From IMG/VR virus record IMGVR_UViG_3300025127_000070, positions 1 to 46,699 of that record: DNA of 46,699 nt. The stretch is one strand, 5' to 3'. A program made the translations under genes and the position numbers. Position 1 is the first letter of the stretch. Each line of letters begins with the position of its first letter. This document shows positions 1 to 46,699 of the stretch, in pieces. This DNA is from a virus. The notes beneath the pieces were generated by a model. That model saw only the letters and a list, made by a program, of their open reading frames with translations, made no database searches and was not told the DNA's origin.

Positions 1-5
1 GCCAT
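1..5 (-). CDS. Truncated gene, start codon only
   Basis: On the minus strand an ATG lies at bases 5-3, preceded by AGGAGG at 17-12. The Shine-Dalgarno sequence overlaps the TAG stop (18-16) of the upstream head protein gene. Only the start codon and two further bases are inside the window. From position (scaffold-like gene, then a small head protein, then this gene) the product could be the major capsid protein, which is otherwise missing here; that is inference from gene order only. Confidence 0.5.
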
Positions 6-15
6 TATCTACCTC

Positions 16-600
16 CTACGCTAAGCCTGCACCTTTTTGACCAAAAATAGAATTTTGGATCACAACGTGCACATTGGTTGCATCTGACGAAACATCAGAA
101 TTTTCAGGGTCTTGCGAAATGTCAATACATTTTAAAGGTAAACCAGCAGTTGTAGCACCAGTTGCTACGTCTAGCTCAGCACCAGAAATACCAGTAGTGG
201 TACTACCAGAACTTGTGTAAACAATATCAAAGTTACCAAATAAATCTGCAACTGGAAAAGCTGCATTGCATTGAATTTCATAGATAACATTTGGGTCATC
301 TATGATGAAAGCAATAATGTCAGAAGCATTAGTGCTTGCAGGATAATAGTTCTTATAAACCTGCTCTTTTGTGGTTGGGTCAGTATACTGAACACCATTA
401 AATACACCTACAATAGGAACTGTTCCACCATCAGCGTGTACTTCTACAGTACCACCAGTGACTTGAGCTACCATGTCACCTTGAAAGATTGATGTTCCAT
501 AATTTGCGGCGATTCTATATCGGCTTTGTCCACCAGTGAAAGGCGTACCACCTATTCTACCTACAGGACGCATACCAAAAGCGGCATCTTGATTTGCCAT
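16..600 (-). CDS. Putative head (decoration/stabilisation) protein
   Basis: A 194-residue soluble protein rich in Gly, Thr, Ala and Val with predicted beta character, no membrane segment and little charge. It begins MANQDAAFGMRPVGRIGG and ends in a Gly-rich tail. This composition is typical of phage capsid decoration or head-stabilising proteins, and it lies directly after the scaffold-like gene and a small linker gene, where head genes are expected. The ATG has GGAG 8 bases upstream. The stop codon forms part of the next gene's ribosome binding site, so translation is probably coupled. It could instead be a small capsid protein itself; I cannot tell these apart from sequence alone. Confidence 0.6.
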   Translation of the reverse strand: MANQDAAFGMRPVGRIGGTPFTGGQSRYRIAANYGTSIFQGDMVAQVTGGTVEVHADGGTVPIVGVFNGVQYTDPTTKEQVYKNYYPASTNASDIIAFIIDDPNVIYEIQCNAAFPVADLFGNFDIVYTSSGSTTTGISGAELDVATGATTAGLPLKCIDISQDPENSDVSSDATNVHVVIQNSIFGQKGAGLA

Positions 601-615
601 AATTAGATCTCCTTA

Positions 616-1086
616 TTAATCATCATTTAAATTTCGGTTATTCCCAAAGGAAACATTGCTGTTTCTTTGAGGCTTTAATTTTGGCATGACAGGATTATTT
701 TCTCTCATCCAATCACGATCCACAGCATCCATTTGTGTCTGTGTTTTATCTTCAAAATATTTCTTACGTTGATCCACAATTTCTTCTGGAACTCTCGCAA
801 GTAATAATCCACCAGTGCCTATAACCCCAGCGTTTTTACCTTCGTCAATAACAGGAGCATCAAAATCTGGATAATCTTCTGCCATAACAAGCTCATAGCC
901 TTCACGTCTTCTTTTGTGAATGTTGTTTTTATCGTCATATTCCATAACGGACTCACGTATCCACCTATGTTTATATCCTACAGGTGCTTCAGGAGCGTCT
1001 AGTGCAGACGGAGGCTTCCAATCATTTCTTCGCTCTGTTTTTTCACGAGATTGCGAATCTCGACTTTTTCTTTCGATTTCAGCCAT
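616..1086 (-). CDS. Conserved head-region protein of unknown function
   Basis: A 156-residue, highly charged, hydrophilic protein. The N-terminal 25 residues are rich in Arg, Lys, Glu and Ser and look disordered, and the middle has aromatic and acidic stretches (around EGYELVMAEDYPDFDAP). The C-terminal 30 residues are Asn-rich. No enzyme motif or membrane segment is visible. It starts in a TAATG overlap with the stop of the scaffold-like gene and has AGGAG 6 bases upstream, so it is translationally coupled to it. Position between scaffold and head protein suggests a minor head or assembly protein, but nothing in the sequence proves this. Confidence 0.6.
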   Translation of the reverse strand: MAEIERKSRDSQSREKTERRNDWKPPSALDAPEAPVGYKHRWIRESVMEYDDKNNIHKRRREGYELVMAEDYPDFDAPVIDEGKNAGVIGTGGLLLARVPEEIVDQRKKYFEDKTQTQMDAVDRDWMRENNPVMPKLKPQRNSNVSFGNNRNLNDD

Positions 1087-2030
1087 TAGCTTCTCCTGTT
1101 TTCTATTTTAGCCACTTCTTTTGCATAGCGTTCAAGAGGTATATTCATCTTGTTTGCAAAAGCGACTTGACCCTGCGTTAACTGCACAGTTTTTTTCCGT
1201 CCAGATTTTATTTGTCCAGAGGACGTGGCAGGAGCAACAGCTTGGACGTTTTGCCGTTTGTCCTGAAACTTGTTTGGAAAACTATCACGCATCCTTTTAT
1301 CTATCTCTGCGTAATAATTATCAGAAGTTGGATCAAAACCCTCTGAACCAACTAATTGTTGATGTAATCCTTGAGCAGCACCTGTCATAACCATATCTGT
1401 TCCAAACCATTCATTGTTCTTCATCCATGTTTGCAACTTTGGGTCAAGATCTTCTACTTTAGGAACTTGTTGCCTTTGAGGAACTTGTTGTTGTGGTTGT
1501 GATTGTTGTTGTGATTGTTGATTGTCATATTGATCAGTTCTAGCTTTTTGTATTCTAACTCTTTCTTTTTCAACAGCTAACCTTGCCATGATTGATTGAG
1601 CTTCTGCCATTTTTTCAGCATCACCAGCTTCATGTGCTTCTTTATATATTTTTTTAATTTGATCTTCTTGGCTTTCTACACGATTACCATATTCTTGAGT
1701 ATAACCTTTATCTAAAGCCTCTAACTGTTTTTTAAGTTGATCATTTTCATTTTTTTGTTGTTGTGCATATTGAATTGCAGCTTCAGCTTCCTCAATAGCT
1801 TGTTTTCTTTTAGCTGTTAATTGATTAATTCTTTTTTTAACATTGTCAGAATAATCAGATAATTCATCACTTTGATCTGAAGTTTGTTTTTCCTGAACAT
1901 TTGTTCGGGTTTCTTCTTTTCCTTCAACAACTGGTATTTCAGGTGTAGATGTTTGTTCTGATACTTCTTCAACGTCTACAGAAACAACTTCATCTTGTTC
2001 AACAGCATTTTGATTTTCTATATTCATCAT
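1086..2030 (-). CDS. Putative scaffolding protein
   Basis: A 314-residue, strongly acidic protein with a long helical, coiled-coil-prone centre (about residues 60-165, rich in Glu, Gln, Lys and Ala), a Gln-rich linker (about residues 168-190, many QQ and QP) and a basic C-terminus (SGRKKTVQLTQGQ, then RRS). An acidic helical body with a small basic C-terminal capsid-binding end is the usual plan of phage scaffolding proteins. The gene is next to putative head genes. No internal protease motif was seen. Alternatives are a structural coiled-coil protein. The start is the first of two ATGs, with GGAG 5 bases upstream. Confidence 0.6.
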   Translation of the reverse strand: MMNIENQNAVEQDEVVSVDVEEVSEQTSTPEIPVVEGKEETRTNVQEKQTSDQSDELSDYSDNVKKRINQLTAKRKQAIEEAEAAIQYAQQQKNENDQLKKQLEALDKGYTQEYGNRVESQEDQIKKIYKEAHEAGDAEKMAEAQSIMARLAVEKERVRIQKARTDQYDNQQSQQQSQPQQQVPQRQQVPKVEDLDPKLQTWMKNNEWFGTDMVMTGAAQGLHQQLVGSEGFDPTSDNYYAEIDKRMRDSFPNKFQDKRQNVQAVAPATSSGQIKSGRKKTVQLTQGQVAFANKMNIPLERYAKEVAKIENRRS

Positions 2031-2045
2031 TTTTCTCCAATTTCT

Positions 2046-2531
2046 TTATACATAGGAAATATCACTAGGGTCAAGTATTGTTGCGATAATATTGTCATCA
2101 TTTATCAATCTTACCTCTAAATTCTCAACTTTAAAGCGATTTCCAGCATATCTTCCCATAAGAACCCAACTTTTCTCGGAACACCAAGCACCTGTTGGGA
2201 ATTTATTTTCATCAGTATAAGCATCTGGTCCTAATTTTACGACATACGCTGCGACTGTTGCAAAACTTTCACGATCTCGTGTCGCATCAGGAATGTAGAT
2301 ACCTCCTTTAGTTTGTGACTTCATGTAGTAAGGTATAACAAGTATTCTATATCCTACTGGTTGAGGAAGTCTTTCTAAAGCAGATGCTTCTAATTTAGAA
2401 GGGTCTTTAGAATTTGGATTATCTTCTATGTTTTGGAATCCTTTTTTAACTGCATCAGGTATTTCCATACTTATTGCTTGTTTTTTACGTGCATTAGCAA
2501 TTCTTTCAGGCACGAATAGTTTTTTAGCCAT
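2046..2531 (-). CDS. GroES-like co-chaperonin (phage Cpn10 type)
   Basis: A 161-residue protein whose residues about 55-155 resemble a GroES/Cpn10 beta-barrel: PVGYRILVIPYYM at the first strand, a glycine-containing loop (QTKGGIYIP) where GroES has its start after the mobile loop, VVKLGPDAY corresponding to the VVAVGxG strand, and a C-terminal EVRLINDDNIIATI strand. The N-terminal 50 residues are a basic extension. Phage co-chaperonins such as T4 gp31 replace host GroES so that GroEL can fold the capsid protein; that role is inferred here from fold pattern and head-gene context. The ATG overlaps the end of the preceding gene by 8 bases. Confidence 0.65.
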   Translation of the reverse strand: MAKKLFVPERIANARKKQAISMEIPDAVKKGFQNIEDNPNSKDPSKLEASALERLPQPVGYRILVIPYYMKSQTKGGIYIPDATRDRESFATVAAYVVKLGPDAYTDENKFPTGAWCSEKSWVLMGRYAGNRFKVENLEVRLINDDNIIATILDPSDISYV

Positions 2532-2721
2532 CTTCTAGCTCTATTCCTTTCATCGCAGCTTTTATTTCTTCTTCAGCGTAAGTCATGCCACGTATCTGAC
2601 CTACAATGAACCGATAGTCCTCTAAAGATTCTATCGCACCATCAGAGAGTGTAATCGTAAAATCTTTTTTACGCTCTCTTATGTTTTTTAACAAATATTC
2701 AGCTAATTTTATTCCGTCCAT
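2524..2721 (-). CDS. Small conserved phage protein, unknown
   Basis: A 65-residue soluble, acidic protein (starts MDGIKLAEYLLKNI), predicted mostly helical, with the sequence SLEDYRFIVGQIRGM in the middle. Similar small proteins occur beside structural genes in other marine phages, but I know of no assigned function. It starts one base after the stop of the holin-like gene and overlaps the following GroES-like gene by 8 bases, so all three are likely co-translated. Confidence 0.6.
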   Translation of the reverse strand: MDGIKLAEYLLKNIRERKKDFTITLSDGAIESLEDYRFIVGQIRGMTYAEEEIKAAMKGIELEDG

Positions 2722-3126
2722 TTATTTACTATTTTTTTTAGTAATTAACTGTAAACCTTGTTTACCAAACCTATACCCAAATGAGCTGCCTATTACAATA
2801 TAAAGCATATGATGAAACCAATCGGGTGTGTGTTGATCTAAAAATATAAATCCCTCTTTAACATACTCTTGGGTCCAAGGCAAAAAACACGCTGTCAGGA
2901 CAGCTATAAACCAAAGACTCCAGGCTTCATCTTTCCAGCTTTCACCCATTTGACTTGTAAGAGCTTGCTCATTAAGAAAACTAGATGTTGCTTCTGTCTC
3001 ATAAACTTTCGCTTCGGCTTTCGCTTTAGCTACTTTAACTTCTGTTTCAGCTTTCGCCTTATCAACTCGACCTTGTAACCATGTTCCAGCAAGGTTACTT
3101 ATAGGTCCTATTATGCTCCCTAACAT
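2722..3126 (-). CDS. Holin-like membrane protein
   Basis: A 134-residue protein. Residues about 18-60 are helical and charged (alternating Lys, Ala and Glu). They are followed by two hydrophobic segments, about 70-86 (SLWFIAVLTACFLPW) and 103-120 (HHMLYIVIGSSFGYRFG), and a basic tail ending TKKNSK. The pattern resembles the phage holin family with a cytoplasmic coiled part and two or three membrane spans (PF11351-like). Holins permeabilise the inner membrane and time lysis. It is far from the GH24 lysozyme gene (34.3 kb). The start ATG has AGGAG 5 bases upstream, and a possible promoter lies 45-75 bases upstream. Confidence 0.6.
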   Translation of the reverse strand: MLGSIIGPISNLAGTWLQGRVDKAKAETEVKVAKAKAEAKVYETEATSSFLNEQALTSQMGESWKDEAWSLWFIAVLTACFLPWTQEYVKEGFIFLDQHTPDWFHHMLYIVIGSSFGYRFGKQGLQLITKKNSK

Positions 3127-3169
3127 ATTATTCTCCTATTTTGGTGGGGGGTTTATCTGCAAAAAAATT

Positions 3170-3199
3170 TTATTACAATGTAAATAACAATATAATCAA
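3170..3199 (-). promoter_or_regulatory. Possible sigma70-type promoter
   Basis: On the minus strand TTGATT (3199-3194) is followed 18 bases later by TAATAA (3175-3170), upstream of the holin-like gene and downstream of a hairpin. Matches are partial, so this is tentative. Confidence 0.35.
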
Positions 3200-3239
3200 A
3201 GATTAAGTGTTAAAATAAACAGACACCCCCCATAATTGG

Positions 3240-3270
3240 TGAGGAATACTCGACACCCAAGTATTCCTCA
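3240..3270 (-). terminator. Perfect 11-bp hairpin, possible terminator
   Basis: An 11-base inverted repeat, TGAGGAATACT and AGTATTCCTCA, with a 9-base loop lies just after the stop of the gene at 3276-3569. There is no clean T-run directly after it, only the T-rich stretch TGTTTATTTT about 20 bases on, so it may be a weak or factor-aided terminator or an RNA-stabilising stem. Confidence 0.5.
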
Positions 3271-3275
3271 TAAAT

Positions 3276-3569
3276 TTAACATTTCCACCTTCTTCTTGCT
3301 TGTCTTATTCTTGAATTTGGATCATTTCTTGTTTTTGCTGAACTTCGTTTTAACTGACCTAATGACCTAGCACAATATGATTTACGTCTTTTAGCTGCTG
3401 CACTACCTTTTTTTACCTTACCAGTTACAGCAGTTTTTAACTTACTACCAGGATTTTCACGTCTGTATCTAGCGACACCTTTGGCAGTCATTCCTGCACC
3501 TTTTTTAGTAGGTCTTTTATCACCACTTTTTATGGTGTAACCTTTCATACTACCTTTTTTTCGTGCCAC
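3276..3569 (-). CDS. Small very basic protein (DUF6321-like)
   Basis: A 97-residue protein with about one third Lys/Arg and several Gly and Ser, starting (V/M)ARKKGSMKGYTIKSGDK and ending ARRRWKC. It resembles small basic phage proteins with DUF5872/DUF6321-type repeats; the assignment is by memory of the pattern and not searched. Such composition suits nucleic-acid binding or packaging with DNA. The start is GTG at 3569-3567, with AAGGAG 8 bases upstream; the first ATG is 7 codons later and lacks a good ribosome site. It overlaps the previous gene by 20 bases. Confidence 0.6.
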   Translation of the reverse strand: MARKKGSMKGYTIKSGDKRPTKKGAGMTAKGVARYRRENPGSKLKTAVTGKVKKGSAAAKRRKSYCARSLGQLKRSSAKTRNDPNSRIRQARRRWKC

Positions 3570-3843
3570 GCTTCTTTCTCCTTGCTGCCTCTACTCTTCT
3601 AGGCTTACCTGCTGGTTGACCTAATCTTTTCTTTTGAGCAACTCTTTTGGCTTTTTCAGAGCTTGACATCTCTCCTGCAGTTTTTGGGGTTTTAGAAGAG
3701 ATCCTCTTTGAGGGGCGGCAATATGGAGTACCCCGTTTTTCACCTTTGCTTCTCCCACAAGCCTTCCCCGTCCTGACATCTTTCCAATCCTCCTTAAACC
3801 AACGCTTTAATGCTAAACCAGCTTTTGTTTTGCGTACAGCCAT
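3550..3843 (-). CDS. Small very basic protein (DUF5872-like)
   Basis: A 97-residue Lys/Arg-rich protein beginning MAVRKTKAGLALKRWFKEDW and containing GRSKGEKRGTPYCRPSKR. This KRWFKEDWKDVRTGK type of sequence is found in small phage and protist-virus proteins of unknown function, thought to be DNA-associated. It is the same length as, and is joined by a 20-base overlap to, the next basic gene, so the two form a pair. It starts at a TAATG overlap with the gene before it. Confidence 0.6.
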   Translation of the reverse strand: MAVRKTKAGLALKRWFKEDWKDVRTGKACGRSKGEKRGTPYCRPSKRISSKTPKTAGEMSSSEKAKRVAQKKRLGQPAGKPRRVEAARRKKRGTKKR

Positions 3844-4313
3844 TAAAAAGTCCTAGTACGTTTTCGCCTTGAATTTTCAACTTGACCACAACCTCTAGCA
3901 ATAAATCCACCTTTATTTTTTTTAATTACATTTTCATTTTTTCCATATGCTTCAGCACCAATCATCATGCCTTTATTTGGTCTTGATTTGTCATGACCCA
4001 TTAGTCTGTGTAAATTAGATTTAAGACCAAATTTATCTAACAAAGCTCCAAGACCACCTTGTTGATCTTTAGGCATTGCTGAAATAGTAGAATATTTTGT
4101 CTTTTTTGTTTTCTTGGAAAATTGTTTAGGACCAGCTTTAGCTTCACCACCATTTTTCATCTTAACAACGCCACCAGTAGCTTTCTTTTTAGTTGATTTA
4201 CCATAATTAGCTGCACCAACTTTCCTACATTTTGCAATAGCTCCTGAAGCATACGCTGATGGAAAAACTCTGTATCTAGCTTTAACTTTTTTATAACAAG
4301 CGTCTTTTGGCAT
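3843..4313 (-). CDS. Basic Gly/Lys-rich protein, probably virion-associated
   Basis: A 156-residue basic protein. The N-terminus (MPKDACYKKVKARYRVFPSA, then ASGAIAKCRKVGA) resembles a short phage domain that often precedes Lys-rich tails. The middle has TGGVVKMKNGGEAKAG and the C-terminus has KNKGGFIARGCGQVENS followed by an Arg-rich end. The GG-hydrophobic motif recurs in several other proteins of this window. The N-terminal AYASGAIAKCRKV segment is the only part with clear fold character. Function unknown; DNA- or capsid-binding is inferred from charge. Confidence 0.55.
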   Translation of the reverse strand: MPKDACYKKVKARYRVFPSAYASGAIAKCRKVGAANYGKSTKKKATGGVVKMKNGGEAKAGPKQFSKKTKKTKYSTISAMPKDQQGGLGALLDKFGLKSNLHRLMGHDKSRPNKGMMIGAEAYGKNENVIKKNKGGFIARGCGQVENSRRKRTRTF

Positions 4314-4315
4314 AA

Positions 4316-4516
4316 CTACCCCTTTATTGTTTTAGTAATCCATAAAAATAGTGCATATACAACTAAACCATATACTGTTGCAATCCCAATATCAACTAAA
4401 TGTTCACGCATATGATAGATGAATTGTATACCAGCTTCAACATCACTACCACCACCTTCATTAACATTAATAGTTTTAGTAAAGTTTTCTACATCACTAA
4501 CTGTTTGTTCTATCAT
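4316..4516 (-). CDS. Small single-span membrane protein
   Basis: A 66-residue protein with a soluble acidic N-terminal half and one C-terminal transmembrane segment (about residues 42-61, IGIATVYGLVVYALFLWI) ending TKTIKG. Likely C-tail anchored in the inner membrane. It lies two bases before a basic protein gene and after a secreted-type small protein. A role in lysis control is possible from its type but not shown. Confidence 0.5.
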   Translation of the reverse strand: MIEQTVSDVENFTKTINVNEGGGSDVEAGIQFIYHMREHLVDIGIATVYGLVVYALFLWITKTIKG

Positions 4517-4546
4517 TTATTTTTACCCTGCAAATATTTTGGGTCT

Positions 4547-4741
4547 TCATTGTCCTTTCTCTTTAGGTACTGATTTAGGAACGCAATAAGCCTTAACCCA
4601 AATTTTGCTATCCCCTGCGAGGGAAGGGTCATAGTTTTGGGCTCTAATTTTTTGTGCAATTCTAAGACACGAATCCAAATCACTGAAGTAGACACTTTCC
4701 TGAACTGTTCCTGATAAAAATACTACTAACAACCATGTCAT
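4547..4741 (-). CDS. Small secreted or membrane-anchored protein
   Basis: A 64-residue protein that opens with a hydrophobic signal-like stretch (MTWLLVVFLSGTVQ) followed by a polar domain with two Cys (SCLRI and AYCVP). Chosen over an overlapping frame (4513-4695) because it has an ATG, a signal-like N-terminus and starts three bases after the stop of the upstream gene with TAGGT as a weak ribosome site. It could be an outer-membrane spanin-like or periplasmic protein; no lipobox was seen. Confidence 0.5.
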   Translation of the reverse strand: MTWLLVVFLSGTVQESVYFSDLDSCLRIAQKIRAQNYDPSLAGDSKIWVKAYCVPKSVPKEKGQ

Positions 4742-4744
4742 TAC

Positions 4745-5722
4745 CTATTGAGCTACATTTGCTTGTGTATTAGATACATTCGAGCCATAACCACCACTAA
4801 ACATATTACCCATCATACTTCCTAGACCACTCATAAAAGGGTTCATAAATGGATTAGGGCTTTGAAAAGGTTGTTGTGTTGAAGGTGTAGATAATCCTGT
4901 ACCTGGATTAGTGCCAAAATTTGTTGGGTCTGTAACAAATGTTGATCTATTTACTGCTTGTTGCTGATATGGTTGTTGAGGAAATCTCATTCCATATGGT
5001 GATCTTTGACCAAAACCACCCATACCACCCATAAATGGGCTCATCATTCCACCAAACATTCCATAACCACCATAACCACCATAAGGTGACATACCAAACA
5101 TACCTAGTCCACCAAAAGGCGATCTACCAAAACCACCAAAAGGCGATCCATAGCCACCCATAAAGGGTGATCTACCAAATCCACCAAAACCACCCATGAA
5201 AGGCGATCTGCCAAATCCACCAAAAGGCGATCTAAAACCACCCATAAGATTTCTCATGAACTGTGATCTACGTAAATCATCTTCTGAAGGAGATTGAAAA
5301 GGTTGTGGTTCAGGTAATGCTTGATTTTCGTCAAAATCGGCTGGTTTTGATCTATCTGTTAAAAATTTATCATAAGCCTGTTTATATCTATTAATGCCAG
5401 ATGACGAGCCATATTTTCCTGTAAAAGGATTATACCTCATATCCATTGTTGATATACCTGAATAATTTCCAGCATCTTTGTAAAAAGGAGAATCACGAAA
5501 CTCATCCATAAATTCATACGTTTCAGATTTTGGATTCCCTTTTAATAAGTCTCTTAATTCTGTTCCTGATCCTGGAAGAGTTCTTGGTAAAGTATTTGGA
5601 TTTGTAGTTTGTTGTTTTTCATAATCTTCAACTGTGTATTCAGGAGAAGGTCCTGTACCATATTCGTGAAAACGATCTGCTGGTCCTAAATAACCTGTTG
5701 GACTAAATTGTCTAAACGCCAT
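4745..5722 (-). CDS. Gly/Phe/Met/Pro-rich repeat protein
   Basis: A 325-residue protein. The first half is an ordinary polar region (MAFRQFSPTGYLGPADRF and following). The second half is a low-complexity array with repeats of the form GGFGRSPFMGG and GGYGGYGMFGG, then a Gln/Asn/Pro tail. Such Gly-Phe-Met repeats suggest a flexible or self-associating virion component. The start is the ATG at 5722 (MAFRQ), which has AAGGAG 10 bases upstream. A reading frame 18 codons longer exists but would overlap the upstream gene more and lacks a ribosome site. The repeat DNA is itself short-tandem, so copy number may vary between relatives. Confidence 0.6.
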   Translation of the reverse strand: MAFRQFSPTGYLGPADRFHEYGTGPSPEYTVEDYEKQQTTNPNTLPRTLPGSGTELRDLLKGNPKSETYEFMDEFRDSPFYKDAGNYSGISTMDMRYNPFTGKYGSSSGINRYKQAYDKFLTDRSKPADFDENQALPEPQPFQSPSEDDLRRSQFMRNLMGGFRSPFGGFGRSPFMGGFGGFGRSPFMGGYGSPFGGFGRSPFGGLGMFGMSPYGGYGGYGMFGGMMSPFMGGMGGFGQRSPYGMRFPQQPYQQQAVNRSTFVTDPTNFGTNPGTGLSTPSTQQPFQSPNPFMNPFMSGLGSMMGNMFSGGYGSNVSNTQANVAQ

Positions 5723-6050
5723 TTTTACCATTCTCCTTTGAACGAGTGAAAGCAGTCGTTCCCATAAAAGTAGCAACGATACCTAAATTTGCCACAACAT
5801 ATGTTGAAAGTAAAGCAGTAACCATTTCAACTCGTGCATCTGGTATTGCAGGTGACATAACCAACACTATTAAAATGATTGATGATACAGATGATACCCA
5901 GCAAAGCATACGTTGTTGATCTTGCATCTTATCAGAGTTTTCAAGACGTATCATGTGTTCAGATCGTGATAGCTCTTCATCACTTACAATGCCGTCACCA
6001 TCTAAATCAAATTGTTCATATTGACTGCCTTTTTGTAATTTCTTGCTCAT
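5712..6050 (-). CDS. EF-hand membrane protein
   Basis: A 112-residue protein with one canonical EF-hand calcium-binding loop at residues 15-26 (DLDGDGIVSDEE: acidic at 1, 3, 5 and 12, Gly at 6, hydrophobic at 8). Two hydrophobic segments follow, about 51-70 (WVSSVSSIILIVLVM) and 77-100 (MVTALLSTYVVANLGIVATFM). The N-terminus is probably cytoplasmic and the tail is basic. Two-span proteins of this size are often holins, so a calcium-responsive holin or membrane regulator is possible; this is inference. It overlaps its neighbours by 4 and 11 bases. Confidence 0.6.
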   Translation of the reverse strand: MSKKLQKGSQYEQFDLDGDGIVSDEELSRSEHMIRLENSDKMQDQQRMLCWVSSVSSIILIVLVMSPAIPDARVEMVTALLSTYVVANLGIVATFMGTTAFTRSKENGKNGV

Positions 6051-6340
6051 TTAAAACTGTCCTTTATGCTTTTTATTACGTTTTTAAGCGTAAATGGTTT
6101 CTCATTAGGTCGGTACTTACACCTTATCTCTCTTGGACATTCACCTGCACCAATTGGTACAAATTCATTCCATTGCGTGTAATTTGCTCCAACATAAACA
6201 CAAACTCTTGTTTTATTTTCTAACAGTTGTTTTGCTAAACGGCAAGTCGTAGTTTCTTTATCTCTTGCAAATACTACAATTGCTAAAATAGAAAAGACAC
6301 ATATAAATAAAAGAAAGTAATATATTAAATTATATAACAT
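6047..6340 (-). CDS. Small membrane-anchored Cys-containing protein
   Basis: A 97-residue protein with an N-terminal transmembrane anchor (about residues 3-25, LIYYFLLFICVFSILAIVVFA), then a polar domain with four Cys (TTCRLA, VCVYVG, ECPREIRC) that could form disulfides in the periplasm. Three in-frame start codons lie close together; the ATG at 6340 is best spaced (8 bases) from GGAG, while ATG 6346 sits in an ATGA overlap with the upstream stop. A spanin-like or superinfection-exclusion role is possible by type only. Confidence 0.5.
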   Translation of the reverse strand: MLYNLIYYFLLFICVFSILAIVVFARDKETTTCRLAKQLLENKTRVCVYVGANYTQWNEFVPIGAGECPREIRCKYRPNEKPFTLKNVIKSIKDSFK

Positions 6341-6345
6341 AATCA

Positions 6346-6828
6346 TCACTCCACACTTTTACTAATAATCCAGATCATCCAACCAAGAGCAGAGAAACCT
6401 ATTAAACAGGCTATACCCATGATTGTATAATCTCTTATCATGCGTTGTTGTGCTTGTTTTGCGTATACTGCTTCTTGTCGTGCCTTGCGTATCCGTCCTT
6501 CTTCACGAATAAGATCATCCCATGCTGTCATTCCATAATGGGCTACAAGAAAATTTTTAAGGTCTTCCCTTTGTTTAGCTAGTTTCTTTTTACTAGCGAA
6601 ACTTTCTATGGCTACTTCTTCAACAGAGCCGTTGAATAATTTATCGAATGTTGAAGGGTTACTAGCATTTTTATGTATATTGTCTACGTCACTTACAGCT
6701 TTCATCCACGTTGACAATTGGCTCGATAAATCCTCAATTTCACGACCCATGTAGATGGCTTTTTTTATGCCGTTGTAAGCGGCTGTCGCTCCACTAACAG
6801 CGGCAGATAATGTAATTGGATCAATCAT
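6346..6828 (-). CDS. Coiled-coil protein with C-terminal membrane span
   Basis: A 160-residue protein with a short hydrophobic N-terminal part (TLSAAVSGATAAYNGIKKA), a charged helical centre, and a C-terminal transmembrane segment (about residues 136-155, IMGIACLIGFSALGWMIWII). This layout is similar to small marine-phage proteins that are usually left as hypothetical. It lies among membrane and lysis-type genes, so a role in envelope interaction is plausible but unproven. The start ATG follows the preceding stop with no gap and no clear ribosome site, suggesting coupling. Confidence 0.55.
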   Translation of the reverse strand: MIDPITLSAAVSGATAAYNGIKKAIYMGREIEDLSSQLSTWMKAVSDVDNIHKNASNPSTFDKLFNGSVEEVAIESFASKKKLAKQREDLKNFLVAHYGMTAWDDLIREEGRIRKARQEAVYAKQAQQRMIRDYTIMGIACLIGFSALGWMIWIISKSVE

Positions 6829-7041
6829 TTAAAAATACTTTGTTTTTTTAACCCTACTAACTATACCCCCCTTGTTAAATCTAAATTTCATTTGACCTGT
6901 CATAGGATTTATGTCAAATGGAACTTTTCTTTTTCTGTTTTCTATTTCATTTTGTTTATCTCTACGTATGCCATCCTTAATTTTAGAAAGAAGTTGTAAC
7001 GACTCATTGTGCGTTAAAAAACCCTTTCTACGTTTTGACAT
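6829..7041 (-). CDS. Small basic protein with GGIV motif
   Basis: A 70-residue basic protein (MSKRRKGFLTHNESLQLLSK...) ending MKFRFNKGGIVSRVKKTKYF. The GG-hydrophobic motif near the C-terminus is the same type as in neighbouring virion-region proteins. No known domain recognised. It sits one base after the gene at 7042-7425 and one base before the next. Confidence 0.5.
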   Translation of the reverse strand: MSKRRKGFLTHNESLQLLSKIKDGIRRDKQNEIENRKRKVPFDINPMTGQMKFRFNKGGIVSRVKKTKYF

Positions 7042-7425
7042 TTAAAAAATGCCTTTGTAATTCTGTCCAGACATTTGTGAAGATGTGCCACCTTTTACAA
7101 GACCACCTTTTTTCATACCTCTTGGTTTTATTTTAGCTCCAACACTTTTCATTTTACCCACTGTTTTGTTTAATCTTGCTCTATCTGCATCAGAGATACT
7201 TTTACCAGATTCCTTTAATGACATTTGACTTAATAATCCAGAAACTTCAGGGTCTAATTTTTCTTTACCCATCATATCTTGTACTCTTGCTCTATCTGCA
7301 TCAGAAATATTTCTACCTATAACTCTACCACCTTTTTTCATAAAGCCCATTTTGTTACGGACTTCAGTTGGTAGTTTACCTAAACCTTTATTACCTTCAG
7401 GAACTGGCTTTAGATTTTTTCCCAT
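7042..7425 (-). CDS. Basic protein with two ISDADR repeats
   Basis: A 127-residue basic protein containing two copies of a repeat, RNISDADRARVQDMMG and KSISDADRARLNKTVG, each about 15 residues and separated by about 38 residues. Flanking MKKGGRV and MKKGGLV motifs link it to other proteins here. The same ISDADR core also occurs in the internal virion protein at 37804-39522. No enzymatic motif. The start has AAGGAG 7 bases upstream. A partner-binding or assembly peptide is my inference. Confidence 0.55.
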   Translation of the reverse strand: MGKNLKPVPEGNKGLGKLPTEVRNKMGFMKKGGRVIGRNISDADRARVQDMMGKEKLDPEVSGLLSQMSLKESGKSISDADRARLNKTVGKMKSVGAKIKPRGMKKGGLVKGGTSSQMSGQNYKGIF

Positions 7426-7636
7426 TTGAATCTCCTTTTTTCTTTTTCTTTACCTTTGGTTTTGCAACTTTAGGTGTAGCTTTTACTTCACCACTGTCAA
7501 CTACTTTTTCAACCTCTGGTTCTTTTACTTCTTTAAATACTGGTTCAGGATTATTAGCTTTCTCTTTAGCTTTTCTTCTCTCAACCTTTTTTTCTTTTTC
7601 TACTTGATATATTTTTTCTCTAATTGAACTAACCAC
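7397..7636 (-). CDS. Small highly charged protein, GTG start
   Basis: A 79-residue protein, almost all Lys, Glu, Val, Pro and Ala, with KVEKVV- and PKVAKPKVKKKKK-type stretches; likely disordered or helical. There is no ATG in frame downstream of the portal stop; GTG at 7636-7634 with AGGAG 8 bases upstream is the best start, overlapping the portal gene by 8 bases. A longer frame reaching 7717 would lie inside the portal gene without a ribosome site. It overlaps the next gene by 29 bases. Function unknown; possibly a head-neck or DNA-binding accessory. Confidence 0.5.
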   Translation of the reverse strand: MVSSIREKIYQVEKEKKVERRKAKEKANNPEPVFKEVKEPEVEKVVDSGEVKATPKVAKPKVKKKKKGDSNGKKSKASS

Positions 7637-10070
7637 TTTGGTTTCTCCTATTAATGTTAGCACTCGCAATATCTCTTTGAGCTTCAATACGCTCTTCTGC
7701 AATACGTGTTTTATCATTCAATGCCTCTTCTGAAATGTCAATTCTTTGTTGATCAACTAATCGTTGATTTCTTTCTTTTTCTTTATCAAACTCTTGTTTT
7801 TTCTCAAATTCTTCAGCTTTTCTTTCTATGTCCTGTCCTCTGAGAGCAAGTTCTTGTTTTCTTATTGTGACTAACGGATCTTCAGATGATGCAGGCGAAA
7901 CAGTTTGTGCATATTGTTCTGTTAAACCACCAATAATCTCAGCAGCTTTATTTTGAATATCATTCTGCATCTGTTGTTGCATCTGAGGATTTTGTTGCAT
8001 CATCATTTGTTGTTCTGGTGGTATGTTAGCCATAATCTCTTGTTGTGCCATAGCTTCTGCCATCATACCTATATGCTCTTGTATATGACCTTGTAATGTC
8101 ATGGCAATACTTGCATTGATCTGTGCAGCACTTGTTGAAAACATAGCTAAATGTGCTTCAATATGTGCTGAATGATTTTGTTGTGGAAATGCTTGTAACC
8201 TACCACCTCTTAATGCCTCTTGATTCTCTTTTGCAGGATTAACAGGCATAGGCTGTGGAGGAGGTGGCAACATCTGATCTATGTTCGACACACCTAATGC
8301 CTCATACATTTTACGATATGCTTGATATAATCCTTGAGGTCCACCATGAACTTCTGGATTGCTTTGAACTAATTGTAATTGTGTTTGTGCTAAAGCTATT
8401 CTCTGTGACATAGAGAATATGTTAGGATCACTAACAGGCATGACATCTATACGATCATCAAAGTCTGTTTGCTTAATCGTTGGTGGAGCACCAGTAGTCA
8501 TATAAGGATATGGAGTTGGATTCATAGCAAATACTTTTGCTAATAACTTAAACTCTTGTTTTTGTGCATAATGTAGACGTTTATGTATGGCACTCATAAC
8601 TTTTGTGCCACGTTCCATAACAGCCATTGTTGTGCCAACAGGTGTTTGTCCTGACATCTCACCTATCTTCTGGTCAGCAGCAGAGGCAAAACGTCTACCA
8701 GAGTCTATCAACGCACCTAAAAGATTATATAAAGTGCTTGACGGCTCTTTAAATGGCAATGGCATCAATGATTGTCTTATATCTCCACCTGCACTATCAA
8801 TATCTCTAAATTCACCTGGTGCCAAAGGTGTATCTTCATCTCTTATTCTTGCACCTCTAGCTTTGAATCCAGCAGGTAAATTACTCAATGTTCCTGCATC
8901 AATAAGCTGTCTGAGTAAACTGGTTGACGCTTTTGATAATCCACCCATCATATGTGTTAAACCAAATCCATAAAAACCTAGACCTGGCAAGAACTTATAA
9001 TGAACAAAATACTGTTTCTTCATCATCAACGGATCGTTTTGGTCATAATTTCTACGGACAGCCAAAACTTCTCCTGTTTTTTCTAATATAGAAACAATGT
9101 AAGGCAGTTTTAAACCACTTGGTTCACCCTGCTCACTCATGTCTTGAAAACCTTCTATGTCAAGGTTTGTATGTATTTCGTATATAACAATCTCTTCTTG
9201 TTCATTAGAATTGTATATACCATCAGCTTTATCTATCTCTTCCTGTATATCAGAGTATTCACTAGAGCCTGTTCCATAAGAAGGTAACTCTGTTTCTTTA
9301 TAGAAACCTGATAGTTGCATTTTTAACACATCATTTTTACTCATTTTAACAACATGAGTAATACGTGATGCAGTCAGTAAGTCTGTTGCAGAATAGGGGA
9401 CAACTATATCTTCAGCGTGAACAAACTTACTGACAGCTCTTTGAAGTAAAGGATCAAAATAAATCTTTTTAAATGTTGAACCTACTATTGGTAAATAAAA
9501 TAACATCTGGTCAAGCTCTGGATCAAACTCTTCCATAACGTATGTTATTTCGTAATTCATATAATTTTTAACACGTTCTGCTTGTGCAACGACAGCAGGA
9601 TTTTCATCTCCTACAATATCAACTCTTACAGGACCTCCTGATGGCAGTAACTCTCTATAAGCCTGTGCTTGAAACTGTGTAATACTCTCAGACAACAACG
9701 GATGTACGATACCAGATGCACCCTCAAAAGGCTCACTTCTATCTTCATACTTGATACCAAGTAACTCAATGCCAGATTTATATATCTTTTCCCACTCTTC
9801 ACGAGAAGTCATATCATCTTTAACAGAAGACATTAAATCAGTGGATATTCTACCAAGCTCATCTTCTTCTATAAATTCTGCAAGGTTAGCATCAAAAGGT
9901 ATTTGTTCTTTAGGAATAACTTCTTCTTGTGGCAACTCTCCAATCAACGCACTGCCATCTTCCATCTGTGCAACGCCAGGCTGTTGTGGTAACTCTACAA
10001 TATCGACAGGTGTGTCAGTAACCTCTGGTGCAAGGTCTATCGGTCCACCTGGTCCGAGTGGTTCTGCCAT
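7629..10070 (-). CDS. Portal (head-tail connector) protein
   Basis: An 813-residue protein following the terminase large subunit by a TAATG overlap, the standard portal position. The N-terminal 60 residues are acidic and Pro-rich. The core starts near MTSREEWEKIYKSGIELLG and continues FEGASGIVHPLLSESITQFQAQAYRELLPSGGPVR, a sequence style seen in marine podovirus portals. The C-terminal quarter is Gln/Met-rich and then a charged coiled coil (around QELALRGQDIERKAEEFEKK), which may form the barrel-like extension. Portals form a dodecamer at one capsid vertex through which DNA is packaged and ejected. Length is at the upper end for portals, similar to P22-type ones. Confidence 0.8.
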   Translation of the reverse strand: MAEPLGPGGPIDLAPEVTDTPVDIVELPQQPGVAQMEDGSALIGELPQEEVIPKEQIPFDANLAEFIEEDELGRISTDLMSSVKDDMTSREEWEKIYKSGIELLGIKYEDRSEPFEGASGIVHPLLSESITQFQAQAYRELLPSGGPVRVDIVGDENPAVVAQAERVKNYMNYEITYVMEEFDPELDQMLFYLPIVGSTFKKIYFDPLLQRAVSKFVHAEDIVVPYSATDLLTASRITHVVKMSKNDVLKMQLSGFYKETELPSYGTGSSEYSDIQEEIDKADGIYNSNEQEEIVIYEIHTNLDIEGFQDMSEQGEPSGLKLPYIVSILEKTGEVLAVRRNYDQNDPLMMKKQYFVHYKFLPGLGFYGFGLTHMMGGLSKASTSLLRQLIDAGTLSNLPAGFKARGARIRDEDTPLAPGEFRDIDSAGGDIRQSLMPLPFKEPSSTLYNLLGALIDSGRRFASAADQKIGEMSGQTPVGTTMAVMERGTKVMSAIHKRLHYAQKQEFKLLAKVFAMNPTPYPYMTTGAPPTIKQTDFDDRIDVMPVSDPNIFSMSQRIALAQTQLQLVQSNPEVHGGPQGLYQAYRKMYEALGVSNIDQMLPPPPQPMPVNPAKENQEALRGGRLQAFPQQNHSAHIEAHLAMFSTSAAQINASIAMTLQGHIQEHIGMMAEAMAQQEIMANIPPEQQMMMQQNPQMQQQMQNDIQNKAAEIIGGLTEQYAQTVSPASSEDPLVTIRKQELALRGQDIERKAEEFEKKQEFDKEKERNQRLVDQQRIDISEEALNDKTRIAEERIEAQRDIASANINRRNQSG

Positions 10071-11548
10071 TAGTAATACTCCCTTTTCTCTCGGTAATAT
10101 TCATCTTCTTCATAATCATTTGGAGTGATGATAAACCCTCCTTGACGAAAACGCAAGATGGCTTGTGTCATACTATCAGCTAAATCGTCATTTTCTCCAT
10201 TTGGAAACGCTGCACATTCTTCTACAACCTCATCTGCAAAACGCTTCTCAGGTCGCCAAACCATGCCACTTTCAAAGACAGGAGCACAAGCGTTCATACG
10301 TGTGAACTTGTCTGCACCTCTACTTGGTGTAAAAGGTGTCACGGGAATACCCATACGTCTTAACTCATGTGTCAAAGGCGTACCTGTTGCTTTTTGTTCT
10401 ATCAATATCATATCAGGATCGTACTCTTTATACAATCTATAAGCATTATCTTTTAATTCTGGGAAATCCCAGCGTCCTCTTTCTGCATCAAGAAGTATAA
10501 TCGCCTCTCCTTCTCCCTCAACAGGTTCAAAGATTCCCCAAGTCGTAATTGCAGAAAAGTCGGCTCTCTCTGATTTACTATATGCAGTATCATAAGATTG
10601 TATGATATAACTTACGTGTGGTGGATCATCGTTCTCCCAGATGTTCCACCACTCCCTTTTAATAATTGCACCTTCTTCAGCAGTGGGATTCTGCAAATAC
10701 TGTGCGTTCCATTTAGCTACAGGAATTGATGAACGTACAGCTTCTAACTCTTCTTTTTTCCAGTATTCAGACCAAAGCACATTGCCTGTGTCAGGAAATA
10801 TGGCAGGAAACTCAACAACTTCCCACTGATCTGCACCACCCTCTGCCTGTTTCTTTAATACTTTGGCAGTCAGGTCACGGACACTCCATCTTGTCATAAC
10901 AATAATAATAGAACCACCAGGCTGAAGTCTTTGTCTTGGACCTGAGGTATACCATTCGTATATGTTATCCAGCATAGTTGGATTAAGTGCATCTTGTTCA
11001 GAAACAGGGTCATCAATGATAAGTAAATCAGCACCACGTCCTGCTAACGCACCACCGACACCAACAGCGTAGTATTCACCACCTTTGTTTGTAGACCAAC
11101 GACCAGATGCTTTCGCATCAGATGCTAACGACACACCTGGAAATATGTCAGAAAACTCTGGTGAATCAATCAAGTTCTTAACCTTACGACCAAAGCCTAC
11201 AGCCAACTCAGATGTGTGTGTCGCCTGTATAATCTTACTTGTCGGCTTACGACCCATCAACCAAGCAGGAAACAAATAACTTGCAAACTCAGATTTGGTG
11301 TGTCGTGGTGGCATATTAACAATCAAACGATTTGATTTGCCATCTGCTACATTCTGTAACTTCTCTGCATATATCTTATGATGACGACCCTCAATAAATG
11401 AAGACCAGATATGTTTTACAAAATCAATAAAGTTAGTTTGAAAAGCATCTCTCTTCTCTAACTCATTTAATCTAGTGACTATCTCACCAAGTTTGGACAT
11501 CTCATCATCAGTGAGATAGTCAGTTGGTATGTTGAAATTATTCTTCAT
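10070..11548 (-). CDS. terL: Terminase large subunit
   Basis: A 492-residue packaging motor. The ATPase has an unusual Walker A, MPPRHTKSE (about residues 79-87), seen in one large terminase lineage, and a Walker B LLIIDDP (about 175-181). The C-terminal nuclease part shows SYDTAYSK, ILIEQKATG and NDDLADS with the acidic residues expected for an RNase H-like nuclease. It cuts concatemers and pumps DNA through the portal encoded next. I chose ATG 11548 (MKNNFNIPTDYL), inside the last bases of the upstream gene; a TTG five codons earlier is less likely. The small subunit lies far away at 18.2-18.7 kb, an uncommon split. Confidence 0.9.
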   Translation of the reverse strand: MKNNFNIPTDYLTDDEMSKLGEIVTRLNELEKRDAFQTNFIDFVKHIWSSFIEGRHHKIYAEKLQNVADGKSNRLIVNMPPRHTKSEFASYLFPAWLMGRKPTSKIIQATHTSELAVGFGRKVKNLIDSPEFSDIFPGVSLASDAKASGRWSTNKGGEYYAVGVGGALAGRGADLLIIDDPVSEQDALNPTMLDNIYEWYTSGPRQRLQPGGSIIIVMTRWSVRDLTAKVLKKQAEGGADQWEVVEFPAIFPDTGNVLWSEYWKKEELEAVRSSIPVAKWNAQYLQNPTAEEGAIIKREWWNIWENDDPPHVSYIIQSYDTAYSKSERADFSAITTWGIFEPVEGEGEAIILLDAERGRWDFPELKDNAYRLYKEYDPDMILIEQKATGTPLTHELRRMGIPVTPFTPSRGADKFTRMNACAPVFESGMVWRPEKRFADEVVEECAAFPNGENDDLADSMTQAILRFRQGGFIITPNDYEEDEYYREKREYY

Positions 11549-12212
11549 TATACAAGTTATCAAAAATCTTGTTTACATCTAATGTGTAATCTAAATCAGA
11601 TTTTGAATAATGTATATGCTGAGATGGTCTAAAATCTGGTGCACCTTCACCTGTTTCAAACCATGCAGGGTGTGTCACACGCACTCTGTTGTTTGGCAAG
11701 GCTACAAGATTACCTGTCCATTCTCCAGCGTCTAACAAATACATCACGTGACTCTGCTTATGCTGTGCAGGATCATCTGCTATCTCGCTCTCTGTATAAT
11801 CAACTGTAAAAAGATATTTAGCTGGATACATCTCGCCACCTATCTTTGCAAGCCAGGGGCAAGGAGTGGCTCTATCCAAAGTGTACACAGCATGATGATG
11901 CGATGAGCAATCCCAGGGTTGAGCATCATGCGTTTCCATTGGATTAGACCACTCCTCAACTGGTATGTCAGCCATTAAACCTGTTATTGGCATCCTAGCC
12001 CACATTGCTCCCCCATGCACATTAGGACTTTTTGTTCCATCTGTTTCACAACCTGTAAAAATAACTTGAAAGCTCAAACAACGATTAGGCATAGTCGTTA
12101 CGGCTATTGCCATTGCGTGTAAGAACTCTCCGTGATATTTGTCGTGATTACAGGTGTACTCCCTCCTCACCCAACATTTGAAGTGAGGTATATTACTCTG
12201 TAAATACGGCAT
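11538..12212 (-). CDS. Conserved phage protein, unknown, His-rich
   Basis: A 224-residue soluble protein with many His and Trp, including SSHHHAVYTLD, and with Cys near the N-terminus (KCWVRREYTCNHD). The His/Asp/Glu content would allow metal binding, but no known motif is recognised. A region WTGNLVALPNNRVRVTHPAWFE suggests beta structure. It lies directly upstream of the terminase large subunit (11-base overlap) and starts in a TAATG overlap with a Lys/Gly-rich gene. It could be a packaging or head accessory protein; function cannot be assigned. Confidence 0.6.
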   Translation of the reverse strand: MPYLQSNIPHFKCWVRREYTCNHDKYHGEFLHAMAIAVTTMPNRCLSFQVIFTGCETDGTKSPNVHGGAMWARMPITGLMADIPVEEWSNPMETHDAQPWDCSSHHHAVYTLDRATPCPWLAKIGGEMYPAKYLFTVDYTESEIADDPAQHKQSHVMYLLDAGEWTGNLVALPNNRVRVTHPAWFETGEGAPDFRPSQHIHYSKSDLDYTLDVNKIFDNLYNEE

Positions 12213-12496
12213 TACTTCTTTTTGGTTTTAGCCTTTACCTTCTTGATAGCATTTTTAAGATTGTTGACCTTGCCACCTCTCTTCATGCCTTTGGTTTTAA
12301 CCTTACCACCCATCTTCATGCCTTTAGCCATCATTTTTCTAGGTGAAACCTTACCACCCATAGCGTAGCCTTTTTTCTTAACCTTGCCACCCTTTTTCAT
12401 TTTGACTTTTCCACCCATCTTATAACCCTTTTTCTTCATCATCTTATTTGCTCCTTTACTGACTTGTTGAGGGATTTGTGATCTCGATATTGCCAT
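12212..12496 (-). CDS. Lys/Gly/Met repeat protein
   Basis: A 94-residue protein of extreme composition: Lys, Gly and Met make up most residues, with at least five repeats of the form MGGKV-KKKG (for example YKMGGKVKMKKGGKV and YAMGGKVSPRKM), then a Lys/Ala tail. Such a polycation suits binding of DNA or acidic protein in the virion. The GGKV unit is the purest form of the GG-hydrophobic motif found in other proteins here. TAATG overlaps on both sides place it in the same translation chain as its neighbours. Confidence 0.6.
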   Translation of the reverse strand: MAISRSQIPQQVSKGANKMMKKKGYKMGGKVKMKKGGKVKKKGYAMGGKVSPRKMMAKGMKMGGKVKTKGMKRGGKVNNLKNAIKKVKAKTKKK

Positions 12497-14526
12497 TATC
12501 TATACGCATTGATGAAATTGTCAATCGCAGAATCTAACTGATTGACAGAACCACCCTGTTGCATATTCTTAACGCCCATATTCTTAAATAAATCTTTAAA
12601 ATAATTCGCTGACAAAGATGTCGGGAAAATAGGTGTGTACTCTGTTGGCATCCTAAACTGTGGATAAGGCGAAATGTTACCTACATCAAAGCCTGGTACT
12701 CTATCTGATTCAACAACGACACTGCCATAATCAGGTTCAACAGGATCAGCGACAGGTGCATCTGGAGCAGGTGTTGTCGGCATACCACCTATACCACCTT
12801 GTGTGGGATCAGGAGTGGGTGGCAACATACTTTGTATCATGTCACGCAGTCTCTGCTCCTCTGCTAACTTTGCCGCTACTCTGTCTTGATCTCTACGTCT
12901 TGCTTCAGCAGCTCTGTCAGACGCTTCTTTTGTCTGTTGTGTTGTATAATATAAATCGTAAGGGCTTTTGCCAAAAACACTTTCGCCTATCTTGTTAACA
13001 ATAGGTGCAAACATACTCTCTTGAGATTTTAAAAACGCATCATATACAGGTCCTGTGCTTTCAACTTGATCTTCATCTCTTCTTAAATCATCATCAGATG
13101 TATCTCTTGGCGTAGATGTTGTTTTAAATATAGGAGTAGCACTGCCTAAGTCATCAATGTCTTTAATCACTCTTTCCTCTGTTCCTAAGTCATCAATGTC
13201 TCTTATGTCAACACGACCACCAACATTACCACTTATGTTACTAGAAAAATCTTCATATCTGTCTTTAGCAACACCACCAGCTCTAAATCCCTGAACAATG
13301 CCACCATCGTTAAATGAATCAACACCTTGTCCTGAAGGTGCTGTAAATTGAGTGTCTAAACCAAGAAACCTTAATAATTTTGCTAATCCTGTTAATTTAC
13401 GTAATTTAGGAACTTCATCTGTATTTAAATCCATCTCCCCAAATCTATCTATAAATGGAATTACGTCAAAAACATCAACATCAGGTCCTGATCGTTTTTC
13501 ACCCTCTGTAATCATTCTTGCTATTGTTTTCATTTCTTCAGGAGGAATAGTAGCTCCTAAAGTACCTAAATCATCTATGTCTCTTATATCACTATATATA
13601 GCTGAATCCCTTAACTCTTCAGGATCATCATATTCTTCTATTCCACCATCCTCTTCACCTATCAAAGACCTCAATACATTTAATTTAGGTTTTACAAAAG
13701 GCTTCGTAAGTTTTTCAAAAGTCAAAGATTTATCTGGTCCTTCCTCGTCAAAATAAATGAAAGGATCAATATCGCCCACTGTATCTACTCTAGGCTTTGA
13801 AACAGGCAACTGTATAGGTTTTCTCTTTGGAAGAGATATGCTTGTATCTGTGTCTTCTCCAACCCTTAACATATCGATATCCATTGGAAGGTTAGGCTTT
13901 GGAGCTGGTAATGAGATCGTAGGCTTTGTTGTTACAGGTTGCATAGTTTCAGCAAAACCCTTACCTGACTCATAATCATCTTCTAAAATTTTATTTATGG
14001 CAACAAGTGTTGACTCTGGCTCAACTATTGTAGGTGGTGGAGCTAACTCTGGCTGGTTTGCCTTCGCCATAGCTGCTTTCTCCATCTCATCAACCATGTC
14101 ACGAGACATAATCTGCGATACCATACGACCTTTATTCTCATCAAAGACAGGTCTAGTCCTTATTTTACCAGAATCATCAGTGGAAATAACAAAACCACCC
14201 TCATTCATGTACATTGGATCAAAAACATCGACCATACCACCCATATTCATAGGTCTTGGTGGCATCATAGGTGGTTGCATAGGTGGTTGCATAGGGGGCA
14301 TCATGCCCTGTGGTGGCATAGGTGGCATACCCATACCTGGTGGCATCATCGGAGGCTGTGGCTGTTGTGGAGGAACAGTATTTTCCGATATTCCCTGTAA
14401 ATATCCCGTAAATTTTGCTCTTTTAACGGGATCTATATCGTTGTTAAGAGAATTTGTACCAGAAGGAGCCGCTTGAGGAGCTACTCCCTTTTGTTGTGGC
14501 ATACCACCAAAAAATGAGTTCGTCAT
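12496..14526 (-). CDS. Large Pro/Met-rich structural-type protein
   Basis: A 676-residue protein. Residues about 50-105 are Pro/Met/Gly/Gln-rich (PPMMPPGMGMPPMPPQGMMPP and similar), followed by NMGGMVDVF and YMNEGGFV motifs. The middle is acidic with recurring RDIDDLG units (at least four: SDIRDIDDLGTLG, VDIRDIDDLGTEE, VIKDIDDLGSA), and FNDGGIVQGFRAGGV occurs further on. The C-terminus is a Pro-rich linker and a helical MQQGGSVNQLDSAIDNFINAYR. It looks disordered and multivalent, possibly a virion scaffold, fibre or tether. The start ATG has AAGG 7 bases upstream. No catalytic motif. Function unknown. Confidence 0.6.
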   Translation of the reverse strand: MTNSFFGGMPQQKGVAPQAAPSGTNSLNNDIDPVKRAKFTGYLQGISENTVPPQQPQPPMMPPGMGMPPMPPQGMMPPMQPPMQPPMMPPRPMNMGGMVDVFDPMYMNEGGFVISTDDSGKIRTRPVFDENKGRMVSQIMSRDMVDEMEKAAMAKANQPELAPPPTIVEPESTLVAINKILEDDYESGKGFAETMQPVTTKPTISLPAPKPNLPMDIDMLRVGEDTDTSISLPKRKPIQLPVSKPRVDTVGDIDPFIYFDEEGPDKSLTFEKLTKPFVKPKLNVLRSLIGEEDGGIEEYDDPEELRDSAIYSDIRDIDDLGTLGATIPPEEMKTIARMITEGEKRSGPDVDVFDVIPFIDRFGEMDLNTDEVPKLRKLTGLAKLLRFLGLDTQFTAPSGQGVDSFNDGGIVQGFRAGGVAKDRYEDFSSNISGNVGGRVDIRDIDDLGTEERVIKDIDDLGSATPIFKTTSTPRDTSDDDLRRDEDQVESTGPVYDAFLKSQESMFAPIVNKIGESVFGKSPYDLYYTTQQTKEASDRAAEARRRDQDRVAAKLAEEQRLRDMIQSMLPPTPDPTQGGIGGMPTTPAPDAPVADPVEPDYGSVVVESDRVPGFDVGNISPYPQFRMPTEYTPIFPTSLSANYFKDLFKNMGVKNMQQGGSVNQLDSAIDNFINAYR

Positions 14527-14561
14527 AAGATACCTTAAAACAAGTTTTTTTAAAAACTACA

Positions 14562-14951
14562 CTATCTTTTTACTTTTGACAACACCATATCAAATTCTTT
14601 TAGTGTCTGATTTAAAATCCTCCTCACATGATCGCTCTGACTACCCTCAATCGGCTCATCTAGTGCCTTTTCTATGGCATCACGCAACCTAACCATGCGT
14701 TCATATTCAAAATTAGAAAAGTTTTCCATCTCTTGACGTGTTTCTTGCGATAGTTGACTCAGATATTTCATTGCGTACTCCATAGGCTTCGATATTGGGG
14801 TTCTTCCGTTCTCATAGTATCTATACATTCTAGCACTTATGCCTAAAATTTCAGCCATTTTCGCCTGTGTTTTGCCTATTTTTGTACGCACATTACGTAA
14901 GTCAGAAGAACCCCACTCGCTGTATGCAAGTTTTTTATTATTTTTTTGCAT
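14562..14951 (-). CDS. XRE-type helix-turn-helix regulator
   Basis: A 129-residue protein with an N-terminal helix-turn-helix of the Cro/CI (XRE) type at about residues 17-60: LRNVRTKIGKTQAKMAEILGIS, then ARMYRYYENGRTPIS. The C-terminal half is a charged helical region. XRE proteins bind operator DNA to repress or activate promoters. It lies close to the strong promoter at 15356-15384 and the first genes of the packaging/head operon, so it may control that operon or act as a switch; the target is unknown. Its start is within the last 14 bases of the preceding small gene. Confidence 0.75.
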   Translation of the reverse strand: MQKNNKKLAYSEWGSSDLRNVRTKIGKTQAKMAEILGISARMYRYYENGRTPISKPMEYAMKYLSQLSQETRQEMENFSNFEYERMVRLRDAIEKALDEPIEGSQSDHVRRILNQTLKEFDMVLSKVKR

Positions 14952-15087
14952 TTTCTTCTCTCATCTCCCTGATTAGCTTTTTGTCAAAGCGTCTGTCTTT
15001 CGCTTTGCCAGCTTTTTTGTATGATTTCTCGACACCCCTACTTAAAGAGTGAGTTTTGTCTCTCTTAACTCTGTATGTCGTGTTCAT
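14938..15087 (-). CDS. Small basic protein, 49 residues
   Basis: A 49-residue frame that starts at ATG 15087 in an ATGA overlap with the stop of the preceding gene and ends at TAA 14938, overlapping the regulator gene by 14 bases. The protein is very basic (MNTTYRVKRDKTHSLSRG, then KKAGKAKDRRFDKK). Coupled start and stop positions support that it is translated. Possibly a nucleic-acid-binding peptide; no family recognised. Confidence 0.5.
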   Translation of the reverse strand: MNTTYRVKRDKTHSLSRGVEKSYKKAGKAKDRRFDKKLIREMREENAKK

Positions 15088-15323
15088 TCAATCTCTCTAA
15101 GCATACCCAAAGCCATCAAATCCTCGATAAACGAATCTGCTGATTCAAAACGAATCGGTTTACCAGAGTAGACGCTAAGAACTTCTGCTTTTGTTCGCAT
15201 GAAATCATCGCCTGTTGAATTGTCGTATCTAGGAATCTTTTCCATTTCATTGACAATCTTTTCTGGAGAGTCTGCCTCAAAGCGAACAACCTCCCCACAG
15301 TTAAATTCATACATTTTTTTCAT
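15084..15323 (-). CDS. Small protein, first gene of the head operon
   Basis: A 79-residue acidic soluble protein (MKKMYEFNCGEVVRFEADSP...). Residues resemble a small alpha/beta domain with repeated RFE-A/S-D elements (VRFEADSPEKIV and IRFESADSFIEDL), suggesting an internal duplication of about 40 residues. It has a strong AGGAGG 6 bases before the ATG and lies 33 bases after the promoter -10 element, so it is the first gene of the operon. Function unknown. Confidence 0.6.
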   Translation of the reverse strand: MKKMYEFNCGEVVRFEADSPEKIVNEMEKIPRYDNSTGDDFMRTKAEVLSVYSGKPIRFESADSFIEDLMALGMLREIE

Positions 15324-15355
15324 ATATACCTCCTTTTTTTTATATGTGACCCTTT

Positions 15356-15384
15356 ATTATGAAGTATAGTTCCTCATATGTCAA
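15356..15384 (-). promoter_or_regulatory. Strong sigma70-type promoter for the packaging/head operon
   Basis: On the minus strand TTGACA (15384-15379, perfect) and CATAAT (15361-15356, one mismatch) are separated by exactly 17 bases. The first gene starts 33 bases downstream. It points into the block of genes from 15.3 kb to the left edge. Confidence 0.7.
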
Positions 15385-15387
15385 GAA

Positions 15388-15554
15388 GTTTCTGGTCGTT
15401 TGTGGAAAACTCTACTACAGATTGACTATAAATTTTTTTTATATCTTGGGCTGTGGTGGTATATACAGCCCGTCCCGAACCCGTTTCCATATATATCCAT
15501 AGGGTACCTGTAAAAGTGTACAATTGTTCGGGTTTTAAAGCCCGTGAGCTGGGT
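15388..15554. other. Gene-free spacer upstream of the head promoter
   Basis: No gene is visible. The segment holds a hairpin GGGCTGT / ACAGCCC around 15445-15470, the string CCCGTCCCGAACCCG near 15468, and the half-palindrome CAATTGTTCGGG at 15521-15532 followed by TTTTAAAGCCCG, which together form short inverted repeats. These could be operator sites for the nearby XRE regulator. Confidence 0.4.
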
Positions 15555-15587
15555 AAAAAAAAAGTTCTGATAGTTTCCTACCAGAAC
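15555..15587 (-). terminator. Rho-independent terminator after the amidoligase-like gene
   Basis: On the minus strand a 10-base-pair stem (GTTCTGGTAG / CTATCAGAAC, one G-U pair) with a GAAA loop is followed by nine T. It lies 24 bases after the stop of the gene at 15611-16858, a textbook intrinsic terminator that isolates this gene from the head operon. Confidence 0.9.
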
Positions 15588-15610
15588 CCTTTTATTTTTG
15601 TTGGTGGTGT

Positions 15611-16858
15611 TTATGCAAGTTGCATAATTCTTGCGTCAATCCATCTTTTTAATTCTGCATCAAGACCAATAAAGAAGTTATAATCTGCATCATTTACCAA
15701 TGTTGAATTTGATGTTTCATTTTGAATTACTTCAACTTTATTAAATCTATGTAAGATTTGATATCTGCAATATATTTGTCCATCACCATAAACATGATTA
15801 TTGGCTTGTTGCGTATGAGTGATTATTGCACCTTGTCCATATGTTCTTCTTAATTCTGAAATTCTTGATCTAATATTTTGATCACCTGCATTTGTGACAT
15901 TCATAATTTCTTCAATTGTTGCACCTTGTCCATCATTGTGGTTTCTGCACATATCATAAACTCTAGCAACAAATGAACGTCCATTGTTGTGTTGTTGTGG
16001 TGTTTCAACTTCAATTGTTCTTGTTTCAACATTTTCAGAATTATTTGATGTATTGTAATTGATACGAAATGCATGAGATGATTGAAACAAATGTTCTAAT
16101 ACTTGACACCATTTAGAGAGTTTTAAAGCAGATAGTGTACTTGCACCCTGTCTAAATTCTATTGTTTGATATGAGTTGAATGGTTCACAATTTACTGCTT
16201 TGCCTTTTACAAGATTGGCATTAATCAGACCTTGAACACTTGTTGCATTTAAAAAATCTCTACCCATCATTGTCGTATCATCTGCAATGTCATTGATAGG
16301 TCTTGCCCATCTATGGTTTCTTCTGCTTTCAGGCAACATTGATGAAATATAATCTTGATTGTATGCATAGACCATAATTGCAGATTTGATTAATTCAAAC
16401 GGCAACAATGCACCTAGTGTCACATTAGGTGAGATGTAGTTTGCGTTCATTGATGACAATGTAGGGTTTGTGTTTAAGTTCCAATGTCTAATTTGTTCTT
16501 CATTGAACTCATCATCTGTCATATCAATTAATGGTTTCATGCCAACGTGAACATGACCACCACAGTTTTGTCTAATTCTACCACCTAAACTTTCAACAAC
16601 ATCTTGAACTGGTTTAATATATTTATTAGCTTGTTCAATGGTATCAATTCGTAATGGTGGAAATATTACTTCACAATCTACATTTTCTGATACATCACCT
16701 GTGACTAGAACATATCTAATACCAGCGTTTCTCAATGCTCTCTGTGTTTGGTCTATATAAGCGTTATTAATTTCCATTTCATAACCCTTGATTAATCTAA
16801 AGTTTGTTGTTTGTGTTATTGGTGTTAATGATGTTGTGTTTTGTAGTGTTTGTGTCAT
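15611..16858 (-). CDS. Putative amidoligase (COOH-NH2 ligase) with C-terminal winged-helix-like part
   Basis: A 415-residue protein resembling the Amidoligase_2 family (PF12224), distant relatives of glutamine synthetase that join a carboxyl group to an amine using ATP. Seen: an early GYEMEINN (EIE-type metal motif, residues 25-32), CGGHVHVGM (HxH at 102-106), and IEFRQGAST (233-241), all hallmarks of this family. About residues 305-370 (GATIEEIMNVTNAGDQNIRSRI...) look like a winged helix. The N-terminal 20 residues are Thr/Gln-rich. It is a single-gene unit with its own terminator. The substrate is unknown; such enzymes are predicted to modify peptides, proteins or cell-wall precursors. The ATG has AAAGGT 8 bases upstream. 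Confidence 0.7.
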   Translation of the reverse strand: MTQTLQNTTSLTPITQTTNFRLIKGYEMEINNAYIDQTQRALRNAGIRYVLVTGDVSENVDCEVIFPPLRIDTIEQANKYIKPVQDVVESLGGRIRQNCGGHVHVGMKPLIDMTDDEFNEEQIRHWNLNTNPTLSSMNANYISPNVTLGALLPFELIKSAIMVYAYNQDYISSMLPESRRNHRWARPINDIADDTTMMGRDFLNATSVQGLINANLVKGKAVNCEPFNSYQTIEFRQGASTLSALKLSKWCQVLEHLFQSSHAFRINYNTSNNSENVETRTIEVETPQQHNNGRSFVARVYDMCRNHNDGQGATIEEIMNVTNAGDQNIRSRISELRRTYGQGAIITHTQQANNHVYGDGQIYCRYQILHRFNKVEVIQNETSNSTLVNDADYNFFIGLDAELKRWIDARIMQLA

Positions 16859-17249
16859 TTGTTTTACCTTTCATTTATTTAATTAATTAATATATTTCTT
16901 TTACATTTATGGGGTTTTTCTTGTCAACCCCCATATATTAAAAAAAAGTATATTTCATGTGTTTTTAGTGCATTTTTATTGTTTACATACTATTTTTGTG
17001 ACATATATGTCACACATTTGTTCGGTATTTTTTATGTAAATTTATTTATTTTTGTTCCTGTTTCGTTCCTGTTTTTTATAAGATTTAAAATTTATAAATT
17101 TTAATTTTGCTATCAAATGAGATTATTCTTCAGAACCCGAACCCCGAACCCGACCCGACTCGATCCCCGAATCCCGAAACTCCCGAAGGATCTTAACTCT
17201 CCTTCAGAACAATTGTTCGGGATGTGGAGATCCAGCAAGAAGGAGGCAC
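16859..17249. other. AT-rich spacer with a CCCGA-rich (G4-like) tract
   Basis: No gene is supported. The part next to the amidoligase gene is very AT-rich with TTAATTAATTAATA; TTGACA on the minus strand at 16927-16922 could be a -35 box but no good -10 follows. From 17136 to 17184 there are seven CCC runs spaced 2-8 bases apart, that is seven GGG runs on the minus strand, a strong G-quadruplex pattern. A copy of the palindrome core GAACAATTGTTC lies at 17207-17218. Confidence 0.5.
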
Positions 17250-17283
17250 AAAAAAACCCCCAGACCTTACAAAGATCTGGAGG
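17250..17283 (-). terminator. Rho-independent terminator
   Basis: On the minus strand a 10-base-pair stem (CCTCCAGATC / GGTCTGGGGG with two G-U pairs) with a 7-base loop is followed by seven T, 24 bases after the stop of the gene at 17307-17585. Confidence 0.85.
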
Positions 17284-17306
17284 CTTTCCCCGAATAATTT
17301 ATCGTA

Positions 17307-17585
17307 TTATAGCCACCTATGCTTGAGATTGTAACCCTCACCAAAGAGAGCGTAGCTTAAATTGTGTACGACATGATATCCCATGTCCATTCCACAACCA
17401 CGAACAACAATCGAATCCCAATCTTTATTGGGTTTATATCCTAACTTTTCAATAATAGTATTAGTAAGATATATAGGCGAATTATCACGAATAACAAAAA
17501 ATTTAATATGTCTTGTCATTCCACTTTTTGAAACGTGTAATGTTGTTGTGAATACTGTTTCATCTTTTTTTAGTTCTACTGTCAT
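17307..17585 (-). CDS. Conserved small phage/plasmid protein, unknown function
   Basis: A 92-residue soluble protein. It carries SKSGMTRHIKFFVIRD near residue 19 and GCGMDMGYHVVHNLSYALF near residue 63; the pairing of an SGMxRxIK motif and GCGMDMGxHxVxxLS is characteristic of a widespread phage and plasmid family without known function. Cys and His in the second motif could bind metal. It is flanked by a promoter (17625-17653) and a terminator, so it is a one-gene transcription unit. Confidence 0.65.
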   Translation of the reverse strand: MTVELKKDETVFTTTLHVSKSGMTRHIKFFVIRDNSPIYLTNTIIEKLGYKPNKDWDSIVVRGCGMDMGYHVVHNLSYALFGEGYNLKHRWL

Positions 17586-17624
17586 TTTTCTAACCTTTCT
17601 AGTTTAATATTAATTTATGTTCCC

Positions 17625-17653
17625 ATATTATCCCATAATATAATATAAGTCAA
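17625..17653 (-). promoter_or_regulatory. Sigma70-type promoter
   Basis: On the minus strand TTGACT (17653-17648) is followed at 15-17 bases by GATAAT/TAATAT within GGGATAATATGGG. The upstream AAAGTGTATTGACT is shared with the promoter at 22513-22541. It drives the gene at 17307-17585. Confidence 0.6.
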
Positions 17654-17659
17654 TACACT

Positions 17660-18190
17660 TTTTTATTTTTTTTTAACTTTTTTTTTGCTGGTCTTGCTGG
17701 ATCATCTGCGGGACTTGTTCGGGTGTTGTGCTGACCTGAAGCACGTAGAACAATTGTTCGGGATGAGCTTCAGGGACGGAAGCCGGGCTGTTCCAGGCGA
17801 ACAATTGTTCGGAAACCTGGCTTCCAGCCGGGCTGTGCCTGCAGCTCTGGAACAATTGTTCGGGTTTTTTAGCCTGGCAAGTGAGAAAAAAAGACCCCGA
17901 CCCGAGAAGTAAGCGAGGAAAAACGGGTCAGGGCGTGGGAGTTCTGGAGGAAATTTGCCACATTTAGTGTTATTTGTAACCCGAACCACTAGATTTGTCA
18001 ACCAGCAGTCCCGATCCCGAAGCCCGAAGCCCGATAACCCGAACAATTATTCGGGATGGCACAGCCCGAGATGAGAAATGAGGCTGTCTCCGAACAATTC
18101 TTCGGCTTTCTGTCCCCGATCCAGCCCGATATTTCTGGGAAACCCGAACAATTTATCACACCGAACCCGATCCGTCAGGATTTTGCTCTG
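17660..18190. repeat. Repeat-rich noncoding segment beside terS
   Basis: No gene is supported; frames on both strands are produced by the repeats. Copies of the core GAACAAT(T)nTTC lie at 17748-17759, 17799-17810, 17850-17861, 18038-18055 and 18089-18106. A direct repeat GCCGGGCTGT occurs at 17782-17791 and 17827-17836, and nested inverted repeats CCAGG/CCTGG and GGAAGCC/GGCTTCC surround the copy at 17799. CCC runs at 18010-18040 give five GGG runs on the minus strand. The GC content is clearly higher than in flanking genes. It could be a packaging, replication or regulatory region. Confidence 0.6.
17886..17933 (-). terminator. Terminator downstream of terS
   Basis: On the minus strand CCCTGACCCG pairs with CGGGTCGGGG (10 pairs, one G-U) around a 19-base loop, followed by TCTTTTTTT. 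It lies about 260 bases after terS, so the terS transcript would include most of the palindromes at 18038-18106. Confidence 0.75.
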
Positions 18191-18195
18191 CGTCT

Positions 18196-18747
18196 CTACC
18201 CCGAAACGGGGTTTTCTGGTAAATTGTCCGAATCTTTGCTATTATCGACTATCTCAACCCGAACATCTTTGTCTGGCGTTACGTTACGCATACGACCTTC
18301 AGCTAATTTTTTAAATTCTTCCAGTTTTTCAACGATTTGCTCCCTAGTAAGCCCGTTCATGTCCTCGTGCATAACGTGTGATTTGTTGACCAGTAGTCCT
18401 GTCGCCTTCAATCGCAACTCTTCAGCCCGAATAGCCTCTCCGATTCTACCACTCTGCCAAGCATCATTACGCATCTTTAATAAATCCCGAACAGATTTCT
18501 CCACAGTGACCCCGAACTTTGCGTTAGCCTCCATACGCATCTCTTGGTATCTTTCCTGTACCACAGGGTTACGCAACAGCCTTACAGCATCAACTGATGG
18601 GTTGCTATACCCAGCATCTCTTGCAGACGCAGTTTGCGTCATGTCTTTATGCATGAAGTTATCTAAAAATTTTTGTTGTTTTTCAGTGAGCCTTTTCCAA
18701 CCTGCTTTGGTTTGCTCCTTTGTCAGTGTTTGACCTACCTGCACCAT
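18196..18747 (-). CDS. terS: Terminase small subunit
   Basis: A 183-residue protein of the Terminase_2 type (PF03592): LTEKQQKFLDNFMH, then TQTASARDAGYSNPSVDAVRLLRNPVVQERYQEM (about residues 19-65), the usual DNA-binding helical N-terminal domain. A helical oligomerisation part and an acidic C-terminal tail that contacts the large subunit follow. It recognises the packaging site on phage DNA. The chosen ATG (18747, MVQVGQTL) has GGAG 11 bases upstream; a TTG three codons earlier is too close to it. The stop lies in a small GC-rich hairpin. It is its own transcription unit, about 6.6 kb from the large subunit gene. Confidence 0.8.
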   Translation of the reverse strand: MVQVGQTLTKEQTKAGWKRLTEKQQKFLDNFMHKDMTQTASARDAGYSNPSVDAVRLLRNPVVQERYQEMRMEANAKFGVTVEKSVRDLLKMRNDAWQSGRIGEAIRAEELRLKATGLLVNKSHVMHEDMNGLTREQIVEKLEEFKKLAEGRMRNVTPDKDVRVEIVDNSKDSDNLPENPVSG

Positions 18748-18781
18748 ACCGAACAATTCTCCATGTTTTGTCGCTACGATT

Positions 18782-18809
18782 ACTATACAAAATGCTACAG
18801 AAATATCAA
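18782..18809 (-). promoter_or_regulatory. Sigma70-type promoter for terS
   Basis: On the minus strand TTGATA (18809-18804), 16-base spacer, TATAGT (18787-18782), 34 bases before the terS ATG. ACTTGATATTTC at the -35 is shared with the promoter at 33719-33747. Confidence 0.6.
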
Positions 18810-18816
18810 GTGTATT

Positions 18817-19042
18817 GGGGTGGGGGTGGTGGGTTACTTACCACCACCCTATACCCCCTTATAGGGGGGAAGTAATGGTAAGTTGGTAAGTTGCAATAAA
18901 ATCAATAACTTACAAGCCATATCGTAGTTACCATGTTAATTTGTAACCAATGTAAGTAAATCTCTGTAACGTATGCTACATAACAAATATTAACTTACCT
19001 ACAATTTTACTTACCAAGTAAGTTGGTAACTTGGTAAGTAAA
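18817..19042. repeat. Iteron-like GGTAAGT repeats and long inverted repeat
   Basis: A gene-free segment starting with a G-rich run (GGGGTGGGGGTGGTGGG, 18817-18833) and containing many copies of GGTAAGT / ACTTACC in both orientations (near 18833, 18877, 18885, 18904, 18953, 18992, 19009, 19034). A 14-base perfect inverted repeat, arms 19006-19019 and 19029-19042 with a 9-base centre, closes it, and CCCCCT/AGGGGG forms another hairpin near 18860. This is a typical build for an origin or a repressor operator array. It lies between terS and the next gene. Confidence 0.6.
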
Positions 19043-19050
19043 TTAGTTAT

Positions 19051-19251
19051 TTATTCCTCATAATCATATTGGAAATAACTCCAAATGTTACAATAGCTTT
19101 TAGCAAATTCTCTTTGCTTTTTATTTGGTTGTTCATCTGGTTGATAACCTATCAAACCATCTGCAATTTCATCTGCCGATACATGGGGTAACTTCGACTC
19201 TCTACAGAAGTCAAACCATATATCTATTAATTCCTGTTCATGTTTCACCAT
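19051..19251 (-). CDS. Small acidic protein
   Basis: A 66-residue acidic, aromatic-rich soluble protein (MVKHEQELIDIWFDFCRESK..., ending SYFQYDYEE). No family recognised. It overlaps the previous gene by 7 bases (ATGGTGA), with GGGAGGTAA upstream as ribosome site. It is the last gene before the iteron-like region. Confidence 0.5.
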   Translation of the reverse strand: MVKHEQELIDIWFDFCRESKLPHVSADEIADGLIGYQPDEQPNKKQREFAKSYCNIWSYFQYDYEE

Positions 19252-19424
19252 TTACCTCCCGTTTTGTTTACATCAATAAATGCATCTCCAGCAGAAGCAG
19301 ACCCGAACATTTCTTCGGAAACCTCGTCCCTGTTGTCGCAATCCAGACAAACCAGATTGCCATTTTCATCTTCATGCGAAACCCAATCGGGTTTCACAAG
19401 TTCTTTACATTCCATACAAATCAT
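19245..19424 (-). CDS. Small zinc-ribbon protein, 59 residues
   Basis: Translating the minus strand gives a 59-residue protein with two Cys pairs, ICMEC (residues 3-6) and LVCLDC (26-29), the arrangement of a small zinc ribbon, followed by an acidic tail. AGGAGG lies 6 bases before the ATG. Palindrome copy CCCGAACATTTCTTCGG (19302-19318) lies inside it and is read as EEMFG. Possibly a regulator or adaptor. Confidence 0.55.
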   Translation of the reverse strand: MICMECKELVKPDWVSHEDENGNLVCLDCDNRDEVSEEMFGSASAGDAFIDVNKTGGKW

Positions 19425-19426
19425 AA

Positions 19427-19603
19427 TTAACCTCCTATCTCTTCAATTATATCTTCGTCCATGTCCTCGCAAAGATATTCTAATGGTTTATATCTATAAC
19501 CCTCTTTAATACGAAACTCTTTTACAGTTCCATCTTTATTGGTAACTTCGTTACCATCTTCATCATATTTATAAAATGTAATATCAAAAATATTAATACC
19601 CAT
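19427..19603 (-). CDS. Small acidic protein, 58 residues
   Basis: A 58-residue frame (MGINIFDITFYKYDEDGNEV...) with a strong GAGGAGG 6 bases before the ATG. Beta-rich start and acidic C-terminus (CEDMDEDIIEEIGG). Its stop codon overlaps the ribosome site of the next gene, a sign that it is translated. No family recognised. Confidence 0.5.
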   Translation of the reverse strand: MGINIFDITFYKYDEDGNEVTNKDGTVKEFRIKEGYRYKPLEYLCEDMDEDIIEEIGG

Positions 19604-19619
19604 AGTTAACCTCCTCTCT

Positions 19620-19919
19620 TTAAAGTCCGATTTTATTTAATCTTTTATTAACATCTTCTTTGACATCATCTGGTAAATCATCAAAGTAATCCATTAATAT
19701 ATTATAGCAAACTAATTTGTCCTCTCTTGCTTTTGTTTCTTCTTTAACTGAATTAAATCTAAATGTATTTATCTTAAAAAAAGAATCAAAATCTTTAGCG
19801 AACTCTACTTGCTCTGTTTCGCTAGGGTGATTATCATTAAAAACAAATGCAAAGATTATCTCCCTCAAGCCTTGTTTAGTTAGTTTATAATAAGTATTTG
19901 CATCATACCAAGTATCCAT
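19620..19919 (-). CDS. Small soluble protein, unknown
   Basis: A 99-residue soluble protein starting MDTWYDANTYYKLTKQGLRE, mostly helical and acidic. I chose ATG 19919 because it has the AAGGAGGTTAACT leader also used by its neighbours; a frame 18 codons longer would run into the previous gene. The first 60 residues (YKLTKQGLREIIFAFVFND) could be a winged-helix-like fold, but this is not firm. Confidence 0.5.
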   Translation of the reverse strand: MDTWYDANTYYKLTKQGLREIIFAFVFNDNHPSETEQVEFAKDFDSFFKINTFRFNSVKEETKAREDKLVCYNILMDYFDDLPDDVKEDVNKRLNKIGL

Positions 19920-19935
19920 AGTTAACCTCCTTTCT

Positions 19936-20109
19936 TTATATTTCATAAATTGAACGAATATCATCTTCTTCAATATTCAATTCTTTCATTTTTTCAGAGA
20001 TTTTAATATCCATCTCTTCATAATTTTTTGCCTCTACATTAGTATAAAAAACTTCGGGGAATCCCCACAATTCATTTTCAACTACATACACAATTTCAAA
20101 TTTTTTCAT
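19936..20109 (-). CDS. Small acidic protein, 57 residues
   Basis: A 57-residue frame beginning MKKFEIVYVVENELWGFPEV with GAGGAAA upstream of the ATG and its stop 17 bases before the next start. Beta-rich N-terminal half, acidic helical C-terminal half. It belongs to the run of tiny genes with matching leaders. Function unknown. Confidence 0.5.
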   Translation of the reverse strand: MKKFEIVYVVENELWGFPEVFYTNVEAKNYEEMDIKISEKMKELNIEEDDIRSIYEI

Positions 20110-20157
20110 AATTAATTTCCTCTCAAAAGAATAAGGTGGGGATATACCCCACCTATA

Positions 20158-20643
20158 TTAGTTAGTGTTGTTTTCATGTAATAAACGAAATGATTTAAAC
20201 TTACGTTTTGGTTTTGGTTCAGACCAATTATGTTTATTACTCGTGTAATGCGACCAACCTAGAGCATCATAGAGATGGCTAGGATTTAAGCCAAAGTTTG
20301 TATAACCCTCTAGTATCGTATGGAAGTAAGAAGAAGATGGTGGCAATATGTCTTTATTGTTATTCATCTTATAAGTCATAATGCCATTGACTTTAACTTT
20401 ACCATAGAGAGTTGGATAACCCTCATAAAAATCTAAAGCCTTTTCACAATCTTCAGTAATCTCCCAAACACCTACAGGCAACAAGTCCTCTTTATCATAG
20501 CTTGGCACAATATCGGCAACATGGCGAAATACCAATTTCCAATTTGGTATATACATAGCACCCAAATGTTTTGCATTAGGGCATCTACTCGCCATGCTAC
20601 TGTGGTTTAAGTTAGAACCATAAGCAAAATATAATTTTGTCAT
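20158..20643 (-). CDS. Gamma-glutamylcyclotransferase-like (GGCT/AIG2 fold) protein
   Basis: A 161-residue protein with the GGCT family start YFAYGSNLN (residues 5-13, the YGSNL substrate loop), PVGVWEIT near 56 and CEKALDFYEGYPTLYGKVKV near 66-86, which contains the Glu expected to act as catalyst. The family releases 5-oxoproline from gamma-glutamyl amines or peptides. Phage copies often sit with amidoligases in proposed peptide-tagging systems, and such an enzyme is encoded at 15611-16858 here. It could act on gamma-glutamyl conjugates made by that enzyme; this is inference. The start overlaps nothing; GGGAG lies 12 bases upstream. Confidence 0.7.
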   Translation of the reverse strand: MTKLYFAYGSNLNHSSMASRCPNAKHLGAMYIPNWKLVFRHVADIVPSYDKEDLLPVGVWEITEDCEKALDFYEGYPTLYGKVKVNGIMTYKMNNNKDILPPSSSYFHTILEGYTNFGLNPSHLYDALGWSHYTSNKHNWSEPKPKRKFKSFRLLHENNTN

Positions 20644-20647
20644 GTTC

Positions 20648-20812
20648 TTAATTAAACTCCCGTATTAGCTTTGCCACTGCCTTACGTCTAATATTCTCGT
20701 AAGAACGTAAGTCTTTTTTAGGCATTGGCACATCAGCATACCCGTAAATAAATTCTTCTTTCAATTTACGCATATTGCGTCTGTCCTTTTTTGTCATATC
20801 TTTGACGTACAT
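20648..20812 (-). CDS. Small basic protein, 54 residues
   Basis: A 54-residue Lys/Arg-rich frame (MYVKDMTKKDRRNMRKLKEE...) with AAGGAG 6 bases before the ATG. It is the first gene after the promoter at 20855-20883 and ends 4 bases before the GGCT-like gene, so both are co-transcribed. Helical; no family recognised. Confidence 0.55.
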   Translation of the reverse strand: MYVKDMTKKDRRNMRKLKEEFIYGYADVPMPKKDLRSYENIRRKAVAKLIREFN

Positions 20813-20854
20813 GATGTACTCCTTTCTGTTAAATTAAAATTAAGATATGATGTA

Positions 20855-20883
20855 TATATATATACCCAGAACATATATGTCAA
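20855..20883 (-). promoter_or_regulatory. Sigma70-type promoter
   Basis: On the minus strand a perfect TTGACA (20883-20878), 17-base spacer, TATATA (20860-20855), 43 bases before the first small gene. CTTGACATAT is shared with the promoter at 15356-15384. It probably drives the gene run down to 19051. Confidence 0.65.
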
Positions 20884-20947
20884 GTATATTTATAAAAAAA
20901 AATTATATTTTTATTATTTTGTTAAAAAACGGCTTGTTTTAAAGGGC

Positions 20948-20976
20948 TACAGGGGGGTGGAAAGAACCCCCCGTGT
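20948..20976 (-). terminator. G/C hairpin, possible terminator after the SleB-like gene
   Basis: GGGGGG (20952-20957) and CCCCCC (20967-20972) form a stem with a 9-base loop, with a T-rich run further downstream on the minus strand (TTTAAAACAAGCCGTTTTTT). It separates the SleB-like gene from the next promoter. A second C-rich run lies at 20985-20991. Confidence 0.5.
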
Positions 20977-21004
20977 ATGTTTATACCCCCCCTAATATGG
21001 ATTA

Positions 21005-21442
21005 TTAGGGCATTTCCCATCTATAAAAGATATGAGCATTAATTCTCACAGTTTGTGTGAAAGCATCTTTCCAATATGGTTGGACGTAGTGAGCATGGTA
21101 GTGAGTAGAACCATCTGTTACATCAATGCTCACATGATTGTTGATAATAGCATACGATAATTCTTCAGCCCAGATATATGCCTGTTGGTCAGATATATGT
21201 TCGGGTTTACCATCACAGTAGAAGCTGAAGGCACACTTATTCCGAACAATTTTTCGGGTATCCCATGAGTATCGAAGTCCGTCAGTAACTACTCCACAGA
21301 CAGTATCTGGAAACCGATAATCAGAAACCCGATTCATAATAACTTGCCCGACAGCTAATTGCCCGACAGTAGACTCCGACCTTGCTTCAAAGTATATGGC
21401 ATGAGCCATACACATCAAAGCAGTTGCAGTTTCCAGCATCAT
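21005..21442 (-). CDS. SleB-like cell wall hydrolase (Hydrolase_2)
   Basis: A 145-residue protein matching the SleB/CwlJ-type peptidoglycan hydrolase pattern (PF07486): AHAIYFEARSESTVGQLAVG with the catalytic-type Glu (residues 14-33), VIMNRVSDYRFPDTVCGVV, CAFSFYCDGKP and THYHAHYVQPYW near 112-123, ending HIFYRW. It probably cleaves glycan strands. The short hydrophobic start (MMLETATALMCMAHA) is not a clear signal peptide. A second lytic enzyme is encoded at 34303-34752. A palindrome copy at 21241-21258 is read in frame as RKIVRN. It overlaps the small upstream gene by 4 bases. Confidence 0.75.
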   Translation of the reverse strand: MMLETATALMCMAHAIYFEARSESTVGQLAVGQVIMNRVSDYRFPDTVCGVVTDGLRYSWDTRKIVRNKCAFSFYCDGKPEHISDQQAYIWAEELSYAIINNHVSIDVTDGSTHYHAHYVQPYWKDAFTQTVRINAHIFYRWEMP

Positions 21443-21639
21443 TTGTTTTTCACATAGACTATACGTCTAGCCTGTGATTCGGTTATGTTAAAATGATTTG
21501 CCAAGTCCTGCAACCCGAACTTTTTCTTGGTTGTTCTTTCTTTATGAACCCCCGATTTTTCGATATGCTTGAACTTGCCCTTGTTATCTTTCCAATACTT
21601 TTGCACAGAAAGAATAAAAGATTCATCAAATTTAGTCAT
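21439..21639 (-). CDS. Small helix-turn-helix protein
   Basis: A 66-residue basic protein whose C-terminal part is a clear helix-turn-helix, GLQDLANHFNITESQARRIV (about residues 42-61). ATG 21639 (MTKFDESFIL) shares its A with the TAA stop of the peptidase gene and has AAGGAAA about 9 bases upstream; a longer frame to 21702 has no ribosome site. It lies between an ImmA/IrrE-like peptidase and a hydrolase; peptidase plus HTH repressor is a known regulatory pairing. Confidence 0.6.
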   Translation of the reverse strand: MTKFDESFILSVQKYWKDNKGKFKHIEKSGVHKERTTKKKFGLQDLANHFNITESQARRIVYVKNK

Positions 21640-22076
21640 TAGGCAATTTCCTTTGTAAAAGGTTTGCTCTGTTCTTTTATTGCATTGTAATAATTCATAC
21701 AATCATTCCAGACACCTTGCCATTGACTATCTGTTACACCATAAGACATGAGAGCATTTTTCATAACCCTAGTCGCTGTATCTGTCCATACAATAGCATT
21801 GACCATAGCATATTTCCATGCACCGATCTCCCTTTCCAATGTATCATTATCAACAGTTTGATTAACACCGAGTAAATGTCCGAGTTCATGGAGTGCCGAA
21901 ACATAATATCCTGTATTCTTTGTTGGACGAATACAAATTGTCCTGTTGTTTTGGTCGGCATAATATCGTGGCACTTTCTCACTTAATGATTGATACCGAA
22001 CCCGAATGTCATGCATTGCACATAACTCCTGTATATGCAAAGCCATATCAATACGTTTTACTAATTCTCTAGCCAT
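21639..22076 (-). CDS. ImmA/IrrE-like zinc metallopeptidase
   Basis: A 145-residue protein with the zinc motif HELGH at residues 63-67 (YVSALHELGHLLG), a candidate third ligand Glu about 15 residues on (TLEREIGAWKYA, residues 79-90) and helical flanks, the short plan of ImmA/IrrE proteases. Known members cut XRE-type repressors after a stress signal. Adjacent HTH genes (21439-21639; also 14562-14951) are possible targets. Codons near 22000 contain the dispersed CCGAACCCGAA string. The next gene overlaps by one base. Confidence 0.7.
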   Translation of the reverse strand: MARELVKRIDMALHIQELCAMHDIRVRYQSLSEKVPRYYADQNNRTICIRPTKNTGYYVSALHELGHLLGVNQTVDNDTLEREIGAWKYAMVNAIVWTDTATRVMKNALMSYGVTDSQWQGVWNDCMNYYNAIKEQSKPFTKEIA

Positions 22077-22089
22077 ATAATCCCCCTTT

Positions 22090-22278
22090 CTATTTTAATC
22101 GTGTTATTTTTGTGTAATCTTGACCACTTGATACAAGGCATTGTTGACCTTTGCCTAGATTTTCAAGCATATCAATTTCGTCTTTATTAAGTTCATTATC
22201 CTCAATGAACTCTGACATATTACCTATATGTATGGTATATCCATCTTCCTGTATGGATATTATTTTGTCACTATTCAT
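22090..22278 (-). CDS. Small acidic protein
   Basis: A 62-residue acidic soluble protein (MNSDKIISIQEDGYTIHIGN...), with GAGGTTAAAT directly before the ATG. The central region is rich in Glu, Asp and Leu. No family recognised. It starts 18 bases after the stop of the gene at 22297 and precedes the peptidase gene. Confidence 0.5.
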   Translation of the reverse strand: MNSDKIISIQEDGYTIHIGNMSEFIEDNELNKDEIDMLENLGKGQQCLVSSGQDYTKITRLK

Positions 22279-22296
22279 ATTTAACCTCGCTTTCTC

Positions 22297-22485
22297 CTAT
22301 TTAATATTAGTGTGAGTGACCTGTAAATTAGATAGAACATGACTTCGGGCAAAACTACTTTGATCGTATATAAGACTGTGTAATTTGGTTCTGAAACCCA
22401 CTTGAGGGCAATCTTTACATACGACATTTACAGTTAGGATACACTCACTTACCCAGAAAGGTCTTTTTTTGCCTCCCTCATTCAT
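22297..22485 (-). CDS. Possible small Cys-containing protein
   Basis: A 62-residue frame (MNEGGKKRPFWVSECILTV...) with SEC and CKDC that could bind metal. It lies in the leader of the promoter at 22513-22541, 28 bases after its -10 box, but no good ribosome site precedes the ATG. It may be real or a chance frame in a leader. Confidence 0.4.
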   Translation of the reverse strand: MNEGGKKRPFWVSECILTVNVVCKDCPQVGFRTKLHSLIYDQSSFARSHVLSNLQVTHTNIK

Positions 22486-22512
22486 TAAATTATTATTAAA
22501 TCTTACCCATTA

Positions 22513-22541
22513 ATAATATAGGAACAATACTACCTAGTCAA
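22513..22541 (-). promoter_or_regulatory. Sigma70-type promoter with extended shared leader
   Basis: On the minus strand TTGACT (22541-22536), 17-base spacer, TATTAT (22518-22513). From the -10 box on, TATTATTAATGGGTAAGATT is identical, 20 bases, to the promoter at 33719-33747. It overlaps the stop region of the methyltransferase gene and drives the peptidase/hydrolase cluster. Confidence 0.7.
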
Positions 22542-23639
22542 TACACTTTTATTTTTTTTTATTTTCATGTCTGTAAACAAAGGTGCATCACCTAAAATTC
22601 TATTTGTTCCTATGTTTAAATAATCCTCATTTAGTTCAATTAATGTTGCATTACGACCTAGCCTGTCAGCAACTAACCCCGTTGTACCCGAACCACCGAA
22701 TGGATCAAGAACATGACCATCTTCTGGACAGCCTGCTAAAATGCAGGGTTCAATTAACTCTGTTGGATACACAGCAAAATGTGCCTCCTTGAATGGTTTT
22801 GGTGATACTGTCCACACCGATCTTTTGTTTTTAGTTTCGTAAGACATCTCTAATCCACTATGGGGAACTAGACCCGTACCCTCATTATGGTATTTACCAT
22901 TTGTTCTATCACGAGTACCCCAATCTTGTTTAACCTCTTCTTTGATTGCCTCGTTATCATAATAATAGTTTTTCTTTTTACTCAACAAAAATATATATTC
23001 ATGTGACTTTGTACATCTATCTTTAACGCTTTCAGGCATGGGGTTTGGTTTGTGCCATATAATATCTTGGCGTAAATACCAACCATCTTCCTGAAGTCCA
23101 AACGCTACACGAAATGGAATACCGACTAAATCTTTTTGTTTTAAGCCTTTTACAACTGGTGGTCTGGTTACGCCATAGTCAGCGTCACCCCTTACAGTCT
23201 GGTTTGTTGTTGAAGTACGACCACCACTGGAGTAACTGTCGCCTAGATTCAGCCACACAGTACCATCATCACGAAGCACTCTACGAATCTCTCTGAAAAC
23301 CCGAACAAGAGTTCGGACATATTCTGCTGGCGTTGCTTCAAGACCAACCTGTAAATCTTTTCTTACAGCTCCACATTTAGGACATTTGCTTTTGTATATG
23401 GCATCACCGACAACATTACCTTGATCGTGCATAGCTTGGTGTCCTGTCGCTGTCTTAACAGTTTTCCCGATCTTTGTAGTCCTCATGTGTGGACAATTAG
23501 GATCACCACCAACCCATGTGCCAGTTTGATAATCTCTTAACCCCCAGTATGGTGGTGAAGTAACAACTGTATTAAAATGTTTGTCAGGTAGTGTCTTTAG
23601 AACCTCCCTGCAATCCCCCGTTAAATATTCTACTGTCAC
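22530..23639 (-). CDS. DNA N4/N6 methyltransferase with inserted zinc ribbon
   Basis: A 369-residue methyltransferase (PF01555 type). The catalytic motif IV is TSPPYWGLRDY (residues 27-37), typical of N4-cytosine or N6-adenine enzymes, and the SAM-binding motif is LDPFGGSGTTGLVADRLGRN near residues 325-345, so the order is the beta class. Between them an insertion has CPHM and CPKC (about residues 49-97), a likely zinc ribbon. It probably protects phage DNA from host nucleases; no partner endonuclease was found. Palindrome copy 23300-23316 lies inside the gene. TATTAT promoter lies at its end. Confidence 0.8.
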   Translation of the reverse strand: MTVEYLTGDCREVLKTLPDKHFNTVVTSPPYWGLRDYQTGTWVGGDPNCPHMRTTKIGKTVKTATGHQAMHDQGNVVGDAIYKSKCPKCGAVRKDLQVGLEATPAEYVRTLVRVFREIRRVLRDDGTVWLNLGDSYSSGGRTSTTNQTVRGDADYGVTRPPVVKGLKQKDLVGIPFRVAFGLQEDGWYLRQDIIWHKPNPMPESVKDRCTKSHEYIFLLSKKKNYYYDNEAIKEEVKQDWGTRDRTNGKYHNEGTGLVPHSGLEMSYETKNKRSVWTVSPKPFKEAHFAVYPTELIEPCILAGCPEDGHVLDPFGGSGTTGLVADRLGRNATLIELNEDYLNIGTNRILGDAPLFTDMKIKKNKSVLTR

Positions 23640-23830
23640 GAATCTAATCTCCCCTTTTCTCGCAATCTTTTCTTTATTGTATATTCTTTCTTGGTAAGCT
23701 CTTTTAACTGTTTATCACAAGAACCACAGCTAACATCTGTCCGACCTTTGTAGACCCGACCTCTAGTTAAAGCTCCACACCAATCACAATTTATATGAGT
23801 TTCGTAATACCTCCAGTAACCATCTTTCAT
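23636..23830 (-). CDS. Small zinc-ribbon protein
   Basis: A 64-residue basic protein with two Cys pairs, NCDWCG (residues 14-18) and SCGSCD (34-38), a compact zinc ribbon, then a Lys/Arg-rich helix. It is coupled to the methyltransferase gene (4-base overlap) and to the helicase gene before it. It may help DNA or partner binding by neighbours; not proven. Confidence 0.6.
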   Translation of the reverse strand: MKDGYWRYYETHINCDWCGALTRGRVYKGRTDVSCGSCDKQLKELTKKEYTIKKRLREKGRLDS

Positions 23831-25989
23831 ATATTATCCCTCGCTGTCGTTGCCTCATACTCACCCCGACTCATCACACCACTCATAGTACCAAGCCACT
23901 TACGACCACCAGATGTAGTGAAACTGTATTTACTGATCCTGCCACCGACAATTAATTCCCGAACAATTCCGTCAATCACACGTTGTGACAGGTGGTGCAA
24001 CGCTTCAGGTGAGTCAGCATCAGTCATTCGATTCAGGATACCATCAGCAGTTCCCTGTTGACACAATGCCCGACCTTCTCTTTCACACCGAGCTATCCAC
24101 TCGTATAGTGCAGTTTTCCTTACATCTCTGTTCGTTCCCATGTTCAACTGTTCTATTTCATCAGTCCGATCTACCAGCAGTCCAGTGTATGTATCCCGAA
24201 CAAATCTTCGGATTGTACGATTTGCAGGTCCGTTTGACTTAACAATCGCACCATCAAAACATCTGTTTCTCTGGTACTCTATATTCAATTCTTTGCATCT
24301 TCTCTTGGCTGTTTTCTCGTCCAACTGCCACAAAGTAAAAGCACACCGAACCCCGTCAACCAAAGCTGACGTACCACGAATAAGGTTTCTGGCTTGCTCT
24401 GGTGTAGATATGACAGCATCATCTTTTACCTTTGTCATGTGGTGGCACATCATCACTGACGCACCAGTTTCTGACCCGATTTGTGATAATAAGCCAGTGA
24501 GTGCGGCTCCTGCCGCTGGATCTGCATTTACATCTGCGTGGACAAAAGAAGCCAATGGATCAAATATAATTAGCTTCAGGTTGTTAATCTGTAAGATTTG
24601 TTCGTATATACGTTCAAACTCTTGTGATGTGCTGTACTCACCATGTATGTTCTGCATGATTGGAAACACCCCACCGAAGTTAGGTAACGATACAACTCTC
24701 AACTCATGGTGGTAGTTAAACCTCTTACCATCTGGATCAAGACGTTCAATACGTCTATGCATCTCACCTTCATCATCTTCTGCCGTGAATATAATCACGT
24801 TGCCAAACTCTTTAACCAAACCACCAAAAGAGTTTTGACCATAAGCACCAGAGGCTACCTTCATGCCTAAATCCAGTGTAAGCATACCTTTTCCTGCATC
24901 TCCAGACGCACTTAATATTATTGGTACGTTCAATGGGAATGTGGCATCAACTAGAAACTTTTGTTCGGGTGCTGTGCCAGTAAACCTTGATACCAGTAAA
25001 CTCTCGTCCAGTAGATTTATGTTTTGCTTGGTGTTCTTACTGGTTGTATTAAGAAAATTATTTATGTCAAAGTCTTCTGATATGGCATCTGCCGCATCCC
25101 AACCCTCTGGCTTACCTCTTGGTGGTGTCAACATGGTTACTGACCTTGCACCAGCATTAAGAGATAATTCTTGTACCAGTTCTGCAACTCTCCTACCAGC
25201 AGTGTCATTGTCCTGCCATAAGATAACTTCTTTGCCTTGCAGGGGAGAGAAGTCATACTGTGTCGCTGACTTCTTTGTAAGCATACCAGCACCTCCCATT
25301 GTACAAGTAGCTGTGTGTCCTATGTTATTCAAAGCATCTGCACACTTCTCACCTTCTACCCATATAACTTTATCTGAAGCTAAAATGTTCGGGATATTGT
25401 ATAATGGTCTGACATCAGGCATACGAGGATATGGGTGGTCGCCAGTAAACTGCCTGAACTCTTTCTTTGGTTTACCATGTGAGTCCAGTATAGGATTGCC
25501 TGCTCCATCACGAACAAGATACTTCCTGACCAAACATATAATATTACCATCAGAGTTATAGTATTTGTACTCTGCATCATAAGGTGTCTGGTAATTTATC
25601 TGTGGCTTAACTGGATTCGCTGGTGCATCTTCCCGAACAAAACTTCGGGTTTCATCTATGTAGTCTGCGAACATATCTTTGATTTCAGGCAGTCGCAACC
25701 CTTGACCTTCCATCAATATTTTAACGATACCACCGATACCGACACCACCATTAAAATCCTGACCCTTCATAAAATATGGACTGCGTGGGTTTATATCTAT
25801 CTTTAATGACTTGCCCGATTCGCCATGTAATGACCCGATAGAGAACTCATCACCACGAGTTGTACCCTGTGGAAATGTCCTCTTCAGAACATCAATCTGT
25901 ACTTGTCTTGGAACTTTATCACTTATTAATTCAACCAGTTCCTTTGCTGTCATAGTGCTTTTATTACTATTAAATGGTAATACTCTCAT
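23827..25989 (-). CDS. TOPRIM primase-helicase (RepA-like ATPase)
   Basis: A 720-residue replication protein. The first ~200 residues are an N-terminal region without a clear zinc finger. A TOPRIM fold follows with VIWVEGEKCADAL (about 207-219) and EVILWQDNDTAG (about 254-265). Then a RecA-like ATPase has Walker A SASGDAGKGM (about 360-369) and Walker B LIIFDPLASF (about 474-483). Such proteins prime and unwind phage DNA. ATG 25989 is chosen: GGGAG 7 bases upstream; a TTG 16 codons earlier is unlikely. It overlaps the Cas4-like gene by 20 bases. Palindrome copies at 24195-24211 and 25632-25649 are read as RRFVRD and RSFVRE. Confidence 0.8.
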   Translation of the reverse strand: MRVLPFNSNKSTMTAKELVELISDKVPRQVQIDVLKRTFPQGTTRGDEFSIGSLHGESGKSLKIDINPRSPYFMKGQDFNGGVGIGGIVKILMEGQGLRLPEIKDMFADYIDETRSFVREDAPANPVKPQINYQTPYDAEYKYYNSDGNIICLVRKYLVRDGAGNPILDSHGKPKKEFRQFTGDHPYPRMPDVRPLYNIPNILASDKVIWVEGEKCADALNNIGHTATCTMGGAGMLTKKSATQYDFSPLQGKEVILWQDNDTAGRRVAELVQELSLNAGARSVTMLTPPRGKPEGWDAADAISEDFDINNFLNTTSKNTKQNINLLDESLLVSRFTGTAPEQKFLVDATFPLNVPIILSASGDAGKGMLTLDLGMKVASGAYGQNSFGGLVKEFGNVIIFTAEDDEGEMHRRIERLDPDGKRFNYHHELRVVSLPNFGGVFPIMQNIHGEYSTSQEFERIYEQILQINNLKLIIFDPLASFVHADVNADPAAGAALTGLLSQIGSETGASVMMCHHMTKVKDDAVISTPEQARNLIRGTSALVDGVRCAFTLWQLDEKTAKRRCKELNIEYQRNRCFDGAIVKSNGPANRTIRRFVRDTYTGLLVDRTDEIEQLNMGTNRDVRKTALYEWIARCEREGRALCQQGTADGILNRMTDADSPEALHHLSQRVIDGIVRELIVGGRISKYSFTTSGGRKWLGTMSGVMSRGEYEATTARDNI

Positions 25990-26749
25990 TTCCCAACTCC
26001 CAACATCTTTTTCTAAACTCGCATCTTTTACACGCAAAGTAATCCGAATTTACTGCTATGCGTGGCAATATTTCATTATGTTCCACAGCTTTTAAAATGT
26101 CTACTGCCTTGTCGCTTACTTGCTGTGCCAACGCTTTATTGAACGGAACTAACTCAAAATATATTTCACACGTATTTTTATTAACCACTGTAAACAAAGC
26201 AGGATTGTTTAAATCCATGTATGCTTGATACAGAGCTATTTGAGCTGCATATATAGGGTTTACCTCGCTAACCCCTTTCCGAACAAATTCATTAAAACTT
26301 TTATCATTTGCTGATTTACATTCCCATAATGCAGGATATGCCATATCAACAGACCCACCACATATCACACCATCTATATGACCTTTTATCCTATCATCAG
26401 CTATTGAGAAACCATACTGCTTTCCATTCTTGTCTGTACTTTTTAAATCAAATCCTGCATTGTATAACCAACCATGAGCCATATCTTCAATCACATGACC
26501 AAACTCAAATATACGCAACACCTTTGAACTGAATTGATTTTCAACATCAGTTTCTACACCCATGTAACGATACTGTATCTTTCTTGAACATGGGTCGCCC
26601 AAAGATGAAGCACCTAGATAGCTTCTCTTTTCTTTCTTTTTATTCTGCTCTTGAATACTTTCATCAATGATGTCTAGTATTTTTTTACTAATATCATTAC
26701 TGTTTGTATTTGAGCCAGATGTCTGCCAAATAAGTTTCGTTAAACTCAT
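25970..26749 (-). CDS. Cas4/RecB-like PD-(D/E)XK nuclease with Fe-S cysteines
   Basis: A 259-residue protein. Residues about 44-62 have LGASSLGDPCSRKIQYRYM, with the first Cys. The nuclease core shows IKGHIDGVI (Asp) and PALWECKSAND (Glu and Lys of the E-X-K motif). Three Cys at the C-terminus (ACKRCEFRKRCW) complete a four-Cys set that in Cas4/AddB-type enzymes holds an iron-sulfur cluster. It is likely a DNA exonuclease for recombination or host DNA degradation. No CRISPR array or other Cas gene is nearby. It overlaps its neighbours on both sides. Confidence 0.75.
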   Translation of the reverse strand: MSLTKLIWQTSGSNTNSNDISKKILDIIDESIQEQNKKKEKRSYLGASSLGDPCSRKIQYRYMGVETDVENQFSSKVLRIFEFGHVIEDMAHGWLYNAGFDLKSTDKNGKQYGFSIADDRIKGHIDGVICGGSVDMAYPALWECKSANDKSFNEFVRKGVSEVNPIYAAQIALYQAYMDLNNPALFTVVNKNTCEIYFELVPFNKALAQQVSDKAVDILKAVEHNEILPRIAVNSDYFACKRCEFRKRCWELGNESITI

Positions 26750-26915
26750 ATTCCAAATCCCCTATCTCTTCTTTACAAAGCATAATTAAAACTAAAATCT
26801 TTTCTTCGTCTAATTCAGACAACCTAGTATTCCAACCAAACTTACCAAATAAACTGCCAATCGACTTTAATGAATTGTCGGATCGTCCAGATTGAGTGTT
26901 GTTTGATACTTCCAT
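26697..26915 (-). CDS. Small acidic protein
   Basis: A 72-residue acidic protein (MEVSNNTQSGRSDNSLKSIG..., ending IWLKYKQ). AAGGAGGAGG lies just before the ATG, so translation is likely. It overlaps the previous gene by 49 and the next by 53 bases, an unusually long overlap on both sides. No family recognised. Confidence 0.5.
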   Translation of the reverse strand: MEVSNNTQSGRSDNSLKSIGSLFGKFGWNTRLSELDEEKILVLIMLCKEEIGDLEYEFNETYLADIWLKYKQ

Positions 26916-27175
26916 CTATCCTCCTCCTTGCCTTTAAAAAATGAAAACGTAAACAATTCATCACCTCTATATGATGCAATAGCCCAGCCTGCATTAATAC
27001 CTTGTTTCATTCTTGCTAATACTTCATCAACAGAGTCTGACACACTTTCACAAAAGTAATCATCAAAATCATTAGGATTTAAAGAATAAGGAAATTCAAC
27101 AGTCGTGTAAAAATTTACATTCATATCTCCCTCATCTGTTTTTATAAGCATTTTAACTTCTATACATGGAGTCAT
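26867..27175 (-). CDS. Small soluble protein, unknown
   Basis: A 102-residue protein (MTPCIEVKMLIKTDEGDMNV...), beta-rich and acidic, with aromatic residues in the C-terminal half (FTFSFFKGKEEDRWKYQ). I chose ATG 27175 in an ATGA overlap with the stop of the DUF3310 gene, with AAAGGAG 11 bases upstream. The longer frame to 27214 has no ribosome site. Function unknown. Confidence 0.5.
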   Translation of the reverse strand: MTPCIEVKMLIKTDEGDMNVNFYTTVEFPYSLNPNDFDDYFCESVSDSVDEVLARMKQGINAGWAIASYRGDELFTFSFFKGKEEDRWKYQTTLNLDDPTIH

Positions 27176-27390
27176 GTCTTTCCATGCTCCTTTATTATTT
27201 TTTCCAAATACCATTTTGCTTTTTCTAAATCCTCCACTCCATTTTTATCTCTATATCTCCAAATGTATTTAATAATATTACCTTGCAGATAATACTCATA
27301 GCCTTCGCCTAATGCAGATTTAATTGCATCAATACATTCAATCTCACTTTTAGTATAATGTGACGGGAAATTTACGTTATCTTTTTTCAT
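27172..27390 (-). CDS. DUF3310 protein
   Basis: A 72-residue protein with the full DUF3310 signature: NFPSHYTKSEIECIDAIK, YLQGNIIKYIWRYRDKNG and EDLEKAKWYLEKII. The family is common in phage replication regions and is of unclear function; a link to nucleotide metabolism has been suggested. GGGAG lies 5 bases before the ATG, which is inside the end of the helicase gene. Confidence 0.8.
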   Translation of the reverse strand: MKKDNVNFPSHYTKSEIECIDAIKSALGEGYEYYLQGNIIKYIWRYRDKNGVEDLEKAKWYLEKIIKEHGKT

Positions 27391-29056
27391 GTTTCTCCCT
27401 CACATTACTAATCATATCGTCTACTCTAACCTTATTCCACAAATAATTCAAATAACACGCCGCCTTGTACTTTGTCCAAGAGAAGTCAAAACCTGATACC
27501 ATTACACCATTTCGGCTTAACATATCTCTCTGCCTGTCACTGATACGTTCATTCAGCCATCTACGACCTTTCTTTGCACTATCACTATCTTCAATCTCTC
27601 TGAGAAAGTCATCAGCAGATGCTATAGCCTGTTTGCGTGTTCCTATACTAATCATTCTTATACTCCCACCAGAACGCTTTACAAGACCACAGGATAAATC
27701 ATCTAAATCTACAACCATTGCAAAACCATTGAATCCTGTCGCTGTGACACATTTACCTGTACCAAATATATCTATCCAACGGAAAGGTGATCTGTCTAAC
27801 AAATCTACTTCTGTCATGGAGAACTCTTCTAGCTGTGAGTTATCATCTTTGCCAAACTCGTGACCACACATAGGACATTCTCTAACACTCAAAGGAACAA
27901 CAGAGTTACACTCTGGACAAACCTTTTCTGGTGCGTCACCTTTTAACTCTGATTGTGAACCCTCAAGATTAACTTCTTCTTCGAGTGACCCATGTGTTAA
28001 AACAGATGTACCAAAGTCAAGTACAACACAATCTGTCTTGACAATATCTGGATACTCATCTGGATCAATGGTTCGTAGTCCACGACCTATCATCTGAACC
28101 ATTGTTGATTTGTAAGAACAAGGTCGTGTTAGAACAATACAGGATACAGGAGGTGAGTCAAACCCCTCTGTTAGTACAGATACGTTGACTACAACCTGTG
28201 TATCCCCACTTGACAAATCCTCCAAAATCTCCCGTCTCTCGGCTTTGTCTGTGTTCCCTGTAACTATCTTTGCATTAACACCTTCTTCTACAAACTCTTC
28301 GCATAAATCTTCTGCGTGTGCCACTGTCGAACAGAACACCACAGTCTTTCTATCATGTGCTTTATCTAACCATTCGTTTACAACCCTTTGATTGATAGCT
28401 CGCTTGTTCATAATACGAGCTACTTGATCCATATCAAAATCAACCACTGTTTTCCGAACATTCTCAAGTTCAGAACGTACACCCACGTCAATGACGTAGG
28501 TTCTTGGGGTGACAAGAAAACCTTCACGAATGAGTGTTGATATTTCGATTTGGTGGCTGCAGTTGCTAAAGACTGAACGCAAACCCTTCTTATCCCCACG
28601 ATTAGGCGTAGCAGTGAAACCAACGATTTCAACTTTGTCATTAATTTGTTTAGCATGATCAATTATCCGAGTGTAAGTATCAGCTACCACATGGTGGCTT
28701 TCATCAACGACTACCATGTCCATAGCTTTCATGTTATCTAAATTGTTCGGTCTGGATAATGTCTGCACCATAGAAAATACAGCATCTCCGTTCCAATCTT
28801 TCTCTTCAGCATTAACAATGCTGGTCAATATATTGGGGTTTATGCGTTTAAACTTATCCATATTTTGATTAACCAGCTCATCTCTGTGCTGCAGAACCAG
28901 AACATTTCTTCGGGTTTCGCAGCGTTTACCTATCAAAGCAGAAAGCATTATTGTTTTGCCTGCACCCGTTGGTGCAACAACAACAGTATTGCCATGCTTA
29001 TCCAAAGCATCTATAGCTGAATTAACAGCAATCTCTTGATATGGTCTAAGTAACAT
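27377..29056 (-). CDS. SF2 DEAD/DEAH-type helicase with zinc ribbon
   Basis: A 559-residue helicase. Seen: Q-type start LRPYQEIAVNSA, Walker A APTGAGKT (about residues 28-35), DESH box in VVVDESHHV (about 117), SATP-like motif FTATPNRGD, and the second RecA domain ending with QMIGRGLRT (motif VI). A four-Cys ribbon CPEC...CPMCGHEF lies near residues 385-405. The C-terminal 130 residues are a unique domain. It may unwind or remodel DNA in replication or repair, similar to RadD/UvsW-like phage helicases. The start is in TAATG with the MT-A70 gene. A palindrome copy lies at 28897-28914. Confidence 0.85.
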   Translation of the reverse strand: MLLRPYQEIAVNSAIDALDKHGNTVVVAPTGAGKTIMLSALIGKRCETRRNVLVLQHRDELVNQNMDKFKRINPNILTSIVNAEEKDWNGDAVFSMVQTLSRPNNLDNMKAMDMVVVDESHHVVADTYTRIIDHAKQINDKVEIVGFTATPNRGDKKGLRSVFSNCSHQIEISTLIREGFLVTPRTYVIDVGVRSELENVRKTVVDFDMDQVARIMNKRAINQRVVNEWLDKAHDRKTVVFCSTVAHAEDLCEEFVEEGVNAKIVTGNTDKAERREILEDLSSGDTQVVVNVSVLTEGFDSPPVSCIVLTRPCSYKSTMVQMIGRGLRTIDPDEYPDIVKTDCVVLDFGTSVLTHGSLEEEVNLEGSQSELKGDAPEKVCPECNSVVPLSVRECPMCGHEFGKDDNSQLEEFSMTEVDLLDRSPFRWIDIFGTGKCVTATGFNGFAMVVDLDDLSCGLVKRSGGSIRMISIGTRKQAIASADDFLREIEDSDSAKKGRRWLNERISDRQRDMLSRNGVMVSGFDFSWTKYKAACYLNYLWNKVRVDDMISNVREKHEKR

Positions 29057-29562
29057 TATACTTCATTCCCCCAAGCATCCCAACCATCTACTGTTTGCCT
29101 AGCAAATAATTCTATTCTTGGTTCATGTGATACATTTTCTATTTTAAAATACATTTGATTTGGTTTAGAGCTATGTTTGTGTCTTTTATCAAAAACAACA
29201 GTGCTTTCATTTTTTACTTTTGGTTTAAGTTTTCCTTTTACTCCAAACAAACATATCTCATGTTGTCCTCTAAAATAATATCCAATACCAAATCTATCTT
29301 TTACCCAAACAATATTTGTAATATATCTAAAACCCCAATGTTCCATAATATCCAAACCATCTTTAAGAAAATTATTTGTAACCCACATAAATAACCAACA
29401 ATCATCATCAGCAATAGATTGAACAGGTAAATTTTTTATATCTTGTGTTTTCATTAAAGAATAATGTCTATCTGCACCTCTCTTTATTTTCCCACCACCA
29501 CTCTCAAGCCAGGGTGGATCAGCATATATTGTTTTATATTTTTTATTTGGAAATGGTATCAC
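29056..29562 (-). CDS. MT-A70-type adenine methyltransferase
   Basis: A 168-residue protein of the MT-A70 family. The catalytic DPPW lies at residues 15-18 (TIYADPPWLESGG), FMWVTNNFL and GFRYITNIVWVKDRFGIGYYFRGQHE follow, and a late IELFARQTVDGWDAWGNE matches the family. It should transfer methyl to N6 of adenine in DNA (or RNA). The start is GTG 29562 with AAGGAG 8 bases upstream; a nearer ATG gives only ATG-TTG-TGA. It is the first gene after the pentamer array. Confidence 0.8.
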   Translation of the reverse strand: MIPFPNKKYKTIYADPPWLESGGGKIKRGADRHYSLMKTQDIKNLPVQSIADDDCWLFMWVTNNFLKDGLDIMEHWGFRYITNIVWVKDRFGIGYYFRGQHEICLFGVKGKLKPKVKNESTVVFDKRHKHSSKPNQMYFKIENVSHEPRIELFARQTVDGWDAWGNEV

Positions 29563-29595
29563 AACATTTACTCCTTTCTCTTAATTAAATTTCCC

Positions 29596-30222
29596 AACAG
29601 CCACAACGCAACTCAAATGAACCTAACTCAGCCAACCTCAACAGCCTAAACATAACTAACAGCACCTCTCCCCAAGATAGCACAACTCAACTGCCTTAAC
29701 CGAACCTACCTCACCCAAGCATAGTTGACCCAAACACAACTGCCAGAACAGACCCCAACTTAAAGCACCTCTCCATGACTCAAGAAAACGCACCAAATCC
29801 TAACACAACTGCCTGAACTTATCGCACCCCTACATAGAATATCGCACCTCACCCCAACTGCCACAACTAAACTTAACGAAAAATAACAGACCCTAGTTTA
29901 ACGCTCCATACCTGAACTGCCTAAACGGATCGCACCACAACGCACCCCTCCCAACCACAGACTAAAAAAACTCAACTGCCTCAACTGATCCTAACTGACC
30001 CAAGAAAACCCAACCCCTGCTGAACTGCCAAAAATTAACAGACCGAAACGTAACACACCTCGCCCAAGCATAACGGAACCCATCTGAACTGCCGTAACTT
30101 AACATATCCCAACGCAACATAATCCTAACTGACCTGTCCCCTCCTCAACACGACACAACAGCCTGAACATAACGCAACGCACCTCGACAAACATTAACGA
30201 GCCAGACCCCAAGAGGACTGCC
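29596..30222. repeat. Degenerate pentanucleotide array (AMCNN)n punctuated by AACTGCC
   Basis: No gene is possible here. On the plus strand the whole 630 bases read as about 125 pentamers A-[A/C]-C-N-N. In each block about 85-90 percent of pentamers have A in the first place, and C is nearly as constant in the third. The heptamer AACTGCC (or AACAGCC) restarts the series at 29596, 29640, 29689, 29738, 29807, 29856, 29915, 29974, 30023, 30087 and 30157, with a last variant at 30216. Spacings are 44, 49, 49, 69, 49, 59, 59, 49, 64, 70 and about 59. All but one equal 9+5k, because the heptamer moves the 5-base frame by one. The minus-strand transcript would be a NNGKU array. Not CRISPR: no identical repeats. 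Confidence 0.85.
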
Positions 30223-30223
30223 T

Positions 30224-30251
30224 AAAAAAGTGAGGCTTATATAGCCTCACT
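30224..30251 (-). terminator. Rho-independent terminator
   Basis: On the minus strand AGTGAGGC / GCCTCACT (8 perfect pairs, 7-base loop) is followed by six T. It overlaps the stop of the gene at 30237-30773 and borders the pentamer array exactly. Confidence 0.9.
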
Positions 30252-30773
30252 CTCCACACTATGTTCTTCTAAAGAATTTGCTACTTCTTCAAGGTTTTCT
30301 ATATCTACTTCTTTTACAGCACAGATACCTTTATATCTTTTAGTCCAAGATCTTAATTCTCTACAGGCTTGACGACATAACTCAGCAACAGTATCAGGGT
30401 TATCCAAGTCAAACTTTTGATAACCACCACCTTGTGCTCTACCATCTATAGGAGAGATGTAAGTAGGAAACTTTAACACCTTTGGTTCACTAATACCAAT
30501 ACTATTTGTTACATCAACAGGATCAGGTGTTACATCTTTATATTTAATTGTTATCCTACAACCTGAGAAAAACTGACGAATTTGTTGTATTTGATATTTA
30601 ATCGCAGCTTTTTCTTGATCCCACTCCAATACTTTATACATTGGGTGATCAGGCTGTGTAGACAACCATTCACGAAACTCGGCAGGAACAATAGTGTTCC
30701 TGCCTGTTTTATTTAGATAATCATCAACAATTGCTTGACGATCTCTTTTGCCAAATCTTTTAGGTTTAGCCAT
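30237..30773 (-). CDS. Conserved phage protein, unknown
   Basis: A 178-residue soluble protein (MAKPKRFGKRDRQAIVDDYLN...) with a basic N-terminus, a likely helical middle (EKAAIKYQIQQIRQFFSGC) and an acidic C-terminus (ENLEEVANSLEEHSVESEAI). It is the last gene of the recombination operon and is coupled (TAATG) to the upstream unknown gene. DNA-binding is plausible from charge; no family known to me. Confidence 0.55.
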   Translation of the reverse strand: MAKPKRFGKRDRQAIVDDYLNKTGRNTIVPAEFREWLSTQPDHPMYKVLEWDQEKAAIKYQIQQIRQFFSGCRITIKYKDVTPDPVDVTNSIGISEPKVLKFPTYISPIDGRAQGGGYQKFDLDNPDTVAELCRQACRELRSWTKRYKGICAVKEVDIENLEEVANSLEEHSVESEAI

Positions 30774-31555
30774 TAAGCAACTTCCTTAATAATAGCCGCT
30801 CTTTTAAGCCTCTCTTGCGTAATTGCTTCATAGAGTTCGTGGCTCATATTATCATGTGCCTCAATCTCAGGATTTTCTAAAGCAAGTTTTTGACAAGTAG
30901 CACCCTCTTCTTTGACTAGACGATCAAAAATCTTTTGATCATCTTTTGTTTGGACGATCCTATATCCTCCCATCGGACCACCCTTTTCAATTCGCCAATC
31001 ACCCAAGCCACATAACGTGCCTGCATTAACGAGCAATGCCGTAATGTCAAGCTGACTAAACGTAGGGTTAATATAACGAATTGTAACTTCAGTACACCAA
31101 TTAGGTAATTTAGCACGGGTGCGAATATCAGGTGTTCTGTTTATATCAGAAGAACGAACAACAGACATATTCATATAGGGTTTACCCCATACGTTAATAT
31201 GTTCACCCACAACATAGATACCACGATTGATACTAGCTTTTGTTACACCAGCAGTTTCAAGAGCCGCAGTTGCCATGCCTCTCTTAATACCTGTGGACGG
31301 GAAACTAAGATAAGAACCATTAGTGCCATTGATATAACAACTATCTACAAACTCCTCTTCAGGATTATGTTTGATTTCTTTTTTCTCAGCGGCAGTCTTC
31401 TTCGCTGCACCCATAAGCAAAGTCTTTTGTGCTTTCAAAGACATTGAATTGTAAATTAAAGGTGCAGTGCCTATGATTTTAAAAGACACCTCTGTCTGTT
31501 GTAATGATTCAATACTTAACCCCATTTCTTTAACTGTAGTTTTTTTAGCGACCAT
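30773..31555 (-). CDS. Conserved phage protein with GLGDWR motif, unknown
   Basis: A 260-residue protein: VSFKIIGTAPLIYNSMS (beta start), a Lys/Ala-rich linker, NPEEEFVDSCYIN, SYLSFPSTGIKRGMATAA, then RTRAKLPNWCTEVTIRY and GTLCGLGDWRIEKGGPMGGYRI. This pattern recurs in phages near recombination genes, but I do not know an assigned function. Its repeated beta-turn and Gly-rich GLGDWR-type end recall RNA-recognition-like folds, which is only an impression. It sits in the operon with DUF669-like and RecA-like proteins. Confidence 0.55.
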   Translation of the reverse strand: MVAKKTTVKEMGLSIESLQQTEVSFKIIGTAPLIYNSMSLKAQKTLLMGAAKKTAAEKKEIKHNPEEEFVDSCYINGTNGSYLSFPSTGIKRGMATAALETAGVTKASINRGIYVVGEHINVWGKPYMNMSVVRSSDINRTPDIRTRAKLPNWCTEVTIRYINPTFSQLDITALLVNAGTLCGLGDWRIEKGGPMGGYRIVQTKDDQKIFDRLVKEEGATCQKLALENPEIEAHDNMSHELYEAITQERLKRAAIIKEVA

Positions 31556-31575
31556 AATTGCCTCCTTTCTCTTGA

Positions 31576-31806
31576 TTAATTTTTGTTATAATTTTTTATT
31601 AATGATTTTAAAAACTGTACTTTAGATACAGAGAAACCCACGTTATCTTCAAATACAGCTTTCCTATTTAAGAACTCCTCATTTTCCTCATCTGTAAAAG
31701 TAATGTTTACAGAATGAGGAGTTCTCTGCTTTTTCCTCAACGACTGTCGCCTCGCATATTCTTTCGCAGACAGGTCAGGACTGAGTTCAATGTCATCATC
31801 GTGCAT
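31576..31806 (-). CDS. Small basic/acidic protein, possible ribbon-helix-helix
   Basis: A 76-residue protein starting MHDDDIELSPDLSAKEYARR. The second half, PHSVNITFTDEENEEFLNRK then SVSKVQFLKSLIKNY, has a beta strand followed by two helices, as in ribbon-helix-helix regulators. The start at 31806 shares its A with the upstream stop (TAATG); a TTG four codons earlier is rejected. Confidence 0.5.
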   Translation of the reverse strand: MHDDDIELSPDLSAKEYARRQSLRKKQRTPHSVNITFTDEENEEFLNRKAVFEDNVGFSVSKVQFLKSLIKNYNKN

Positions 31807-32408
31807 TACTTCGCCCAATCTGGAACATTGTTCCCAACTTGATTTTGTTGAGGTTGTGCCTGTGTAACAGGTGGTGTAGGATTATTGCCACCAATATATC
31901 CTGTCTGATTAGGAGTTATAGGTGCAATCAATCTGTTACGATCTGCATACCCATTAGTTCCTTTTTCAATACCAATCTTAATACACAACTGCATATTGTT
32001 TAAATCTTCTATGCTGTTAAGCTGTCTAGCTTGTTGTGCGTTTGGTGTTGTATCATCAGGATTAATGTTACGAGCACTTTCTATAATTGATCGCATAGTT
32101 CGCAAACCAATCTCTTTAGCAACAGGAACATTACGTTCACTCATCTTGTCACCATCGACAAAAATTCTGTGCCAAACCTTACGACCATTATAGTCACCAC
32201 CTGTAATGGTAAATACTACAGGCATCCATTTTGCCCTACCACCACCTTGTGATTTTTTAAAAAAGTTACCCCTACCAAATTCAGGTAGTTCCACATCACC
32301 ACCCTCTAATAGTAAGTTAACTCTTGCAATAGTATTTTCTGGAATAAGTTCAAACTCACCAGATGAACTACTATTAGGTTCAATGTTATTAAAGTCTATT
32401 GACATCAT
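31806..32408 (-). CDS. DUF669-like, putative ssDNA-binding protein
   Basis: A 200-residue protein with GEFELIPENTIARVNLLLEGG (residues 17-37), VVFTITGGDYNGRKVWHRIFVDG in the centre, and a Pro/Gln/Asn-rich C-terminal tail ending in the acidic-hydrophobic VPDWAK. The centre looks like the DUF669 phage family. A disordered tail with an acidic aromatic end is typical of ssDNA-binding proteins, which act with the adjacent RecA-like ATPase. AGGAGG precedes two in-frame ATGs (32408 and 32405). Confidence 0.55.
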   Translation of the reverse strand: MMSIDFNNIEPNSSSSGEFELIPENTIARVNLLLEGGDVELPEFGRGNFFKKSQGGGRAKWMPVVFTITGGDYNGRKVWHRIFVDGDKMSERNVPVAKEIGLRTMRSIIESARNINPDDTTPNAQQARQLNSIEDLNNMQLCIKIGIEKGTNGYADRNRLIAPITPNQTGYIGGNNPTPPVTQAQPQQNQVGNNVPDWAK

Positions 32409-33256
32409 TTACCTCCTTCATCTTTTAAACTAAAATCTAAGTTTCTTTTTTGTGTTGGTTCTTTGCCAGATATTTTATTAAGCAATTTACCAAGATTAGG
32501 TTCTTCAATTAGATCGAGATTACCCGACCTATCCTTTGCAGGATACCCCCACTCATTAAGAGTATGGCAAACGAAAGCACGATAAGGTGGTGTGTCTTCA
32601 TTACCAGGCATGATAGCCATAGTAATCACCTCATCAACAATGCCTGGTAGTTCTCGTCCTGTCTTAGAACCCTCTATTTGAAGGTCATAATTAGTACGAT
32701 TGTAATCGTCTACCTTACTATCAAGAATACCTACGAATATAACATTCTTATCACGTATATGTTGTAGGTGGGTTAACCAAGCCATCATCTCTCTACCCTG
32801 CATACCATAAGCTGCACGGGTATCTAAACGACCACTTGAAGTTTTACAATCTGGCTGACCTTGACACCATTGAAAACAAAGGCGACCAGCGACTGTAATA
32901 CTGTCCACAAATATTGTTTCATATTTAGATAACATCTCTGTGGGATTGCCATATTCTTGGCAAACTCTTTCATAGTGACTAGCAGAGTATATCTGATCTT
33001 CATTCAGTGCAGGATTTGCACCACCAAGATAACACGCAAAGTCACGACATTCCTCCCATGTTCTAGGACGAATAACATCTATGTACCAGTTTTGTATAGC
33101 GGCATCACCTGCCTCTAAGTCCATAAACAAAGTGCTTTCTGATGGTAGTGTACGCACCAAAGTAGTCTTACCTACACCACTCGGACCTCCTATAACTATC
33201 TTGTGTCCTCGCTTTTCTTTGAGCCTAGTTTCGGCATCTATAATTTTAAATGCCAT
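32405..33256 (-). CDS. RecA-like ATPase (Sak4/AAA_24 type)
   Basis: A 283-residue ATPase. Walker A is GGPSGVGKTTL (residues 23-33) and the Walker B-like strand is ETIFVDSI (about 112). The family (AAA_24, Sak4-like) is found in phages and may promote single-strand annealing or strand exchange together with an ssDNA-binding protein, here the next gene. Cys at about 130-140 (LCFQWCQGQPDC) are notable. It overlaps both neighbours (ATGA at 32405 and one base at 33256). Confidence 0.75.
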   Translation of the reverse strand: MAFKIIDAETRLKEKRGHKIVIGGPSGVGKTTLVRTLPSESTLFMDLEAGDAAIQNWYIDVIRPRTWEECRDFACYLGGANPALNEDQIYSASHYERVCQEYGNPTEMLSKYETIFVDSITVAGRLCFQWCQGQPDCKTSSGRLDTRAAYGMQGREMMAWLTHLQHIRDKNVIFVGILDSKVDDYNRTNYDLQIEGSKTGRELPGIVDEVITMAIMPGNEDTPPYRAFVCHTLNEWGYPAKDRSGNLDLIEEPNLGKLLNKISGKEPTQKRNLDFSLKDEGGK

Positions 33257-33675
33257 TACTCGACCTCCTCAAAAGTTACTTTAACACCTTGTAGGCTAAC
33301 TGTTCTAAATTCTTTTAATTTGTCTTGAACTTCAGGCACAGCATTAGTAAACTTTGCCTCTGGAACAGTGATGCTAACTTTAGCATAGTGAGCTGCTTCT
33401 TGTGGTGGGAGAGTTTCTAAGAAATCTCTTAATTTATTTTGATCCCAATCCACTTTCTTACGCATCTCGATTTTTATTTTATAATTATTTTCGATCAAGG
33501 TTGCAGTACCAAAATCTTTACCCTCCTGCCTAAGTAAGTCTTTGGCAGTATCAGAGTATCTAGCTTCGAGTGATTTGTTGAAGTCCTCCAACTCCTTTTT
33601 GGCTTGTTCGTATTTACGAACTAAAGTTTCTTTATGAGTTGCCAAGCTCTCTGCGATAGTAGCTATTGCTGTCAT
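33256..33675 (-). CDS. Coiled-coil protein of the recombination operon, unknown
   Basis: A 139-residue protein with a helical N-terminal half (LVRKYEQAKKELEDFNKSLEARY) and a mixed C-terminal half. It is first after the promoter at 33719-33747 and precedes the RecA-like gene, so it may be a partner or nuclease accessory. AAGGAGG lies 6 bases before the ATG. No family recognised. Confidence 0.55.
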   Translation of the reverse strand: MTAIATIAESLATHKETLVRKYEQAKKELEDFNKSLEARYSDTAKDLLRQEGKDFGTATLIENNYKIKIEMRKKVDWDQNKLRDFLETLPPQEAAHYAKVSITVPEAKFTNAVPEVQDKLKEFRTVSLQGVKVTFEEVE

Positions 33676-33718
33676 AAATCCTCCTTCCTGTTATTGATTA
33701 AAAAAATCTTACCCATTA

Positions 33719-33747
33719 ATAATATGGGATTTGTACGGAAATATCAA
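33719..33747 (-). promoter_or_regulatory. Sigma70-type promoter of the recombination operon
   Basis: On the minus strand TTGATA (33747-33742), 17-base spacer, TATTAT (33724-33719). From the -10 box on it shares TATTATTAATGGGTAAGATT with the promoter at 22513-22541. It lies in the 3' end of the DUF1064 gene, 44 bases before the next ATG. Confidence 0.7.
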
Positions 33748-34118
33748 GTATTTTTTTTAGAAATTTTTATATTTATATTATATATTGCTTTCATCAGCTT
33801 TTTTTTAATAATGAAATCAGTGGTTTGCACACCTTTTGCATCTTCAACAATTTCTTCTTTTTCACCATTTTCATGTATTAATTTATAAACAAAGTCTGCA
33901 ACATATCGACAAATTTTATGATCATTGACAAGTATGTCGTACTTAACTTGACGTTGTAAATCTTCTACAACGCCTGCCATTTGCATAGATGCAAGTTGAC
34001 CATAACGCTCTGCTTCCCATTTGGAATCAAATTTGTATCCCATAAACTCAGTTTTTTTAGCGTTATATTTATTGTACTTCCCATACTGTCTAGGATAGTG
34101 TATACTTTTTTTAATCAT
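33744..34118 (-). CDS. DUF1064-type (PD-(D/E)XK-like) nuclease
   Basis: A 124-residue protein with the DUF1064 pattern: KYNAKKTEFMGYKFDSKWEAERY, GVVEDLQRQVKY, ICRYVADFVY, and VEDAKGVQTTDFIIKKKLM. The Glu/Asp...Asp...Asp-x-K residues fit a PD-(D/E)XK/VRR-type nuclease fold, thought to act on Holliday junctions or replication intermediates. The gene diverges from the plus-strand gene at 34140, with 21 bases between the two starts. Confidence 0.7.
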   Translation of the reverse strand: MIKKSIHYPRQYGKYNKYNAKKTEFMGYKFDSKWEAERYGQLASMQMAGVVEDLQRQVKYDILVNDHKICRYVADFVYKLIHENGEKEEIVEDAKGVQTTDFIIKKKLMKAIYNINIKISKKNT

Positions 34119-34139
34119 ATCTTAGAAAGGATACAGTAA

Positions 34140-34316
34140 ATGGCATCAAATGAAAAGTGGAAAAGTGTCAGTGTAAATATAGATACTTATGCAAAGATAA
34201 AAAAAATAGCACAAGATGAAGATAGAAAGATAGGTCAACAGATTTCTAATCTTGTTAAAAAAGAATATGAGAAAAGATATAGTAACTTAGGTATTGGTTC
34301 TGCTAAGCAGGTTTAA
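34140..34316 (+). CDS. Ribbon-helix-helix protein, the only plus-strand gene
   Basis: A 58-residue frame with AAAGGA 8 bases before the ATG. The protein, KSVSVNIDTYAKIKKIAQDE and IGQQISNLVKKEYEKRY, has the plan of a short Arc/CopG-type ribbon-helix-helix regulator: a beta strand followed by two helices. Its stop (34316) lies 14 bases inside the convergent lysozyme gene, and its start faces the divergent DUF1064 gene. It could repress its own or the divergent promoter, or limit lysis. No clear plus-strand promoter was seen beyond TATACT at 34101. Confidence 0.65.
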   Translation: MASNEKWKSVSVNIDTYAKIKKIAQDEDRKIGQQISNLVKKEYEKRYSNLGIGSAKQV

Positions 34317-34752
34317 CTTCTTCCATACGCTTACATAAACGCTCAGCCCTGTTTGTTACCTGACGATACCATCTGGAATCACGCATCTGATTTGCACTTT
34401 CCTGCCAATTGCCGTCCATGACAGCTTGTATATGTTTACGAAATCTGCTGTAACGCGGCAATCCGAGATTGAACATCATATTCGCTATTATTTGTTTTAC
34501 GGGCTCTGGCAATTTATCCCAATCATCATAAACTTTTTTGCAATCCATAATCACACTTCGTATGTCTTGCTCAAAAAGCTCTGTCACTCTTTCTTCAGAT
34601 ATTTTTGTGCCTAAAGGTAAATCATATTCTGGGTCATCTTCACGACACAGATGACCTATGCCACAAGTCTTTAGCGAGAGGTGATCGAGATAAGTCTCAT
34701 ACTTGACCCCCTCGTCAATGATAAGTTGTTCTCTTAATTTTTCTAAATCCAT
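34303..34752 (-). CDS. GH24 phage lysozyme (endolysin)
   Basis: A 149-residue lysozyme of the T4-lysozyme family. The catalytic set Glu14, Asp23 and Thr29 (DEGVKYETYLDHLSLKTCGIGH) keeps the 9 and 6 residue spacing of T4 lysozyme Glu11-Asp20-Thr26. The C-terminal part has MMFNLGLPRYSRF and a basic helical end. No signal or membrane anchor is seen, so it needs a holin; the holin-like gene is at 2722-3126. It follows the internal virion protein gene by one base and converges with the ribbon-helix-helix gene. Confidence 0.85.
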   Translation of the reverse strand: MDLEKLREQLIIDEGVKYETYLDHLSLKTCGIGHLCREDDPEYDLPLGTKISEERVTELFEQDIRSVIMDCKKVYDDWDKLPEPVKQIIANMMFNLGLPRYSRFRKHIQAVMDGNWQESANQMRDSRWYRQVTNRAERLCKRMEEVKPA

Positions 34753-37700
34753 TATATTTTTCCTTGATTTAATCTTTGTGCTAATGCTTGAGTTTTAGGA
34801 TTGGTAATAATCGAGGGATTTGTAGCTAAACTTGATTGTGGCTGTCCTACATTAATTTGTCCTAACACAGACGCTGGACTTGGTTGTGGTATATTTTGTT
34901 GTATATTTGATAATTGATTACTTACATTTTGAAGCTGTGGTGTATTTTTAATTATGGCTCTTGCTTGATTCGTTGTTTCATCTACACCTGATTGTAATTG
35001 TTGAACTGATGATTGTCTTAATATTCCGTTGATAACACTACCAAGAATTTTAGATCTTCTTTCATTTGGAATATTATTTGTCGCTCTGTAAGCATCAGTA
35101 ATTTGTTGTCTTGCAGCTTTTCCTGTAAATAATTGACCTATAATTGTAATACGAGCAATTCTACCTATGTTACTCATAAAATTTGTTGCGATATTTCCTG
35201 CAACTAAATCTCCTGCTGGTTGATCTGATGCTATTAATTTAATTACTTTTGCAAAATCTTTTATTTCTTCTGCCTCTTTTTTACCAAATATAACAGCAAG
35301 TTTACCACCAGACTTACCATCCGATTTTAATATTCTATTTGCTAATTGATCTAAATCTTTTGCATTTTTAGTAACACCAATTCCATCTAATGCTTTCTCT
35401 ATAAAACTAGCTTGTATTGTTTTTACAGCTTTATCATCGCCCTCATAATATTTCATTATACGTTTTAATTCGTTAATTTTTGTAGTGTTGCTATTAACTA
35501 AATCAACGACTTCATCAGGGCTATCAATGTAATCACCATCATTTATTTTTTTAAATAAACCACGTTTATTTATAGCATTAGCATTTTGACCAGCTTCTTT
35601 TAATAATCTTAAATTACCAACTAAATCAATTTCTTCTGGTAAAACATTTTCTGTTTTTGCTGCAAAATCATTAATCATATCGTCAGTAATGTTTGTTAAA
35701 TTAAGATCTTCAAAATCATCAGCAAATTTTTTAATTTGTGAATACTGAGCTTTTCCAAACAATTCATCTCCAGTTTTACCTAAAGCATAAACTGACTCTT
35801 TAAATTTCAAAGGATTAAATTTTTTAGGGTTTATTGAATCAAAACCAGTATCTTTTAAATTTTGTCTTAACCATGCACCACTTAGACGTTTTTTAAGATT
35901 ATTAAATTTAGTGCCTCCACCCATAGCCTGTCCTAACTTTTGCAAGTTCTTTGGCTTATCATTTTTAATAACTTTCATAACGCTGTCTTCTAAATCAGCT
36001 TTTGTAAACTGACCAGCATTTAATTTTCCCAATAAATTTTTTGTTCCTATTGAAGTTCCTATATCATTAAAAAATTGTGCACCTTCAGCATAGGCACGTC
36101 TTGCTTCTCCAATTTGTTGAGAGCCTAATCTTATTTTTTCAGCATCTTCAGCAGTTATTTTTTTCTGACCAATTAATTTTTTTAAAAAAGGATCAATACT
36201 TTCTTGACTTATTTCTAAACTGTCATCAAACGCATCTTCTATTTGTTTCATATATCTTTTTAAATTAATAGATGGTGCAACTATTTCCTGTAATGTTTTA
36301 TTTGAACCTGCAACAGGTATTTCACCAATACCTAATTGACTATTTTTAAATGCTTTTCTTTGTGCATAAATATTAGCAAAACTTGCCGCTCTTGTTCCAT
36401 CTGATGCTTCTGTTCCAACTGTTTTTAGTGATTGCACTATTTTAGCTGCAGCTAGTTGTTGTTCATCACCAGCACCTCTAGGCACTACACTAATACCTTC
36501 GTCTGTTTGTCTAACAGTTAAACCAAATCTTCTTATCATGTTTTCTGCTATTTCATCTATAGCAGTCGTGGGAAGTATATTCGCTGATCCAGCACCAGAT
36601 TCTAAAAGATTATTAATATTTTGAAAATTAGTTGCAGACACATCTTCAAATACTTTGAATGTTTGATTTAATTGTGCAAACAATTGTTCGCTTACTTTTT
36701 CATTTTTACCTAATCCACCACTTAAAACATCAGCAGCTTCTTTTAAATTTTTATTTATTTCATCAAGTGCATCTCTTTGAGCTTTAATAAATTTTGTTCC
36801 AGCGTTTTTAGACATATCTAAAAACAAATCTCCAGCTAATCTGTCATCATTAGATTGAGCTTGTTTTATAAAATTATTATATTCATCAAGTTTTGTTTGT
36901 AGAGCTTTAAAATTAGCTGCAGTTCTTGGAGATTGTCCTATAACTTTTTCCATTATTGATTCTATTCTTGCTGGTATAGGTCCTAAATCCATTTGTTGTT
37001 TACTTAATTGAAATCCCATTTCTTGTGCTTTGCCTGCCAATTGTAATTTTTCTCCACCTTCTTTTACAATTCCTGCACTAGGAGCTAGAGCTTTAAAAGC
37101 TAAAAACGGAATACCGAAAGCAAGCTCACCAGCACCTGCATAAAGAGCCTCTTTGCCTGCATCTTTTAATATTTCTTTTGCTGATTGTTTTGATACACCA
37201 GATAGACCTTCAATTGCTTCTTCTCCTAGTGAACCAGTAAATGCACCTCCAGCTGCACCAATAGCACCACCAATAAGTGTGCCTACAGGTCCAAGTGCAG
37301 TTCCTACTGCAGCACCCTTTAGTCCTCCAGCGACAGCACCACCTACCTCTGGAACAATGCCTGCTAAATCTGCGATATCATACCTACTAAAACCACTTTC
37401 ATCAATAATAATGTTTTTATCTGTATCTACACCAAATTTACTTGCACCACTTGGTGTCAAAGCAAATTGTCCTCTATTGTCTTGCGTGTAATCATTAGAT
37501 GTTAAACCAAATTTTTGCAATACAGCTTCTTTTTCAGCGTCATTTTCTACAGCAGATAAAGAGGCACGGAGCTTAGCATTTTTTATTCCAGTGGTTCTGT
37601 CGAACATTTGTTCGTCTTCTGCTTGTGCTTTTGCTTGTTGTTGAAAGTCTATTTCTGCAAGACCTTTACCTCTTTTAGAATAAGCATCATCTCCTCTTAA

Positions 37701-37796
37701 ATCTTTATAAGCATTAGCTACAGTTTCAAATTCAGGAGTTCCTTTTTTATCTTGATTAGATACTAACCAGTTTGCATATTTATCTATACGATCCAT
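34752..37796 (-). CDS. Large internal virion (DNA-ejection) protein
   Basis: A 1014-residue protein. The N-terminal 100 residues are polar; about 145-190 is a Gly/Ala-rich hydrophobic segment with GG repeats (VGGAVAGGLKGAAVGTALG), like membrane-penetrating parts of podovirus internal proteins. The rest is helical, Lys/Asp/Asn-rich. Tail-side position next to two further such proteins suggests a DNA-ejection protein of the T7 gp15/gp16 or P22 gp16/gp20 kind. No lytic transglycosylase motif was recognised. A tape-measure role is an alternative. Confidence 0.6.
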   Translation of the reverse strand: MDRIDKYANWLVSNQDKKGTPEFETVANAYKDLRGDDAYSKRGKGLAEIDFQQQAKAQAEDEQMFDRTTGIKNAKLRASLSAVENDAEKEAVLQKFGLTSNDYTQDNRGQFALTPSGASKFGVDTDKNIIIDESGFSRYDIADLAGIVPEVGGAVAGGLKGAAVGTALGPVGTLIGGAIGAAGGAFTGSLGEEAIEGLSGVSKQSAKEILKDAGKEALYAGAGELAFGIPFLAFKALAPSAGIVKEGGEKLQLAGKAQEMGFQLSKQQMDLGPIPARIESIMEKVIGQSPRTAANFKALQTKLDEYNNFIKQAQSNDDRLAGDLFLDMSKNAGTKFIKAQRDALDEINKNLKEAADVLSGGLGKNEKVSEQLFAQLNQTFKVFEDVSATNFQNINNLLESGAGSANILPTTAIDEIAENMIRRFGLTVRQTDEGISVVPRGAGDEQQLAAAKIVQSLKTVGTEASDGTRAASFANIYAQRKAFKNSQLGIGEIPVAGSNKTLQEIVAPSINLKRYMKQIEDAFDDSLEISQESIDPFLKKLIGQKKITAEDAEKIRLGSQQIGEARRAYAEGAQFFNDIGTSIGTKNLLGKLNAGQFTKADLEDSVMKVIKNDKPKNLQKLGQAMGGGTKFNNLKKRLSGAWLRQNLKDTGFDSINPKKFNPLKFKESVYALGKTGDELFGKAQYSQIKKFADDFEDLNLTNITDDMINDFAAKTENVLPEEIDLVGNLRLLKEAGQNANAINKRGLFKKINDGDYIDSPDEVVDLVNSNTTKINELKRIMKYYEGDDKAVKTIQASFIEKALDGIGVTKNAKDLDQLANRILKSDGKSGGKLAVIFGKKEAEEIKDFAKVIKLIASDQPAGDLVAGNIATNFMSNIGRIARITIIGQLFTGKAARQQITDAYRATNNIPNERRSKILGSVINGILRQSSVQQLQSGVDETTNQARAIIKNTPQLQNVSNQLSNIQQNIPQPSPASVLGQINVGQPQSSLATNPSIITNPKTQALAQRLNQGKI

Positions 37797-37803
37797 ATTT
37801 AAC

Positions 37804-39522
37804 TTATCCTACGATAATATCGGCTGCTTCTTGATTTTGTTTCTTTTGTGCGTATGGTCCTAATTGATAACCATAACTATTCATTTGTTCATATGCTTTA
37901 TCTAATCTTTCTCTACCAGACGTAACAACTAAACCATAAACTTTGTGTAACTTTTGAGCAAGAACTTCTGGACCTTCTAAATTATAGTTTAAATCACCAA
38001 CAATATCCCTTACTCTTTCTCTATCAGCATCAGAAATAGTTTTACCTGCTTCTCCTAAAATTAAAGGAGCATAACCAGCTTGAATAGTTTTCAACATATA
38101 TCTAGCTCTTTTCGTATCATCTTCAATTCCTAAACCTACGCCAAATGATTTTAAAACTGATAACGCATCACTCTTAATTTGTGCTTGTATAGTTGTTTTA
38201 CCTTCTTCAACAATTCTGTTTAATTCTTGGAACTCATTTTCAACTCTGTTTAAATCTCTTTCTCTTCTATTTAATTCTGATGAGATAGAATTAATGTCTG
38301 TTAATAAATTTGGTGCAACTTTTTCTTTTCCTTTATAATTTCTATCAGGTAATTGAACTTCAATTTTAAAAGAATCACCACCTTCAAATAAATCAATTGT
38401 CTTGGCTGATCCTAAATATTTATCTCCAAGCTCTTTTGGTGTCATGTTAAGCACTGATATTTCATTATCTAATTGTTGTTTTTTCAAAGCTAAATCATAA
38501 ATAAACTTTTGATTCATTCTTTGCATCGCAAAATCTTGACCCACAGATAATTTATTTAGATCAAATATTTTATTAGCAATATCCTGACTTCTAGCTTGTT
38601 TTATTGCTATATCTTTTTGTCTTTGTCCTAAAGCATATTTACCTGCGGCTAGTTGACCAGCTCTGGCTTCTGATTTTGCTTTCTCAAGAGCAGGCAATGC
38701 TTTCTCACCAGCCTTACCAACTTCACTCAATATGTTACCTACATTGAAACCTTTACCAGCTTTGTTCTGCATAAGAGCTAATCCAAGAGCCGTTAAAGCC
38801 ATAGACTTATCAACTTTACCAGAGGCATCTATACCTGTGGCTTTTTCAAACTCTTTTTTATAATCTTCAATGCTACCTACCTCAACGTCTTCTCCTAAAG
38901 CAGCTATGTATGAATCCATGCCAGATTTCATCAATTGCTCTTCTGGTGTTAATCCACCTGTGCCTGTTCCTGTATCTGCTTTACCATCAGCTTTAGTTGT
39001 ATCAGTTTTAATTATATCAGGTGATGGCAAACCTTCATCTTCTGGTGCTAAATCAGGACTTATATTAGGGTCTGTTGCACCTTTAGTTGTATTTTTTTGA
39101 TTAGTTAACTTGTTAATTTCTTTTTGAATATTAGAATCTATTAATCCTTCATCTTCTTCTAACCTTAATTCATCAAAGGGAGTTGGTGTATATTGTTGTA
39201 ACGGACCAAAAGGACGCATTAATTTTAATTGTTCTTGTTTTTTTTGTTTCTCTATTGCAGATGCACTTGGACTAGCTAAATATTTTGCAGTTCCAACAAC
39301 AACATCTTTAACATCTGGTGCTTTACGAATTTGACCCATCGCATAATTACCAGTATTATAAATATCTCTTATTATATCTATACCCTCACCAGCACCACTT
39401 AAAACAGCATTGGCTATGCCTTGCAAAAGAGCACCACCTTTAGTATCAGCACCACTAAAGTAATCAGCACCAACTTGACTTAATCCTCTGTTTGGTCCAG
39501 TATATCTTCCTATTTGTACCAT
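37804..39522 (-). CDS. Internal virion-type protein with ISDADR motif
   Basis: A 572-residue helical protein: an N-terminal Gly-rich start (MVQIGRYTGPNRGLSQVGAD), an acidic Pro/Thr-rich linker near residues 120-195, then long Ala/Lys/Gln helices. Near residue 500, GKTISDADRERVRDIVGDLN carries the ISDADR motif also seen twice in the basic protein at 7042-7425. It sits between two other tail/internal proteins. Likely an ejection or tail assembly protein; the motif may dock a partner. Confidence 0.55.
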   Translation of the reverse strand: MVQIGRYTGPNRGLSQVGADYFSGADTKGGALLQGIANAVLSGAGEGIDIIRDIYNTGNYAMGQIRKAPDVKDVVVGTAKYLASPSASAIEKQKKQEQLKLMRPFGPLQQYTPTPFDELRLEEDEGLIDSNIQKEINKLTNQKNTTKGATDPNISPDLAPEDEGLPSPDIIKTDTTKADGKADTGTGTGGLTPEEQLMKSGMDSYIAALGEDVEVGSIEDYKKEFEKATGIDASGKVDKSMALTALGLALMQNKAGKGFNVGNILSEVGKAGEKALPALEKAKSEARAGQLAAGKYALGQRQKDIAIKQARSQDIANKIFDLNKLSVGQDFAMQRMNQKFIYDLALKKQQLDNEISVLNMTPKELGDKYLGSAKTIDLFEGGDSFKIEVQLPDRNYKGKEKVAPNLLTDINSISSELNRRERDLNRVENEFQELNRIVEEGKTTIQAQIKSDALSVLKSFGVGLGIEDDTKRARYMLKTIQAGYAPLILGEAGKTISDADRERVRDIVGDLNYNLEGPEVLAQKLHKVYGLVVTSGRERLDKAYEQMNSYGYQLGPYAQKKQNQEAADIIVG

Positions 39523-39525
39523 AAT

Positions 39526-40575
39526 TTACTTCCCGTATGGAGCAACACCCTGTAAGGCTGTATAAGCACCTATACCTGCTAGGAATGGGTTTGTTGCTGG
39601 TGTTACTGTAGATTGAAACGTACTTGCTATATCAGAACTTGGCATACCCGATAAAAAGCTAGAACCTAATTGAAGTCTTGTAAATGGTTCCATTATATTT
39701 TGCATTTGATTTTGTCTGTAAGCATCAAGCACTTGCTGTTGATAGTTACGACCCATCTGACCAAGACTTGCAATAGAGCCTAAATCAGCACGACCAAGTT
39801 CAGATGTCAGTCTTCCCAAATCTCCAGTAGTGCCAGCGAAACGATTATAAATGTCACCCAGACCTCCAAATTTAGCACCAATATCTCCAAACCTTGTACC
39901 TACCTCTCCTAGCTGACTACCTAAACGACCAGATAATTCCGTACCACCAAGAAAGTTTTTCATGGCATTTTGGAAACCACTTGATCGTAAACCACTTGTT
40001 GTCCTTGCTTTTTGATCTGCTCTGTTTCTAGCTAGTTCTGCCTCTAATACAGCACTACGACCACTACCACCTCTTCCTTGACCTTGACCACGAAAACCAC
40101 TTATTAATTTTTTTCTACGATCATCATAATCTCTGTCAATATCTCTTTCTGCTTGTCTGACAACTGCATCTTCGTAAGGATCAAAAAACTTTTTAACACC
40201 AGCAGATGGATCATCCAAAGCACCAATCCCTTTAGATATGGCAGTTCCTGCCGCACCTAAAGGTGTTAAAGCTGTTCCTAATGCTTCTGAAGCAGAACCA
40301 ACAGAACCTAATCCTTGACCTATTTGATCAGATGCACTTTGTATAAATGGTGCGTAAGACCCGAACATTTGTGGTGCATATGAAAAAGCCATTTGTTGCA
40401 ACGGGTCTAAACCAGCTAATTTAAAGTCAGGTAAATCTATTGGTGAGTCAAGAAGACCTGGCGTTGTTTGAGTTGCACCATCAAACGTGCCAAACAAACT
40501 TTGTAAAAGACGTTTTTGTAAACCCTCAAGATAAGGTGGTAGACGTTTTACACTTTCAACTGTTTGAACTGACAT
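39526..40575 (-). CDS. Putative internal virion or tail-associated protein
   Basis: A 349-residue protein with Gly/Ala/Leu-rich segments (SASDQIGQGLGSVGSASEALG) that could insert in membranes, a basic centre (RDIDRDYDDRRKKLISGFRGQGQGRGGSGR) and a Gly-Asp repeat region around 205-265 (GRLGSQLGEVGTRFGDIGAKFG). The pattern is like P22 gp7-type ejection proteins of other marine phages. Exact role unknown. Confidence 0.5.
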   Translation of the reverse strand: MSVQTVESVKRLPPYLEGLQKRLLQSLFGTFDGATQTTPGLLDSPIDLPDFKLAGLDPLQQMAFSYAPQMFGSYAPFIQSASDQIGQGLGSVGSASEALGTALTPLGAAGTAISKGIGALDDPSAGVKKFFDPYEDAVVRQAERDIDRDYDDRRKKLISGFRGQGQGRGGSGRSAVLEAELARNRADQKARTTSGLRSSGFQNAMKNFLGGTELSGRLGSQLGEVGTRFGDIGAKFGGLGDIYNRFAGTTGDLGRLTSELGRADLGSIASLGQMGRNYQQQVLDAYRQNQMQNIMEPFTRLQLGSSFLSGMPSSDIASTFQSTVTPATNPFLAGIGAYTALQGVAPYGK

Positions 40576-41357
40576 TATGCCATCCTCTCTAAATTACCCA
40601 TCATATCATAGGCTCTTTGTATACCAAGTCTTTGATTGCCATTACCTAAACCTTTTACAGCATCTTTTGTCAATACAAACTCACCAGCAGTTAGCATAGC
40701 TGGTACGTCATCTTTTGTGCCAGAACCTTCTGATGGGTCTATGCCACCATCACGTCTAGGAAATTGCATCTCACCACCTTGAGCCTTGCCTATTATGGGT
40801 AAACCACCTACTTGTCCACCAGGACCTCCTCCACCAAAAGGTCTTTGTTCAAAGCCATAAGGTGATTTCTCTTCTTCATCTCCTGATGCTAACAATTGTG
40901 CTAATAATCCCGCAGCCAAACCTTCTCCTAATTGTGTATTTAAAACTTTACCTAAAAGAGAGTCTTCCATCCCTAATGTTTGCAAAAGTTCACCAGAATA
41001 TGTTTTTGGTGTAAAACCTGGTTGTACGTTTGTTTTTTGTGTGTCGGTTGTTTGTGTTTGAGTAGGTTCTGTTCCTTTGTTTAATCTACCCTCTTGTCCA
41101 CCATATAACAGACTAAGCATGGGGTCTGTTCCTTTATTTAACCTACCCTCTTGACCTTTATACAAAGCACTAAGACCAGATGGTAATCCTAATTTATCAA
41201 GAAGAGCACCTTTTAAAAAGTTCTGTGGCTTTTCACCACCTAAAGCACCTGATAGTAAACTCATTACGGCAGGACTGCCTAATCCCTTACCCATGCCTGG
41301 TGCTATCGCATTTATGGCTAGTGGAGCTAGTTTTTTAAATATGTTACCTAAGTTCAT
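40575..41357 (-). CDS. Tail or ejection-associated protein with DDVPAML motif
   Basis: A 260-residue protein with an internal repeat, GQEGRLNKGTDPMLSLLYG and GQEGRLNKGTEPTQT. Its C-terminal 80 residues contain AQGGEMQFPRRDGGIDPSEG and KDDVPAMLTAGEFVLTKDAV; a DxVPAxLxxGEFV motif recurs at the ends of phage tail proteins. The N-terminus is hydrophobic (LGNIFKKLAPLAINAIAPGMG). It may bridge internal proteins and the tail. The stop and the next start overlap. Confidence 0.55.
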   Translation of the reverse strand: MNLGNIFKKLAPLAINAIAPGMGKGLGSPAVMSLLSGALGGEKPQNFLKGALLDKLGLPSGLSALYKGQEGRLNKGTDPMLSLLYGGQEGRLNKGTEPTQTQTTDTQKTNVQPGFTPKTYSGELLQTLGMEDSLLGKVLNTQLGEGLAAGLLAQLLASGDEEEKSPYGFEQRPFGGGGPGGQVGGLPIIGKAQGGEMQFPRRDGGIDPSEGSGTKDDVPAMLTAGEFVLTKDAVKGLGNGNQRLGIQRAYDMMGNLERMA

Positions 41358-41366
41358 GCTCTTATC

Positions 41367-41711
41367 CTAACTTATTTCTAAATAACTTACAACCAAATGT
41401 AAACGATTAGCTGTAGCTACTTGTGCTTTTAATACTTCAGAGTCTTGTAATACCAATGGTTGTGTCAATAATTCAACTGTAGCTTTTGCTGATATAGCCT
41501 TATCTTTAAATATAGGAACTGTAGAAGATGATGAAGAACCACCAACATTTGTTGTTCCAGTTATTGTCATAGTAATTGTATCAGCATTGTTACTATCTTC
41601 TGTTACAAGCATAGATTTAATTATGTTTGTAGAACCTACAGGCGTTGTTAATACAGTTTCTTCGTCTGTGTCACTAAAATCAACTTTTACATTTTTATAA
41701 AAATTAGGCAT
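41367..41711 (-). CDS. Small beta-rich virion protein
   Basis: A 114-residue Thr/Val-rich soluble protein (MPNFYKNVKVDFSDTDEETV...), beta-rich, ending HLVVSYLEIS. Likely a small tail or adaptor protein by position. I use ATG 41711, which shares its A with the TAA of the gene before (TAATG); a TTG five codons earlier is less likely. Confidence 0.55.
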   Translation of the reverse strand: MPNFYKNVKVDFSDTDEETVLTTPVGSTNIIKSMLVTEDSNNADTITMTITGTTNVGGSSSSSTVPIFKDKAISAKATVELLTQPLVLQDSEVLKAQVATANRLHLVVSYLEIS

Positions 41712-41869
41712 TATTCTGTAAACCAACTAAATGCTTGTGCATCATCTTCAACATTACTTATTGCTTGTTGAGATATAAACACTTGTAAAGCTCTTACTAA
41801 ATCTTCCATATATTGTCTATCTATTTGTTCGGGTGGCTCTGGCAATCTTGGAGGTATGACAACAGACAT
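41711..41869 (-). CDS. Small protein, 52 residues
   Basis: A 52-residue frame that exactly fills the gap between its neighbours: its ATG overlaps the previous TAA (TAATG at 41869) and its TAA overlaps the next ATG. The protein (MSVVIPPRLPEPPEQIDRQYMEDL..., ending AFSWFTE) is Pro-rich at the start and helical later. Such coupled junctions support translation. Possibly a small tail completion protein. Confidence 0.6.
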   Translation of the reverse strand: MSVVIPPRLPEPPEQIDRQYMEDLVRALQVFISQQAISNVEDDAQAFSWFTE

Positions 41870-44001
41870 TATCTTCTCCCATCTTGTCTAATACTAACTC
41901 TTGGTGATCCTAATCTCCATTTAACACCAAGTGCGTCAGAGTCAACACGTAAAGCAAAAGAACGACCTCTCGCTCTTAAATTTAATTGATTAGTAAAAGT
42001 TTCAACAGGTGATGTAGATGTTCTTGTAGCAGTTCCAGCAGATGTATTGCTATAATTTTCGCCAGGTTCATTACGAGCTTTTAAAGTAAAATTAGCTGCT
42101 GGAGAGCTTTGAGATGTTGAACCATCAAAAGTCAAATCAGGTATAACTTTTTGAACAAGAGTAAATTTATCACCATCTCCTATATCCATTGGTGCAGACT
42201 CAATAAATGATGCCATAGCAGAGCCATCATCATCAAAACCAGTTTCATGGTTAAATAAATTAGGTGAACCTGCGGCTATGGGAAATTGACGAATACCTCT
42301 ATCTATCCATGCTGTTCTTGCTAATGTTCCAAAATACCATATTCCTTGTCCATAGTTATATATAACATATTTATCTATATCGCCTGTGCCACCATTAGTT
42401 AATGAATTTGATTCAGATGGATAAAACCATATAACTTCTGTGTACTCAGAATTAACGCCTGCAACAACTTTGTCTGCTTGTTCATTATTAAAATCAAGAA
42501 ACACTTTGTCTTTAACAGTGCAAGGTAGAGTTTTTGTGCCACCAGCATACACATAAAAATTATCTTTACCCATCCAAAATACAGCATCTTCTACTGCAAC
42601 GGCAGCTTTAGAACCCATAATTGTTATGCTTGATGTTATTTGATCAATGCCATAATAAAGAGGGTATCCAATATACCTTAAACTATGTAAAGAAATATCA
42701 GTCCAAACAAGTATTTCACGTTTTGTTTTTATCGCTTGAACAAATTCTGAACCTGAACCTATTGTTAAAAAATTAGCTGCTGATCCAGAACGAACTGTAA
42801 ATAACAACTGATTTTCATCATCAGAAAACCTAATTAGTAATGGGTCTTGAGTTGATGTTCCATAAATATTTGTGCCAAAAGCTATCAAGTGATTTTCATC
42901 AACCATAATTTGTTTTGCTACAGTAGGAGCATTTTCTGCACCAGAGATGGTGCTAATTTCTACTGCTCTCGTAGTTAAACCATTTGTTTTATCCCAACGA
43001 TACACAGCTTCATCTCTAGGATTTATAAACAAATCTTCTCCAAAGTTGTCATGTGACCATGTTCGTATTTCACGAGTTGTACCACTCACGGCTGCTATAC
43101 CCCAACCAGTAAAATCATCTGATGATAAAGAATTACCTACAGAAAGTCGAACATTTGTTCCATGTGCGTGAGCAGAAGCTGATGTTCCACTTTGTGCTCT
43201 TACAACTGTTAAATCATTTGAAGAAACATTAGTTACTTTTAAAATTTCTTCTTCAATTAAAATAAAATCATCTGCTGCTATTTGATGACCAGGATTTGAA
43301 TTAGCAACAGTTAAAGTAGTATCTGAATTACTAAATTCAGCATTACCTGCTTCAGCTATGGTTGTAGTAACAGCATTAGCAGTTGTACCACCAAACAGTC
43401 CAGCACCCCAACCCGTACCACCAACTTGTGAGTCAAGACCTGCATTTATTAAATATACAGCATCAGTTCCACCTCCACCATCGCCCGTATCAGATGCATT
43501 AGCAGCAGAACTAACTGTTATTGTATAAGAGTTTCCATTTATTATATTTACTATTTTATGTTCAGCGTTAAGTATTGTGGCTGTTATAAGACCACCTAAA
43601 GTTGCCGCACCACTAAAAGTAACAAAATCATTTTCTGCTGCACCATGATTAGTTTCTGTAACAGTTATGTTTGCAGAGCCGTTTGTAGCTGCAAATGTTG
43701 TAGAATTTGTTGTAGATTTACGAATAGGTGTAATATCATTAAATAAACCACCTTCTTCAATGTAGTATTTAAGATGTGTTCCTACACCAAGATAATTTGA
43801 GCCATCAAGTGCTAACCAATTATGTAAACGTCTTGCTGTGCCTTCGTATGTATTACTAGTTAGTTTCTCCCAACCACCAAATTTTTCTGCATAACCGAAA
43901 CGAAAACGTACTTTATCACAGTCAACCCAACCACCTTCATTGCTATAAGGAGTTACCTCTCTGTTGATTCCTGGTTTAAACTGTAGTTTAGTTAGTGGCA
44001 T
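41869..44001 (-). CDS. Tail protein of the gp12/gp10 nozzle type
   Basis: A 710-residue, beta-rich protein starting MPLTKLQFKPGINREVTPYSNEGGWVDCDKVRF, a start typical of the podovirus tail proteins related to T7 gp12 or P22 gp10 (beta-propeller nozzle or stabilisation proteins). Residues about 95-290 are Thr/Asn/Gly-rich with Ig- or fibre-like inserts. The second half has WMGKDNFYVYAGGTKTLP and WYFGTLARTAW as blade-like repeats. It likely forms the short tail tube. The C-terminal arginines end one base into the next gene's start. Confidence 0.65.
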   Translation of the reverse strand: MPLTKLQFKPGINREVTPYSNEGGWVDCDKVRFRFGYAEKFGGWEKLTSNTYEGTARRLHNWLALDGSNYLGVGTHLKYYIEEGGLFNDITPIRKSTTNSTTFAATNGSANITVTETNHGAAENDFVTFSGAATLGGLITATILNAEHKIVNIINGNSYTITVSSAANASDTGDGGGGTDAVYLINAGLDSQVGGTGWGAGLFGGTTANAVTTTIAEAGNAEFSNSDTTLTVANSNPGHQIAADDFILIEEEILKVTNVSSNDLTVVRAQSGTSASAHAHGTNVRLSVGNSLSSDDFTGWGIAAVSGTTREIRTWSHDNFGEDLFINPRDEAVYRWDKTNGLTTRAVEISTISGAENAPTVAKQIMVDENHLIAFGTNIYGTSTQDPLLIRFSDDENQLLFTVRSGSAANFLTIGSGSEFVQAIKTKREILVWTDISLHSLRYIGYPLYYGIDQITSSITIMGSKAAVAVEDAVFWMGKDNFYVYAGGTKTLPCTVKDKVFLDFNNEQADKVVAGVNSEYTEVIWFYPSESNSLTNGGTGDIDKYVIYNYGQGIWYFGTLARTAWIDRGIRQFPIAAGSPNLFNHETGFDDDGSAMASFIESAPMDIGDGDKFTLVQKVIPDLTFDGSTSQSSPAANFTLKARNEPGENYSNTSAGTATRTSTSPVETFTNQLNLRARGRSFALRVDSDALGVKWRLGSPRVSIRQDGRR

Positions 44002-44002
44002 A

Positions 44003-44929
44003 TTAATCCTGTGTTATCATGGCATTAGTTGTTGATGTAGTGCTATTTATATGACGTTGAAAATTACAATTTGTTCTTAATTGAAACAAAGCGTATGATC
44101 CTGCACTACCTGAAGTTGATAAAACATACATACGAATATAACGACCTGCTGGTAATACGCACTCATATAATTTAAATTGTGGTAAACTAGCGTTAAAAGT
44201 GTTGTTACCAGATTCTAAAAAATATTCACCACTTAATCCAACACCACTTGGTAAAGTAGAAGAAGTTGCAACAGCATTTGTTCCACCACCACTCTCACGC
44301 AATGTCATAGACATCCCACTGTTATTTACTGCTGAACTGTTACCAGAACCATTTCTACCTTGTATAAAAAAATAAGCACCATTTGTTTCGTTGCCTGTAT
44401 GATTAGCTTCTAAAACATATGTGCCTGTATGAGAGACTGTAAACTCTACTTCAGCATATGATGTCGTTGTTCCACCTGCTAAAGCAGAAGCTGATACAGT
44501 CATTAATTGAGCATAATCTGGATAAGAAGAACCAAAAGCTGAGTAGTTAGATATATAAAATCCTTTACCACTTGCTGGTGTTGCTCCGTTCCAATTTGAT
44601 CCAGCAGTTTGTATTAAACCTACGTTTGATACAGATGGAGCTACAATTCTATGACCACTAAGATAATCTGTTAAGTCAATTGATCCACTTGTAGGAATGT
44701 TAGAGTTTACTGATGTAAAACTTGGTGAAACACCACCATTTGGATACATAGTAAATGGCAGTGTGCTTCCATTAGAACTTGATATTGCAGACCCACTAAC
44801 AGCATGATCAGCAGGATTAGCAACATTATTTTCACCCTTGTGAAGGTTAGTCATATTTATTGAGCCACTTAGCCCGTAGAAATCACGAACATCTGTTAAA
44901 CTTATTGGTACACTAGTCGCTAGAGCCAT
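44003..44929 (-). CDS. Tail fibre-like beta-rich protein
   Basis: A 308-residue Gly/Ser/Thr/Asn-rich protein. The N-terminus (SVPISLTDVRDFYGLSGSINMTNLHKG) resembles the short tail-attachment part found in phage fibre proteins, and the rest is beta-rich with no catalytic motif. It follows the chaperone-type fibre gene with a 17-base overlap and precedes the nozzle-type gene. Likely a receptor-binding or fibre accessory protein. Confidence 0.55.
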   Translation of the reverse strand: MALATSVPISLTDVRDFYGLSGSINMTNLHKGENNVANPADHAVSGSAISSSNGSTLPFTMYPNGGVSPSFTSVNSNIPTSGSIDLTDYLSGHRIVAPSVSNVGLIQTAGSNWNGATPASGKGFYISNYSAFGSSYPDYAQLMTVSASALAGGTTTSYAEVEFTVSHTGTYVLEANHTGNETNGAYFFIQGRNGSGNSSAVNNSGMSMTLRESGGGTNAVATSSTLPSGVGLSGEYFLESGNNTFNASLPQFKLYECVLPAGRYIRMYVLSTSGSAGSYALFQLRTNCNFQRHINSTTSTTNAMITQD

Positions 44930-46559
44930 GTTTATCTTTCTTTAGCTCATCAATTTGTTTTTGTTGTTCCTTAATCGCTTCAATAAGAACACCAACTATA
45001 TTACCATATGCAACAGACTTATATTCACCATCTGTCACAACCTCTGGTAAAACTTTTTCTATCTCTTGAGCAATTACACCAACACCTTTTTCAGCTTGTT
45101 TAGTGAATGATACACCACGCATATTCATAACTTTATTTAAAGCATTGTCTATCGTTTTTATGTCAGACTTTAGTCTCTCATCTGAAGTTGCTGTGACTTC
45201 ATCTGCTGTTAATGTGCCATTTATAGCAACCCCACCTGATCCAGTGGCTAACTTACTAGCATTGTCATAATATAAATTAACTCCTCCATCTGAAGATGCA
45301 TTTAACATAGTTTCTCCACCAGAGGAGTGCATTATAACTGTGCTTCCTTTTAATATTAATGCACCATCTCCAGTGTCATCAACGTAAGAATTGCTACCAT
45401 CGTGGTATAACTTTAAATCACCACTTGCTCCTATGTGAATACCATTTGTGCCTGTGCTTCCATCAGCAGGTATTGTTAAAACACCCCCATGTCCAAACCT
45501 AAATTTTTCGGTTGCAGCTCCAGAGCTTCCTAATTTTAACACTAAGTCTGTCTGGTTATTATCTGCGGCAAAGGTGTTATCAGCTTCAGCTTCGATTGAT
45601 GCGGCTGTAGCTATTGCATCCGTTCCATCACTGTCACCAGCCGTAAAAGTGATTTTACCAATTACATCACCATCAGCAATTGCATCTTCTTCAGATTTAA
45701 GATTTAAGACAACAGGTGTACCAGCACCAGTTGCAGTGTGTGTTAATGTTAAACCTGTATCTGCCACATGAGTTAACTGTATTTCACTGTCAGCACCAAA
45801 GTTAATTGATTTATTATCTGTAATAAGATTTAAATCACCCTCATGCGTCAGTCTCATCTTCTCTGCAACTGCACCATCAGTTCCTAATTTAAAAACTAGG
45901 TCTGTGCTATTTACAGTAGCAGAAAAAGTATCATCAGCTTCCCCTATTATAGATGCAGAAACTAAAGCACCATCAGAACCATCACCTTCATTTGGTGCTT
46001 GAAATTGTAAACCTCCAAGAACATCACCATCTGTAATGGTCGTGTCAGATGTTTGTAATGTTAATAAAGCACCATCGGAAGTTTTAATAGTTACATCTTC
46101 TGTAAATTCATCTGAACCAGTTTCTATTGATCTAACTTTTGCGGCAGTAGCACCTCCTCCATCAGCATAAATTATAGCTGTTTTACCATCTGCAACACTC
46201 ACAGAATTTGTGCTTGTGCTAAAATTAGCATTGTCGTCTATTTGACCAATTTCAACAGTTTGACCAGATGAATTTGCAACAAAATAAAGTTTTTGTACAC
46301 TATTAGGTCTTATTCTTAATTTATGACTGCCACTTGGTGATCCACCTAATTTTAAAACTTTAAAAAGACCATTAGAATCTTTATCTCCATCAGAAGTTGT
46401 TAAATCATCACTTGTTCCAGATAATGAAATTGAACCTACTCCATTTATAGCTTTATCAATAATATCAAAGTTTGTGTTAGTCGTTGACCCCCAAGTACCT
46501 GCTTGTTCGCCTGTACCAATCTTTTCTATACGATTATTTGTTGTATATTCACTAGCCAT
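44913..46559 (-). CDS. Tail fibre with C-terminal peptidase S74 chaperone
   Basis: A 548-residue fibre. The shaft (about residues 30-440) is Asp/Gly/Ser/Thr-rich with repeats such as ATEKFRFGHGG and AVAEKMRLTHEGDL, typical of trimeric fibres. The last 95 residues, TSDERLKSDIKTIDNALNKV and GVGVIAQEIEKVLPEVV, are an intramolecular chaperone of the peptidase S74 family with its Ser and Lys in SDERLKSD; it trimerises and cuts itself off. A helical coiled tail ends the protein. AGGAG lies 7 bases before the ATG. Confidence 0.85.
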   Translation of the reverse strand: MASEYTTNNRIEKIGTGEQAGTWGSTTNTNFDIIDKAINGVGSISLSGTSDDLTTSDGDKDSNGLFKVLKLGGSPSGSHKLRIRPNSVQKLYFVANSSGQTVEIGQIDDNANFSTSTNSVSVADGKTAIIYADGGGATAAKVRSIETGSDEFTEDVTIKTSDGALLTLQTSDTTITDGDVLGGLQFQAPNEGDGSDGALVSASIIGEADDTFSATVNSTDLVFKLGTDGAVAEKMRLTHEGDLNLITDNKSINFGADSEIQLTHVADTGLTLTHTATGAGTPVVLNLKSEEDAIADGDVIGKITFTAGDSDGTDAIATAASIEAEADNTFAADNNQTDLVLKLGSSGAATEKFRFGHGGVLTIPADGSTGTNGIHIGASGDLKLYHDGSNSYVDDTGDGALILKGSTVIMHSSGGETMLNASSDGGVNLYYDNASKLATGSGGVAINGTLTADEVTATSDERLKSDIKTIDNALNKVMNMRGVSFTKQAEKGVGVIAQEIEKVLPEVVTDGEYKSVAYGNIVGVLIEAIKEQQKQIDELKKDKHGSSD

Positions 46560-46568
46560 TTATAACTC

Positions 46569-46699
46569 CTAACCTGTATTTACATCTGTCCAAGTGTTAC
46601 CTGTATGTGTAATTTCTGTCCAATTATCACCAGTATGTGTGATTTCTGTATAAGTTACATTAACACTTGGTACAATTTCTGTAAATAATAATTCACCAG
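46569..46699 (-). CDS. 3' end of a gene, tandem TEITHTG repeats
   Basis: The last 131 bases hold the C-terminus of a gene starting beyond the right edge. Translation gives the end with repeated TEITHTGDNW and TEITHTGNTW, then TDVNTG and a TAG stop. Repeated short beta-type units (about 10 residues) suggest a beta-solenoid or fibre-like end. The stop lies 7 bases before the SD-ATG of the fibre gene, so both are one operon. Confidence 0.6.
   Translation of the reverse strand, partial: GELLFTEIVPSVNVTYTEITHTGDNWTEITHTGNTWTDVNTG

What the first reader, a model, noticed from the sequence alone, without database searches (positions are those of the whole stretch)
29596..30222. Two-level pentanucleotide array (AMCNN)n with AACTGCC frame-shifting punctuation
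Seen directly: about 630 bases without genes follow a 5-base period (A, A/C, C, any, any) on the plus strand. Eleven AACTGCC/AACAGCC heptamers, plus a final variant, restart the series with spacings 44, 49, 49, 69, 49, 59, 59, 49, 64, 70 and about 59, all but one equal to 9+5k. Each heptamer moves the 5-base phase by one, so the period is reset rather than kept. Most spacings also differ by 10, near one helix turn. The array fills exactly the space from a strong terminator to the ribosome site of the MT-A70 gene. The minus-strand RNA would be an NNGKU array. Period-5 RNA arrays are known for the TRAP regulator (KAGNN repeats); this one has other bases and is ten times longer. It could be a protein-coated leader RNA, an origin, a packaging or partition site, or a decoy. 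I know of no described element like it.
Basis: seen in the sequence. Interest (0 to 1): 0.95.

Follow-up and report, generated by a model that had tools for sequence, protein, structure and literature searches.

The report
Phage guide-RNA array targeting rival phages
This stretch of a marine phage genome is a bank of about eleven guide RNAs of the recently described VIPR type (relatives of CRISPR); one guide spells out the start of the DNA polymerase gene of rival T7-like phages, so it is most likely a weapon in phage-against-phage conflict.

Summary
29596-30222 has a very strong 5-base period, and eleven spacer lengths of 9+5k with one exception. It is not an unknown element. It is the vrRNA (guide) array of a VIPR system (preprint PMC13142463, 2026), read on the minus strand as NN-GKT units. 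Two genes upstream lies vipr (30773-31555), a RAMP/Cas7-like protein; its family profile matches the solved SUSP1 Vipr (E=1.2e-14) and its predicted fold matches Csm/Cas7. Between them is a conserved partner gene (30237-30773). Every array-bearing relative has both genes wherever the contig reaches that far; array-less relatives have neither. The heptamer GGCAGTT is two triplets, GGC and GTT, separated by one base instead of two. That explains the phase shift and the 9+5k lengths: each cassette is one guide. Read with VIPR's 1-nucleotide skip, the 29745-29813 guide spells codons 1-13 of a T7-like phage DNA polymerase, M-R-L-A-F-D-I-E-A-N-G-L-L. Guides of sister phages hit ribonucleotide reductase of Roseobacter phages (30/32 and 25/26 bases). 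Skips of 0, 2 or 3 gave no hit at E<0.01. Targets of the other window guides remain unknown. Verdict: a new member of a known kind, with a relaxed GKT consensus and staggered cassettes.

The parts
30773..31555 (-). vipr gene, 260 aa, RAMP/Cas7-like guide-RNA-binding protein with glycine-rich loop (GLGDWRIEKGGPMGG)
   Evidence: phrog_4652 1.2e-13; phmmer to PDB 36pp SUSP1 Vipr E=0.0013, family profile 1.2e-14; AF2 model pLDDT 81.6, Foldseek top hits all Csm/Cas7 subunits
30237..30773 (-). candidate vap (VIPR accessory) gene, 178 aa, phrog_15946 family, overlaps vipr by one base; function unknown, predicted mostly helical at low confidence
   Evidence: conserved beside vipr and array in the array loci and in actinophage VIPR loci; model pLDDT 69, no fold match
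30224..30252 (-). strong hairpin followed by a T-run, overlapping the 3' end of the vap gene, directly before the array
   Evidence: -20.1 kcal/mol, z -4.92; absent from some relatives
29596..30222 (-). vrRNA (guide) array: 11 cassettes of form GGC-A-GTT-(NN-GKT)k-NN plus a closing GGCTGTT
30164..30222 (-). guide cassette 1 (59), heptamer variant GGCAGTC, NN = CT-GG-CT-TC-AA-TT-GA-GC-GC-AT-CA
30094..30163 (-). guide cassette 2 (70), heptamer GGCTGTT, carries a 1-base T insertion relative to sister phages
30030..30093 (-). guide cassette 3 (64), NN = CA-GG-CC-AT-TG-GA-GT-AC-TC-CT-AA-TT
   Evidence: no target found
29981..30029 (-). guide cassette 4 (49), NN = CA-GG-TG-TT-TG-CA-AG-CA-GA
29922..29980 (-). 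guide cassette 5 (59), NN = GA-TT-AG-GT-TG-GG-GC-GT-GC-CC-TA; NN identical in eight sister variants whose triplets differ
29863..29921 (-). guide cassette 6 (59), NN = CA-AT-GC-AA-AG-CT-AT-TC-AA-TA-GT
29814..29862 (-). guide cassette 7 (49), NN = GG-GA-GC-AT-AT-GG-GC-AA-CA
29745..29813 (-). guide cassette 8 (69), NN = GT-AG-TT-GC-TT-GA-AT-GA-GC-AA-GG-CT-CT; decodes to codons 1-13 of T7-like phage DNA polymerase
29696..29744 (-). guide cassette 9 (49), NN = GT-TG-CA-AT-TG-GA-AG-CG-AA
29647..29695 (-). guide cassette 10 (49), NN = GA-GT-AT-GG-GA-GC-TA-AT-TA
29603..29646 (-). guide cassette 11 (44), heptamer GGCTGTT, NN = GA-TG-GA-AG-CA-GA-GC-GT

Best explanation
The array is a bank of guide RNAs (vrRNAs) of a phage-borne VIPR system. 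Vipr (30773-31555) polymerises along the RNA, one subunit per five-base unit. It holds the G-K-T triplet of each unit and leaves the NN pair free. The 8-13 NN pairs of one cassette together base-pair with double-stranded DNA, skipping one target base after each pair, and the bound complex silences the target gene. Each GGC-A-GTT junction, with one base between triplets instead of two, ends one guide and starts the next. The guides are aimed at competing phages. Cassette 8 is aimed at the start codon and exonuclease motif of T7-like phage DNA polymerase; sister arrays also aim at ribonucleotide reductase. Because the skipped base falls on the wobble position, synonymous changes in the target do not help it escape. 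Shown here: the array, the vipr homology, co-occurrence of the genes with the array, and target matches under the 1-base skip. Inferred from the published system: RNA expression, filament binding and silencing.
For: Vipr identity by sequence and predicted fold. The vipr and phrog_15946 genes are found with every array locus whose contig reaches them, and not in array-less relatives with full flanks. The same GGCAGTT/NN-GGY-type arrays sit beside vipr in otherwise different phages, including isolates of Mycobacterium and Gordonia with a GGC-A-GGC junction. NN pairs are conserved within cassette families relative to their variability between families: NN-to-triplet ratio 0.44, bootstrap 0.28-0.71, the opposite of a pure binding-site repeat. 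Targets: the seed of guide 8 hits at least 120 viral contigs; 15-base-equivalent and 16-base seeds of two other guides gave 44 and 4. The family-consensus match to L416 is 26/26 and begins exactly at its ATG. The target ORF is Pfam DNA_pol_A, 3.8e-40. In 11 isolate genomes not chosen by guide match, 1-base skip gave guide families at 30/32 (E 6e-9) and 25/26 (E 2e-8), both in ribonucleotide reductase, in frame. Skips 0, 2 and 3 gave none at E<0.01; shuffled guides 2 of 540.
Against: No expression data exist for this phage. Only one of the eleven window guides has a convincing target; exact or seed scans for guides 3, 5 and 7 found nothing convincing. The triplet is GKT rather than strict GGY. 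A strong hairpin with T-run lies directly before the array and no clear promoter was found, so how the array is transcribed is open. The DNA-polymerase match was first found by a seed scan, and L416 was fetched that way; in the unselected isolates that guide family reaches only 23/26 (E 0.001).
Confidence: 0.94

Rival explanations
1. A period-5 RNA array bound by a TRAP-like ring protein that regulates the downstream MT-A70/helicase operon.
For: Triplet plus two-base spacer geometry; position between two operons.
Against: The triplet is GKT, not KAG. No TRAP family among the window proteins tested. In some relatives the order of genes around the array differs, and a separate promoter-like sequence can be seen by eye between array and operon. 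NN pairs are conserved within cassette families and decode to real target genes, which a spacer would not do.
Confidence: 0.02
2. A DNA element: replication origin, packaging site or partition site built of repeated protein-binding sites.
For: Non-coding, near replication and recombination genes.
Against: Cassettes differ in sequence, order and number between sister phages while vipr is always present. The information sits in the NN pairs, which match other phages' genes.
Confidence: 0.02
3. VIPR guide array, but used to regulate the phage's own or the host's genes rather than competitors.
For: Most window guides have no target found; VIPR silencing could in principle act on any DNA.
Against: No window guide matches its own genome with a 1-base skip beyond 12-17 of 16-26 bases. 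The targets found are in T7-like phages.
Confidence: 0.06

Closest known systems
VIPR (Viral Interference Programmable Repeat), phage SUSP1 type II and relatives (PMC13142463)
   Same: Phage-borne; Vipr RAMP protein; guide RNAs of five-base units with constant triplet and variable NN pair; 1-base skip targeting; skip on the wobble base; targets in competing phages.
   Different: Triplet here is G-K-T (second base T 49%, G 34% in the window clade). Eleven guides in one punctuated array with one-base junctions instead of separate guides with a structured 3' tail. Different partner gene (phrog_15946). Targets are marine T7-like phages. The preprint mentions 'staggered arrays with overlapping vrRNAs' and 'a related consensus'; its supplement could not be read, so these may be the same thing.
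VIPR-like loci of actinophages (Mycobacterium phage Saal, Gordonia phages UmaThurman and ODay)
   Same: vipr, phrog_15946 gene and array together; cassettes reset by a one-base junction GGC-A-GGC.
   Different: Strict GGY triplets, GC-rich; array between or before the two genes.
CRISPR class 1 (Cas7 and Csm backbone with crRNA)
   Same: RAMP-fold backbone protein and a bank of guides against mobile elements.
   Different: No long direct repeats and no cas operon seen among the proteins checked; guide read noncontiguously.
TRAP regulator and its KAGNN arrays
   Same: Triplet plus two-base spacer RNA array.
   Different: Other triplet, no TRAP protein found, spacers carry the information.

Membership tests
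VIPR | Vipr protein, a RAMP homologue | tested here: met
   Family profile to 36pp Vipr E=1.2e-14; Foldseek to Csm/Cas7
VIPR | vrRNA of 9-16 tandem five-base units, GGY (or related) alternating with variable NN | tested here: met
   8-13 NN per cassette; triplet first base G 84%, second T/G, third T 89%; relaxed consensus
VIPR | NN pairs match DNA targets with a one-base skip | tested here: met
   only skip 1 gives E<1e-3; shuffled controls near zero
VIPR | Targets are competing mobile elements, skip on wobble base | tested here: met
   DNA polymerase and ribonucleotide reductase genes of T7-like phages, in frame
VIPR | Accessory vap gene beside vipr | tested here: inconclusive
   A conserved neighbour family exists but could not be matched to vap1-6 (supplement not readable)
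VIPR | RNA expressed and bound by Vipr; target silenced | not testable with these tools
   Needs experiment
VIPR type II (SUSP1) | Each vrRNA capped by an invariant structured 3' tail | tested here: not met
   Cassettes follow each other with only GGC-A-GTT between them
CRISPR-Cas | Direct repeats with spacers plus cas genes | tested here: not met
   Only a 7-base junction recurs; no CRISPR effector or adaptation genes among the window proteins checked, the Cas4-domain exonuclease being a phage recombination type
TRAP/TrpBP array | KAG triplets and an mtrB-like protein | tested here: not met
   GKT triplets; no TrpBP hit in the proteins scanned

The most novel reading that the evidence does not exclude
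A distinct VIPR type in which one staggered precursor RNA with a relaxed G-K-T scaffold carries a dozen guides. The guides are swapped between related marine phages like cards, and are aimed at protein motifs that cannot change (polymerase exonuclease motif at the start codon, ribonucleotide reductase motifs), so that the variants of one guide follow the natural codon variation of the target.
Probability: 0.35. Interest if true: 0.75.

Novelty: new member of a known kind. Interest (0 to 1): 0.62.

Why it matters
VIPR was reported only in 2026, from a few cultured phages. This gives an independent confirmation, from sequence alone, of its one-base-skip code in uncultivated ocean phages, explains the punctuation of staggered arrays, and identifies natural targets: replication and nucleotide-supply genes of T7-like phages of the groups that infect Roseobacter and SAR11. 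It makes the ecology of phage-against-phage silencing in the sea testable, and shows how such arrays can be found and decoded.

Tried and rejected
Rfam on the window: no match. Structured RNA: the array as a whole folds no better than shuffles (z -0.96). BLASTN of the array against phage isolates: nothing. Pattern scan of bacterial genomes: among the hits looked at, only coding repeats and chance matches. First target scan in 1.9 Mb of held sequence: nothing above shuffles. Exact IMG/VR scans of guides 5 and 7: none. Seed scan of guide 3: 44 hits, at most 20/24, judged chance. Seed scan of guide 5: four hits, best 19/22 in L530, antisense to a tail-sheath-like ORF, judged chance. Degenerate-peptide search for the other guides: nothing. 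Helix-turn spacing idea rejected. Whole-array conservation as a plain binding repeat rejected.

Full report
WHAT WAS CHECKED. The period-5 signal is far beyond chance: lag-5 identity 0.426 against 0.308 +/- 0.020, none of 1000 Markov simulations reaching it; the six strongest period-5 windows of the whole record all lie in this array. All listed spacings are exact. The odd spacing of 70 comes from a one-base T insertion relative to sister phages. The window is a 46.7 kb virus record from IMG/VR, with an SU10-type portal family, a terminase closest to phage 023Pt_psg01, Pelagibacter phages HTVC027P and HTVC023P and phage DSL-LC04, and Sak4 and Cas4-type recombination genes.

ANATOMY. Reading the minus strand, which is the coding strand of all neighbours, the array is a series of cassettes GGC-A-GTT-NN-(GKT-NN)k. 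The heptamer GGCAGTT is not a separate signal: it is the last triplet of one cassette (GGC) and the first triplet of the next (GTT) with one base between them instead of two. This alone produces the phase shift of one and lengths of 9+5k. The same junction appears as GGC-A-GGC in Gordonia phage UmaThurman and Mycobacterium phage Saal. Immediately upstream, in one operon, lie a 260-aa gene (30773-31555) and a 178-aa gene (30237-30773) that overlap by one base. A strong hairpin with a T-run separates them from the array, but some relatives lack it, so the array may be reached by read-through; this is inference.

RELATIVES. Searches with the 178-aa protein and the helicase brought in related marine contigs. 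Those with the array form a group clearly separated by period-5 score from those without (2.6-3.9 against at most 1.74). Profiles of the 260-aa and 178-aa proteins hit the array-bearing contigs wherever they reach far enough, and none of the array-less relatives, including those with 6 kb flanks. Cassettes are shared between sister phages but in different order and number. A scan for three spaced heptamers found the same architecture, with GGT, GGC or mixed triplets, beside the same two gene families in quite different phages.

IDENTITY. The 260-aa protein belongs to phrog_4652. It matches the solved 'SUSP1 Vipr protein' 36pp by single-sequence search (E 0.0013) and by family profile over nearly its full length (E 1.2e-14). 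Its predicted structure (mean pLDDT 81.6) finds Csm and Cas7 subunits of CRISPR effector complexes as top matches. The preprint PMC13142463 describes VIPR: a phage-encoded ancestral RAMP protein with guide RNAs of GGY/NN units that recognise double-stranded DNA through the NN pairs with a one-base skip, acting against competing phages.

TEST OF THE CODE. If NN pairs carry information, they should be conserved within cassette families although they vary freely between families. Relative to its variability, NN changes less than the triplets: ratio 0.44, bootstrap 0.28-0.71. One family keeps all eleven NN pairs through eight variants whose triplets differ.

TARGETS. A seed from cassette 8 (16 specified bases, one-base skip) hit at least 120 IMG/VR contigs, whereas seeds from cassettes 3 (15 base equivalents) and 5 (16 bases) gave 44 and 4. 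Extended over all 26 bases, the family consensus matches contig L416 at 26/26 (window guide alone 24/26). The match starts exactly at the ATG of a 589-aa ORF beginning MRLAFDIEANGLL, a family A DNA polymerase (Pfam 3.8e-40) of T7 type. The two window mismatches are GT for AT at the start codon and TT for CT, both leucine. Sister guides replace F by Y, A by T and N by D, the kind of variation also seen in isolate polymerases (FDIETNG, FDIETDG). L416 was fetched by the seed, so a fairer test used 11 complete isolate genomes chosen only by polymerase similarity. Of 135 guide families, with skip 1 two reach E<1e-4 and five E<0.01; with skips 0, 2 or 3 none; shuffled guides 2 of 540 at E<0.01. The hits are ribonucleotide reductase of Roseobacter phages CRP-113, 361, 125, 227 and 114: ANYRQTCVNLDDGILQ (30/32), DLGYAYLPQEVVT (25/26) and LLLQGCGVGFEPV (22/26); and the polymerase start of pelagiphages HTVC019P and HTVC201P (23/26, window family); the fifth, weaker hit (18/20, from L161) is in the capsid gene region of pelagiphage Eistla. 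The matches cover whole cassettes, which shows that one cassette is one guide. The polymerase and reductase matches are all in frame on the coding strand with the skipped base at the wobble position.

LIMITS. Ten of eleven window guides have no convincing target. Transcription, processing at the junction and silencing are not shown here. The role of the 178-aa partner is unknown (low-confidence helical model, no fold match). The VIPR type cannot be assigned without the supplement.

VERDICT. A genuine VIPR guide array: a new member of a known, very recent kind, with a relaxed triplet and a staggered multi-guide layout, aimed at least in part at T7-like marine phages.

Noticed in passing
L330:3620-3928, L331:2609-2803, L332:3629-3769: Array of GGY/NN units with GGC-A-GGC junctions, without an annotated RNA feature, beside vipr and phrog_15946 homologues in Gordonia phages UmaThurman and ODay and Mycobacterium phage Saal.
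   Followed up: partly
L333:2330-2382 and 3589-3641: Felixounavirus tootiki has single GGY/NN guides flanking its vipr gene, annotated only as repeat_region.
   Followed up: partly
L045, L052, L046, L049, L043 between array and helicase: Extra conserved block by eye: inverted repeat, promoter-like TTGACA and a possibly structured leader, absent from the window.
   Followed up: no
window 30094-30163: One-base T insertion that breaks the 5-base phase inside a guide; may inactivate that guide.
   Followed up: partly
window 34752-37796 and 12496-14526: Large ORFs of 1014 and 676 aa with no PHROG family match; the 1014-aa one also has no match in isolate phage genomes.
   Followed up: no
window 2046-2531: A GroES-like (Cpn10) co-chaperonin gene in the phage.
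   Followed up: no
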